Part shown: positions 1-64,000 of the stretch, piece after piece
Layout of the letters: each line of letters starts with the position of its first letter
Position numbering within the stretch: the stretch's first letter is position 1
Source of the DNA: Sialis fuliginosa
Taxonomy: Eukaryota; Arthropoda; Insecta; Megaloptera; Sialidae
DNA: 64,000 nt
Direction: 5' to 3'
Assembly: GCA_961205875.1 (NCBI GenBank)
Contig: OY540822.1
Span: forward strand, 11,162,501 to 11,226,500
Program-made: the position numbers and the translations under genes
Notes under the pieces: generated by a model
The model's database searches: none
What the model was told of the DNA's origin: nothing
Seen by the model: only the letters and a program-made list of their open reading frames with translations

Positions 1-375
1 GACACCTAGACAAGATTACTTATCGTGTTTATCTAGCTTAAGGCCCGTTGACGTATAAAATATCAAAAGTCTGCCTGGCATCGGTACACAACAACCCCGA
101 CCTACCACAGGAGAGGGTAATTTTGGGGCAGCGGGCCACGGGCGACGTTTTTTGCAATAATTCGCGCACTAAACAGGGCCCAACAACAAACACTGTCCGA
201 TAACGGGTCTTCCAAACCCTAAACTAACAGACAGGGTTCGTCGGCGAGCCGGAAATCATTAACTCGGATGAATCGCCCAACATAACGCACCCCCCAAATA
301 CCAAAATTCAATTCGTAAGTCACAAAACAGATTTCATTTCTTTCAACTTATCCGTTTGGTGGAATACGATACACT

Positions 376-409
376 TATAAATACACTCGCATTTATTCGT
401 TCGTCATTC
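376..409 (+). promoter_or_regulatory. Candidate Pol II core promoter, array copy 1
   Basis: A TATAAATA box at 376-383 is followed by TCATTC at 404-409, which resembles an arthropod initiator. Its A (406) lies 30 bp from the first T of the TATA box, the canonical spacing. It sits 53 bp upstream of the small ORF and is identical in the other two copies. Transcription is inferred, not shown. Confidence 0.5.
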
Positions 410-412
410 GCT

Positions 413-448
413 AGCGGTAGGACTCCTGCGGGAGCTCCTAGGACCGCT
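413..448 (+). other. GC-rich hairpin between promoter and small ORF
   Basis: Arms AGCGGTAGGACTCC and GGAGCTCCTAGGACCGCT pair around a TGCG loop with small bulges. If transcription starts near 406, the hairpin would form the first stem of the transcript. It recurs unchanged at 4134-4169 and 7856-7891. Confidence 0.6.
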
Positions 449-458
449 CAGGGTTGGG

Positions 459-659
459 ATGAAACGTTGGACCAGGTACAATACTAGACACACTTTGTAT
501 AAACCACGAACCATAGGTTCAATGTGGTTTAACGTAAAAAATAACCGACCTTTAGGGCGCTATCCCACCCTGATGTTTGAACTCGATTACTGCACAGCAA
601 CTCGCTCCACCAGCTCCAAAATCTGCACAGGAAACGCCACCATAACTTGCGCCAACTAA
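459..659 (+). CDS. Small basic ORF (66 aa) of the array unit, copy 1
   Basis: I do not recognise this protein. The ORF is short, rich in Arg, Lys, Thr and Ser with several Cys, and has no obvious signal peptide or membrane span. Support for it being real is positional: a well-spaced TATA/initiator and hairpin lie just upstream, and an AATAAA follows at 705-710, giving a predicted transcript of about 320 nt. It is open in all three copies. Against copy 2 it differs at eight bases, all within 497-634; four change the residue (Y to C, N to K, G to R, N to I) and four are silent. That ratio does not show purifying selection, so a non-coding RNA is equally possible. Confidence 0.3.
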   Translation: MKRWTRYNTRHTLYKPRTIGSMWFNVKNNRPLGRYPTLMFELDYCTATRSTSSKICTGNATITCAN

Positions 660-704
660 TTACAAAACAAATTATTAATTGTTTTTCTTGTACACATACC
701 ATAT

Positions 705-710
705 AATAAA
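705..710 (+). terminator. Candidate poly(A) signal of the array unit
   Basis: AATAAA lies 46 bp after the stop codon of the small ORF and recurs at 4426-4431 and 8148-8153. It completes a compact promoter-ORF-poly(A) arrangement. In AT-rich DNA the hexamer is common, so alone it is weak evidence. Confidence 0.35.
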
Positions 711-988
711 ATTACCTTTAAGTTTCGAGTTTGGGCGCAGCTGCTACACTGTATGTAGCTTCGTGTGCTGATATATGTTTAACAATCGCCATATTATCTA
801 CGTAAATACAAAATTAATTAATATAAAGCGTTTTAATTTTAAAATATAACAAGGTATATATTATACAAATTTTGGTTTTCAATAAAATGGTACAGAAATG
901 CATGTAGTGCAATTAGAAAAATAATTACATTAATATAATATTGCATTGTTGTTATATTTAAGAATATGTAAAATGGCGGTTTCAATAT

Positions 989-1034
989 CTTGTCCAAACA
1001 GGTATAAAAATTTTTTCATACCTTTTTGGACAAG
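989..1034. repeat. Imperfect hairpin inside the array unit
   Basis: CTTGTCCAAACAGGTAT (989-1005) and ATACCTTTTTGGACAAG (1018-1034) are inverted copies matching at 15 of 17 positions around a 12-base AT loop. It is kept in copies 2 and 3. It could be a small transposon remnant or RNA hairpin. Confidence 0.6.
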
Positions 1035-1591
1035 AATTCATTATTAGATGGTTGTTACATGATTTTCTATTTTCTTATGAAAAAAAAGCAAATATTATTT
1101 TTTTTACCTCTGAAAACTTTTAATTGTTGCTAAATAAACATTTGATTTAATTTTGTGCAGAGACATTGTCTCTTCTTTAAAAACACGTAAACTAATAATG
1201 GCGGGTTTTTATTTGACAATGGAAAAAAATTTCTTACCATAATTTCATCTTTTGTATTAAAAAAAATGAAATCACACTATTCCACTATTGTAAAAATAAT
1301 CTATTTTCTTTCCGAATTATTTTTTTACTACAGAAAACACTCTATTGTTGTTAATTTACTACGAAATTTAATTTTAAACGGTGATATTGTTACACTTTCG
1401 AATAAAATTTTAACAATGGTGGTCTGACCATAGACTACACACTACATAAGACGATCCAATAAGTTTATGTTTTATATTGTATCTATGCTGTTAGAAAAAG
1501 AAGGCTATATGTTTTGATAAAGGAGTCGTATTTAACCTATAAAAAAATTAGTTTACAAATAAAAGAAATTATTGTCAATTCGTTTTGAAGA

Positions 1592-2102
1592 ATGTCCTTT
1601 GACCCTTTAGCTAATGACGATGGAAGTCCCCGAAAACTATACAATAGTCAGTTATAAAACAAAAATCAAATGTAAGTCAGTGTCAAATTAATGAAATCAT
1701 TGCTTTAATGACGAAAAAACTAGATGTATTAGTGCCTGAATAATAATTTATAATTTCCTACAATATTAAGTCAGTAAATCCTTGGTCAAGTAGTTTCATT
1801 CAAATTTTTTTTAATTTAGATCCGAGGCGTCGTGATGTGCCGCTAAAGAAAATGGTTGATCGTGAAAGAGAGGAAACCTATATCGTCTATGCGTGATCTT
1901 ATAAAGTCTTGACTTCAATATTTATTGTCAAGTAGACTTTGTTTGGCTTTACGTATTCAATGTGATGTAATAAATTGTAGTTGTCTAGTACGACAGAGAT
2001 AACAAGAATCTCTAACATAAAAGATATACAATATTTACCCCTTGATAATATTAGCGCAGAAGGGCAAACCCACCGATGTGGTCTACAAGGAGGTGCTAAA
2101 CG
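1592..2102 (+). other. Exon-like segments in the array unit (possible gene fragment)
   Basis: Three short stretches read like coding exons with splice-like borders. A, 1592-1646, starts ATG TCC TTT GAC and ends before GTCAGT. B, 1820-1884, follows a pyrimidine-rich run ending ATTTAG and encodes an Arg/Lys/Glu-rich peptide. C, 2060-2102, follows GCGCAG and ends at a good donor, GTGAGG. Frames are compatible if B uses the GT at 1885. The segments are unchanged in copy 2. In partial copy 3, A stays open but B is degenerate. I do not recognise the protein. This may be a captured gene fragment or chance. Confidence 0.25.
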
Positions 2103-3476
2103 GTGAGGACTTTTATTTTTTTAATTGTGACTGGTCTCTCCCACTACCCGTCTGTCAGTTGATACGTTCTGTTAGAACTCGAGAGCTGCTAATACGATTT
2201 TTGTCTTCATAGAGTCTTCAAGTTACAACAGTATAACAAACATAAAAAATCTTACGCTGCAAGGTCGTTAGCATGTAATCACGTTATATGTAGCTTGTAA
2301 AAGATTTTAATTTTGTATGCATCAGTTTTAACAAACTTTAAATAGAAAAAATAATAATAATTCACGGCAAACCAACAACATTACAGGAACTCGAATCCTG
2401 CTGTAAATGTAATTAATTGTATTTTCATTATTTCCAAAAATAAATGTAGGTCTGGTTATTAAAAAATTATAAAAAGAAAACTTTGATATTTAGTCGTGTT
2501 TAAAATAGTTGTCTAATTCTGCTGGAAAACAGGATCTGAAACATATAAAGAATTAATTGTTAAGCCGGTATATCTCGGCTTTATGTATTCAAAATGATGT
2601 GAATAATTAAAAAAAAGTTGAACCCATGACACTTGGGATAGAAAAAAGTGGTTAGTTTTATCTGAGAAATTATCAAATATTAAAACATTAACAATATGAA
2701 TTACCAACATTTAACTGGCTTGCCATTCTGTAAAATATTAATATCCGCTTATAAAATATATTTTTTTTTTATAATTTGTATTGTTTTTATCTTCTGCATT
2801 CGTTTCATTTTTTTTTATTTATATTATTTACAACTTCTTCGTTTTTTTTTTATATCTATAAAATTTATATTTTTTTACACTTACTGAAAAACACATAAAA
2901 TATAAATACATGCTCTCTCTCTAGAATTGACGCGAAACTTAAAATATATTTTGACAAAAGAAAACTAAGCGATCATAGATTACTGAATTTCCTTTTCTAT
3001 TTAATAAATTGTACACATAAAATAATATATACATATATATAAAGAGGGGGGAAACCTAACAGAATCTGAAAAATAAAAAAAGTATTAAAACTTATAAACT
3101 AAATAAGTACTCATCTCTGACATACATCAACACCGGCTGAAGAGAGAGCAACTTCGCAATAAGTGTGTTTTTCTGTACCTGTTCTGGAAAATGTAACCCC
3201 AAAGGTAACGCGATATTTTCATTAATAAAATCAAAAATTATTTAACTGAATGTTAATGTAAATTTAAAGTGATAATTATTTGAAAATGTATAGAAACAAA
3301 ACCCTTTTAGTTTAAAAAAAAATTAATAAAATATTAAGACAATAATCAAAATAACAATTAGTTATAAATCCCTCGATGCCGCCGTGTCTGGAAAACGACA
3401 CAGCAGTCCTTCCTTAAAGGAACCTAGAAACCTGAAATATAAAGATACATATATTGTGTTGTGTAGGGTGGATGTG

Positions 3477-3565
3477 ACGTCTAACAGCCTCTGTGCAATG
3501 GTAGTTAGACGTGGTGTGGGAGTGTGACGCCTAACAGCCCCCCTGCATGTTGTTAGGCGTGACAC
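3477..3565. repeat. Two related hairpins side by side
   Basis: ACGTCTAAC (3477-3485) pairs with GTTAGACGT (3504-3512). GTGACGCCTAACA (3524-3536) pairs with TGTTAGGCGTGAC (3551-3563) with one mismatch. The two stems share the TGACGYCTAACAGC core, so one probably arose by duplicating the other. The pair recurs in copy 2 (about 7199-7287). It lies about 620 bp upstream of the TATA box of the next unit. Confidence 0.6.
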
Positions 3566-4096
3566 ACATTGTCAATGTAACCTACTGGTGCTGCCGAGAC
3601 GCTCAAAGCAGACATCGCCTAAGACCTTCTCCGGCTAAAATAAGCAGATAACTGTCTTTTCGCTAGTACCTTCCGGCAATACAATCACTCTATATCATAT
3701 TTTAGTGAAATATCGCTTAAGGACACCTAGACAAGATTACTTATCGTGTTTATCTAGCTTAAGGCCCGTTGACGTATAAAATATCAAAAGTCTGCCTGGC
3801 ATCGGTACACAACAACCCCGACCTACCACAGGAGAGGGTAATTTTGGGGCAGCGGGCCACGGGCGACGTTTTTTGCAATAATTCGCGCACTAAACAGGGC
3901 CCAACAACAAACACTGTCCGATAACGGGTCTTCCAAACCCTAAACTAACAGACAGGGTTCGTCGGCGAGCCGGAAATCATTAACTCGGATGAATCGCCCA
4001 ACATAACGCACCCCCCAAATACCAAAATTCAATTCGTAAGTCACAAAACAGATTTCATTTCTTTCAACTTATCCGTTTGGTGGAATACGATACACT

Positions 4097-4130
4097 TATA
4101 AATACACTCGCATTTATTCGTTCGTCATTC
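4097..4130 (+). promoter_or_regulatory. Candidate Pol II core promoter, array copy 2
   Basis: This is the same TATAAATA box (4097-4104) and TCATTC initiator arrangement as copy 1. The whole 458 bp from the unit start to the ATG is identical between copies 1 and 2. Confidence 0.5.
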
Positions 4131-4179
4131 GCTAGCGGTAGGACTCCTGCGGGAGCTCCTAGGACCGCTCAGGGTTGGG

Positions 4180-4380
4180 ATGAAACGTTGGACCAGGTAC
4201 AATACTAGACACACTTTATGTAAACCACGAACAATAGGTTCAATGTGGTTTAAAGTAAAAAATAACCGACCTTTAGGGCGCTATCCCACCCTGATGTTCG
4301 AACTCGATTACTGCACAGCAACTCGCTCCACCAGTTCCAAAATCTGCACAAGAATCGCCACCATAACTTGCGCCAACTAA
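4180..4380 (+). CDS. Small basic ORF (66 aa), array copy 2
   Basis: This is the copy-2 version of the ORF at 459-659, with the same start, length and stop. It has Cys, Lys, Arg and Ile where copy 1 has Tyr, Asn, Gly and Asn. It differs from copy 3 by one residue (Pro to His). Function is not recognised and coding status is unproven. Confidence 0.3.
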   Translation: MKRWTRYNTRHTLCKPRTIGSMWFKVKNNRPLGRYPTLMFELDYCTATRSTSSKICTRIATITCAN

Positions 4381-7300
4381 TTACAAAACAAATTATTAAT
4401 TGTTTTTCTTGTACACATATCATATAATAAAATTACCTTTAAGTTTCGAGTTTGGGCGCAGCTGCTACACTGTATGTAGCTTCGTGTGCTGATATATGTT
4501 TAACAATCGCCATATTATCTACGTAAATACAAAATTAATTAATATAAAGCGTTTTAATTTTAAAATATAACAAGGTATATATTATACAAATTTTGGTTTT
4601 CAATAAAATGGTACAGAAATGCATGTAGTGCAATTAGAAAAATAATTACATTAATATAATATTGCATTGTTGTTATATTTAAGAATATGTAAAATGGCGG
4701 TTTCAATATCTTGTCCAAACAGGTATAAAATTTTTTTCATACCTTTTTGGACAAGAATTCATTATTAGATGGTTGTTACATGATTTTCTATTTTCTTATG
4801 AAAAAAAAAGCAAATATTATTTTTTTTACCTCTGAAAACTTTTAATTGTTGCTAAATAAACATTTGATTTAATTTTGTGCAGAGACATTGTCTCTTCTTT
4901 AAAAACACGTAAACTAATAATGGCGGGTTTTTATTTGACAATGGAAAAAAATTTCTTACCATAATTTCATCTTTTGTATTAAAAAAAATGAAATCACACT
5001 ATTCCACTATTGTAAAAATAATCTATTTTCTTTCCGAATTATTTTTTTACTACAGAAAACACTCTATTGTTGTTAATTTACTACGAAATTTAATTTTAAA
5101 CGGTGATATTGTTACACTTTCGAATAAAATTTTAACAATGGTGGTCTGACCATAGACTACACACTACATAAGACGATCCAATAAGTTTATGTTTTATATT
5201 GTATCTATGCTGTTAGAAAAAGAAGGCTATATGTTTTGATAAAGGAGTCGTATTTAACCTATAAAAAAATTAGTTTACAAATAAAAGAAATTATTGTCAA
5301 TTCGTTTTGAAGAATGTCCTTTGACCCTTTAGCTAATGACGATGGAAGTCCCCGAAAACTATACAATAGTCAGTTATAAAACAAAAATCAAATGTAAGTC
5401 AGTGTCAAATTAATGAAATCATTGCTTTAATGACGAAAAAACTAGATGTATTAGTGCCTGAATAATAATTTATAATTTCCTACAATATTAAGTCAGTAAA
5501 TCCTTGGTCAAGTAGTTTCATTAAAATTTTTTTTAATTTAGATCCGAGGCGTCGTGATGTGCCGCTAAAGAAAATGGTTGATCGTGAAAGAGAGGAAACC
5601 TATATCGTCTATGCGTGATCTTATAAAGTCTTGACTTCAATATTTATTGTCAAGTAGACTTTGTTTGGCTTTACGTATTCAATGTGATGTAACAAATTGT
5701 AGTTGTCTAGTACGACAGAGATAACAAGAATCTCTAACATAAAAGATATACAATATTTACCCCTTGATAATATTAGCGCAGAAGGGCAAACCCACCGATG
5801 TGGTCTACAAGGAGGTGCTAAACGGTGAGGACTTTTATTTTTTTAATTGTGACTGGTCTCTCCCACTACCCGTCTGTCAGTTGATACGTTCTGTTAGAAC
5901 TCGAGAGCTGCTAATACGATTTTTGTCTTCATAGAGTCTTCAAGTTACAACAGTATAACAAACATAAAAAATCTTACGCTGCAAGGTCGTTAGCATGTAA
6001 TCACGTTATATGTAGCTTGTAAAAGATTTTAATTTTGTATGCATCAGTTTTAACAAACTTTAAATAGAAAAAATAATAATAATTCACGGCAAACCAACTA
6101 CATTACAGGAACTCGAATCCTGCTGTAAATGTAATTAATCGTATTTTCATTATTTCCAAAAATAAATGTAGGTCTGGTTATTAAAAAATTATAAAAAGAA
6201 AACTTTGATATTTAGTCGTGTTTAAAATAGTTGTCTAATTCTGCTGGAAAACAGGATCTGAAACATTTAAAGAATTAATTGTTAAGCCGGTATATCTCGG
6301 CTTTATGTATTCAAAATGATGTGAATAATTAAAAAAAAGTTGAACCCATGACACTTGGGATAGAAAAAAGTGGTTAGTTTTATCTGAGAAATTATCAAAT
6401 ATTAAAACATTAACAATATGAATTACCAACATTTAACTGGCTTGCCATTCTGTAAAATATTAATATCCGCTTATAAAATATATTTTTTTTTTATAATTTG
6501 TATTGTTTTTATCTTCTGCATTCGTTTCATTTTTTTTTATTTATATTATTTACAACTTCTTCGTTTTTTTTTTATATCTATAAAATTTATATTTTTTTAC
6601 ACTTACTGAAAAACACATAAAATATAAATACATGCTCTCTCTCTAGAATTGACGCGAAACTTAAAATATATTTTGACAAAAGAAAACTAAGCGATCATAG
6701 ATTACTGAATTTCCTTTTCTATTTAATAAATTGTACACATAAAATAATATATACATATATATAAAGAGGGGGGAAACCTAACAGAATCTGAAAAATAAAA
6801 AAAGTATTAAAACTTATAAACTAAATAAGTACTCATCTCTGACATACATCAACACCGGCTAAAGAGAGAGCAACTTCGCAATAAGTGTGTTTTTCTGTAC
6901 CTGTTCTGGAAAATGTAACCCCAAAGGTAACGCGATATTTTCATTAATAAAATCAAAAATTATTTAACTGAATGTTAATGTAAATTTAAAGTGATAATTA
7001 TTTGAAAATGTATAGAAACAAAACCCTTTTAGTTTAAAAAAAAATTAATAAAATATTAAGACAATAATCAAAATAACAATTAGTTATAAATCCCTCGATG
7101 CCGCCGTGTCTGGAAAACGACACAGCAGTCCTTCCTTAAAGGAACCTAGAAACCTGAAATATAAAGATACATATATTGTGTTGTGTAGGGTGGATGTGAC
7201 GTCTAACAGCCTCTGTGCAATGGTAGTTAGACGTGGCGTGGGAGTGTGACGCCTAACAGCCCCCCTGCATGTTGTTAGGCGTGACACACATTGTCAATGT

Positions 7301-7818
7301 AACCTACTGGTGCTGCCGAGACGCTCAAAGCAGACATCGCCTAAGACCTTCTCCGGCTAAAATAAGCAGATAACTGTCTTTTCGCTAGTACCTTCCGGCA
7401 ATACAATCACTCTATATCATATTTTAGTGAAATATCGCTTAAGGACACCTAGACAAGATTACTTATCGTGTTTATCTAGCTTAAGGCCCGTTGACGTATA
7501 AAATATCAAAAGTCTGCCTGGCATCGGTACACAACAACCCCGACCTACCACAGGAGAGGGTAATTTTGGGGCAGCGGGCCACGGGCGACGTTTTTTGCAA
7601 TAATTCGCGCACTAAACAGGGCCCAACAACAAACACTGTCCGATAACGGGTCTTCCAAACCCTAAACTAACAGACAGGGTTCGTCGGCGAGCCGGAAATC
7701 ATTAACTCGGATGAATCGCCCAACATAACGCATCCCCCAAATACCAAAATTCAATTCGTAAGTCACAAAACAGATTTCATTTCTTTCAACTTATCCGTTT
7801 GGTGGAATACGATACACT

Positions 7819-7852
7819 TATAAATACACTCGCATTTATTCGTTCGTCATTC
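7819..7852 (+). promoter_or_regulatory. Candidate Pol II core promoter, array copy 3
   Basis: The third copy keeps the TATAAATA box (7819-7826) and initiator. Nearby differences are one C to T about 85 bp upstream and one G to A two bases before the ATG of the small ORF. Confidence 0.5.
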
Positions 7853-7901
7853 GCTAGCGGTAGGACTCCTGCGGGAGCTCCTAGGACCGCTCAGGGTTGA
7901 G

Positions 7902-8102
7902 ATGAAACGTTGGACCAGGTACAATACTAGACACACTTTATGTAAACCACGAACAATAGGTTCAATGTGGTTTAAAGTAAAAAATAACCGACCTTTAGGG
8001 CGCTATCACACCCTGATGTTCGAACTCGATTACTGCACAGCAACTCGCTCCACCAGTTCCAAAATCTGCACAAGAATCGCCACCATAACTTGCGCCAACT
8101 AA
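7902..8102 (+). CDS. Small basic ORF (66 aa), array copy 3
   Basis: This is the copy-3 version of the ORF at 459-659. It is open and full length, and has His where copy 2 has Pro. The poly(A) signal follows at 8148-8153. Function is not recognised. Confidence 0.3.
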   Translation: MKRWTRYNTRHTLCKPRTIGSMWFKVKNNRPLGRYHTLMFELDYCTATRSTSSKICTRIATITCAN

Positions 8103-8976
8103 TTACAAAACAAATTATTAATTGTTTTTCTTGTACACATACCATATAATAAAATTACCTTTAAGTTTCGAGTTTGGGCGCAGCTGCTACACTGTATGTA
8201 GCTTCGTGTGCTGATATATGTTTAACAATCGCCATATTATCTACGTAAATACAAAATTAATTAATATAAAGCGTTTTAATTTTAAAATATAACAAGGTAT
8301 ATATTATACAAATTTTGGTTTTCAATAAAATGGTACAGAAATGCATGTAGTGCAATTAGAAAAATAATTACATTAATATAATATTGCATTGTTGTTATAT
8401 TTAAGAATATGTAAAATGGCGGTTTCAATATCTTGTCCAAACAGGTATAAAATTTTTTTCATACCTTTTTGGACAAGAATTCATTATTAGATGGTTGTTA
8501 CATGATTTTCTATTTTCTTATGAAAAAAAAAGCAAATATTATTTTTTTTACCTCTGAAAACTTTTAATTGTTGCTAAATAAACATTTGATTTAATTTTGT
8601 GCAGAGACATTGTCTCTTCTTTAAAAACACGTAAACTAATAATGGCGGGTTTTTATTTGACAATGGAAAAAAATTTCTTACCATAATTTCATCTTTTGTA
8701 TTAAAAAAAATGAAATCACACTATTCCACTATTGTAAAAATAATCTATTTTCTTTCCGAATTATTTTTTTACTACAGAAAACACTCTATTGTTGTTAATT
8801 TACTACGAAATTTAATTTTAAACGGTGATATTGTTACACTTTCGAATAAAATTTTAACAATGGTGGTCTGACCATAGACTACACACTACATAAGACGATC
8901 CAATAAGTTTATGTTTTATATTGTATCTATGCTGTTAGAAAAAGAAGGCTATATGTTTTGATAAAGGAGTCGTATT

Positions 8977-9430
8977 TAATCTGTAAAAAAATGATTTTAC
9001 AAATACAAGAAATTATTGGCAAATATTTTTGAAGAATGTCCTTTAACCCTTTAGCTAATGACGATGGAAGTCCCCGAAAACTATACAATAGTCAGTTATA
9101 AAACAAAAATCAAATTTAAGACAGTGTCAAATTAATGAAATCATTATTGCTTTAATGACGAAAAAACTAGATGTATTAGTGCCTGAATAAATAATTTATA
9201 ATTTCCTACAATATTAAGTCAGTAAATCCTTGGTCAAGTAGTTTCATTCAAATGTTTTTTATTTCAGATTCGAGGCCTTGTGACGTGCTGCCATAGAAAA
9301 CGATTTTACGAAATCATGAAATTTTTGTCAATAATTTTTGAAGAAAGTCCTTTAAACCTTTAGCTAATGACAATGGAAATCCCTGAAAACTATACAGTTG
9401 TACATAATAAAACAAAAAATCAAATGTAAT
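8977..9430. repeat. Decayed right edge of the array with a nested ~306 bp duplication
   Basis: From about 8977 similarity to the unit drops with many substitutions and small insertions, and ends near 9270. A second, more degraded copy of the exon-A neighbourhood appears about 306 bp downstream: 8994-9120 resembles 9300-9425. This older local duplication suggests the array grew from an ancestral single-copy region here. Confidence 0.7.
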
Positions 9431-9797
9431 GTAATCTTATTAGTTTACTGGAACATCTGGTTTCAATACTACATTATAATATACAATTATAATCTCTTGT
9501 TTAGTCAGAAAATTATAAATTGTCGTTTAAGTAAAGTATAATTTAGAGCATGTAATGTGTATACTAGAACGATGTTAATATTGAAATTGTTTTTGAGTAC
9601 ACATTTTGCATTCAATTTAAGCCATTTTAAATTATAACGGGATCTAAAGTAAAAGTCATAATCAAATTATTTATTCATTATCTCAGCGTTTTTGATAAAC
9701 TCTATATAAACAAAATGATTTGAAATTTTAAAATGTAAAGCGATTATATAGCGTACATTTTAAAAACATTCTCGAGGGTTTTGCGGTGATCTTGATA

Positions 9798-9834
9798 TGG
9801 ATCTTGGCTTCTTACACCCAGAAGCCAAGATCCA
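9798..9834. repeat. Perfect 15-bp hairpin
   Basis: TGGATCTTGGCTTCT (9798-9812) is followed by a 7-base spacer and its exact reverse complement (9820-9834). It stands alone in AT-rich DNA. It may be a tiny foldback element or a small-RNA hairpin; there is no direct evidence for either. Confidence 0.75.
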
Positions 9835-10419
9835 GTAGATTTGTATAATTTTATATGTAATGGTTTATTGTTTAAAGCAGATAGCTTTATTTTCTGTTAG
9901 TAAATGTATTAAAATAGATTATTATTTAATATATTACATTATATTTAGGTACATAAGAATTATTCAGTCATTAAATAAATAATTAAGTAACAAGTATTTA
10001 TACAAAATACAACAATTGATGATGTGATATATAGTTTAATGAGACACATAAATAAATGAATTACTTACAAAATAAGAAACACTTAACCGAGGGCCCCATT
10101 TGAATTCCATCCATACCAGCTCTACATGTAGGTATAATTAGGTCAAGTGATTCCATGTTAATTAAATGTGTTTAAACTTGTTCTAATTTGCAAAGTTATG
10201 TAAGTCTCTAAAACACATGTTTTATTTTTATTTTCGAATTATGTAAAAGAAATATAGCCATCCTTGTCTTTATTTTATAATCAATGGTTATCTTTTTAAA
10301 TATGTATATAATTTTTATTAATTTATGTAAATTAAAACTTAGACAATGTTTCTTTACTAATAGTAGTGGCCAGATTGTTGATAAAATCAAACTCGGCTTG
10401 AATTTAAATGTAGAGTCAC

Positions 10420-10640
10420 ATGCAGAAGTCATCGTCCAGTTTTCATTCAAATTCATTTATCTCAAACTTGGCTTCTCCTATTTGATAATTATAATATTTA
10501 AATCATTTCTCCATGTACCAAGCAAAGACAGATATTTTGAAACTCATTTGCTAGATAAAGAAGTACTTTTCGTTTATAGTACTCATATATATTTGTGCGA
10601 TTAAATTAGTATGTAAATTGTATAAATATATTTAGTGGTA
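10420..10640 (+). repeat. Dispersed repeat, partner at 62880-63120 in opposite orientation
   Basis: The reverse complement of 62880-63120 matches this stretch closely, for example GCTAGATAAAGAAGTACT and CGTCCAGTTTTCATT. The copies differ by small indels. No terminal inverted repeats or target-site duplications were recognised, so its class is unknown. The ORFs across it are not protein-like. Confidence 0.8.
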
Positions 10641-12134
10641 ATAAAATTTGATTTATGTTTAAATATGTTAAACTTGATATAAAATTAATTCATGAAATGG
10701 ACGTATGTTATAATTACAAGATAGCTGGACTGGCAAAAACCAGAGGTCCTAAGATTTAGGGGGCCTTCGACAAATATCCAGTTACCTTTTTTTGGGTCAC
10801 TTTATACCCTGAGTTGTTGAGATTTTAATTTTTAAGAGGGGCCCATCTTAAAAATTTTCCAAGAGCTTTAAATTTGAAATTATGCCAATGCCTATTTTGT
10901 CATGAATCACAAAATTCCACTTGTTCCAAAATAATACAAAATTGTAATGTATTATTAATATTATTATTATTATGTTTTTATGTGTATTTTATATTGAAAG
11001 AAATATAGTTTTTTACTTTAAACTTTCGTTGTTATTTATTTTTTCCAGAATTCGCTACATTTGTCAGCCTATCATATTGGGCTGATCCCTCACATTGGTG
11101 AGGGGGGGATTGGGCTAACAGAGCTCTACCCCAAAGAAGCAAAAAATGTCATTGAATTAATTTAAAATTTTTAATTGAAAGACCGAAAAAAACCTGGTCG
11201 AAAATTAGAGGCTCTTTTCGTTTGTTAGGAGGCCCATTTATGCTTGGGTGTCCTGAAAACATCAGTTATTACAACCAGAAGCCCACTTGGAGCTTATACA
11301 GAAGAATATTTGGAGCCCCCTTGAGAGATCCTAAAATAAAGTCAATAATATTAATAATAATAAATCTCAAAATATTTTATCGTTTAGTTTTTGCAAAAAA
11401 AAAATTTGTAGCATATTCAGTAGTACTTATATAGAAAATTTTAATGTATTACCTATAAATTGATAATATTTAAATTTAGCGGTTTTTAATTTTAGTTGTG
11501 AATACTGTCAATTGGGATGCATAGGAGTTGCCTATCTGTAGTATTTATTTATCTTCACAAAATACCGAATGTTATGGACGTCAAATAATTTTGTAAACTT
11601 TATTTTACACATATGTATATTGGAAAAAAATGATTTAATATTAGTGTTAATAATGGTGGAAAAAACATTTCAGTACGTAATTTTCTTTAATAAGTTATTT
11701 ATTGTTTTTCTTTACAATATATACGCTTCGTATATATTGAAAATTTTCCATTAATTCATACACGTCAAAAAAATGTTGTTTTTATTAATTTGTTAATAAC
11801 ATTTGTATTTTAACAATAATATGCATTTAAAATAAATACTTAAATATGTTATTGGTGTGTAGAAAAGAAAATTGGTATTAAAAGTGATAACAAGTAATAA
11901 ATTACAAGAAAAGATGAAAATTGTAGGTTCAGTGGACAATTATTTATATAATTAAATTGTATCACTTTTATTTAGTTTGTATTAAAATTAAACTATCAAA
12001 TATTTCTGATTATTAATAATACGAAAAGACAAATAAAAATATTAAACAGTGAATGTTATTGATGATATTGTTGTTGCCTTTACTTTGTTTATAATAATGA
12101 TATTTGTAACCACAAGAGTAATTTTCAACAGGAT

Positions 12135-15100
12135 ATGAGTGAAGACAATATCAATTGGTACCATGGAAAATTATCCAGAGAAAAAGCCGAACAACTGTTA
12201 AGAGATGGTATATAATTGTTAGTAGTGTTAAGTAATGTTGTTCTAAAACTACTTAATGTTTTAGAAGGAACAGGTGACGGTACATTCCTTGTCCGAGAAT
12301 GTAGCACAGCTGCGAGTGATTACGTTCTATCAGTTCTATGCAATGATCAAATAGTTCATTATCAGATTCGTAGGCACGGAGATGATGCATTTTTTTCTAT
12401 CGGTAATTATTATAAACCTATAGCCTCAATATATATATAAGAAGTGAAAACCATAGAGAATATTACAGAATTAATATCTCATTCAATTAATTATTGCTAA
12501 GTTCTTTATATATTTTTTAAACAGATGAAGAAAACACAATCCATGGTTTGGAGACACTGATCGAATATTACAAAAAAGATTGTCACCGCCTTGTAAGTCG
12601 GTTAATACATGCTTGTAAATCTGACCTACCTCCACCAGACTCTCGTAGACATGGCAGTACAAACCTCCTTCATCGTGCTACGAAAGAAGGACACTACATA
12701 CTTGTGTCAGAGCTTATGAAAGACACGTGCCGCAGTTTAGAGGCTAAGAACCAAGAAGGGCAGACTGCTGTTCATCTTGCCAGTCAAATAGGCAAGGACA
12801 GAATTCTGAAGAAACTGATTGATAGCGGTGCTAACATAAACTGTCGAGATTCTGCGGGTTACACTCCTTTACATGTGAGACATTTTTATTAACAAAACCA
12901 CTGTAAAATTTCTATCTTCCAGGTATTTTTGATAATAGTTTAATGTGCATTTAATGTTTTAGTATGCTTGCCAAAGTAATTTACCAAACACAGTCCAACT
13001 TCTGATCAGTCACGGTGCTAATGTTCAAGCTAGACACTCTGATACAGGCTGGGTGCCTCTGCACGAGGCAGCAAGTAGAGGTTGGTATGAAGTGGTCCGT
13101 GTGCTTTTAGCTTTTGATGCACCTGTGCGTCCACGTACAATAGACAATGAAACTCCGGAAGACCTCGCCATCGTAGGTAATCATGCAGAATGTGTCACAA
13201 CGCTAAGTAAGTGTAAATTATACATCGTGTTAAGTTTCTACAGTGCACACTGATGTATTTATTATTTTCAGAAGAGTATGAAAGACCTCGAGCTAAGTCG
13301 ATAAAAGAAAAATGGTACCACGGAACTTTAGATCGCAATGAAGCAACGACTCTTCTTAAAGATAAACCTGATGGAACATTTTTAATTCGGTATAGTGATC
13401 GTAACGGAGGTGCTCATGTTTTAACTATGATTTGTGAAGGAAAATTATTTAATTTTATCATACGTAAACAAAATGAATTTTTGTTCATTGATAATGGCCC
13501 ATATTTAGAATCACTAGAACATATTGTTGATTTTTATAGTTGTATGGCGGATGGTTTACCAACGACCTTACAGCATCCGTTATCACCTCAGCCCAAACCT
13601 CCATTACCAGAAGTAAGTTTCGCAGTGTCATTTGCAAAATAGTTATTAAATTGATCAGCTCCTTGACCAATCAGCGTTGGTGCGGGAATTGACGTCACCA
13701 CGAAGACATATTCAAATGTTATTAATAACATTAATATCAATTACAAAAAATTCCTTTTATTTTCGTATATTTTGATATTTTAACAACACATACAAATTTG
13801 ACATTGCAGAATCATAAAAAAGCTATCACAGACAATTTGGTCTATTCAAGAAGTGTCATTTTTTCTATTCTTACATTGGCAATACGTTCTGAGATTCTGA
13901 CAGCTTTTTATGATTTTGCAATGTCGAATTTATACTTCTTTAATTCTATGTGTTGTTATAATATCAAAAAATACAAAAATCATTTTTTTGTAATTGGTAT
14001 TTTATTTTATATTTATAACATTTGAATATGACGTCAATTCCTGCACCAATGCTGATTGGTCAATGAGCTGATGAGGCTACCTTGTCTTTATATATAAGAA
14101 AATTAGAAGTAAAATAAAAAAAGTTGTTTTCACAACTTTTCATGTAATTTAATTTATTTTTAGTTTTCAACAATGCCTCGTCCAAGCAAACACAACACAG
14201 TAAAAACTTCACAGCTGTCGAATGTGCCTAAACAACCATCACCTGTCAATACCCACAAAACACCATGCTTCTCTCAAACATTGCCTTTGATTCCACAACC
14301 CAAATCAGATCCTCTATTTTACGGCAACATATTCTCCATGTCACCTCCAACAAAGAGACCTCTCCCTATTAACGCATTAAATTTATTACCGAGTTTAAAC
14401 AACAACGTTGACAGTAGCTGGGATCAAATAACGATACCCCGCGAATACATATATCTCAAAGAAATGATCGGAGAAGGTGAATTTGGAAATGTTTATCGTG
14501 CACTTTACTCGGAACCCCAAAGGGTAACTCAAGAAGTAGCCGTAAAAACCTTACATTCAGAGCATGCTAAAAACGACAGAGATTCTTTCTTAAAAGAAAT
14601 CAAAATTATGATGCAGCTCAGTCATCATTGTATCATAAAGTTAATCGGTGTTTGTTACACTGACACTTTCATGATGATTCAGGAATATGCAGAATGTGGA
14701 TCGTTATTACAGTACCTGTTAGACTTTGCGGACCGCATTAGTCCCGATTATGAACTGAAAATATGGGCGGCACAAATAGCTTGTGGTAAATATAGTAAAA
14801 CATATCTGCCCCACTTATACAATTTATTTAATTTTGATTACATTTAGGTATGAAATATCTTGAAGAGCAACGTTTCGTTCACCGTGACTTAGCCGCTAGA
14901 AACATTTTGCTGGCTTCTCGAAACCAAGCAAAAATCAGTGATTTTGGTTTATCGAGAATGTTAAACACAGAGAAAGAATATTATATGGCACAGCAAGGTG
15001 GGAAGTGGCCTTTGAAATGGTACGCACCCGAATCGTACAACCTTGGCAAGTTTTCATCAGCTAGTGACGTTTGGAGTTTCGGAGTACTGCTTTGGGAAAT

Positions 15101-15403
15101 GTTCTCATTCGGTCTACAACCGTTTGGTGATAGGAAAGGTGCAGAAGTAAGTTATTAATCACTCTAAATGGGTCAGGTATTGTAACTTAAAATTATTATT
15201 TGAAGGTTATTCAAGCGATTGATGACGGAGAAAGATTAGCTCAACCAAGTAAGTGTCCTGATAATGTATATGAAATAATGCTACAATGTTGGGACTTTAA
15301 TACGCAAAAACGACCGACTTTCGTACATCTGTTGGATGTATTCTCATCAGATCCTGATTACATAAATATTAAAGAATTAGTGGTTGATAGAGACATCATT
15401 TAA
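12135..15403 (+). CDS. shark: Shark-type SH2-ankyrin-SH2 tyrosine kinase
   Basis: This is a cytoplasmic non-receptor tyrosine kinase. In Drosophila, Shark acts downstream of the engulfment receptor Draper and in epithelial signalling. Exons: 12135-12207, 12265-12402, 12525-12874, 12963-13206, 13272-13612, 14164-14785, 14848-15146, 15206-15403. Every junction keeps frame, giving 754 aa. Domains: SH2 at about residues 8-105 (WYHGKL, GTFLVRE), ankyrin repeats at about 115-260 ([21 protein letters not shown]), a second SH2 at about 281-375 (KWYHGTL, GTFLIRY), a basic Pro-rich linker, then kinase from about 478. Kinase motifs are [25 protein letters not shown] and KWYAPES, so it looks catalytically intact. 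The start was chosen because the first SH2 begins seven codons later. A 5'-UTR intron is likely. Intron 5 holds a foldback element. Confidence 0.93.
13652..14074. mobile_element. Foldback MITE-like element in shark intron 5
   Basis: The terminal ~46 bp arms are near-perfect inverted copies: TGATCAGCTCCTTGACCAAT at the left mirrors ATTGGTCAATGAGCTGATGA at the right. Complementarity continues inward (GACATTGCAGAATCATAAAA against TTTTATGATTTTGCAATGTC), so most of the 423 bp is one hairpin centred near 13863. No clear target-site duplication was seen and no ORF is credible. In the shark pre-mRNA it would form a long double-stranded stem. Confidence 0.85.
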
Positions 15404-15441
15404 CACATTGACATTTTGGGAACAGACAAAACACATGTCAA

Positions 15442-15447
15442 AATAAA
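15442..15447 (+). terminator. Candidate shark poly(A) signal
   Basis: AATAAA lies 38 bp after the shark stop codon and is the first such hexamer downstream. A second AATAAA follows near 15475. Confidence 0.4.
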
Positions 15448-16170
15448 TAACGAGATGATTTTCATGTGCAGCAATAATAAATACGAGTTCTTGTTTTGCC
15501 ATTATAATCACTACAATATTTTAAAACATTCCAAAAGTTGATTCAAAATCTAAAAACAAAATTCCCAATGATTTTATGTACTTATATTTTTACGGTTTAG
15601 AATCTATTTGTGTCCAAATATTTTTCTTCATAAAATATTGAGCAAATGAAATCAATCTTCATTCAAAGATTGTCAGAGAAATATAATTCTAATTTGTACA
15701 CGCATTTTACATTATAATAAATTTATTTACAAATTATATTTTTAGAATATTCTAAAATATTTATTTTTAATAAAACTGATCTTCGTTTTTAACTTTTCTT
15801 AAAACTATTTTATTTTTATATTCATACCAAATTGAGAAATTTTAAATTTAAATGTAATGGTTAAAGTAAAAAATATATGTAGTTTATATTATATTGTTTA
15901 GATCTATATATTTTTTGTTTTCTATGAGCTTTTTGCATTATTTAGTCATAAATATGATAAATTCTTTCAAATCTAATATGATCTGACTTAAAAAATAGAT
16001 TTTATAGAATTTATTGTAATAACTTATACATTCAGTATTTTCAATATTAACATTGCATTTAAATAGTTCTATTTTTAAGGGACCAATTTTCCACTAGATT
16101 CAAAAATAGTTAAGGTACATGATATATTAATTTTTAAAATGTTAATTTCCCAATTTTTATCATTGTTATT

Positions 16171-16377
16171 CAAAGAGATTGTATGACATAGAGGAAGTGA
16201 GCCATAGCACTTTATGTAGAAATTATTAAGAGAAAGAAAATATTGAGTATCGACGTGATGTGGATTGTTGTTTCTGGAGAATCTTTATTCTGTGGTCCAC
16301 AATCTTGGTCTTTCTCTATCTACCGAGAGTTATTGTTTTCAGCTGGCTTACTATCTTTATGTCATACAATCTCTTTG
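16171..16377. mobile_element. hAT-type MITE (207 bp) with 8-bp target duplication
   Basis: The ends are inverted copies over about 34 bp, starting CAAAGAGATTGTATGACATA. The element is flanked on both sides by TTGTTATT (16163-16170 and 16378-16385). An 8-bp duplication and a terminus fitting YARNG are hallmarks of the hAT superfamily. There is no ORF, so it is non-autonomous. It lies between shark and SRP54. Confidence 0.9.
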
Positions 16378-16830
16378 TTGTTATTGTCTGTTTAAATGGG
16401 TAATATTTTTACTAGTGATTAATTAAGTGCCAATATTATATACGATGTGCCTTTTGATAAGCTCAAATCTACTCTTCTTTATTTCATAGTAAACTGTATT
16501 TTCCAAATATTATTGTGATTAAATATATTTTATTCAAGTTATATACTATGTGTTTAATTTCTTTTATACTAAAAAATATTTTTTATAAGACAGGTGGTAT
16601 TTGATTCTGTTTGCATCTTCGATAAAAAAGTGAAATGTTTTTTCAAACTACTATAAAATTAAAAGGATTTTTAAGGTATGTGTTATTTCAGTATACATCA
16701 ATGATAAAGTATGCATATTATATATTATTCTGTGGTACATATATACTTATTAACTTATTGCATTCTCCACATTGTTATTTTTTTACGTAGAAATTTTTAA
16801 AGTTAGGGATTTTTATCATTTGTAATTTTG

Positions 16831-16852
16831 ACATGTGAGAAACGTCACATGT
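16831..16852. promoter_or_regulatory. Palindromic E-box-like site upstream of SRP54
   Basis: ACATGTGA (16831-16838) and TCACATGT (16845-16852) form a perfect inverted repeat about 130 bp before the SRP54 ATG. CACATG/CATGTG is an E-box form. Its role as a promoter element is inferred from position only. Confidence 0.3.
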
Positions 16853-16874
16853 ACAAATGTCAACTACTGCCAAC

Positions 16875-16895
16875 ATGGCAGACAAAAAACAATAA
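16875..16895 (+). other. Possible upstream ORF in the SRP54 leader (6 codons)
   Basis: An ATG in a strong context (CCAACATGG) opens a six-codon ORF, Met-Ala-Asp-Lys-Lys-Gln, ending TAA, 86 bp before the SRP54 start. It matters only if transcription starts upstream of 16875, which the sequence does not show. Confidence 0.3.
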
Positions 16896-16975
16896 TAAAT
16901 ATCATAAATGTCGTGTGTTGTATGGTGAAATTGTAGAAAATTCATTGAATGTACTGTTAAATTGGATGTAAATAG

Positions 16976-18878
<1,903 letters not shown>

Positions 18879-19706
18879 TATTAGATAAATTGTAATTAAG
18901 AGTGTGTTAGTATATACAATATTATTCTCTAGCAAAATTTTAAGTTTTTAACTGTAACTATTTCTAAAATAGACATTTATTTTAATACCTATAAGTTTCA
19001 TTATCTTATTTGGGTCAATATACTTAACATACTCTTAATATTCAAACTCATTTATAAAAAAATTTTGTAATAAAATTGTATAATGAATTAAATTATAAGT
19101 TGTTTATAAAAATGTTTTATTAATTCTACCCACTTTTAATTAAACTATATTTTTTCGGAACCTAACCCCCTTTTTCTACTAGCTCTGGGTCTCATATAAC
19201 ATGGCATTTTCTAGGAACCTATTTACTGTGTTGTAAGAAGGTTACCTGTAAACTGTTACTTTGTTTATTCTCAGATTCCATAAAGATTAATAAATAAAAT
19301 ATTAGTTTTAACTACTGGTAAAGAATTATTAAAATCATCTGTTGAAAAGAATTTGTAAATAAAAAAACAATTAACATATTTATTATATTTAATAACAATC
19401 GTTCTCCCGATACAAAATAAGAATTGTATTACAGAAAAAACAATACCAACAATTTATAAACGTATCTATACTATAACTGAATGACTATACTTTAAAAAAA
19501 TAAAGCTTAGTATAAAAGTATCAAATTTTAGTGAAAATACTTCCTTCACCATCATATATAAAGTATAAAATGTTTTTGTACTCTATTTTAAATTTAAAAG
19601 ACCATTTTAACCATCATTTCTATAATACTTGTTTATACATTAGAACGGTTGAAATAAGAAATGATGGGTGATATAATGTATATAATATTTTATAGTGGTT
19701 ATGTAA
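18879..19706. other. Intergenic DNA between convergent SRP54 and SCPX
   Basis: This holds the 3' UTRs of the two convergent genes. AATAAA at 19069-19074 may end SRP54 transcripts. TTTATT near 19376 could serve the minus-strand SCPX. It is AT-rich, with no exon-like sequence or recognisable element. Confidence 0.55.
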
Positions 19707-22090
19707 CTACAATTTAGCTCGTAACAAATCAATTTTCTTAGCAGCAACTCGTTGTAAGTCTGCAAGTTTCATTGCTAAACCCATGTTGCCTTGTATTTTC
19801 ACTTTCCCCTGGAAGAAAGCCTTCTGTGGATTTATTTTTCCAGATAGAAAATCAACGACATCTTCATCACTCACAATGAATGTAACATCGGCTTTGTCTA
19901 AAAAACAATCAATTCTTAGAAAGTGAAATCAGTAATTATAATATATGGTATTGTGCAGCGTACCTTGGCCATTATACACAACTTTTCCTTTTCCGACTTT
20001 AGCATTGATAACCCAATAAGCTTCTTTCCCAAGAGTGCTGTTTTTCACACGTAGACCGTAAACACCTCTGAATTTGTCAATCAATTTTTCATCATCGTCA
20101 TGCATGGCTTGTTCTAAAATCCTCAAGTATTTGGTAACTTTAAAATCTTCCGGGCCATCTACTGAAGCTGACGTAGCTTGAAGTGTAACGTTAGCATTGC
20201 TTGGTTGTTTCCTGAAATAAAAGAAATGTGTGAAGCTCTATAGCAAGCTATATTGAACAATGAAATTACCTGGCGTGTGCTGGAAATCCGTGCCTGTACA
20301 AAGCCACGACTGAAGCACCACCCAATCCGATATTATGTTGTAAAGCTAATTGAGCATTTGAAACCTGGCGTTTTCCAGCAAGACCTCTCAACTGCCAGCA
20401 CAACTCTGAACATTGAGCCAGACCTGGAAAAGAAATGTTTTGGTTTATATTTCGTGTGAAAATATCAAACAACTAGACTTACCGGTAGCACCTAGAGGGT
20501 GACCTTTGGAGATGAGTCCACCGCTTGGATTTATCACATACTTTCCACCATAAGTGTTATCTCCTCGGTCAATCATTTCACCGGCTTTGCCGGGTGGGCA
20601 AAGTCCTAAAGCTTCATAAGTGATTAGTTCATTGGCTGAAAAACAGTCATGCAGTTCTACAACATTTACATCTGTCGGTTTGTATGGAGTCTTGCTGAAT
20701 AAACGCTCAGCTGCAACTTTAGTCATGTCGTATCCGACCTACAAAAATAATAAATCAGTATGGCTATAGCTGGCAATATTTAAATAACATACAATTTTCA
20801 TCAGACTCTTATCTGTGAAGGTCGAAGGTAAATCTGTAGCCATTTCCATTCCTACAATTTCAATAGCTTGCGATTCTAAGCCGTGAGCTCTGACAAATTC
20901 TTCAGAGACAACTATAGCTGCTGCAGAGCCGTCGCTTGTAGGGCAGCATTGTAATTTTGTCAACGGACCAAACACTTGAGGAGAGTTGATTATTTGTTCT
21001 AATGAATATTCATCTTGGAACTGTGAGTATCTGAAACATTAGTAAACAATTAGATCATATGTCGCTTTGTAACATATCTGATCAGCTTACGGATTATTTG
21101 TAGAATGTTTATGATTTTTATAAGCAATTTTAGCAAAGTGTTCAGGGCGGGTGCCATATTTCTCCATGTGTTCTTTACCGGCATTTCCAAACATTTGAGC
21201 TGTCACGGGCGAATGATCCATGCCGACTAATTCAGACATTAAAGTTACATGTTTGTCTAAAGGATTTGTACGATCTGCAAACTAAACAAATAAAATATAA
21301 TCGTTGTATTTTACAAATATAAAAAATCTTTAAGTATTTACTTTCGACATCAATGAGCCACGTTCCATTTTCTCAAAACCTAAAGCCAATACACAATGGT
21401 TTCCAGCTTCTATCATTTGTTTAGCCATGAGTAAAGCTGTAGAACCAGTTGAACAGTTGTTGTTAACATTGTAAACAGGAATACCTGTCATACCTATTTC
21501 ATAAACGGCCCTTTGTCCACAAGTAGAGTCACCTATAAAGTATTCATGATACAATGTTCGAAATATAAATATGAAAAACATTAAAATTATATTGAATAAT
21601 ATTTTGTCATAACTAATCTCTGGTAGTTGATAAGAGGTTCAAATTACAGTATTTCTTATCAAAATTCTTTGACATAAAAAACAATAAGCAAACTAAAAAA
21701 AAAAAATACTATACTTAATATATTATATGTATTTATATACAACATATTGTACATAATACGTATTAAATATCATGTTAATAATATTTATTATACAGTATTT
21801 ATATGGACCAGCATTATTGTTTTCAAGGAAAATTTAATTAATAACAAGAATATTAACTCACCGTATACGTAACCAACACATATCTGTTGAATATCTGAAT
21901 GTCTGATTTTAGCATCGGCTAAAGCTTTTGTGACTGCCTCTTTGGCCATATCAGGGTAATCAAAATCATTTCTTCTTCCTGGTTTTTCAAACTAAAAAGT
22001 TTTTCCATTAGTAGAAAGTAATAATCATGAATACCTTAAATATCTAACCTTTGTCATTCCAACACCGACAACGAAAACTTTACGTGCCAT
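19707..22090 (-). CDS. ScpX: Sterol carrier protein X: peroxisomal 3-ketoacyl-CoA thiolase fused to SCP2
   Basis: SCPx cleaves branched 3-oxoacyl-CoAs in peroxisomal beta-oxidation, and its C-terminal SCP2 domain binds sterols and lipids; in insects it has been linked to sterol uptake. Exons in transcript order: 22090-22049, 21991-21862, 21532-21342, 21281-21091, 21030-20793, 20738-20483, 20423-20270, 20211-19964, 19897-19707. Frame is kept throughout, giving 546 aa (human 547). The thiolase part has the nucleophile Cys at about residue 84 in [13 protein letters not shown] at about 294 and GHPLGATG near 345. The SCP2 domain covers about 430-546. The product ends Arg-Ala-Lys-Leu, a PTS1-type peroxisomal signal. 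The two domains have no stop between them. An internal SCP2-only promoter, known in vertebrates, is not evident. Confidence 0.96.
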
Positions 22091-22304
22091 TTTTGCAATT
22101 GTAAAATAAAGTCTTGAGGAAATATAATACTAAAATATTATAAACTATAATTATAATGTAGACGTGTTTTATAAGTGAAAGCTCGTCTTGAACTCTACAC
22201 AGATTCCAAAAGTCAAAGAAATCAACAAATCATCATATAATTATAAAAACAAGGAGCAAGTGCATTGGCTATAAAACTAGTAAGACAAGGATATATAATA
22301 GTAC

Positions 22305-22310
22305 CACGTG
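22305..22310. promoter_or_regulatory. CACGTG E-box upstream of SCPX
   Basis: The sequence ACCACGTGAC, about 215 bp upstream of the SCPX ATG, contains a canonical CACGTG E-box. Read on the gene's strand it is GTCACGTGGT, near the site bound by USF/TFEB-type bHLH-Zip factors. Use in vivo is not shown. Confidence 0.35.
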
Positions 22311-22414
22311 ACGTTTATCAACTAATGGCAAAAATAACCTTGAGCGACAACAGCGCTGCAGGTGGTTTTGGATTCACTTGTAAACTAAAATACATAGATT
22401 ACAAATGAATGTTA

Positions 22415-22571
22415 GGATCCACTGATTCACAGCATGAGCGGTTGGTGATCGATGAATTTTGATTGGCTAATTTATGGAATTTCTAGTACATTTCACCAGA
22501 AATTCCATAAATCAGCCAATGAAAACTCGCCGGTCACTAACTGATACCTAACCGTTTATTGCCGTGAATCC
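22415..22571. mobile_element. Palindromic MITE-like element upstream of SCPX
   Basis: GATTGGCTAATTTATGGAAT on the left mirrors ATTCCATAAATCAGCCAAT on the right, with only a short loop. Weaker complementarity extends outward to GGATCCAC and GTGAATCC at the ends. No target duplication is obvious. It contains two inverted CCAAT boxes (ATTGG/CCAAT), a common promoter motif, so it could influence either neighbour. Confidence 0.7.
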
Positions 22572-23217
22572 GAACAATATTTGACGGATTTGACCGATTT
22601 GACGTTTCAAATGACAGATAAACTATTAATATAAATATGTAAATATTAATGATATTTAAAAATAATTGTCATAAAAGGTTCTGTATGTGTTTCCTATTAT
22701 TCAAATAAAAAATCTTTTCATGAAATAGAAGGTGTATTATTTGCAGATAATAGAATTACTAATCAGCAGACTCTACATCAGTGATTATAAAACCTTTTTA
22801 TTGGAAAGAACCCTTATGTTAAATGATTAGAAAATTCACAGCATTTTAATACTTTTCTGTGTTTGATTATTAATCTTGTTTTTGTTAAACAAGAATCCTA
22901 AATTTAGTGGACTAATTAGAATTTCTTAGAAATGATCAAATTTAAATATTATATACATATATATATTATACAATATGTATATGTCGTTTTGACAAATATG
23001 CGACATCCCGTTTGAGAATCACTGCTCCATATGATCTCCAAGTTTTTTAACATTGGGTTTCAAGTAATACATTATAATACATATTCTATTTCTATGAGAA
23101 TTAGATGATATAATCAAGATTACTTATAAATTATTCATTAGGTTTGGCGATTTGACTTATGAGTGTATGAAGTGTCTAATTATCGTTAATTGACTTGGTT
23201 TTAAAATAAAAGTAATA

Positions 23218-23704
23218 ATGACAAAGGTGTGTTACAGTTTTTTGCTATTTTAAAATTTGCTCTTAAATGTAAACATTAATTTGTTGTACAATACAATTTA
23301 GTAGCATGGTAAAATATTGGAATAAAATGCTTTGTATCTTTCAGATTAAATTAAAATTTGCGACAATAGAAGATCTTCAAAACAGCATAAGGGTTCCTTC
23401 TATTGAAGAACCTAAAAAGTAAGTTATATTTACATTTTCTAATTAGGTTCTAATATGAATAATAAACCTCATTTTGTTTACAGATATATTGCAAGTCTAA
23501 AAAAACTTGCCGCTGAGGGTAAGAAGAAACTTGAAGACAAGTTATTTGAAGATGCATTTATATATTTTTATAAGTATATGTTACTTTTCGGAGAAAAAAA
23601 TAAGATTAAAAACCTAAATGCACAGAAAGATTTAATAGAATCTATTGATGTAATGAAACAATTAGAAGAACTTCACATGATTTTAACAAATGAATATAAA
23701 GAAG

Positions 23705-23736
<32 letters not shown>

Positions 23737-26700
23737 GTACAAACATCTTATGTATCTACCAATATGAATTATGTTTAAGCTTCAAAAAGTTGTGGAAAAA
23801 ACCAGACCCAAGAAAAAATGAAACCGGCAGCTGAAAATGCACCTTCTAATGAACAATTTTCTGTTATTCAACAATATGAAAATTGTAAGTATAATACCTG
23901 GTGTTATAAAACAGATTATAGAAATAATAACATTTTTCAGACTATTTTATCCAAGTGGAAGATATCAACCATCTAAAACAAAACAAAACCGTAATTATAA
24001 TAGATACAAGAACAAAAGAACTGTACGATAATGCTCATTTGAAAGATTTACGCAATATTAACATACCTATTGAAACTTTCCCTCCAGGGTAAGGTTCCTT
24101 AATACATATTTGTGTATTATTAATTTGTATTTTATTAAACGATTTGTATCTTTCTAGCTTATCTGCACAGTCATTATTGGATATGTTATCCGGCGAAGAA
24201 AATGAGATATGGCGAAAAAGAGCAGATTACGATTATATTATCTTATTAGGGCTTAATGACAATACAAAAACTGTAACACACTCTGTGAAAACCATGTTCG
24301 AAATTATAACACAAGTATGTTAAAAGTTATATTATAATAATAATAAAATCAATAGAGTAATTATATTATTTTGCATTTCAGTGGGACCCAAACACGACTT
24401 ATAAAAGTACACCTGTTATAATTAATGGTGGATATGAACGTGTTAGTTTTGTTTTTCCGGCAATGTGTACAGCAGTTAGGTCTGCAGTCAAAACTTGGAT
24501 ATCTCCTGAGAAAATGATTAACTTAGGTAAATGTTTTTTTTTTGTTTTCTAATATTTGAATTTTTAATACAAATAAGTAGATTATCATTATACATATTGA
24601 CGGTGTCCAGTTCAATATGCTTTAAAAACGGGAATATTTGTATATTCATAAACGGGAGTGTTATATTGAAGTTTCATTGTACTTGTATTTTATTTAATTT
24701 CAGATCAAATCCAGTATCCGAATTTAGATGCAGACGGTGAAACTGTTGATGAGGAAGAACAGGTACCCGTTCCAAAGTTTGATCGGTCATTAAAGGTACT
24801 TATTGTTTATTATATATATTTTGATTCTATGTTTTCTGTACCATATATTTTTTCCATTTATTCGTTTATTTTATGAATTATTCAATTATGTTATGAATTG
24901 TCAATTAAATATGTTATTTTTTAGCCGGATACAAAGAAAACGGTTATGGAGATAGCTCATGAACCTGAAGATTCTGAAGAAACTGAAGAACTTCTGCATC
25001 CTCAACCAGTAGAGATTAAAAAAGTTCCGATTGTACTCATTGAAAAGGTAACGATTTACTATTATGTAAAATTTCATTAATCCATTGATTGAAACACAAA
25101 CTTGTTTTCAATTATCTATTTATGAATCTGAATCAAAATCTATAAAAAAACTATTTATTTATTGTTATTTTACATTTCAGTACATACCTCCAACCATTCC
25201 TAAAGTTCCCAAAGTAAATAGAGACACGAAGCCACGTTCTAAGAGATTACGGGAACTGAGAAGTCGACGAGATGAAGAGGTAAATAAATATATAGATTAG
25301 GTTACATTACATGAAACTATTCGAACAATTTCAAGGACTCCATAGAATATACAAATGGAGCAATAGCCTGTTAGTATTGTTTATATATTGTAGAAATTCC
25401 AAACGCATGTCTTGTCTACAATATTAATAAAACATCCAGTTAGGCAATACATTATTCTTCTATTGACATCGTAAGTTAGATTAGTTCATTTGGTAATATT
25501 TTAAGATTAACTTGTCTTAAAAAAATAGTAATTTAACTGATTATCGTTAATGTTTATTATGAATTGATTTTTGTTATGTCGATAATATTATATTTATTAT
25601 GACTTTGAAAAAGATATGGAAAGTATTTAGAATCAATTTGGTTTCGTTTTTTATTTGTGTAGGTAACTATATAATAATAACACTCTTGGAAAATGCCAAA
25701 CAAATATTGAAGTCAAAGTGTTAATTGTTTACAGAAATTAGTAATAAAGTAATGAAATTTAAAAACAAAGTTTGATAATTAATATTAATAATCTAACTAT
25801 CAAATTTAGTCAGTTTGGTTAAAATGTTTACTGATTTTAGGGGAACTTTACTGGCTTTATCAACATTGGCAATAACTGCTATCAAAATGCAGTTATCCAA
25901 ATACTCATGCATAACAAAGATATTCGAGAATTCTTGGAGTCAGTTGTTATAAGAGAGTTTTCAAGCCGGAATACTGTGGTAGGCTCAATTGTAGAATTGT
26001 ATGACATTGTATCGAAAAAAAATAGGGATCCAGTTGATTGTGCAAATCTACGGGTGAGTCTTTTTAATGCAGTGATTCATAAAACATATCTGTAATTGAA
26101 TTTATTGCAGAAAGTGATGACTTTAAGGAACCATATTTTCGACGGGAAGACTCAAGAAGATGCTCACGAGTTCTTGATTTATTTACTTAACTATATTCAT
26201 GAAGAAGTGTCAGTGCCCATCACGGTATCCATGGACCGTCTAAAAGGCGCTGATAAAGAGATGGCTCTTTACACTAGAGGCCAAACAAGCTTTATTTATG
26301 AATTATTTTATGGACAATTATCAACAAAAATTTGCTGCACTCAGTGCGGTTTCGCAAACGAGTCTTATAGTTTACTCGGATGCCTGTCTCTTGAAATTTT
26401 ATCTAATACAGATACACTTGATGTAAGTACAACATATTTTATGTATAAATTTTAGTATAATACAGAATTTGTTAGAAATTTCTTTACGTTTGCGAAACAG
26501 AGGGGTATGGACACCGTGAAATGTTGTTTGACTTGGGCCCCATTGATACTCTCAGGGCCTGTAATGTTGTACTTCCATCAAGTAATATTTATTTAATATT
26601 TGTTTAGCATTCATTACAAACACACTTTTCAAGTGAAGAAGTAACGGATTTCAAGTGTTCAAGTTGTAAGTGTTATACAACTATCATCAAGCAATCTTTG

Positions 26701-27347
26701 GTCCATCGGTGTCCGATTCACATGATGATTCATTTGAAACGGTAATTTATTATTTTTTAGCAACAAATTGATTCGATTTGATCTGTTATATATATCATAA
26801 ATTTATTAAAGATTCAGAGGATGTGGCAATGAAATATGGAAAAATAACAAAGCAGTGTTGTTTCCGAAGAAATTAAAATTTACACACTGTATTAACAATG
26901 ACGAAAATTTTATATTAACGGCTATAATTACTCATCATGGTGTGTTGAACCAAGGACATTATAAATCTTATGTCTTCACAGGCCGCTGGTAAGTATATGC
27001 TAATATTTTTGTTTAAAATTAATATTTACAAAGTTAATTAAATTGTTTTGATGGGTATTTCTGGAGCTGATACCAAATACTTCTAGAAACTATTTAAATA
27101 TACTAAAATATAGCTTTGGCTTTAACCATTAAACGATTCATATAAATGATTTGAAATTAATATATAATAATTATAATATAACCAACATTTTGAGACTATT
27201 CCGAAGATTGTGCCATATTTTTAATATTAAATTTTTTTCTTTAGCTGGACATTATTCGATGATCAAAATGTTTATAATATTGGGGAACTGGACATCAACC
27301 AGCAGCTTCAACAGGATGCTTACGTTCTCTTTTATAGGAAAGTTTGA
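23218..27347 (+). CDS. Usp8: USP8-like ubiquitin-specific protease
   Basis: USP8/UBPY removes ubiquitin from endocytosed receptors and ESCRT components at endosomes. Exons: 23218-23226, 23345-23418, 23484-23704, 23780-23884, 23941-24088, 24158-24314, 24382-24526, 24704-24795, 24925-25047, 25181-25279, 25841-26053, 26111-26422, 26608-26741, 26812-26988, 27245-27347. This gives 703 aa, shorter than human (1118). Order: N-terminal MIT/USP8-dimer helices (about 10-115), a rhodanese-like domain (about 137-286, IIIDTRTKELYDNAHL) without the catalytic Cys loop, an acidic/basic linker, then the USP domain from 392. The USP domain has Cys404 in NIGNNCYQN, QEDAHEFL, Zn pairs CTQCG and CSSC, His660 in NQGHYKSY and DAYVLFYR, so it looks active. 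The first exon is only nine bases (Met-Thr-Lys), making the start less certain than the rest. Confidence 0.92.
23707..23736. repeat. (ATT)n microsatellite in USP8 intron 3
   Basis: Ten uninterrupted ATT units begin three bases after the exon 3 donor site. It is likely length-variable between individuals. Confidence 0.95.
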
Positions 27348-30010
27348 AGAACTAGTCTTTTAGTTTTTTTGTTTGTAAATTTCCTATATTTAAAATTAAT
27401 AATTGTTTAATTTAAATCTAAAAGCAATATTCAGATTGCCATTTTCGTTTTATTAATTGTTAATTGTTTATGAAATACATATCTTTTATTATTTTAAGTT
27501 AAATTTAAAAATACCAACTTATTTGTAGTATTTTAAAATGAGTGATAAAATTTATTTCTAAAATAAATGGGCCATGAATTTTTTGGGTCACAATGTGAGT
27601 GAGCGATTTTAAAATTTTGTACCCAACTAGTTTTTATAATTGATTTATAAGATATGAAGATAGGGTAAATACTTTACGGTGCTTTAATTATTTAAAATGT
27701 ATTTAAAGTAAAGGTTATGAACAATTATAAGAATTCTAGATTTTCAGTTTGACATTCTTTCAATACGGTGCTGAAATATAATATTGAATCAAAATCAACA
27801 GCAATTGGTGACTAGTTTAATATAATGCTGTTGAAAATTCACTAAGTATATATAAACGTTGTCCGTTTTTATTTGCAGGCCCCAAATAATAAAATATTGA
27901 TGTTTTATGTAAACTATATAATACCTTGCTGTATAACAGAGATACAGTCTGTTTAATAAGAGCGTTGCTAAGGAAAACTTACGTAATTTGAAAACTTAGT
28001 AGAAACAATCGTCACCTATTGCGTATCATATAGAAAGACTCAGTTATTGTTCTACTTTTGCGTATTTAATGATAAAAAAATGAAAATATAAATTGCTATT
28101 TAGGGAATGTGATATTTCTGATGAAGTCCCTCTTTGGATAGGAAGTACTGTTAGATAAATGTTTGGGGCTGCTGGGCTTTAGTGGAAAACATGCTTTGAA
28201 GATGTGGGGGGAAATAAATGATAGAGTAGTAATATATGTGTAATTTTTTTCATTTGGTTTTTGAGTTATTCCTGACACGTTCTTATTAAACGTACTGTAG
28301 TACATTTTAACACATTAATCACCATGAGACGTCTGTAAACTATAATAAATGTTACCTGTTATTTAATTGTAATATGTGAATTCACCATATTTTGATTTTT
28401 TATGATAAACAGGTGTGTCAGACATATAAAAGTTTAAATGATATAATTATATATTAATGTGATTTTAAAAATCATCTTTCCCGTTTTCATTTTATTACAT
28501 CCTTTGAACTTTTTTATGTTGGTAATGATCTCGAACTTGGCGTGTTCAGTTAAAATAATTTATTACATATGTGGTTATATACAGTTTTCACATATCTTTA
28601 TATTGCGCAAAGTTATGTGAAGGACTATACTATTATATTATTCTTGAACATGTCATTATTATAATAAAATATAACTCGCATGGCTGTGATCACAGTTAAT
28701 TTAAGACTAAAACCTAATTATAAAATAAAGTAATAATTTATAAATTTAAATATTTTCTTGTTTAGTCATGACATAGCTACTGGCAGAAAGAGTTAATTAA
28801 ATTTTTTCAGTGATCAAAAAACAACTAAATGTAACCTCCCTCCCTAGCGAAATCGGTTACACATATATTATAGACCAATAACGTTATGAAGATTCCTAAA
28901 TAATCACTTACATTAATTCTAATGTGAAAAATAATATTTGGTTGGTACAAGTTTGTTTATTGGATTGTAAAGAACATTTGTGCATATAGAAAAACATTAC
29001 ACAATTGTTTAAACAATTTATAAACTAAAATGATGTTATTTATAAAAACAAACAAAATTAAAAATCGAAAACTCGAAAATTTGTTGTTTTCACCCTAATT
29101 TGGAGGTGAAAATTTAAGAAATTAACTACACAGGTAAATCATTTTTACATTTTTGTTTATAATAAATCGAAAAATGCATAAAAAGCTTCTAATTAACTTA
29201 ACATTAAAAAATTCAGTATTCGTTTTTGATAATATGCTCTCGTAGACTTTTTGATAGGAAATTTTGTGATCTAAAAAAAAGGTTTTGAGGTATTTTTTCG
29301 TATATTACTTAATTCTCGCTATGTAAACCATAACAGGTAAAAAAAAATGCTATTCATGTAACTTTGACAATTGTTTAAACAATTTTGCAATGTTTCACAT
29401 ATGTATGTACAAATGTTCTTTATGACTCAATGAACAAACTTGCATCAACCAATTTTTTTTCACATAAGAATTAATGCAAGTGATTTTTACAGTTGCACTG
29501 GTCTATTAATCGTATTGCTACATAGTAAACTGAAAACTGTTTTTTTTTTTTAAATTGAACTCGTATAAAGGTAAATAGATGTAGGTAAGACAATCTATTG
29601 TTGAAAACAATACTTATTTTGTGTATTATTATATAATTAAATAACATTATAAAATGTTCAGTAATTGTCATCATATTTAATTAAATTTATTTTTATTAAT
29701 TGTATGATTAATAAATAAATATCGAATATTTATATATTTTCTATCATTTATATTCCATAAAATTTTAGAATTAAAAATCACATTCGATAAATATATTATA
29801 TAAATATATAATTCCCTGAATTTCTGTTATAAAAGTTTTAGAACCGCTATTTAACACCTTTGTATAGTGGGGGTATAATTTTGAACATTTGACACGATAT
29901 CTAAATGTCACATGGTTAGGGGTAGTTTGTTAATTTAAACTATAAACAAACATTGATTAATAATAGTAAATAAATAGTTATTGTGTGTTATAAATATATA
30001 CTCGTGCATA
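27348..30010. other. Intergenic DNA between USP8-like and zinc-finger genes
   Basis: This is AT-rich with no exon chain. It holds the USP8 3' UTR near its start and the 584 bp inverted-repeat element at 28902-29485. The predicted ORFs are low-complexity and lack splice context. Confidence 0.6.
28902..29485. mobile_element. MITE-like element with ~110 bp terminal inverted repeats
   Basis: The left arm begins AATCACTTACATTAATTCTA and the right arm reads as its reverse complement with few changes. Shared blocks include AAAGAACATTTGT, CAAGTTTGTT and the palindrome AATTGTTTAAACAATT. The inner ~360 bp is unique and has no ORF. No target-site duplication was clear. Confidence 0.8.
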
Positions 30011-32358
30011 ATGAAGCCAAGCAATTTAAATGTAAGTGTATATTGTCATAATAAAGTGATATTTATTTTTCTTATAAATGTATTTTTTATGTTCTAGGAT
30101 TTTTCAGTAGACTCAAAAATAAAAATTTTATTGGGAAGAAATACCGGCGTATATTATCCTTCAAATCATAACTGTGGCATTAAGGAGGATGGCGAAATCA
30201 TTTATGCGTGTATAGGTTGTGGAAGCACGTAAGTTGTTACGATGTTAATATAAACTTAAACAAACATATTATTGCTATTTTTTTTTTTAGTTTTCGTTCA
30301 TCTCATTCTTTAGAAATGCACATTATGGCTCCAATTTACTTAATAACACTGAATTGTTGTTATTGTAAAAAGGAAATGAAATTCTTTAATCGCTGTGAAT
30401 TGGTACATCACATGCAAATGCACGGTAACTATACCATAATAACATTAAATAATGTAACAGTTGGTCCACTCGAGATGAAGTTTATGCGTACCTTTGCACA
30501 GGAAAAACTAAATATGGATGATTGTAAATACATTTACAGAAAGCTACTACCTAATGACAGTATACGTAATAGACTTCTCATTAAGTATTTTTATATTTTG
30601 AACGAACAATTGTTTAAAGAGAAAGGGTTTATAGCAGTTTTACCAACGATTATTGATGAAAAAGCTAAAATACGGAAATATCCAGCAACTACTAAAAATA
30701 ATATAATACCGGTTTTATTCCCTGCATTACGATCTAGTTATATGATGTCTGACAAAAATTTGTTTGAGATTGATAATATAGGCGTAGATTTAAAAGTATA
30801 TAAAAAATTATCACCAAACATGAATTTAGAATTGAATCCATCGAGGGTACGCACTTGCCATGAATGTGAAGAAGTTGTGACCAATATGCGAAAGCATATT
30901 GCTAAGGATGATAAAATAAGAGATCCTGCATTACGGTGCACTGTCTGTGGACTGATATGTGTGACTCGGTGCCAGTTAGAGGCGCACACCAGAATTCACT
31001 TTGCCCAGCCACCGTACGTGTGCCCCGATTGTGGTGGCCGATTTGATAGCTATAGTGAGATGGGATTTCACTTGGACTGGAGCTGCTTACACAAGTATAA
31101 AGTGCTTAAGATTATGTGTCCGGCGCAGTCATGCAATAAAGAGTATAGCCTCAGGAAAAACTTAGACCAACATGTTTTCTATCAGCATGTCCAAAAAATA
31201 TCCTCATGTTTAACCTGTAACGTTTGTCTTCTGAATGAAGATCACGTTATAAGTGAGGAATGTAATATAGAAGAACAGTATTGGTGTGGCATTTGTAATG
31301 TAATGTTTAAAGATTTTTTGGAACATGTGAAAATCCACCAGATAAAGTATATGTTCGGGTACAGCTGCTGTTTTTGTAAGAAGCAATTTAGAACGAGAGA
31401 GAAGTTTGCAAAACATTTTATATCCTGTCCAAAGTCAAGTCAATACAAACCTAGATGTCGATTTTGTGATATGTTTCTGTTTGGGACAACTTATCCTACA
31501 TGTGGATCGTGTGCTTTCAGATTAGATAAGCGTAATTTGTATGTCGTGTCGCCTGTAAGTGAGGCTCATTGGATGGAAGAAGATTATGTTCTATTCAAGC
31601 TAAAGGACGTAGACCTAACTGATGACACTGTAATAAATTTGTCACAGACTATAGTGATTTCTGATGATGAAACCGATAATGAAACCACTGATCCAACACT
31701 GGTTTTAGAAAAAAACAAAACTGTAAATAGTGATGATATAACTGAGAATGCATCTGGTTTAAATAGTGCTTCAACTAAAATTTTAGATAATATAAAAATT
31801 GAGAAGCGAAGTAGAGAAGATATGACTGAGGATATTTCTGATATAAACAATAGTACAACAATTGTAGATGATGTTAAAATTGAGAAGAGAAGTAGAACAG
31901 ATTCGATTGAGTTAGATTTTTATGACAGTGAAATGAATGAAATTGATGAAGACATTGAAGGTTTATTTGTATGCGCTGTTTGCAATTTCAAATACTATAA
32001 TAAAGATAAGTTTTTCGATCATATAGTTACTCATCGCATTGACAGTACGCATTATCAGTGCATGGAATGTGGTTTGTGCTTCGCTGTAAAGCCATCTTTG
32101 GGAAAACATTTGGCTGCATTGCACGACATCCTAGATAGTGAAGAGTACATAAACTCTCACAATTGCTTTGATGAGAAAGCTGTAAACGCTCTCCGTATGA
32201 GTTACTTAAATCCGACGGTGCAAAACGATTCTGTCTCGCAGAACCAGTGCAAAGTCTGTATGAAGATATTCGATTCAGAAGTAGAGTTACAATGCCATCG
32301 TCGTGTCCACGGAATGTATTTCATTACATCGACACAATTAAATAAGGCATCACCTTAA
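30011..32358 (+). CDS. C2H2 zinc-finger protein with SUMO-related motifs
   Basis: This is a probable nuclear DNA-binding protein; I do not recognise a specific orthologue. Exons: 30011-30031, 30098-30228, 30291-32358, giving 739 aa with frame kept. About ten C2H2-like fingers are visible. The first spans the exon 2/3 junction (CIGCGSTF). A central group includes CTVCG, CPDCGGRF, CGICN and CCFCKKQF, and three lie at the C-terminus (CAVCNF, CMECGLCF, CKVCMKIF). Several have irregular spacing. Between the blocks is an acidic linker with a hydrophobic-acidic stretch near residue 504 (TIVISDDETD) and two psi-K-x-E sites near 552 (IKIE) and 578 (VKIE), each followed by KRSR. That pattern suggests SUMO binding and modification. 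The start follows the only short upstream ATG exon with a good donor. Confidence 0.85.
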
Positions 32359-32743
32359 ATGTCTAATTACCATTTCAGAATAATTTTGATGTTTCTTGTC
32401 AGATTGAAAAGTGATAATTTACTAGTTTTCTGCATTTTATTGTTATTATTAAGTTTGATTTAATTAATTGCACTTTAGAAATTGGATTTTCCTTTAATAT
32501 CAAAATACAATGTGTCATATAAATACACCTTTTTCAGTAGGTAGAAAATAATTTGAGACTCCCTCTTAAACAAATTTTGTCTGAAAAAAAGAAAGTTGTC
32601 TTTCAAAAATTATTTTTCTAAAAAACAGACGAAAATATCTCTATTGTTAGGGGGTTCTCTTTTGAGTTGGGGTCCCCCTTTTATGTCAGCAGGCCTTAGT
32701 TACTTGCCTGCTGTATAATGCCCCATTGACACTAGCATTTTAT

Positions 32744-32770
32744 TTAGGGTGGGGTGGGGTGGGATGGGGG
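32744..32770 (+). repeat. G-rich run (four or more G-tracts)
   Basis: GGGTGGGGTGGGGTGGGATGGGGG has five G-tracts separated by one or two bases, which fits the G-quadruplex pattern on the plus strand. It lies just left of a TTAA-flanked element. Confidence 0.7.
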
Positions 32771-32779
32771 TGATTTTAA

Positions 32780-32891
32780 CAGGTTGACTGTCATGGCTGT
32801 ATAGTATATGAATAATTGAGAATATGATTCTAATTATTTTCTATTTGGCATCTGAGATATTTTTTATGATTTATTTATGGCAGTCAACCTG
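32780..32891. mobile_element. Short piggyBac-like MITE (112 bp)
   Basis: CAGGTTGACTGTCA at the left mirrors TGGCAGTCAACCTG at the right with one mismatch. TTAA flanks both ends (32776-32779 and 32892-32895). TTAA duplication is the piggyBac signature. There is no coding capacity. Confidence 0.75.
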
Positions 32892-33191
32892 TTAAATGAA
32901 GATATTGATCCAATTGTCATAACCTGCATTTCTATTTGTATTAAATACATAGTTTATTTTTTATTATCTATAGAATAAGTATATAAAGTTTATTTATATA
33001 ATTCCAAATATAAATACATTTTTAGATTAATTTGTTTATTTCTAAAATCAAAATTTATTTATATTAATCATTATTCTATTATAAACAGCTTGTAATTCTA
33101 GGATCGAGGGACCAGTAAAATAAATTGACAGGAGTAAACTGGGATTTTTTTAATCATATATATTTTAAATTGTTATTATAATTATTATTTC

Positions 33192-33536
33192 TAGAGGTGT
33201 ACTGGAATTCCGGCCGGAATTCACGTTGTAACGTCACTACTATTATATTTTAAATATAAATACATAGATTATTATCTTAAATTAATATAACATTATTTTA
33301 TGACATTTCTTTAAAAAAATACATTAATTTATAAAAGTAGTTCTACATAATCTGTAATTTTTACAGGTTCTTCAAGTTATTTGTATAGCATACGTTCTTT
33401 TCGATTGAATGTAATTACATTTCTAGTGTCAATAATAATATTATATAAAAATATTAATAATATAATAGTAGTGACGTTAAAATATTAACTTTAATTCTAC
33501 ATCTTGAGTTCCGGCCGGAATTTCGGTACACCTCTA
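33192..33536. mobile_element. hAT-type MITE (345 bp) with 8-bp target duplication
   Basis: The termini TAGAGGTGTAC are exact inverted copies, followed by a subterminal inverted repeat around TTCCGGCCGGAA. ATTATTTC is present on both flanks (33184-33191 and 33537-33544). The inside is AT-rich and itself partly inverted (ACGTCACTACTATTATAT against ATATAATAGTAGTGACGT). A decayed relative without ends lies at 58297-58576. Confidence 0.95.
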
Positions 33537-34245
33537 ATTATTTCTATGGAGTAATTTTTGACCTAGAATTACAGGCTTTTTAGGAGGCTGGTTACCAAAA
33601 CAAAAATAGTTAAATCTATGTTAAAACATTATTGTAATTAAAACTATCATAACAAAATATTATAATATATATAATACTATGAATTTTTATGAATTATCAT
33701 ACAAAAAATAAAATTTTTCCTTTGTCTTGTTTCAAAAATGTTAATGAAAAACTTTAGAAAATCGGTGGTTTTAGAAGTTGTTTAGCTTCCACACATAAGA
33801 TGTATGTGTGTTTATATCGCTACAATACAAGTACTTACCAACAATTTCAGTGCAAACTAAATATATTAGAAAAAATGTTCAACCCTTCAAAAGATTGTAA
33901 CGAACCTCCTTCAAGTAGTTATTAAATATGTTAAAAAGGGTTTCGTTTATTTATATCTATGTAGTGCTCTACTTAATTCTCAGTTTTGTAAAAAATAATT
34001 GACGATAGTTTGAGATAGAGGCAAAATTATCAAGTCAATGAGAGTTACAAGTATTCTATCCAGGCACATTTATAAAATGTTTAATTCAAATATATTTTGT
34101 TAGAATTAAATAGTTTCTTGTCATTTAAAGACTGTTACTTTAAGGACATGTTTGTTATAAAAAAAAATACAAAATAAAACCAAAAAAATCAATGTGTTTA
34201 TTGATTACTAAAAAAAAGTACAAGTATTTAATTATTTCCTTTAAA

Positions 34246-35368
34246 TCAAGAAAAGTTTTTATTTTTCCTTTTTTCCTGTATTTTTGCTGCTGCTTTACGT
34301 TTCATTATTTGCAACCGTTTATCAGCACTTATAATGTTTATATTTGGCACAACACCACGCATAGAATTGTTGCTATTTGACCCGCTAGAATTTGATCCAC
34401 TCATGTGCTGTAAGTGTGACGAGATTTTTGATGATAACGGAGATGCATTGCTCGATGAAGGTGATTTAGAACTGCTACTGCTACTACTTGATGTTTTTGA
34501 AGAACTGGATATTTTTATTGGCATATTTGATAAATCCCTAGATTTTGAAGAGCTGCTGTTACCTATTAAATAAAAATAAAGTCAAATAAATGTTTTTATT
34601 TAATTTATAAATAAATTCATTATTAATATATATTTACTTACTGTTATTTTTATCTGATAATTTTGAAGAAATAATATCATCAGCATCTGAATATTTTAAG
34701 GATGAAGATGAATATTTGGCTTGTTTTCTAGGCCGATACTGTAAATACGAAGCTCATAAAATACTACAATATTGTATTATGATATTATTAATCTTACCTT
34801 GCAATTATAACAAATCCAACTTAATTTAGGATCATTTAGTTCAAGATCACTAATATAAGGATCATGACAGTCTTGATGATATAATGCATGGCAATTATGA
34901 CATTCTATTAGCTGGTTTCCAGCCGATACATCCATTCCTCTAAAATCATTAAAGAACAATTAATACGTTTTTTTTTTATTGTTGATAATAAATTGATACA
35001 CTTACTTGCATGTGATACATGTCAGATCATCTTTCAATAATGTCATAACTAATTCGCTGTCGGTACTTTGAACAATATCAGCTTGCGATGAACATTTTCC
35101 TATTATATGTGTAAAATGTGATGATTTATTTTTCATACTGTCTCTGGACTCATCGAACTGTAAGATGGTATTATTAATTTTAATTACAATACTATTACGT
35201 ATTCAATTGTGAGGCGGTTACCTTTTTTGTAAGATTATCAAAAGCACGAGCATGTCCATATTTTTTAACTATACTGTCGATTAAAATTTGTTTCATTTCA
35301 GCTGCTGAACCATCTTCTTTAGAATGTAATAGCTCTAGTAAATGTGTAAAATTGCTGTCGATTTCCAT
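34246..35368 (-). CDS. IntS12: Integrator complex subunit 12 (PHD finger)
   Basis: INTS12 is a PHD-finger subunit of Integrator, which cleaves snRNA 3' ends and attenuates Pol II transcription. Exons in transcript order: 35368-35222, 35157-35006, 34939-34798, 34738-34642, 34562-34246. The product is 284 aa, shorter than the human protein (about 460). The N-terminal helix contains LLELLHSKEDGSA, the family's short conserved motif. The PHD finger at about residues 95-148 follows C4HC3: CITCKGM, QLIECHNCHALYHQDC and SWICYNC. It resembles the vertebrate finger closely, including GNQL, ECxxCHxLYHQDCH and NDPxLxW. The C-terminus is a long Ser-rich low-complexity tail ending in Lys/Arg. Intron 4 and exon 5 lie inside the Ser tract. 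All splice sites are canonical. Confidence 0.92.
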
Positions 35369-36460
35369 TTTGATTCAATATATTTTGGTATCTGAGTCCC
35401 TAGTTAAATTTTTCTTAACCTATAACTAGACTTCTGTCATCGAATGACATTTCGACACTCTCCACTAGAGGTCACTAGTAATTGCAAGAATGTCTTCCAA
35501 CAATGAGCATAAAATGTCATATGATTTTCAATTTGTATTGTTATAAGAATTTGTGTTGTTTTTTGAGTTTTAAAATTGCAAAAAGTAAAAGTGTGCAGTG
35601 ATGGAATAATTGGACTAATAAAAATATAACATATAACTATTCCTAAAAATTAGAATTATGTTTTCATATTACCAGTGTTTTTGATGTACTTTACTAAAAG
35701 AGCTGTAAGTACTAAACAATTTATCTAAATGATTTGAAAACCAGTAAAACTATATAGACTATATTATAAATATGTATTTAAAAACAACTCCGAGGTTTAT
35801 ATGATTTATAGTTTTAGAGTACTACATATGCTGCCATACAGTTGGCAGTACAAAAAAAAGTTTTCAATGAAAGATTCGTGTTTTTCACGTAAATAAGAAA
35901 ATGATGTTGATCTTCAAATATCCTTAAAAATCACGCTAAATGAACAAATAAATATTACTATTCGATTATCCCCTCACAACCAAATATTTTTTGGTTTAAA
36001 TATATTTATCACTTCAAATGCCCCACCCTGTATGCATGGAGTATATATTTTTTAAATTTATCATACAATTAATAAGCAGGTATTATAAAATGTCGCGCAC
36101 TCCCCTGTTTGATTTGGTTTCATCACCCTCTTTCCGGTTTGGGATTCCCTATTTTGCGTACAGTTAAATACACCTAATGAGGATTTATCCTTACATAGTT
36201 TAATTTTTGTCTTAAAGTCAAAGTTCACATTTGACATTGACGGAGAAAGATTAAAGAATAACAACAAAGCTTAATATTAAACTCATTTCGTTAATACTAA
36301 AATGTAATTTTTTTCGACTTATATTTTTTAATTATTCGACGTCAGCCTTTCTCAACATGTGGCTCCTCTGTAATGGTACCAGCAGTACTGTAGAAAAATG
36401 TTTTTTTTTATTGATCAAAAATTAACCCATGGTGTATAAAGTGTATATTATGTTAATTAA
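35369..36460. other. INTS12 upstream region and AT-rich DNA
   Basis: No divergent gene was found. GGCTCCTCTGTAATGGTACC at about 36360 sits next to CAGCCTTTCTCAAC, which resembles one terminus of a hAT-type element, but no matching second end was found. Confidence 0.5.
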
Positions 36461-36966
36461 GGGATCAGATAGAAAATGTCAAAAGTTTGGTGATTTTCAA
36501 ATCGCTGTATTGTTGCGAAAAATTATCGGATTTAAAAAAACCTAAACTTTATTTATAGCTTGTACTTTCTAGTTTTTTTTAATCACGAATTCAAAATATT
36601 TTATCACCCCATTAAAAAAAATGATCCTTTATTTTTTTAATAAAATTTTTAAAAAATTCAGATAAATTTCGAGTAAAGTATTTTAAAACTGATACTTTCC
36701 GCTTCTAAATATTTTTTTAAAATTTTTCTACGATTTTTTTAAACCAAGTTATCAATTGTGAAAGCAAGAAAATATACATTTGACTTTAAGTGTTCATAAG
36801 AAATAATCATATGACAATTTGATAAAGTGCATTAGAAAGCTGAGAATGCCATTTTTGATTAAAAAACTAGAAAGTACAAGCTTTAAAAAAAGTTTGGGTC
36901 TTTTAAAATTCGATAATTTTTTGCAAAAATACAGCGATTTGAAAATGACATTTTTTATCTAATCCC
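36461..36966. mobile_element. TTAA-flanked MITE with ~120 bp terminal inverted repeats (506 bp)
   Basis: The left end starts GGGATCAGATAGAAAATGTC and the right end is its near-exact reverse complement. The arms stay alignable for over 100 bp (GCTTGTACTTTCTAGTTTTT in both). TTAATTAA borders each side, consistent with a TTAA target. The inside is T/A-rich with no ORF. The piggyBac assignment rests on TTAA only. Confidence 0.85.
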
Positions 36967-36987
36967 TTAATTAAGTTGTACAGTATA

Positions 36988-37494
36988 TAAGGTACTGGCA
37001 CCAGTCTTGGCCGCTTTAAGAGCAAGGTATACTGTTTTTTGGGATTTATGGGCTTCTTTTTTGTAATTCCCATAAATTCGTGGTACTAATAAAACAAGTA
37101 CCTCTTTATTAAATCAATTTAATTACCAAAGTCCGAAAATATAGTTTGTTTTTTTAAATTATGTTTTTCTCCAGTAATGGATAAAGTAAAACCAGTAATG
37201 GGAACCCAGTGATGAATACATGCAAATGACACAAAAGTTATAAAATAAAGAATTTGAAACAATGTAAAGCAGACAATAAATATATTACAGTAATAATTAA
37301 TTTATATGTCCACCATTTTGATATCCATTGGCCGATTGTCATCAAATTAAGTTGTTTTACAGTTAACTGTCTATAGGTTATGATTCAGTAATGGCAGTAT
37401 GTAATCAAATATCAACAAATATTTCTAATTTAGTACATTTAATTAAACAAGAGTTCAACACTGGGGTATGATCCAAGACTGGTGCCAGTACTTA
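36988..37494 (-). mobile_element. MITE family TAAGGTACTGG, copy 1 (full length)
   Basis: This is a complete 507 bp copy in reverse orientation. It starts TAAGGTACTGGCACCAG and ends with the inverted TGGTGCCAGTACTTA. Family landmarks inside are ACAAGTAcCTCTTTATTaAA, TTTTTCTCCAGTAATGG, TTGAAACAATGTAAAGCAG and CCATTTTGA. TA flanks each end, compatible with a TA target (Tc1/mariner-like). No ORF. Confidence 0.9.
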
Positions 37495-37823
37495 ATTATA
37501 AAAATATAATTATCATTACATACAATAGCATAATCAATAGATTTTGTAATGAGTATTACAATTAATAAAAATAATACTTGCCCCAAGATCGGGCTATACT
37601 TTGTATTGCAAGTGTTTCTCGCTATATCCGTTAGAAGCATTTTCTCTTTTCCGGGGTGTCTGTATAAGTAACGTACATTTCCCACGCATTTCCACCAGAG
37701 CCTTGTTTCCTATCTATATATTTCCGAGTCGTGTATGTTTTTTTTCATACGTGTATTTGTCGAAACAGAGGTATAAATATGCTACATATAATTGCACTAT
37801 TCATTTCGAGAAATTTATTTATA

Positions 37824-38232
37824 TAAGGTACTGGCGCCAGTCTTGGACAGTACTGCAGTGTTGGACACTAGTTTAAATTTATTTATATATGTATTATCAT
37901 AGCAACTGCTTTATATTGTTTCAAATTTGACGATTCTTTCTTTTATATCTTTTGTGTGGTAGTACCTACTTATAATTTTGTAATCATTAGCAAGTGTCCA
38001 TCACTGCGTGCTCATTACTGGTTTTACATTTGCCATTACTGGAGAAAAAACATGAACAAAATAAAAGGCTATAATTTAAAAAACAACAAACTTTGGTAAT
38101 TAAACTGATTAAATAAAGAGTTACTTGTTTTATTAGTAACATGAGTTCATGAGAATTACAAAAAATAAGCCCATTAATAAAAAAAACCGAAAACTTGCTC
38201 TTATAGCGGCCATAACTGGTGCCTTTATCTTA
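37824..38232 (+). mobile_element. MITE family TAAGGTACTGG, copy 2 (internally deleted)
   Basis: The left end is TAAGGTACTGGCGCCAG and the right end is GCGGCCATAACTGGTGCC then TTTATCTTA. Compared with the copy at 56704-57212 it lacks about 100 bp after the left end. The rest aligns well. Confidence 0.88.
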
Positions 38233-39521
38233 TTTAATTTTTTTATTAGATTTGATTTCTAATGCTAGAATTTAAAAGTAAATCCAATAACACAAAATGT
38301 TTAGAGCCACTAGTTTTTCAAGTAGATTTTCAGCAAATATTTATATATCTTTGTAAAAATCAGAACTGCAAATTCACAACAGAAAAATATTCTATAAAAT
38401 GTATACGAATTGGTCAAGAATCGTGTGCTGAATATTAAAAAGAAATAAATAGAGTATAAATATTTTTCACTTCACCCTCTCATATTTTCCCGCGTGTTAC
38501 TTTATACTCGTATTTTATTCGGGAAAATACATATCACTTGTCGACATCATAAAAAATAAAATACCATTTTATTCTTTTCGTATTTTTAAGAATAAAAACT
38601 ATATTTTTGTGTTTTTAGTTTCAAAAACATCAACTTTACTTATTTTCAAGTTTTTGAGGTCGGTGCGGTTTTATTTTTCTTAAAAAGTTTCTTATTTTTC
38701 CTTTTTGTAATTAAAAATAAATTATGACAACTTTTTTTCTGACTTGATGTACTATTATCGTCACTGCTTATGTTATCTAACGTAACAAAATATAGAGAAC
38801 ATAACTATGAATTAAAAAAAAAACTACGTTAATCGGATAAGTAGTCTCGAGTTATAAGGGCACTACCGGACAGACAGACAGATAGACAGAGAGACGTTGA
38901 GTTTTATATATATATATATTAAGGATGATAAGTTAAGGTGATAAATAAACACTAACGGTATTAAAGCAGTGGTGACATTATGAAAATTATTTTGTACGGT
39001 CAGAGTCGCCAACTGTGTAATAAGTTAAAGTATCACTACTCTAAATTTCATAACTAATCCACAAATACTATCACAGAATTAATACCCCATTTGAAAGTGC
39101 TTGCAAGCTTGCAAATTTGTCAGCTCCTTTTTAATACTGGACATAAATGTGCAATAACTAGAGACTGGAAAAATAGTTTTTCAACTATTGCGAAAAATGC
39201 ATTTATTGTAATTTTTATTACATATCTCCACCGTTTTCAGAAAACTGGTTTGATTGAACACAATTTGAAATCAACTATTTGCAACTACCTTTCCAACTAT
39301 TTTAAAACTATTTGCGACACTTTTTACTGCTTCGTTTGCACTAATTATTATTAAATCGTAAAAAAAATTCAACTAGTAACTATTTCATTGAAAATAACAA
39401 CTATTTTTCCAATATCTAGCAATAATACTGTAAAACAATTAAAGAAATGGAAATTTACATAAGAAATAGAAATATAAAATTTAAGAGTGCCGTTATTGTG
39501 AGGTGCTACTGTATGTATCTA
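38233..39521. other. Gene-free AT-rich DNA with an RTE-like 3' end
   Basis: No exon-like sequence. At 38868-38930, GGACAGACAGACAGATAGAC followed by GACGTTGAGTTTTATATATA is the kind of 3' tail left by RTE-clade LINEs in insects. The 5' part of the element is absent or unrecognisable. Confidence 0.5.
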
Positions 39522-39705
39522 CAGGACCGGCGCTAGAGATTCAGATGGTGTGTGAAAAATTTCCTTTTCCACATTTTTCTCCTCATGTCACTTTTTACTT
39601 AATCCTAATAATGCTATTCTCACGCATTTTATTAAAAGTTCGCCGCCCTCAGTGATTGGCGCCTGCATGAAAATCACGCATCGTACCCGCCTTCCTCCGG
39701 CCCTG
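39522..39705. mobile_element. hAT-type MITE (184 bp) with 8-bp target duplication
   Basis: The termini CAGGACCGGCGC and CCTCCGGCCCTG are imperfect inverted repeats. TGTATCTA stands on both sides (39514-39521 and 39706-39713). The element is GC-richer than its surroundings and has no ORF. Confidence 0.88.
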
Positions 39706-39713
39706 TGTATCTA

Positions 39714-40340
39714 ATATTTGTTTCTTTCAAATATCTTCAAGTAAATTTGTTTTTTCAATGTGTGGCCAGCTACTGAATATCTATATAAATTACAGTGAGT
39801 CGGTTTCAAAGAGAATAATTGGTACGCCCCTGTTTTAATTAGAGCTGTGAGTTATATTTGAACCTCCAATAGTTGATTTAATTACTAATAACGTCATTGG
39901 TGTTTGAATCTCTGTTATTTACGATATAAAGACCCAGTATTTGCAGATTTGGGCATGGACTCGGTATGGTAGATAATGTCTTTAAATGAAATAGACGCAG
40001 TTTGAGACATAGGTCAGACACAGAGAGGGTTGGATTATACATATAATGTTTCCATTAAACATTGCATTGGTAGGAGGGTACATACAGTATGTTTTAGATC
40101 GGTTACATGTTTAGCATGCGTGCTGCAACCCCCGATCCCTCTAATCATAAACTGATTTCAGTTACAATCACAATTCCATCAACTTATTTACAATTAGTAT
40201 CTACATTTTATACATTTATAGAATTACATAGATTTACTATTTTTCATAATTTTTGATAATATAGAAGTACGTCTACCCGGCTAGAGCCGACCTAAGCAAG
40301 TCTGGCGCCCCGGGCAAGATTTATTTTTCCCTTAAATGTC
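39714..40340. other. Gene-free DNA with one transposon-like end
   Basis: GGCGCCCCGGGCAAG near 40300 looks like one end of a short DNA transposon whose other end was not identified. Nothing else was recognised. Confidence 0.4.
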
Positions 40341-40803
40341 AATTAAAATTGATAAATTAACAAATAAGTTGAATAGTTAATATCCCAACTTGGCGCGCTC
40401 CCACAGACTCCAACTTTTTTTTAAATATAGCTTACATTATTAACTTTAAGACTATTAAATGCCCTAAGACCGTCGAAACCCCCTTCCCTTATTATAAACA
40501 AATTAAAATTGATAAATAAATTAACAAATAAGTTGAATAGTTAATATCCCAGCTTGGCGCGCTCCCACAGACTCCAACTTTTTTTTTAAATATAGCTTAC
40601 ATTATTAACTTTAAGACTATCGAATACCCTAAGACCGTCGAGACCCCCTTCCCCTATAATTAACAAATAAGTTGAATAGTTAATATCCCAACTTGGCGCG
40701 ATCCTACAGACTCCATTTTTTTTAAATATAGCTTACATTATTTACTTTAAGACTTCAAATGCCCAAAGACCGTCGAGACCCCCTTACCCTATTATAAACA
40801 AAT
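40341..40803 (+). repeat. Tandem ~155 bp repeat, three units
   Basis: Units start near 40341, 40500 and 40656. Each carries AACAAATAAGTTGAATAGTT, TTGGCGCG, CAGACTCCA, ATATAGCTTACATTATT and AAGACCGTCGA. They differ by point changes and A/T-run lengths. Two further units lie at 46811-47035. Confidence 0.92.
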
Positions 40804-41511
40804 TAATTATATTAAACAATTATCCGAGTATCCACCCCTCTATTTTCTAAACTATACAAAAAATCTGAAAAAAAAACTCCAGAATCTAGATTATAACGAA
40901 CACTATAGCAAAAATAGTTAATGAAAAACTTTTTGGCCGTTTTTATTTACAGTATTGAAGAATATTCCCACTTTTTTTACCCCATATTACCTACGTCATT
41001 GATACGTATTGATTTACACGTAAAAAAATGAAACGGTGTTGAATAATTTAAAACATGTGTCAATTGAATTTAAAAAAATAATGTTTGTTTATTTAAATAA
41101 ACTTCTCCCCTCCCCATAAGGAGAATTACAACCCAAGTAAAATTGTGATTGATTTATGATTTAATCTCGGAGATAATATAACACAGAAAACAATTTTACA
41201 AAACAAATATCAAATAAAAGTAGATGTTGGGAAGAACAAAAAATAATTGGAAAGCTATAATATACAAATGTATGTTCGTATGCAAATATAGGTACAGATG
41301 TTTCTAAAATTCGAGTTAAACCAATATAATTATTTTTGAAAATACGCTCATGAATTTGAAGGCTTTAGATTAAAAAAATTATAAAGTACGAGTCGAGCCT
41401 CGTGTATTAATGTCGCGTACCGTATGGTTTTTAAATGTATTCGAATATTTTATTTTAATGAACACTACATTGGAAAAACTAAGAACCAATTTGAAATAGT
41501 TTTTCTATTTG
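40804..41511. other. Gene-free AT-rich DNA
   Basis: No ORF, exon or repeat was recognised. CTTCTCCCCTCCCC near 41101 is the only pyrimidine-rich stretch. Confidence 0.4.
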
Positions 41512-41600
41512 TATCCATACTAATATTATAAATGCAAAAGTGTGTCTGTTTATCTGTCTGTTACGTTGTCATGAATAAACCGCTTGCATCCCGAAAAAAA
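41512..41600 (+). mobile_element. RTE-like LINE 3' end fragment
   Basis: CCATACTAATATTATAAATG followed by AAAGTGTGTCTGTTTATCTG and CTTGCATCCCGAAAAA resembles the widespread insect sequence associated with RTE-type retrotransposon tails. The class is from memory of such repeats and is tentative. Confidence 0.5.
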
Positions 41601-41866
41601 TATTAAATAAAAAAATTGGTGTGTGACTTTTCTAGCGTGCAATTGCGAAAGTAACAACCTGTTTTATCGACTATCATAACAGAAATTTGTATTACGTAAC
41701 CTGTATTATTGTTATTTTCTCAATATTACTTTAAGAGAACAAAATGTATTTATTTTTAATTTTGTTAAATGGAGATTTTAAAAATAACAGAACATATATT
41801 TAAATTCCTTAAATTTTCAGTTTTATTTGACTACACCAACTTTTTGGGGGTTACCTTTACTCATTT

Positions 41867-42395
41867 ACTATAACTATGCCAAATCTTAGCTTTCTAGGTC
41901 AAACGGTTCTATGACAGACAGACAGACAGACGTAATATTGTGTCCATAAGTATTAATTTTTCCAATTTTAGTGCAGAATACTAAAAATGCAAAAATGTTA
42001 ATATTAACGATTTTGTATATATTTTTTCGTTTACCTATTTACTACACTATGCCAAATTTTAGCTTTCTAGGTCAAACGGTTCTATGACAGACAAACGACA
42101 GACGTAATATTGTGTCCATAAGTATTAATTTTTCCAATTTTGATACAGAATACTAAAAATTCAAAAATGTTAATATTAACGATTTTGTATATTTTTTTCG
42201 TTTATCCATCCATTTACTATAACTATGCCAAATCTTAGCTTTCTAGGTCAAACGGTTCTGTGACAGACAGACGGACAGACGGACAGACGCAATATTGTTT
42301 CCATAAGTATTCATATTTCCAATTTAATACAGAATACTAAAAATGCAAAAATGTTAATATTAACGATTTTGTGTATTTTTTTCGTTTTATTCGTT
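41867..42395 (+). repeat. Tandem ~175 bp repeat, three units, with GACA tracts
   Basis: Units begin near 41867, 42041 and 42214. Each contains TTAGCTTTCTAGGTCAAACG, a variable (GACA)n tract, ATATTGTTTCCATAAGTATT-like sequence and TTAATATTAACGATTTTGT. The GACA tract and TTTCTAGGTCAAACG resemble LINE 3' ends, so this may be a tandemly expanded LINE tail. Confidence 0.9.
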
Positions 42396-42799
42396 TTGAA
42401 GAAATAGTGTTCATATATTTATGTTGAAGCCATGTATATTTGTATCATACGAATACAGCTGCGAGTTAGGGTATTGTTGATTTCATGCTTAATAAAGAGG
42501 GGAAAGAAAATGAATATTTGTCTGCTGTTTAGAATTTTACTAACTGGAAAAATCATGGTTGGATTTCAGGAAGTATACATTTATCTTTTTTGTTTTGCAT
42601 TTTCCTCGGGCGTTAAATTTAAACATATTTTCCGCTTTTCTGTAAAAATTAAACTGAAGAAAATTGTAGTATTGTTGACAGAAAAATTAAAACATATTTT
42701 TCTTATTTTAATGGAAAATAATTTTAAAAATATGTACTATCTGAAGAGAATATGGGGCACAATTTTAAATGTAAATATTTATTAAATAAATTTCCATTA

Positions 42800-43157
42800 C
42801 ATTGATAGTAAGCAAGTCTTAAAGAATACCCCAGTAATGAACATTTTTAAATAACTTACTTTACTATCAAGAAAAGTGTTTTTTATATAAATTTTCTTAT
42901 ATAAATGCTTTACATTGTTTTAAATTTTACGACTCTTTATTTTATATCGTTTGTTAGCAAGTGTTCATTACTGGAGAAAAAACATAAACAAAACTAACTA
43001 CTATAATTTACAAAAATAAGCTATATTTACTGATATTGGTAATTAAATTGATTTAATAAAGATGTACTTGTTTTGGTAACATGAGTTCATGAGAATTACA
43101 AAAAAGAAGCCCGCCAATCCCCAAAAAAGCGTTCAAGATTGGTGTCAGTACTTTATA
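42800..43157 (+). mobile_element. MITE family TAAGGTACTGG, copy 3 (decayed)
   Basis: Family landmarks are kept (ACCCCAGTAATG, TTTACATTGTTT, TTCATTACTGGAGAAAAAAC, AACATGAGTTCATGAGAATT). The left end is missing and the right end is altered to GGTGTCAGTACTTTATA. It is older than the other copies. Confidence 0.8.
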
Positions 43158-43187
43158 TTAAGTTTATTATTTATATTCCAAGTTGAT

Positions 43188-43530
43188 TAACACATAGGAG
43201 CAATTAAAAGTGTTGTAGTAACCTTTGGTCAAATTTAACGATGTGTGATTGGGGTGCATTTTGAAATGCCGCCACAAAATTTAATAAAATAGTAAATAGT
43301 ATTTTGTTTTCAAATTTATATCTGCCAAAAAATATTATTATAATTTTATCGAGGATGCTTACTTTTATTTCATTAATGTATTTTATTCTTTATTAAAGTT
43401 GTAAACAAAATACTGTTGATTAATTTAAAATTTATCAGTTAGTATCGAGGCGGCATTTCAAAATGCACCAATGACACATCGTTAAATTTGACCAAAGGTT
43501 ACTACAACATTTCTAATTGTCTCCATGTTA
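43188..43530. mobile_element. MITE-like element with ~75 bp inverted repeats
   Basis: AGTAACCTTTGGTCAAATTT and its mirror AAATTTGACCAAAGGTTACT mark arms of about 75 bp reaching GGTGCATTTTGAAATGCCGCC. TTAA is present at both edges (43187-43190 and 43528-43531). The inside is AT-rich with no ORF. Confidence 0.85.
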
Positions 43531-44217
43531 AATTTCCTATATTGGAATACACTGTATAAAATTTTCATTATGTTAATATTTAATAAGATATAAATAACTA
43601 ATATATATATTTTTTAATTTTCTAGTATTTTCCTGAACACCAGACGCCACTGTATTAAATAGAGATCCGTATTGAACTGTCAACTGGGATATATTAAGTA
43701 TGTTTCCTTTACAAGAACTTCGCCGTAGGTGACAACAGGGTTACTACAATGGTGAAACGTTCTTTAGCGACCGCAAATATAAGACAACACTATATTACGT
43801 TGATGGCATAGAATATTTCACCTTTAAGACAAGGTAAGCCATCTTTGATTTATATGTTACTGCCGATACTCTTACATAGCTACATATTACATGGCCATTG
43901 TTACTTTAAAATGTGTGCACCTACATACCATTATTGTACCCTTCAAAATAATATATATTTAATATTTGTATACCTACATACATATGTATGTACATTAATA
44001 TAAAATATTTATAAAATAATTCTTTTGTTCTGATGTTTTTTTATCCTTTTTGTATGGCTTGATAAAATAAAGAACATATTCTATTCTAATAACATTAAAC
44101 CGGACTATGTTTTTTTTAAGTATTTTTAGGCACTGAAACAAATTTATATCAATTTTGAGAGCCTTCACGGAGCGAGATAAATTTTTTTGACGAAATCTAA
44201 TAAATACCTTTTGTAGA

Positions 44218-44411
44218 TTAGATTTTTTATTTTAATTTGCTTTTTTGTATTTCTGTACGACTATTTTTGACTGATTTATTGAGGTTAAAGTATAAACCAC
44301 AGTTTACTTAAGAAATACATAAATAATTACAATACTGAAAGTCTTTTCTTCATAATTCAGTCAAAAATTGTCATACAGCGATACAAAAAAATAAAATTAA
44401 AAGAAAAATCT
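44218..44411. mobile_element. Inverted-repeat element with ~58 bp arms
   Basis: The left arm has TTTTTGTATTTCTGTACGAC then TATTTTTGACTGATTT. The right arm is its imperfect reverse complement ending AGAAAAATCT. GAGAGCCTTCACGGAG just upstream recurs inverted near 55535, so this may be part of a larger element. Confidence 0.7.
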
Positions 44412-45174
44412 GATCTATAAAAGTAGTCAGTGCCGTAACTACCACCGGAGTAGGGCCCCAGGTCCCTCGAAGGTAGGGGGCCCTCGCGACAGACTAAAAC
44501 TTTTTTTTTTTATTTGGTTCTAACTTGAAAATGCTACACTTCTTACAAATTTTGATTTTTATTTTACAATATAAGAAATGTCTACGAAACGTATCTACCG
44601 CGTAAAAAGAGATCCTACTGTATATGTTATAATTAATTCCTTAATCACAGTGCTCAATAATTTGTAAAATATATTTATAATTTTAAGTAATCTCAAATTA
44701 CAAATAAGTTGTGAGTCAAACTAGGTTATATTATAGTTTGTGATTGGACGTATGTTCTATACCTATTATGTTTTACCCATATGGCCCTTTTCTTGTATCC
44801 ACTGGAAGTTACTACTTTGGCGTTCTCACCCATACACTGGCACTTCGTCCCCTCTAACACCTTTGCCGCTATTTTGCATTCTAACTGCGCCCCGAAAACT
44901 CCCATTCAACGGAAAATTTTCACACTTGTGTTTTTCATTTTTATTTTATACATACTGTATTTACATTAGTTTTAGATACTAATATTGAAAAATTGTTATA
45001 AATGAATTGCTCCGTTTAAAATGAAGGACATCCTCTCAGCTTAATCCTTAAGCACTTTCACAAAATCGTGAAAAGTATTCTGATGCGATTTCATAAAGTT
45101 GTACTTATTTATTACCAAATATGAAATATTACATTTTATTATAAATCATTTTCTGATTCTTTTAATTGCTTCTA
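44412..45174. other. Gene-free DNA
   Basis: CAGTGCCGTAACTACCACCG near 44430 resembles a DNA-transposon end, but no partner end was found. The overlapping ORFs at 44740-44982 lack splice signals and recognisable domains. Confidence 0.4.
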
Positions 45175-45375
45175 TTCCTCGCTATATCGAAGATACGAGA
45201 AGCTTTGTGATTGTTTTAAAATGAGAAAAAAAATTCTCCAATTTCAAAATTTTAATTTTAACAAAACAAAAACTTTTCGTTTCTTATCTGTCTGTGTGTC
45301 TGTCCTCTGAATCCTTGTTACACGCATAACTCATAAACCACTGAACGATATTAATGAAACTGGGTTGGTTAAGTA
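45175..45375 (+). repeat. Dispersed repeat (LINE-tail-like), copy A
   Basis: This shares CGCTATATCGAAGATACGAG, AAGCTTTGTGAT and the tail TATCTGTCTGTGTGTCTGTC then CGAATCCTTGTTACAC with 46373-46530. The run CATAAACCACTGAACGAT after the tail is typical of RTE-like 3' ends. Confidence 0.75.
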
Positions 45376-45990
45376 AAAATACCTAAGTAACGTATATTTT
45401 TCTAGGAAATTCAAATATATGTTCTCACAGTAAGCAATAAATAAAATTGTGAAATAATGGATTTTTTAATATAAAATAATATGAAATAATACCTGAAAAG
45501 GAATTGATGTTTTATTAACTTCTCTATGTTAAAAGGAGAATTTTACACATTTATAATTAGATTTCTAAAATACTCATAAGTACCTGTATTCTATTTATGT
45601 GTTTTTTTGTATATAGGCAGATATAAACATAAAAATGAAGCTAGATTGTATGTTTATCTATTTTTAATGATTTTTGATAAGTGTAACGGGCGTTACACAC
45701 GATTGATATAGATAATTTTTACTTTATTGCTTGGAGTTGTTAAATTTTAAGGGATTTTAAAAATAATGTATAATAATGAAAAAGGTGTTCTTTCGTATTG
45801 TTTCTTACCAATTTATCAAGAAGTGAAAATAAATAAAACAAAAAAGTAAGTAAAAGTAGCGGTTAGTCCTAATAATAAGTTAAAACGCGTAAAGTGAAAT
45901 CGCGAATAACGAATTGAAAAATGAAAAAGCTGAGTATTATATGTAATAAAAACCGGTGAATCTAAAGAACCAGTTTGAGCATTATGGAAT

Positions 45991-46203
45991 ATGGAATGCC
46001 ATTTGGAAGAGGCAATTTGGAGAGGACAAAATAATATAAATCATACGTTGGTAGTTGGCATAGTACGTGATTCCAGTGTATTATCCTGTACAAAGGTGGC
46101 AGTACTAATAAGACATTCTGGAAGATGTTCTTGGCGCGAGGATGTTTGTCATTCCACACCGCTTCTCATTGATAAGGTGTCTTGCGATTGCCACGGTCCC
46201 TAA
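45991..46203 (+). other. Isolated GC-balanced ORF (70 aa), unrecognised
   Basis: In an AT-rich surround this ORF has mixed codon use and a protein-like composition with six Cys, and ends CDCHGP. There are no upstream or downstream exons, no domain was recognised, and the opposite strand is also open over much of it. It may be an exon relic, part of a transposon, or chance. Confidence 0.2.
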
Positions 46204-46372
46204 TATGCATTGTCTTGAGGAAAACGCTAATATTTCATCCGACACGTTCGTGTTAAACTTTATACGTGCGGTCACTCTAGCACATGTTTTATCTTAAACA
46301 ATAAGTTACGCCTCATTTATTTATTTACTTGTTTATTGTTAGTATCACCGTGTCTTAAATAATGTCATTTTA

Positions 46373-46530
46373 CTCCCTCGCTATATTGAAGATACGAGAA
46401 GCTTTGTGATCGTTTTTAAATTAGAAAAAATAATTGTTTTTCGATTTCAAAATTTCCGTTTCTGGTCAAGAAAAATACTTTTCGTTTCATATCTGTCTGT
46501 CTGTCCCCCGAATCCTTGTTACACTGAATT
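46373..46530 (+). repeat. Dispersed repeat (LINE-tail-like), copy B
   Basis: This is the second copy of the repeat at 45175-45375 in the same orientation, about 1.2 kb away, with several substitutions. It ends within ATCTGTCTGTCTGTCCCCCG and AATCCTTGTTACACT. Confidence 0.75.
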
Positions 46531-46810
46531 GATATTAACATCAAAATCGTGTGTAATGGGGAGGGGTGATACCACAAAAAAGTCATTTTTTCAAGATATC
46601 TCAAGAATGAAAATTTTAGCGTTTGCATAGCAGAAAAAATTATATTCAAATTAAAACTGTCCAAAAATTAAAAATATACGGCGCGTATTGAAAAAAAAAA
46701 TCGAATCATTATTTTTAAATAAAATTGTATAAAAATTTTAATTGTTTTTTATTAAAATTGTTCGATAATTAATAATAATTGACATTTTTATTAATATATT
46801 ATTATTATTA

Positions 46811-47035
46811 ATGTGGCGCGATCCTATAGACTCAAACTAACTTTAAGAGAGCGTTAAGTGTCCTAAGACTGTCGCGACCCCCTTCCCCTATAATTAAAAT
46901 TGATAAATTAACTAATAAGTTGAATAGTTAATATCTCAGCTTGGCGCGATCCTATAGACTCCAACTTTTTTTAAAGAATATAGCTTACATTATTAACTTT
47001 AAGACTATCAAATGCCCTAAGACCGTTCTAGATTT
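46811..47035 (+). repeat. Second locus of the ~155 bp repeat
   Basis: One partial and one near-complete unit of the repeat seen at 40341-40803, sharing TGGCGCGATCCTATAGACTC, TAAGTTGAATAGTTAATATC and GCCCTAAGACCGT. It ends directly before the exon-like fragment at 47061. Confidence 0.88.
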
Positions 47036-47060
47036 GTATGTCATTTTTGTTATCTAATAG

Positions 47061-47153
47061 TTCTATAAAAAAATCATCTACAACGAAGAAATAACCTGGT
47101 CTGGCGAGAGTTTAGCAGCTGCTATGGATGCAGCATCGGCACGTTATGGATAA
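47061..47153 (+). other. Orphan terminal-exon-like fragment (30 aa)
   Basis: After TATCTAATAG, a plausible acceptor, an open frame of 30 codons ends TAA. It includes EEITWSGESLAAAMDAASAR. The W-S-x-E-S-L pattern followed by Ala-rich helix resembles the start of a pipsqueak-type helix-turn-helix, as found in pogo-like transposases. No partner exon was found. The family suggestion is weak. Confidence 0.25.
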
Positions 47154-47946
47154 AAAATAAATGTTAAAATAAAATTATTAATTGTTAATAAAGCAAACAT
47201 TACGCCAAATGTTGATTTAAACATAGTTCCCATACAAAATAACATTATAATTATCTGAAAATGATTAATTTAGTTAAGGTCCAATGTTACTTTTTTTAAG
47301 ATGTCTAAAAAATGAAAAAATCATTTAAGAAAAGTTGTTTTTCATACTTCTATTTGCCTCTATGACATTATTAATGTAACGTGTGTAAAAAAATTTAACA
47401 TAGGCTGTAGAATTAATATAATTAATAAGGTGGTATATTTTTTTATTCGTTTATTTACTGACAGTGAGTAAGAAAACGTAAAAATACTCAAGATAAGTTA
47501 ATAGTTTATTCATATAGGTGTATGAAATATAAAAAAATGACATATTATGTACATACACATATACAATATACAAAGAAATATTGCAGCGAAGCCACGTTAT
47601 GCATTCGTATGGACTTATTAAAAGATAATGTGTTCACTTTTTATTATTTGCTACATTTGATGTTTATAATATTCAAATAAGCATTCATATCATAAATATA
47701 AATGATGCTTCGACTAAAGAAAGCTGGGGTATTCTTGTATCTTACGCCTTGTTGTTATATTATATAGAAAACTTTATGAGCTATGAACTCAGTATACATA
47801 TTTAGTGTTCTAATACCTTTAATGGGCTATTTTAGAAAACTTAATTTTAAATTGTCTTTTAAATTCTTGTTATTATTTATATGTACATACTCTTAGTAGA
47901 GTGAAGAGAGTTATATAAATATAATAACTTATATAATCGTCTATAT

Positions 47947-48052
47947 CAGCAGTTCTTAAACTTATGTGGTATAGGGACCCCCCCCCTGACAGAAAAACAA
48001 AGAAAGTCGTAAAAGTAATTTATTTAATGTCAAACATTTTTAAGAACCGCTG
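47947..48052. mobile_element. hAT-type MITE (106 bp) with 8-bp target duplication
   Basis: CAGCAGTTCTTAAA at the left and TTTAAGAACCGCTG at the right are inverted copies with one mismatch. GTCTATAT flanks both sides (47939-47946 and 48053-48060). The CAGYRGTTCTTAAA end and internal GGGACCCCCC resemble widely distributed hAT MITEs. Confidence 0.92.
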
Positions 48053-48304
48053 GTCTATATAGTTTTAAAAACTGAAATTTCAATTTTGAGCTCGATGTTA
48101 ATATTGTTAAACAATTGTGTCCACAAAAATTCTCTAATCATTTTTACCCAAATATAATCGATTATTGTTTTTATATTGTATTTAAAAAAAATGACACGGG
48201 ACTTTCTTATACGCAGAACTGTGTGTATAGTATATGCGTGTACTAATTATTTAAATAAATATTTCTGGCTAACTAAAAAAATAATAATAATTTCTAATAA
48301 AACA

Positions 48305-48622
48305 TGGGAAAAATTACATTTTTACTTACGCGTGAATAGCTAGTTGAAAAATTTTGTTTTGAAAATTTCTCAGAGCAATATTTTGTAGAGAATTAAGTGC
48401 TAAATTCATAAATCCAGTAATTTAAAGATATTTTTGTTTAAAAATTATCATAAAAATTGGATTTTACTTTTTATGATAACGTTTAAACGAACATATATTT
48501 AAAAATATTGGATCTGTGAATTGATCTTTTTTAATTCTCTACAATATGCTGCTGTAAGAAATTAAAATAAATAAATTTTTCTACGAGCTATTCACGCATA
48601 AGTAAAAAAGTAATTTTTCCCA
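48305..48622. mobile_element. MITE-like element with ~40 bp terminal inverted repeats (318 bp)
   Basis: TGGGAAAAATTACATTTTTA at the left mirrors AAAAAAGTAATTTTTCCCA at the right, and CGCGTGAATAGCTAG mirrors GAGCTATTCACGCATAAG. A second inner inverted pair (TTTGTAGAGAATTAA / TTAATTCTCTACAAT-like) continues the fold. No target duplication was seen. Confidence 0.8.
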
Positions 48623-49138
48623 AGTTAATCTAATAAGAAAAAGACTCGGTTTGCGCCGTTAACAGAATTTGATCTACAAGTCTGAAATTTTGAAACAATT
48701 AACTTTTGACCGAAAAAAAAAATAACGAAAACACCCTAAATGTATATACTGTATACTGTATACTGTATTCGTGTTCTAAGGTACCTCGAGGACAGAAGAG
48801 TTTTATTATTTTAAAGGCATTCCTGCCGTTTATTTTTCATCCTGCTATAATTCACCACATCTTATACAAATACGTTTCACAATTTTATTCACATACATTG
48901 CAAGCGTGAATAGGGAGTGGCAATAAAACAGAGGAAGCGTTATAAAAATGAAGAATGATCGCAAAAATATGAAATAATACAATCAAGGACCTTTACGTAT
49001 TCATATGCATACTCAAAAGTTTACGCACAGAATTTGTGCCCAAACAGAAAAAAGTTTCTTGCTTTATTTATTTTTGTTTTATATATTTTGTTACACTGAA
49101 AAAAAGAATTGTAGTTAAATTGAACTAAATATAATATA
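48623..49138. other. Gene-free AT-rich DNA
   Basis: Nothing recognisable beyond a short repeat of TATACTGTATACTGTATACTG at about 48743-48765. Confidence 0.4.
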
Positions 49139-49658
49139 GTGGCAAGGACCCCAGTAAAATGTTTAATTAAATAAACTGAATTGATATTTGATTATATTAC
49201 CATTACTGAATATTAATCTATATACATTTAACTGTCTTACAGCATGATTTGATGACAATCGACCAATAGGTGTCAAAATGGTGAACATTTAAACTAATTA
49301 TTAGTGTAATGTATTTATTTATTATTATATTATCATAGTAACTGCTTTACATTGTTTCAAATTTGACGATTCTTTCTTTTATATCTTTTGTAATTATTAG
49401 CAAGTGTCCATCACTGCGTGTTTATTACTGGTTTTACCTTTGCCATTACTGGAGAAAAAACATGAGAAAAATAAAAGGCTATAATTTAAAAAACAAACTA
49501 TATTTGGTAACTTTGGTAATTAAATTGATTAAATAAAGAGTTACTTGTTTTTTTTTATTAACATGAGGTCATGAGAATTACAAAAAACAAGCCCATTAAT
49601 CCAAAAAAAACCCCGAAAACTTGTTCTTATAGCGGTCATAACTGGTGCCTTTACCTTA
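49139..49658 (+). mobile_element. MITE family TAAGGTACTGG, copy 4 (left end eroded)
   Basis: This aligns along its length to the copy at 56704-57212. Its left end reads GTGGCAAGGACCCCAGTAA instead of the usual terminus, while the right end keeps AACTGGTGCCTTTACCTTA. Confidence 0.88.
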
Positions 49659-50116
49659 CTTGTTAAAAATATTGAGTCAAATGAATCAAGTATTCTGTAT
49701 TGTTAACAAAATTATTTGATCAATCAAAGATATATTTATTAATTATTGCAAATACACTCCCTTAGTGAGAGGTATTCAACTTCCTATTAATAAAGTAATT
49801 TCAAACCAAATTTTGTAAAGAAAGGAATGTTAGATCTATCTAATTTTTTTTTAAACCAAATATTATCAAATTGTTAATTTGTATGTAATAGCTGTCTGAA
49901 CGATAACTAACTGTACATATGTCAATCAATTGATTAATTTATTAAACTTTATCTAAAAAAAGGCATTATATTTCGTGAACAGATTTGACAACTGAATTAC
50001 ATTTCGGGTAAAATCATTCCATTCATTTTACATATTATCTAGCAATAAACGGTTACCAAAACATGGTAGCATCTGCGATACGACCACGGGTTCATAGAAA
50101 CGGGATGAGACAGCCT

Positions 50117-50138
50117 GGGGGAGGAGGGGGGGGGGGGG
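50117..50138 (+). repeat. Poly-G tract
   Basis: GGGGGAGGAGGG followed by ten more Gs. It is strongly G-quadruplex-prone and the exact length is liable to sequencing error. Confidence 0.75.
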
Positions 50139-50267
50139 CTTTCAATACAGTGGGGCACTATATATGGAGTCAATTGCGGACTGATTTTAATCATACATAT
50201 TTTTTTCGTAGATGTTTATTTGCATAGTTTTTATATTGATACAAATGGTATACATTTTAGTAAATTT

Positions 50268-50290
50268 GGGGGGGTGGGGGTGATAGGGGG
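50268..50290 (+). repeat. G-rich run
   Basis: Three G-tracts, GGGGGGG, GGGGG and GGGGG, separated by T and TGATA. With internal slippage this could fold as a G-quadruplex. Confidence 0.6.
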
Positions 50291-51842
50291 CGAGTAGAAA
50301 TGACCACATGAAAAATAAAATGGCAAATCTTTCTTAATAGGTAAGATCTTAAAAAAATATTAATTTATTTGTGTAGTATTTTTATTGTTTTTTTTTTTTT
50401 TTTTTTATTTGGTCGTGGGTGTATTATATAGTTGATTTTTGTAACGCCACTGGACTATGAGGAGTGGTGCAAGTGAAAGGGAAAGTGAGGATGAGTGAGA
50501 TTGCGGCGGACACTGTTGTAGCGGGACCTAAGAAGCAGCGTCATTTGCATTTCATGGCAATTTAACGATCTTAATTAGCGGGCCAGATCGGTTTTACCCC
50601 CTCTCCTCTACAGTTCAGCCGCTACACTTTGCGCCACAACATTGTCATGGTGTTATTCTCTAATATAAAGGGATCAGTCAACTTTCAAGTGCCCCCCACT
50701 ACAAACGAATTTCCCCTCAAATATGTGTATTGCATTTAGGTTCTGTTCTGGGAAAAATATTTGGCATACTTTTGATTTTTACAAAAAAGTTAATAAATTA
50801 AATAAAAATACGTTAACTGTAAGTCATATATGAAAATGAAAATTAAGAAAATAGTTAAAGGAAAAGTAACTGTGACGGGTCAAAAAATTGTAAATATTTG
50901 GGAATTTTATAATATATAATATACATATATAAATATTTGGAACATTTTATTAAGTAGTATATATTCAACTTATTCAGAACTAATTTTTATTGAAAAATTT
51001 TAAAAATTTATGAGCCTCGATGTGACCACCAAAAAAAATATATTTTTCTCCATTTCAGGATGGGTTATCGGAAAATAAATAAATATCTATATGAATGTTT
51101 CAACACAATTTTTTTAATTAAAATAATTAAAAATAGTGCTATTACGAAAATTTAGATTTTTTTTATTCGGTTCATTAGTTTTTGAGGAATCGCTGGGACA
51201 AGGTCGAAAAAAGTTGTTGCGAGAAAAACCCTTTTAAAGTTTTCTAACTCAGGCAATTTCCGGATATTTTTGAATATGTATACTTTAAAAAAGTGGCTTT
51301 CTTCCTTAACATTTTAGAAATAAGTAAACTTTTTGGTATAAGTACAATCTAAGAGAACATGATAATATAATGTATATATACTTATTTTATTATGGATAGA
51401 ACATATAATTTACTTGTATATATAGTTTTAGTTATATGGAACAGATACAATAAAAACATGTTTCCTACCCTTCCTTAATAACAGTCTTTACCCCCCTTCT
51501 CTCATCTTTAACGTACGGTGTACTCTCTAAGATGATTTTACAACTGCTCCATAAGGTGCTTGAGAGGTTAAACATACATACATACACACATCTATACACG
51601 TTAAATTCATGAATAGTAGTTATATTATTCCAATTTGAAACGGTAACAATCCAAGACTTATTCAAGAGTTCCTAACCAAGTTTTGAATTTCGTTTATACA
51701 GAGTGATGTAGAAAACAGTATTTTGTTATTTATTTATACAACGTAATTGTTGAGATAAATATTCGTTTTCTTTTATACATAAAAAATACCTTGTTTTGCT
51801 CGCTGAAATAATACCTTTTTTATTCGAAAAACATATTTTTAG

Positions 51843-51860
51843 AGGGAGGGGGAGGGGGGG
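51843..51860 (+). repeat. G-rich run
   Basis: AGGGAGGGGGAGGGGGGG has three to four usable G-tracts. No gene lies nearby. Confidence 0.6.
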
Positions 51861-51932
51861 CTGTGGAGCGTAGACTCTTTTAAATTGTTGTGAATGAGAT
51901 ATGAATATAGATGAATATTTGAATGAGAGAGT

Positions 51933-52430
51933 TGCATCCTATATCTAGTGTAATTTTATCAAAAAGGCACTCATTTCAGTTTCATTATCATATGTAGTAG
52001 TCGAGCACCACGAAAGCCGAGAGTTTACATTTTTTTGGGCAGTTGAGTAATTTCTTAAGACATATTTGAGTGAGAAAGTATCACGCATCCTATATCTAGT
52101 GTAATGTTATCAAAAAGGCACCCATTTCTGTTTCATAATAATATGTGATTATCATATGTATTAGTCGAGCACCACGGAAGCCTGAGAGTTTTGGGCAGTT
52201 GAGTAATTTCTTAAGACATATTTGAGTGAGAACGTCTCACCCTATATCTAGTGTAATTTTATCAAAAAGGCACCCATTTCATTTTGATTATCATATGTAT
52301 TAGTCGAACACCACGAAAGCCTGAGAGTTTACATTCTTTTTTGGGCAGTTGAGTAATTTCTTGAGACATATTTGAGTGAGAACGTCTCACCCTATATCCA
52401 GTGTAATGTTATCAAAAAGGCACCCCTTCT
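51933..52430 (+). repeat. Tandem ~150 bp repeat, about 3.3 units
   Basis: Units start near 51933, 52085, 52236 and 52385. Shared parts are CCTATATCTAGTGTAATTTT, ATCAAAAAGGCACYCATTTC, TCGAGCACCACGAAAGCC and GGGCAGTTGAGTAATTTCTT. The last unit is truncated. No relation to the other repeats was noticed. Confidence 0.92.
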
Positions 52431-53098
52431 AGTTCGTGGGAAATATGCATACTTGTCAATATACATACATACGTAGGCATATATGTGTTGAGCGCGCGAC
52501 TAACGTGTGGGGTGGCGCGGCAGAAACGAGGGAGGAACGACGTTGTTCAGTTGGGGGTGTATAATAAGCCATTGTTAGAATATTGCTCTTAATTCCTCGC
52601 TTCTTGAATCCAAACTTGTGGTTGATTGCAGGTTTCCTTACAATGTTTACATATAGACATGGACTATTGTTTCAGTTTATGCATATGTTTGAATATTTAC
52701 CCCTGTTGGAGGTTGTACAGATCTGCTCCTAGAAAATTGCACTCGATTATACGACGTACTTTTGTCCGATTTGTCCAAAAGCCTACTTTTATTTCGGCAT
52801 CTACACATTTTTATACTGCTTAAAAAAATTACATACTAACTGCAAAAATATATTACATTTATTTAAAAATAAACTGTTTGGTGTGACCTCTTGAGGTCCA
52901 CATTACTAACTTCCTAGCATGGTATGACTATCAACACTTGAATACTGATTATTATTTATTGTTTCCATTTAGTTTATGTGAATATATTATTGTAACAGTA
53001 GGGGCCAAAAATATCACTTAATACGCGTGTAGATTTAAAAAAAAATATTATATCAAAGGTTTCAAATTATTTCAACTGACCGAATTCGATGAAATTGT
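52431..53098. other. Gene-free DNA
   Basis: A GC-richer stretch at 52490-52560 (GAGCGCGCGACTAACGTGTG and onward) has no ORF of note. The 65-codon ORF at 52626 has no recognisable domain. Confidence 0.4.
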
Positions 53099-53544
53099 CA
53101 AAACAAGTAACTCTTTATTTAATCAATTTAATTACCAAAGTCTGCAAATATAGTTTGTTTTTTAAATTATAGCCTTTTATTTTGTTTATGTTTTTTCTCC
53201 AGTAATGGTAAAGTAAAACTAGTAATGAGCACACAATGATGGTCACTTGCAAAATGATAAGTACTACGACATAAAATATATAAAAGAAAGAATCGTCAAA
53301 TTTGAAACAATGTAAAGCAGTTTCTATGATAATATAATAATTAATAAATAAATTATACTAATAATTAGTTTAAATGTCCACCATTTTGACACCTATTGGC
53401 CGATTGTCATCAAATCACGCTGTAAGACAGTTAAATGTATATAGATTAATATTCAGAAATGGTAGTAATCAAATATCAACAAATATTTCTAATTAAAAAA
53501 TAGCCATTACTGGGGCCATATCCAAGACTGGTGCCAGTACCTTA
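53099..53544 (-). mobile_element. MITE family TAAGGTACTGG, copy 5 (reverse, one end missing)
   Basis: In reverse orientation it keeps the family's left terminus (ACTGGTGCCAGTACCTTA read on plus) and lacks the other ~35 bp terminus, starting at AAAACAAGTAACTCTTTATT. Confidence 0.9.
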
Positions 53545-54048
53545 CATCGATTTTCGAACCCATTACAATAACTTCCCAATGCTGGGAAGTTAATAACAAA
53601 TGTAAATTTGATTTGTCCACAAACATTTTGCAGACAGACTACATTACAATAATAACAAGGTGTAGGTATATGATATGATGGATACATGAGGCGTGCCATC
53701 CGTTTAAATGGAAGGAAGAAGTCAGGGAGTGAATAAAGATACTTCTAGCGTCACTTCATGACTTTAGGAAGTTTTGGCATAAACAGGGACTCTGGGGAAC
53801 AGAAAGTACATCAACTGTAAAAGGAGACATGGACCACTGGCAACATGGAGCACGAACCTCTACGCGTACGTGACGGGGATGTGGTAATAATCTACAATTG
53901 GCAACACTGATTTTAAACAGCTTTGTTCAGATATTTATTGGTGTACGTTAAAAACCCAAAGCGCAATATAATGTCTAATTTACAAACAAACTTTTAATTA
54001 CTTGTATTTATTAGCTTGCAGATTATTTAAATTATTCAAATAAATAAA
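53545..54048. other. Gene-free spacer between two MITE copies
   Basis: This is mixed-composition DNA with no credible exon. Two copies of the TAAGGTACTGG family flank it in opposite orientation. Confidence 0.4.
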
Positions 54049-54462
54049 TAAGGTACTGGCACCAGTCTTGGATATGACCCCAGTAATGGCTATCCTGAAT
54101 TAGAAATATTTGTTGATATGATTACTACCATTTCTGAATATTTATCTATATACATTTAACTGTTTTACAGCGTGATTTGATGACAATCGGCCAATAGGTG
54201 TCAAAATGGTGGACATTTAAACTAATTATTAGTATCATTTATTTATTAATTATTATATTATCATAGAAACTGTTTCAATTGTGTTGTAGTATTTAAAATT
54301 TTGCAAGTGTCTAAAAGGCTATAATAAAAAAAAACTATATTTGCGGACTTTGGTAGTTAAATTGATTAAATAAAGAGTTACTTGTTTTATTAGTAACATG
54401 AGTTCATCACAAAAACAGGCAACCTTGCTCTTATAGCGGCCATAACTGGTGCCAGTATCTTA
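54049..54462 (+). mobile_element. MITE family TAAGGTACTGG, copy 6 (both ends intact, internal deletion)
   Basis: TAAGGTACTGGCACCAG and the inverted CTGGTGCCAGTATCTTA are both present over 414 bp. Compared with the 509 bp copy it lacks part of the middle (the CATTACTGGAGAAAAAAC block). This copy defines the inverted termini best. Confidence 0.93.
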
Positions 54463-55189
54463 GAGGTTACACATTAGCAGTTCCTATAGAATATATTTGA
54501 TACGTTAGTTGCGAATGCGCGCTCTCTCTTGCGCTCTTTTTGCCCGTCTTTTAATAAATTCAGGTGTCTGAAGAACGTAAAGTCAAATACCTCTCGAGTG
54601 GAGAAAAGCTACACCTTTTTAACAGAGCGCTAACTTTAAAACTAAAGCACAAAACTTTGTAACCGTACTGTATAAAGTTTTCCTTTTAAATGTTAATTTG
54701 TCTGCTGTACTTTTTTCGATTCATTTTAGATATATATTTATTTTTTAATTATACGTAAAAGAAAAATAAAGTATTGTTAATTATGAAATAAAGATGACCA
54801 AAAAGTTTTCAAATAAAATATTAAGTAAAGCTTCATTTTATGTGGTAAATACGTTCCACGAAATTAAGAATGCCTAAAAACACAAAGAAAATTGATTTCA
54901 AACTTAAAATAAAATAAGTTTGTTTTTCAATTTTACTTATTTAATTTTATTGAAAAGTAACAATATTTTTTTATATTTTTTCATCAGAATTATCGTCAAT
55001 ATTTGAAAATACAATTCGGTAAATTTTGTTAACTAATAATAACAAAACGTTTACATATTTAAATTCTTTGAATTGTCAGCTTTCATTAGATACCCTGAAT
55101 TTGCATGAAAATCCGCGAAAAAAGAAATCCTGCTGTATAGTTAAAATATGAATTATTATCAAAATATTAGATTACGAATACCTACATAA
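54463..55189. other. Gene-free AT-rich DNA
   Basis: GCGCGCTCTCTCTTGCGCTC near 54518 is the only GC-rich feature. No gene or clear repeat was recognised. Confidence 0.4.
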
Positions 55190-55560
55190 AATAAAAATAT
55201 TATTATTGCTTTGGTCGCAAATAACTCGATCAAAAATAGTCATGAATCAATACAAAAAAATAGGTGTGACTGTGTCGGGATGCACAGTCGAGGGATTGAC
55301 GTGAATACGTAGCAGTGGGGTTAAATAAAACTCAGACTAGTATTGTATAATATATATATTTAGTTATTTCTTATGATTTGTACGAACAATTCAATTAATT
55401 AATATTTACAAGCGCAATCGCGGACAAAAAAATCTCATTGCGTTCTATCAAGTTTCCTGAAACTCTAGTCTGATTTACGAAAGTCATTTATTAGATTTGG
55501 TAAAAAAAATATCACGATTTGTGGAGGCTCTCAAAATTGATAATAATTTTTAAACATTTG
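55190..55560. repeat. Composite repeat: element like 44150-44411 interrupted by a ~180 bp repeat
   Basis: The outer parts resemble the element at 44150-44411 in inverted orientation (AAAAATAGTCATGAATCAAT, GGAGGCTCTCAAAATTGAT). Between them, 55257-55440 is an inverted match to 61380-61536 (CACAGTCGAGGGATTGACGT, GAATACGTAGCAG). This suggests one element inserted in another. Confidence 0.65.
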
Positions 55561-56703
55561 AAGAACACCGTTTAAATACCACTGCTATAAGCAATAAAAT
55601 TAAAGTTTAATTAAAATAGTACGTACAGTAGTTACATCTATAAACAGTAAAATAGTATTTTGTTTTGCAAAGTGGCCGATATATGCGAACGACAAACGAG
55701 AGGGTTGAAAGTTTAAAGGGCAACTTAAACATAAGAGCAATGATTGAATGAAGAAGCAGAATAAGAGAGAGGTAAAATGTACCATCTGGGAGCAATACGA
55801 ACGTAAGGTACATGCCTACATCGGTGTTGTATTGGGAATACAGGTGTACCACCTTTCGGAAAATAGGGGAAATATATATCTACTTCTCACAATTAATGAA
55901 AAATACTTAATACGTGTTGTCATACTCGCGAAAATGCTATATTTTTACAATTATACATAAACAATAGGCTCTAAATTTTTTAATAGGTAATAAAATCTAT
56001 TTTGATAATTGTTGGTGCAAAAGTTACTCAACCGATTTTGATCAAACTTTCACTCTTCAACTTAGACTCGTATCCAGGAAATTTACAATTTTTTAATATA
56101 AAAATATCAACTTGACACGAAAATTACCGAATTTGATGGGCTTTTTAATGTTCGAAAATCTAGGAAACGGGATTTAGTTTAGGCTATGTAATAATTGAAT
56201 TCAAGCAGGCCCGTATTAAAGAAAATTTATATTTTATAATAAAAGTATATAAAAATTAAATTATTTAAACGATTAGAATAAAATATAAATAAAATGAACT
56301 ATAGTAAATATTTATAGTAGGGTAAAATTATAATTAAATATAGAATATTTGGCTTGAGTTGTCTCTTCCTTTAATGTCTCCCACAGGCGGATATGAATCT
56401 GTAGAATCAAAACTTCCTGCTTCAGTCATACACCGGATATCTCAGTGTTATCTCTTAACCTGGATATGACAACAAGGTCCTTTGATTGTATATTAGCATT
56501 ATTATTAAATGCTTTCACTAATTCAAATATAGGTATGTACATATATATTTATGTGGGTAGTATTTTGAGTTCGATGGTCGACATTTTCCAGGCGGTTTTC
56601 CATTAAAACAACAAAAACAGTTGTTAACATTGAATTTTAATTGTTAAATTTGAATTGTATCTAGAGAAAAAGCTAAGCTAACGCGTAATTTTTTAATATT
56701 AGA
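55561..56703. other. Gene-free AT-rich DNA
   Basis: GTTACTCAACCGATTTTGAT at about 56022 is LINE-tail-like. The ORFs at 55600-55960 overlap on both strands and look non-coding. Confidence 0.4.
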
Positions 56704-57212
56704 TAAGGTACTGGCACCAGTCTTGGATATGACCCCAGTAATGGCTATTTTTTAATTAAATGTACTGAATTAGAAATATTTGTTGATATTTGATTACTAC
56801 CATTTCTGAATATTAATCTATATACATTTAACTGTCTTACAGCGTGATTTGATGACAATCGGCCAATATGTGTCAGAATGGTGGATATTTCAACTAATTA
56901 TTAGTATAATTTATTTATTAATTATTATATTATCATAGCAACTGCTTTACATTGTTTCAAATTTCACGATTCTTTCTTTTATATCTGCGTGCTCATTATT
57001 GGTTTCACTGGAGAAAAAATATGAACAAAGTAAAAGGCTATAATTTAAAAAACAAACTATATTTGCAGACTTTGGTAATTAAATTGATTAAATAAAGAGT
57101 TACTTGTTTTATTAGTAACATGAGTTCATGAGAATTACAAAAAACAAGCCCATTAATTCAAAAAAACCGAAAACTTGCTCTTATAGCGGCCACAACTGGT
57201 GCCTTTACCTTA
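56704..57212 (+). mobile_element. MITE family TAAGGTACTGG, copy 7 (reference full-length copy, 509 bp)
   Basis: The left terminus is TAAGGTACTGGCACCAG and the right is AACTGGTGCCTTTACCTTA. Ordered blocks inside are ACCCCAGTAATGGCTATTTT, TTACAGCGTGATTTGATGAC, CAACTGCTTTACATTG, TAAATAAAGAGTTACTTGTT, AACATGAGTTCATGAGAATT and CTTGCTCTTATAGCGGCC. It has no ORF beyond 60 codons, so it cannot encode a transposase. Confidence 0.93.
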
Positions 57213-58296
57213 TTACAAAATTTTCAATTTTTGATAGATTTGGCATTACCATTGTTATTTTGAGCTTGTTAATAAAAATACAAATAAAAAAACAACAGTT
57301 TCAAAAAGTTGCTATATAATTTTCCAACACGGATTGTTTTTGAAATGTAACTTCTTTAGCGCGACTAGTGAATTGGAATGATCTCGATATATTTAAAAAT
57401 TCGACACGTTTTAAAGATGAAACGCATATAGTGAATTGTGCATGCAAACATATCACTTTACGTTGGTTATGCGTGAGAGAGAGATGAGTAAATGTGTGTG
57501 TAAAGGTGCGCGTTTTATATATGGTTTGATTATTAATTTAGTAATCGTTTACTTTATTTATTTAATTCGCATGGTTAATTAAAACAAAAGAAGTTCCACT
57601 TCAACCATGTGCTTATGTGGGTGAAGCACATATACCACTTTTTTGTTGTTGTAAAACCGCTGTAAGATGTTAACGATTCGTTTAAGGCACTGTTTTTTAG
57701 GAACGTATCGTAACTATGAATAGATAAAACTAGATAATGTAGTGAGTATAGTGTCCAGCATTTCATAGGTAGCAATAGCAAAGCCCGCATGGTCTGTGTG
57801 TATGTATGTATGTATATTAATTTTGTTGTACCCCTCGAGATAAAGACTGAAACAGACATTCATTGTGTTCTACAACCTCTCTTGTGTACAAAGACACATT
57901 TACTAGTACTGATAGTAACATGAGTACTATATAGAAGGCTTCAGATGTGGTCGCTCTTGTAGATCAATATTCAAATATATCGTGTATTTATTATGTAAGG
58001 AGCTACTTTACCCCTGCTACTTTTCTATTGACCAGAACAGATAAACAACTTACAGAAAGAATTCTTACCCTTGTGTAATCCCCTTCCCCACTCTGAAAGC
58101 TCATCGTTGCCGGGAAGTAGTAAACAAGCCGGTGTTTACTAGTTGTTTGGTAGCTAAAGTGCATTTGCTTTACGTGAAAAACTATTTAACTTTCACATGG
58201 TATCTTGTTGTTTTCACTTTTTAATTGTTTTCATCGGCGTTCATTGTTTTTCGTATATATTTATTGTGAATTTTGAAAATGTTTAGAAATGTACTA
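57213..58296. other. Gene-free DNA
   Basis: A (TGTA)n microsatellite lies near 57800. The 94-codon minus-strand ORF at 57575-57859 lacks splice context and known motifs. Confidence 0.4.
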
Positions 58297-58576
58297 ACGT
58301 CACTATTATTATATTTTAAATATAAATACATAGATTATTATCTTAAATTAATATAACATTTTTCTATATGGTATTTATTTAAGAAAATACATTAAATTAT
58401 AAAAATTGTATTTTCTACATATTCTACAATTTTTACAGCTTTGTAAAACTATTTGTATAGCATACACGTTCTTTTCGAACGAATGTAATTACATTTATAG
58501 TGTCAATAATAATATAATATAAACATAATAATAATATAATAGTAGTGAAGTTAAAATAGTCACTTTAAATCTACAA
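58297..58576. mobile_element. Decayed relative of the hAT MITE at 33192, ends lost
   Basis: ACGTCACTATTATTATATTT, AATACATAGATTATTATCTT and CGAATGTAATTACATTTATA match the inside of 33192-33536. The GTACACCTCTA ends and the CCGGCCGG subterminal repeats are absent. The right side stops exactly where another MITE fragment begins. Confidence 0.85.
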
Positions 58577-58752
58577 AACATAAACAAAATAAAAGGCTAT
58601 AATTAAAAAAAAACTATATTTGCGGACTTTGGTAGTTAAATTGATTAAATAAAGAGTTATATACTTGTTTTATTATTAACATGAGTTCATGATAATTACA
58701 AAAATCAGTAAACTTTGCTCTTCTAGCGGTTATATCTGGTGCCAGTACCTTA
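58577..58752 (+). mobile_element. MITE family TAAGGTACTGG, copy 8 (right part only)
   Basis: This contains AACAAAATAAAAGGCTATAA through to the right terminus CTGGTGCCAGTACCTTA. It directly abuts the hAT remnant at 58576. Confidence 0.88.
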
Positions 58753-59752
58753 TACCATTATTAGTACGATAATTGCATAGCTTTAAAAATTACCCCAGTT
58801 TTTTGTAGCAATATATTTACTTTAATTAACTTAATGAACGTATAACAAAAATGAAATGTATATGCAGTATAAATCTATGTAATTCGTTGTTTATTTTTAA
58901 ATTAAATATGATTGTTTAATCTATGTAATTTAATCAATTTGACAATAAACGTAGTATATTTATTTTGTTTTATCGTAATGAAATAGAAAATGTTTGCATA
59001 CGTAAGTTAAAAAAAACTATAATAAAAACAAAACTTATAAAAAAAGAAATAAAATAAATCTGTTGGCTATACACATAGAAGCTTGTATCCCTCCCTGACT
59101 TATACAAAAAGTAGACAATTCATTTGGGGATAGAAGCAACATAAAAACAGCAAAACATGAATGTCCAGCCTATAGGGGATTACTTTTAGACACATAAAGA
59201 AATATAAATGAATGAGGTAAAGCATCTAAGAAGAACTATAACACAGTTTGGGTATTGACTATTGACTATTGCAACAGACCGACGATTGCCTCTGACTGGA
59301 TAAGAAGAACATTAGGGCGAATGAGGTTAGACGGATAAAGACGGCAATAGCGACGTTAATGTCTTTTAGTAATCCGTGCTGTGGAAGGTGGAAAGATTGA
59401 GCAAAACAAGTTGAGGTCGTTAAAGAAATGGTTGAACTGATGACCTGTAGGTTGGAATAAAATACCATAGATGAAATCGTCCTATTCGTTGTGTGTTATC
59501 TGTTAAATGTTTTTATGTTCGATTTCGTTGTTATATGTTTCTATTTTTTCTTAACATTATCTAATTTAGCAAAATGCCTTCTTCCTTGTTGTTCATCACA
59601 TTTAACTACCGCTAGCTACTTTTAGTTAATTAAAATATATAAATCATTGATATTATCGTAGCGACATTTTTTCCGAAGTTAACAAACCTGAGATTAACCG
59701 TTAAGAAGTTAGAAAACATTTTAGTATTTGAGTCTAGAGTTTCAGGCCAGAT
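58753..59752. other. Gene-free DNA
   Basis: The stretch at 59210-59470 is GC-richer, with TATTGACTATTGACTATTGC repeats, but both strands carry only short unconvincing ORFs. Confidence 0.4.
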
Positions 59753-59935
59753 ACTGGGTGGTCATTTCAGAAACTTGATGTAACACGCAGAGATTAGTTT
59801 TGCGCGCTAGCGTAAATTTAAAATCAGTATATCTTTACATAGAGCAGATAACTACGTGGGTTTTGGTCTCAAATGATAGATCTCGATTAGATGAGTGATA
59901 AATTTAATATTATAAAAAAATAGATTTTGTATGTA
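59753..59935 (+). repeat. Dispersed direct repeat, copy A
   Basis: This shares CCAGATACTG, TTTTGCGCGCTAGYGTAAAT, TTAAAATCAGTATAT and ACGTGGGTTTTGGT with 61037-61250 in the same orientation. No transposon ends were recognised. Confidence 0.8.
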
Positions 59936-59938
59936 ATT

Positions 59939-59961
59939 GGGGGGGGGGGGAGGGGAGGGGG
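59939..59961 (+). repeat. Poly-G tract
   Basis: A run of twelve Gs followed by AGGGG and AGGGGG. It fits the G-quadruplex pattern and abuts the dispersed repeat at 59753-59935. Confidence 0.75.
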
Positions 59962-61036
59962 TAAATCGAGCACTATTTAAAACAACAAAAGTTCAATTTG
60001 CATTTATTTAAAACATTATATTAAGGATGTATGGCACATACAGTCTGAGTCAAAAATAATGTAAATCTAGATGCAATGAACGATCAAAATCAAATTATGA
60101 ATTATTCACTTTAAATGCTTATAAGAAAGTCAAATTGGTTTATATACTACATAAACTATATTAATACATTTGTTTAAAACCTTATTTCCCATTATTGACT
60201 GTTATTTTAGAATTTTACATTTTATTTGCGTTGATGATACGAACAAATTTTATTCTGAATTCATCGTCAGATATAAAAACAAAAGAAGTTTTTTTTTCAA
60301 TATTTTTCAGCAATAATTATTTTTTCTCTCACAATTTAGTTCTGTATGTATATAATTTTTTTTATGAAACTTGTGTTTTATTGGACTAACCGTAAATACA
60401 CCATTCTGCCATAAGAGCCCATGTTAATTTAAAAAAAATAATACCTTTGAAACTATGTTGTAAAACCTTTTGAAATTTTGTGTGGGTACTTAAGATTTAT
60501 AAAGGAGTAACTTCACCAAATTTCAACTATTTCTCGTTGAAATTAGATACCTGCCATACATCCTTAAAGAAGCAACAAAAGTTCTATTTAATTTTTTTTG
60601 AGATAAATTAAAACCAGAAACAGTATAAACAATATTTAGTTTAGGATTATTTTTATCCAGAAGAAAATAAAATAGGTTGAAGCAATTTTGAATTAATGAG
60701 GATAATATCATTAGCGTGAATGATTTTCAGTATTCAATTCGTGGTTCGTCGCCTTTACTGAAGATGGCGGAAATAGGGAATGAGTGCGGGTGGTTATAGA
60801 GGGTGTATTTAGGGACCCGCGTTTCTGCCAGGTTTTCTTCTCGACCGTCAAAGCCATTTGTGGTCAGTCATGTGGAAATGGAAGCTAGCACCTTGAGGAG
60901 GGGAGCTATGCACCCGTCTTTTGTTTTTAATTTCACCAGGGTTTATGTATTTGAATATACATAGATACAGGGTGATGTTATAAGTCGATCGATTATAACG
61001 TGTTTGTTTTTGTTAACGTGAATAACGTATTGTTTT
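59962..61036. other. Gene-free DNA
   Basis: GC-richer at 60740-60920 (AAGATGGCGGAAATAGGGAA) but without an ORF. Nothing else was recognised. Confidence 0.4.
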
Positions 61037-61250
61037 ACGCCAGATACTGATGTAACGCGCAGTCGGTTTTGCGCGCTAGTGTAAATTTAAAATCAGTATA
61101 TTTCGACACCACGTGGGTTTTGGTATCAAATTATAGATTTTGATAAGATCTACGAGGTACAAGTCAAAACATTTAACCAGTTTTAATGAGTAATAAATTT
61201 AATATTATAAAAAAACAACAACAAAAATTAAATTTTGTATTTCGACGATT
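61037..61250 (+). repeat. Dispersed direct repeat, copy B
   Basis: The partner of 59753-59935, with a ~45 bp insertion before the shared GAGTAATAAATTTAATATTA segment. It runs into the CGACGATTGCGCTTGTAAAT block shared with 55400. Confidence 0.8.
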
Positions 61251-61379
61251 GCGCTTGTAAATATTTTTAAATTAAGTTGAAAAAAATAACAGAGTATTAG
61301 AATATATTCTGTACGGCCTAACGTTTTTAATTTTTTGATTAAAGTTTTTTAAATTGAATAAAAAATAAAAAGTAAATTT

Positions 61380-61536
61380 CGTATTTCCACAATTTTACTT
61401 GTAAATATTACTTCATTATTTTTATATTCGTACAAATCCTAAGAAATAACTATATTATACAATACCAGTCTTTAACCTCACCGCTACGTATTCACGTCAA
61501 TCCCTCGACTGTGCATTCCAACACAGTTACACCCAA
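61380..61536 (-). repeat. Inverted partner of 55257-55440
   Basis: CGCTACGTATTCACGTCAAT and CCCTCGACTGTGCAT are the reverse complement of the segment near 55280. It stops at 61536, where a MITE fragment starts. Confidence 0.82.
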
Positions 61537-61823
61537 GTGCTATGACACAAAAGATATAAAATAAAGAATCGTCAAATTTGAAACAATGTAAAGCAGTTGC
61601 TATAATTAATAAATAAATTATACTAATATTTAGTTTAAATGTCCACCATTTTGACACCTTTTGGCCGATTGTCATCAAATCACGCTGTAAGACGGTTAAA
61701 TGTATATAGATTAATATTCAGAAATGGTAGTAATCAAATATCAACAAATATTTCTAATTCAGTGCATTTAATGAAAAAATAGCCATTACTGGGATCATAT
61801 CCAAGACTGGTGCCAGTATATTA
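61537..61823 (-). mobile_element. MITE family TAAGGTACTGG, copy 9 (reverse, half)
   Basis: Reverse orientation, with the left terminus altered to GGTGCCAGTATATTA. It covers about the first 290 bp of the family consensus and is truncated at the junction with the previous repeat. Confidence 0.88.
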
Positions 61824-62394
61824 TTTTCGTTGTATATAAAACAAGATATTTTGGTTCATGTTATATATAAATAACTGGAGCAACATAGCTCCAGTTTTAT
61901 TTATGAATTTGGCATCCCTGTTTTTTAAAACGAGAAACAAATGAATATATAAAAATACGTTTAAAAGAGGGTATTTATAGGAACGCACTGAAATGCATTT
62001 AATAAATATTCGATATCGGTAAAGAAAATCCATGATCTTCAATTTTCCCCATTTCCCGCTTTTCTTTAATCCCTCTGTCTTTTCCCTGCCACTGTATCAC
62101 TTTCAGCGAAGTGGGTAATATATAATTTTGCTACAGTTTTAGCTTAGAACGTTCATCATTAGTTACATGGGAAATATCAGATATGTTGTAATTCTTTTTA
62201 AATTTATTTTTTAATGAGATTTTTTACCGTGTTAGCAATTTTTAAATTCACCCGAGAAAGTTAATGTATTACGTAAATTAACGGATACGAAAAGTATTTA
62301 TTGTTTTCAAATATTTTTTGGTTTGTTTATTTTCAATTAGCTATTACATATTAGCGTTTTTAATCAATTGTAGTAAGACAGCGTACTTTAATTA
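61824..62394. other. Gene-free DNA
   Basis: TAACTGGAGCAACATAGCTCCAGTTTTA at about 61871-61898 is a short hairpin-like palindrome. No gene was recognised. Confidence 0.4.
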
Positions 62395-62640
62395 TATTAG
62401 AACTAGGGCATAAGACCCGGTGTTACCTGGGGATATAAATTTAATCTGTAATAAACGCGAAGATACCTCTCCGATGATTGTTTTTTTCCAACTTATGAAA
62501 TTTACACAAAATATCCACAAATTATACACCCAAACCTTCCTCGTTAAACAACCATTAGTGAAAACCGGAATAAAATCCGTTCAGTAATTCGGGACTTTGT
62601 TTTTTGGTATGTATAGATGATTTTTGAAATTTTCGATCCG
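62395..62640 (+). mobile_element. Possible RTE-like LINE fragment
   Basis: The stretch from ACTAGGGCATAAGACCCGGT to CCGTTCAGTAATTCGGGACT and ATGTATAGATGATTTTTGAA resembles the 3' portion of insect RTE-like repeats. It has no ORF. Confidence 0.4.
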
Positions 62641-62879
62641 CCCCCTCTCCTATTAGTATTCGGTGACCTCTTCCCCTTTTCGAACGTTTTTATTTTATCT
62701 ATATGTACTATGGGCTTCAGAAGTCGTCTGCCACAACAGATTCTAAAATATTAAGACAAACATCATCGGTTATCTAGGGCGGAGCTTATATAGTAACATT
62801 TTAAATAAAAATACAAATATACGTCCATTTCATTAATTAATTTTATATCAACTTTAACATATTTATATAAATACTAAAA

Positions 62880-63120
62880 TTCGCCACAAAATTTACTTTT
62901 ACAATTTACAATATTTCACATAATAATTTAATCGCACAAATATAATATATGAGTACTATAAACGAAGAGTACTTCTTTATCTAGCAAATGAGTTTCAAAA
63001 TATCTATCTTTGTTTGGTACATGGAGAAATGATTTAAATATTATATTAATAAAATACTAAGTTTATGCTAAGCGAATTTCAATGAAAACTGGACGACCAC
63101 TTCTGCATTTCGCTGTACAA
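62880..63120 (-). repeat. Dispersed repeat, inverted partner of 10420-10640
   Basis: TTCTTTATCTAGCAAATGAG and TGGTACATGGAGAAATGATT are the reverse complement of the segment near 10530. The two copies are 52 kb apart. Confidence 0.8.
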
Positions 63121-63518
63121 AAAAATACATTAATTAATTTTTTTTAAATGGATTTAATATACGACAAATTTCAACAGTCGAAAAAACGTATTTTACATCT
63201 TAAGTCAATTCCTATTTACCTAAAAAATATGGAATTATAAAATGCAATGATAACGGGATGAAAAATATATAACACAAAAATCGATATATTAGTAAAGTGA
63301 AAATTCATACGCACGAGTTATATGGGTCAGTAGTACTACAATCTAGGAGGGGGAAACTGTCGAGGGAAAGTGAATGTAGCATTGTAGGGTTCGGAAAACC
63401 AGGGGAAGAACTTAAAACTTAGGCCGGCTTTCCGAGAAGTGTTCATCTGTTCTATATTAATATTCGTTAGTATGAAATAATATTGTTTTTTTTTTTTTGT
63501 TGTAATAATATAATTTGA

Positions 63519-64000
63519 TAAGGTACTGGCACCAGTCTTGGATATGACCCCAGTAATGGTTATTTTTTAAATTAAATGTATTGAATTAGAAATATTTGAT
63601 TACTACTATTTCTGAATATTAATCTATATACATTTAACTGTCTTACAGCGTGATTTGATGAAAATCGGCCAATAGGTGGACATTTCAACTAATTATTAGT
63701 ATAATTTATTTATTAATTATTATATTATCATAGCAACTGCTTTTGACGATTCTTTCTTTTATATCTTTTGTGTCGTAGTACTTATCATTTTTCTGCGTGT
63801 TCATTACTGGTTTTACTTTATCCATTACTGGAGAAAAAACATGAACAAAATAAAAAGTTATAATTTAAAAAAACAAACTATATTTGCGGACTTTGGTATG
63901 TAATTAAATTGATTAAATAAAGAGTTACTTGTTTTATTAGTAGAATTACAAAAAAGAAGCCCGTCAATCACAAAAACAGTAAACCTTGCTCTTATAGCGG
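63519..64000 (+). mobile_element. MITE family TAAGGTACTGG, copy 10 (cut by window edge)
   Basis: It starts TAAGGTACTGGCACCAG and follows the family order up to CTTGCTCTTATAGCGG at the last base. Only about 20 bp of the right terminus is outside the window. Confidence 0.92.

Follow-up and report, generated by a model that had tools for sequence, protein, structure and literature searches.

Concerted evolution of multi-copy RNA gene arrays is known mainly for housekeeping RNAs. In ribosomal DNA (rDNA), the units lie head to tail and combine a uniform core with subrepeated spacers and an exchange of variants, and the 5S and U snRNA genes also form multi-copy tandem clusters of noncoding RNA genes. 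Insect satellite DNA consists likewise of tandem repeats that undergo concerted evolution. The hsr-omega gene of flies is a spliced long noncoding RNA with tandem repeats nearby; it is a single locus, and its internal repeats are short.

Here we describe a tandem array of Sialis fuliginosa (Megaloptera) and its relatives elsewhere in the genome. These arrays share with rDNA the head-to-tail units, the uniform core, the subrepeated spacers and the exchange of variants; however, they have no Rfam match and are thus not ribosomal RNA, they are small (2 to 11 units) and are found on several chromosomes, and their core has a probable TATA promoter and acceptor-like sites. They differ from satellite DNA in their long units, ordered conserved blocks, covarying hairpins, promoter-like sites and few copies per array. 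Compared to the 5S and U snRNA clusters, which are tandem as well, the core is far longer (~1.15 kb) and has no Rfam match to those families. With hsr-omega the proposed RNA would share splicing and nearby tandem repeats; the Sialis family, in contrast, occupies multi-locus arrays. Searches of the open-access literature gave, among the matches listed, nothing on such arrays in Megaloptera.

The Array and Its Relatives on Chromosome 14

The window, i.e., the whole stretch of 64,000 nucleotides that was analyzed (C14:11162501-11226500 of the 392-Mb S. fuliginosa genome), opens inside a tandem array, the right-hand end of which occupies positions 1-9300. Units start at 1, 3722 and 7444: copy 1 (1-3721) is 3721 bp long, copy 2 (3722-7443) is 3722 bp long, and copy 3 is partial, running from 7444 to ~9300 and diverging past ~8979. 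At least eight further, shorter units lie to the left of the window, with starts from 11134930 to 11159038, and the 11 units of this array are arranged head-to-tail in a single orientation. Relatives on the same chromosome comprise at least three units at 14.68 Mb, at least four at 15.43 Mb and one copy at 16.68 Mb; the unit counts for the genome are lower bounds, as the search scored the best candidates. The assembly (ikSiaFuli1.1) is described as having 65-fold HiFi coverage and a consensus quality of 63.7 (PMC11549539).

Sequence matches of the spacers distinguish two stretches. The first (864-2281) belongs to the long chromosome 14 units. Copies 1 and 2 alone have it in full length; copy 3 and the 15.43-Mb array match it over long parts, and the matches elsewhere are short and scattered. 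The second (2282-2850) is recurrent: the units left of the window (type A, see below) and those of the other chromosome 14 arrays contain it once or several times each. Left of the array, at C14:11130725-11133623, a spacer segment of ~600 bp (unit 2432-3031) is repeated several times in a decayed form.

Clustered Differences and a Junction in Copy 1

The preliminary description had stated that bases 1-458 are identical in copies 1 and 2, and that eight differences, four of them residue-changing, follow within 497-634. Both statements are confirmed by the alignment: the identity in fact spans 1-496, and the substitutions between copies 1 and 2 (positions 497, 499, 512, 533, 578, 614, 630 and 634) comprise four replacement and four silent changes. 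It was also correct that few other changes separate the two copies, the exact figure being ten (nine substitutions and one indel) and not about a dozen. The clustering is not given by chance. When 18 differences were placed at random on 3721 bp, at least eight of them fell within 138 bp in four of 200,000 placements; for a span of 201 bp the figure was 48 of 200,000. Copy 3 has the letter of copy 2 at all eight patch sites; thus, copy 1 is the odd one out.

The letters of copy 1 were found again in the units to the left. At six sites (497, 499, 512, 614, 630 and 634) the copy 1 letter is present in every one of the eight left units; it is shared by six of the eight units at 578 and by one at 533. 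In the unit alignment the patch (497-634) is type A in copy 1 and type B in copies 2 and 3. We used 27 informative sites, at which copies 2 and 3 share a letter that at least seven of the eight left units lack. The left flank of copy 1 (~2725-3440, the coordinates being approximate owing to indels) is type A at 13 of 14 informative sites and the patch is type A at six of seven; together, 19 of the 21 sites up to 634 in copy 1 and this flank are type A. From 651 to 723, copy 1 is type B at all six informative sites. Copy 1 is thus a junction unit, in which type A changes to type B within 635-650, i.e., between the last A site (634) and the first B site (651).

Since the left flank and the patch are type A at nearly all informative sites and those from 651 onward are type B, a single junction at 635-650 is sufficient. 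The earlier proposal of a gene-conversion tract from a more diverged copy is therefore borne out in part: exchange between diverged units is the right kind of process, whereas an island inserted into copy 1 is not required by the data. It should be noted that a similar type switch, between 614 and 630, is present in the last unit of the 15.43-Mb array. The best match to the patch of copy 1 is in the leftmost unit, at 136 of 138 positions (134 of 138 for the adjacent unit), and copy 1 differs from its neighbors at 516 and ~2990, which together point to exchange beyond one junction.

The 66-Codon Open Reading Frame

The open reading frame (ORF) of 66 codons that surrounds the patch (459-659, plus strand) is incidental, as judged from shuffles, dN/dS and a survey of the frame. 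When the first 700 bp were shuffled, an ORF of at least 66 codons arose in 281 of 1000 cases; when the unit was shuffled, such an ORF arose in 117 of 200. The suggestion that the patch reflects diversifying selection on this ORF was not supported: dN/dS is 0.28, with four silent and four replacement changes (binomial p = 0.08). We examined the frame in 26 copies. The array of the window keeps 66 codons in 10 of 11 units, the frame being broken in the remaining one. In the other two arrays of chromosome 14, all seven copies have 63-69 codons, six of them through offsetting frame changes. Outside these three arrays, the frame ends after 13-29 codons in eight of eight copies. On the basis of these stops and of the dN/dS value, diversifying selection was rejected. 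The ORF translations of copies 2 and 3 are identical except at one residue, and Pfam returned nothing above the cut-off for the translations (copy 1 had one weak match, copy 2 had none). We also considered coding exons on both strands, and a frame-by-frame comparison in four pairs found no block that was clearly silent-biased; a 44-bp minus-strand stretch near 479, with three to five silent and two to four replacement changes in three pairs, is too short to weigh.

A Conserved Core on Several Chromosomes

Comparison of the units shows a core of ~1.15 kb, the sequence of which is conserved although the arrays have diverged and are spread over several chromosomes. The units form two clades, which have blocks in common despite heavy divergence elsewhere; for example, a 44-bp block (3366-3409) is nearly unchanged in distant units. 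A 21-base marker of the core was found at 51 places with at most two mismatches (43 exact, seven with one mismatch and one with two), and the reversed control had no matches. These places are mostly clusters on chromosomes 8, 10, 11, 12, 13 and 14, with one each on chromosomes 1, 4 and 6. The spacers of the chromosome 13 array contain self-matches ~212 bp apart.

The core is predicted to be a structured noncoding RNA gene on the minus strand, with a TATA-like promoter and at least two splice acceptors. The RNA body would extend over 3041-4191 (minus strand), from the promoter of copy 2 into the end of copy 1; its start is placed near 4191, and conservation was followed to ~3041. By analogy with copy 2, the promoter of copy 3 would give a body at 6763-7913 (minus strand). 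Rfam 15 had no match at the gathering score (SNORA20, mir-4680, IS009 and DUF3800-II were sub-threshold), a tRNA search found none, comparison to phage and viral contigs gave no match, and a telomerase-template motif was absent in the RNA sense.

Hairpins and the Favored Strand

The first structure is a long imperfect hairpin of 53 pairs (3586-3855, minus strand), in which, across 16 aligned copies, 98.6% of the cells are paired and seven of the 53 pairs are changed on both sides, a number reached by none of 500 shuffles. Slid versions of this hairpin have 40-46% of the cells paired; the further pair types are unexceptional (90 of 500 shuffles). The plus-strand model of the same hairpin has 98.1% of the cells paired and four double-changed pairs (30 of 500 shuffles). 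A second hairpin of 25 pairs (3886-3983, minus strand; 15 aligned copies) has 97.0% of the cells paired, a cell count reached by none of 500 shuffles, and three of its 25 pairs are changed on both sides, a count reached by 145 of 500 shuffles.

Alignment folds of two regions had z values of -6.6 and -6.25 on the minus strand versus -3.7 and -3.6 on the plus strand, and the fold of 3568-160 had -5.6 on the minus strand versus -2.7 on the plus strand. A third hairpin (4031-4097) can form on either strand, with some preference for the plus strand (z of -5.7 minus versus -9.7 plus). Five of seven single-sequence plus-strand folds had z between -1.4 and +0.8, and the other two were 3466-3570 (z of -2.7) and 975-1048 (z of -5.9). 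Generic helix counting gave plus-strand counts that were near those of six column shuffles, which covered that strand, and it was set aside. In these models, the minus strand is favored as the RNA sense of the hairpins. Alignment A5 was made without locus L047, which an insert lengthens to 936 bases; alignments A3, A5, A6 and A7 do not include the second L043 copy. The pair counts exclude the degraded C6 copy.

Two further structures were noted. Two adjoining hairpins at 3466-3570 occur in the units compared from chromosomes 14 and 4 and are absent in the other clade; they fall in a would-be intron. The long units also contain an inverted repeat of 23 bp around a 2-base loop (988-1035, 4709-4756 and 8431-8478). 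Its fold is much more stable than those of shuffled sequences (z of -5.9), and all of its Rfam matches were sub-threshold.

Promoter-Like and Acceptor-Like Sites

The fetched loci contain 42 copies of the motif GGTCCAACGTTT (RNA sense), and at a fixed distance from it we found candidate TATA boxes; for these counts, as for those of the acceptor-like sites below, copies within one array are non-independent. The canonical TATATAAAG is located 28 bases before GGTCCAACGTTT in 12 of the 42 copies. At that position TTATAAAG was found in two copies; the type A TATAC variant is present in ten (one of them with a 2-base deletion) and the type B ACATAAAG in two. Within the other clade (16 copies), eight copies have some tested TATA-like motif, in some cases at other distances, and the remaining eight have an AT-rich stretch only. 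The TATA-like box of copy 1, TATACAAAG in the RNA sense, is at 493-501 (minus strand), and the same position reads TACATAAAG in copy 2 (4214-4222, minus strand) and in copy 3 (7936-7944, minus strand). Patch differences 497 and 499 are thus inside the putative TATA box. A plus-strand TATAAATA at ~376 was considered as a promoter and rejected, because it is absent, together with ~21 bp beside it, from the other clade.

Two splice-acceptor-like sites are retained on the minus strand. At the first (3431-3438, ATTTCAGG in the RNA sense), GGACTGCTGTGTCG has TTCAGG or TTCCAGG at most 36 bases away on its 5' side in 41 of 41 copies. At the other (3066-3073, TTTTTCAG in the RNA sense), the second block is followed by TTTCAG in 36 of 39 copies; it is missing from two solitary copies and, in the window array, from the leftmost unit. 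No conserved donor (5' splice) site was established.

Probable Homogenization along the Unit

Between copy 2 (type B) and the type A unit that starts at 11159038, the block formed by 3441-3721 and 1-496 has one difference in 777 bases, and the other segments have 70. The same type A unit compared to the 16.68-Mb copy has 33 differences in the block versus 87 elsewhere (Fisher p = 8e-7), and compared to a chromosome 4 copy it has 67 versus 221 (Fisher p = 2e-6); these p values, which set the A/B numbers against those of each of the two copies, are a guide only, because sites are non-independent and single units were compared. Nearly all of the signal is supplied by 1-496 (0 versus 30). As the A/B difference in the block is below that expected from the divergence of the outgroups, constraint alone is insufficient, and exchange between units has probably homogenized this block.

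Diversity among the 11 units is consistent with such exchange. It is 0.0006 for 3441-3721 and 0.0034 for 1-466, both in the predicted body, and it reaches 0.020 in the putative promoter (467-500), 0.034 in 501-634, 0.033 in 635-725 and 0.061 in the spacer. An exception is the part of the predicted body at 3041-3440, which is unhomogenized (diversity of 0.046). With this exception, the arrays show the rDNA-like combination of a homogenized putative gene part and a variable spacer, and the spacers contain subrepeats.

Discussion

We propose, with a probability of roughly 0.7, that the patch is the visible part of a type junction beside an array of structured RNA genes that evolves in the manner of rDNA. 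The RNA gene would start near unit position 470 and run through position 1 into the end of the left-hand unit, with its promoter at unit 493-501 on the minus strand. Unequal crossing over and gene conversion would keep the RNA body alike, and the sequence upstream of the promoter and the spacers would drift, as in rDNA. The eight differences are clustered where they are because the homogenized body ends at ~497 and type A ends at ~640. The general implication is that differences densely clustered within an ORF can mark a junction between repeat types rather than selection.

The best reading of the core is a new multi-copy family of structured RNA genes, which we infer to be transcribed. The complete proposal, i.e., an undescribed family of structured, TATA-driven and probably spliced RNA genes with 51 marker places and rDNA-like concerted evolution, in which the patch is a point of exchange just upstream of a promoter, is tentative, and we place it slightly below even odds. 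If it is true, there would be gene copies with different TATA boxes and the same RNA body, and exchange tracts, promoter variants and RNA constraint could be read side by side in small arrays. It would also raise the question why an insect needs dozens of copies.

Other explanations of the patch were considered. A short gene-conversion tract from a type A unit into copy 1 would account for type A letters within an otherwise type B unit and for the best match being the leftmost unit, ~27 kb away, and not the neighbor; its left edge could be hidden in 3441-496, which has no informative sites. However, a second edge is unnecessary given that 13 of 14 sites in the left flank are type A, and we consider such a tract quite unlikely. 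Repeats are difficult to assemble, and an assembly error could in principle create a patch; it is very improbable, considering the HiFi coverage and consensus quality given in the assembly report, the agreement of the patch letters with the neighboring type (eight of eight units at six sites) and the similar junction in the 15.43-Mb array. Diversifying selection on the small ORF is hardly credible: although four replacements among eight changes in 201 bp and a frame open in 10 of 11 window-array units could be expected from it, dN/dS is low, the frame is broken in one unit of the same array and stops early in every copy outside the chromosome 14 arrays, there is no above-cut-off Pfam match, and a single residue separates copies 2 and 3.

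The nature of the core itself can be explained otherwise. A derivative of a mobile element, e.g., a non-coding retrotransposon with an RNA structure that serves the element itself, is suggested by dispersed single and degraded copies and by structured sequence after a promoter-like site. Nevertheless, most copies are in same-orientation arrays with subrepeated spacers, the array edges and solitary copies end at differing unit positions, and there is no long ORF; this origin is somewhat unlikely. It is also unlikely, to a slightly greater degree, that the array is a gene-free satellite, in which the conserved blocks would be DNA-level elements and the hairpins DNA palindromes. Such a satellite would be a tandem, species-level repeat, as observed, and some regions fold well on both strands, but the covariation includes G-U pairs, one strand is better in two of three regions, and the promoter-like and acceptor-like sites are kept in order. 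A structured RNA gene array with a type junction in copy 1 remains our preferred reading.

Other Features of the Window

The region from 12.2 to 32.4 kb contains ordinary-looking gene exons. They include exons of an SH2/ankyrin tyrosine kinase (the kinase domain being identified by Pfam), which we take to resemble Shark, exons of an SRP54-type GTPase, a ubiquitin hydrolase exon, and a C2H2 zinc-finger protein with weak zinc-finger matches just below the cut-off. A minus-strand gene in the same region is presumably thiolase/SCPx-like, and the one exon of it that was scanned had no Pfam match. From 36.9 to 64 kb, a dispersed repeat family of ~500 bp is present in both orientations, with copies roughly 67-95% alike (examples at 36987, 49147, 53100, 54045, 56698, 61535 and 63513). 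Short tandem arrays are located at 40352-40668, 41856-42387 and 51915-52425, with periods of 165, 172 and 150 bp, respectively.
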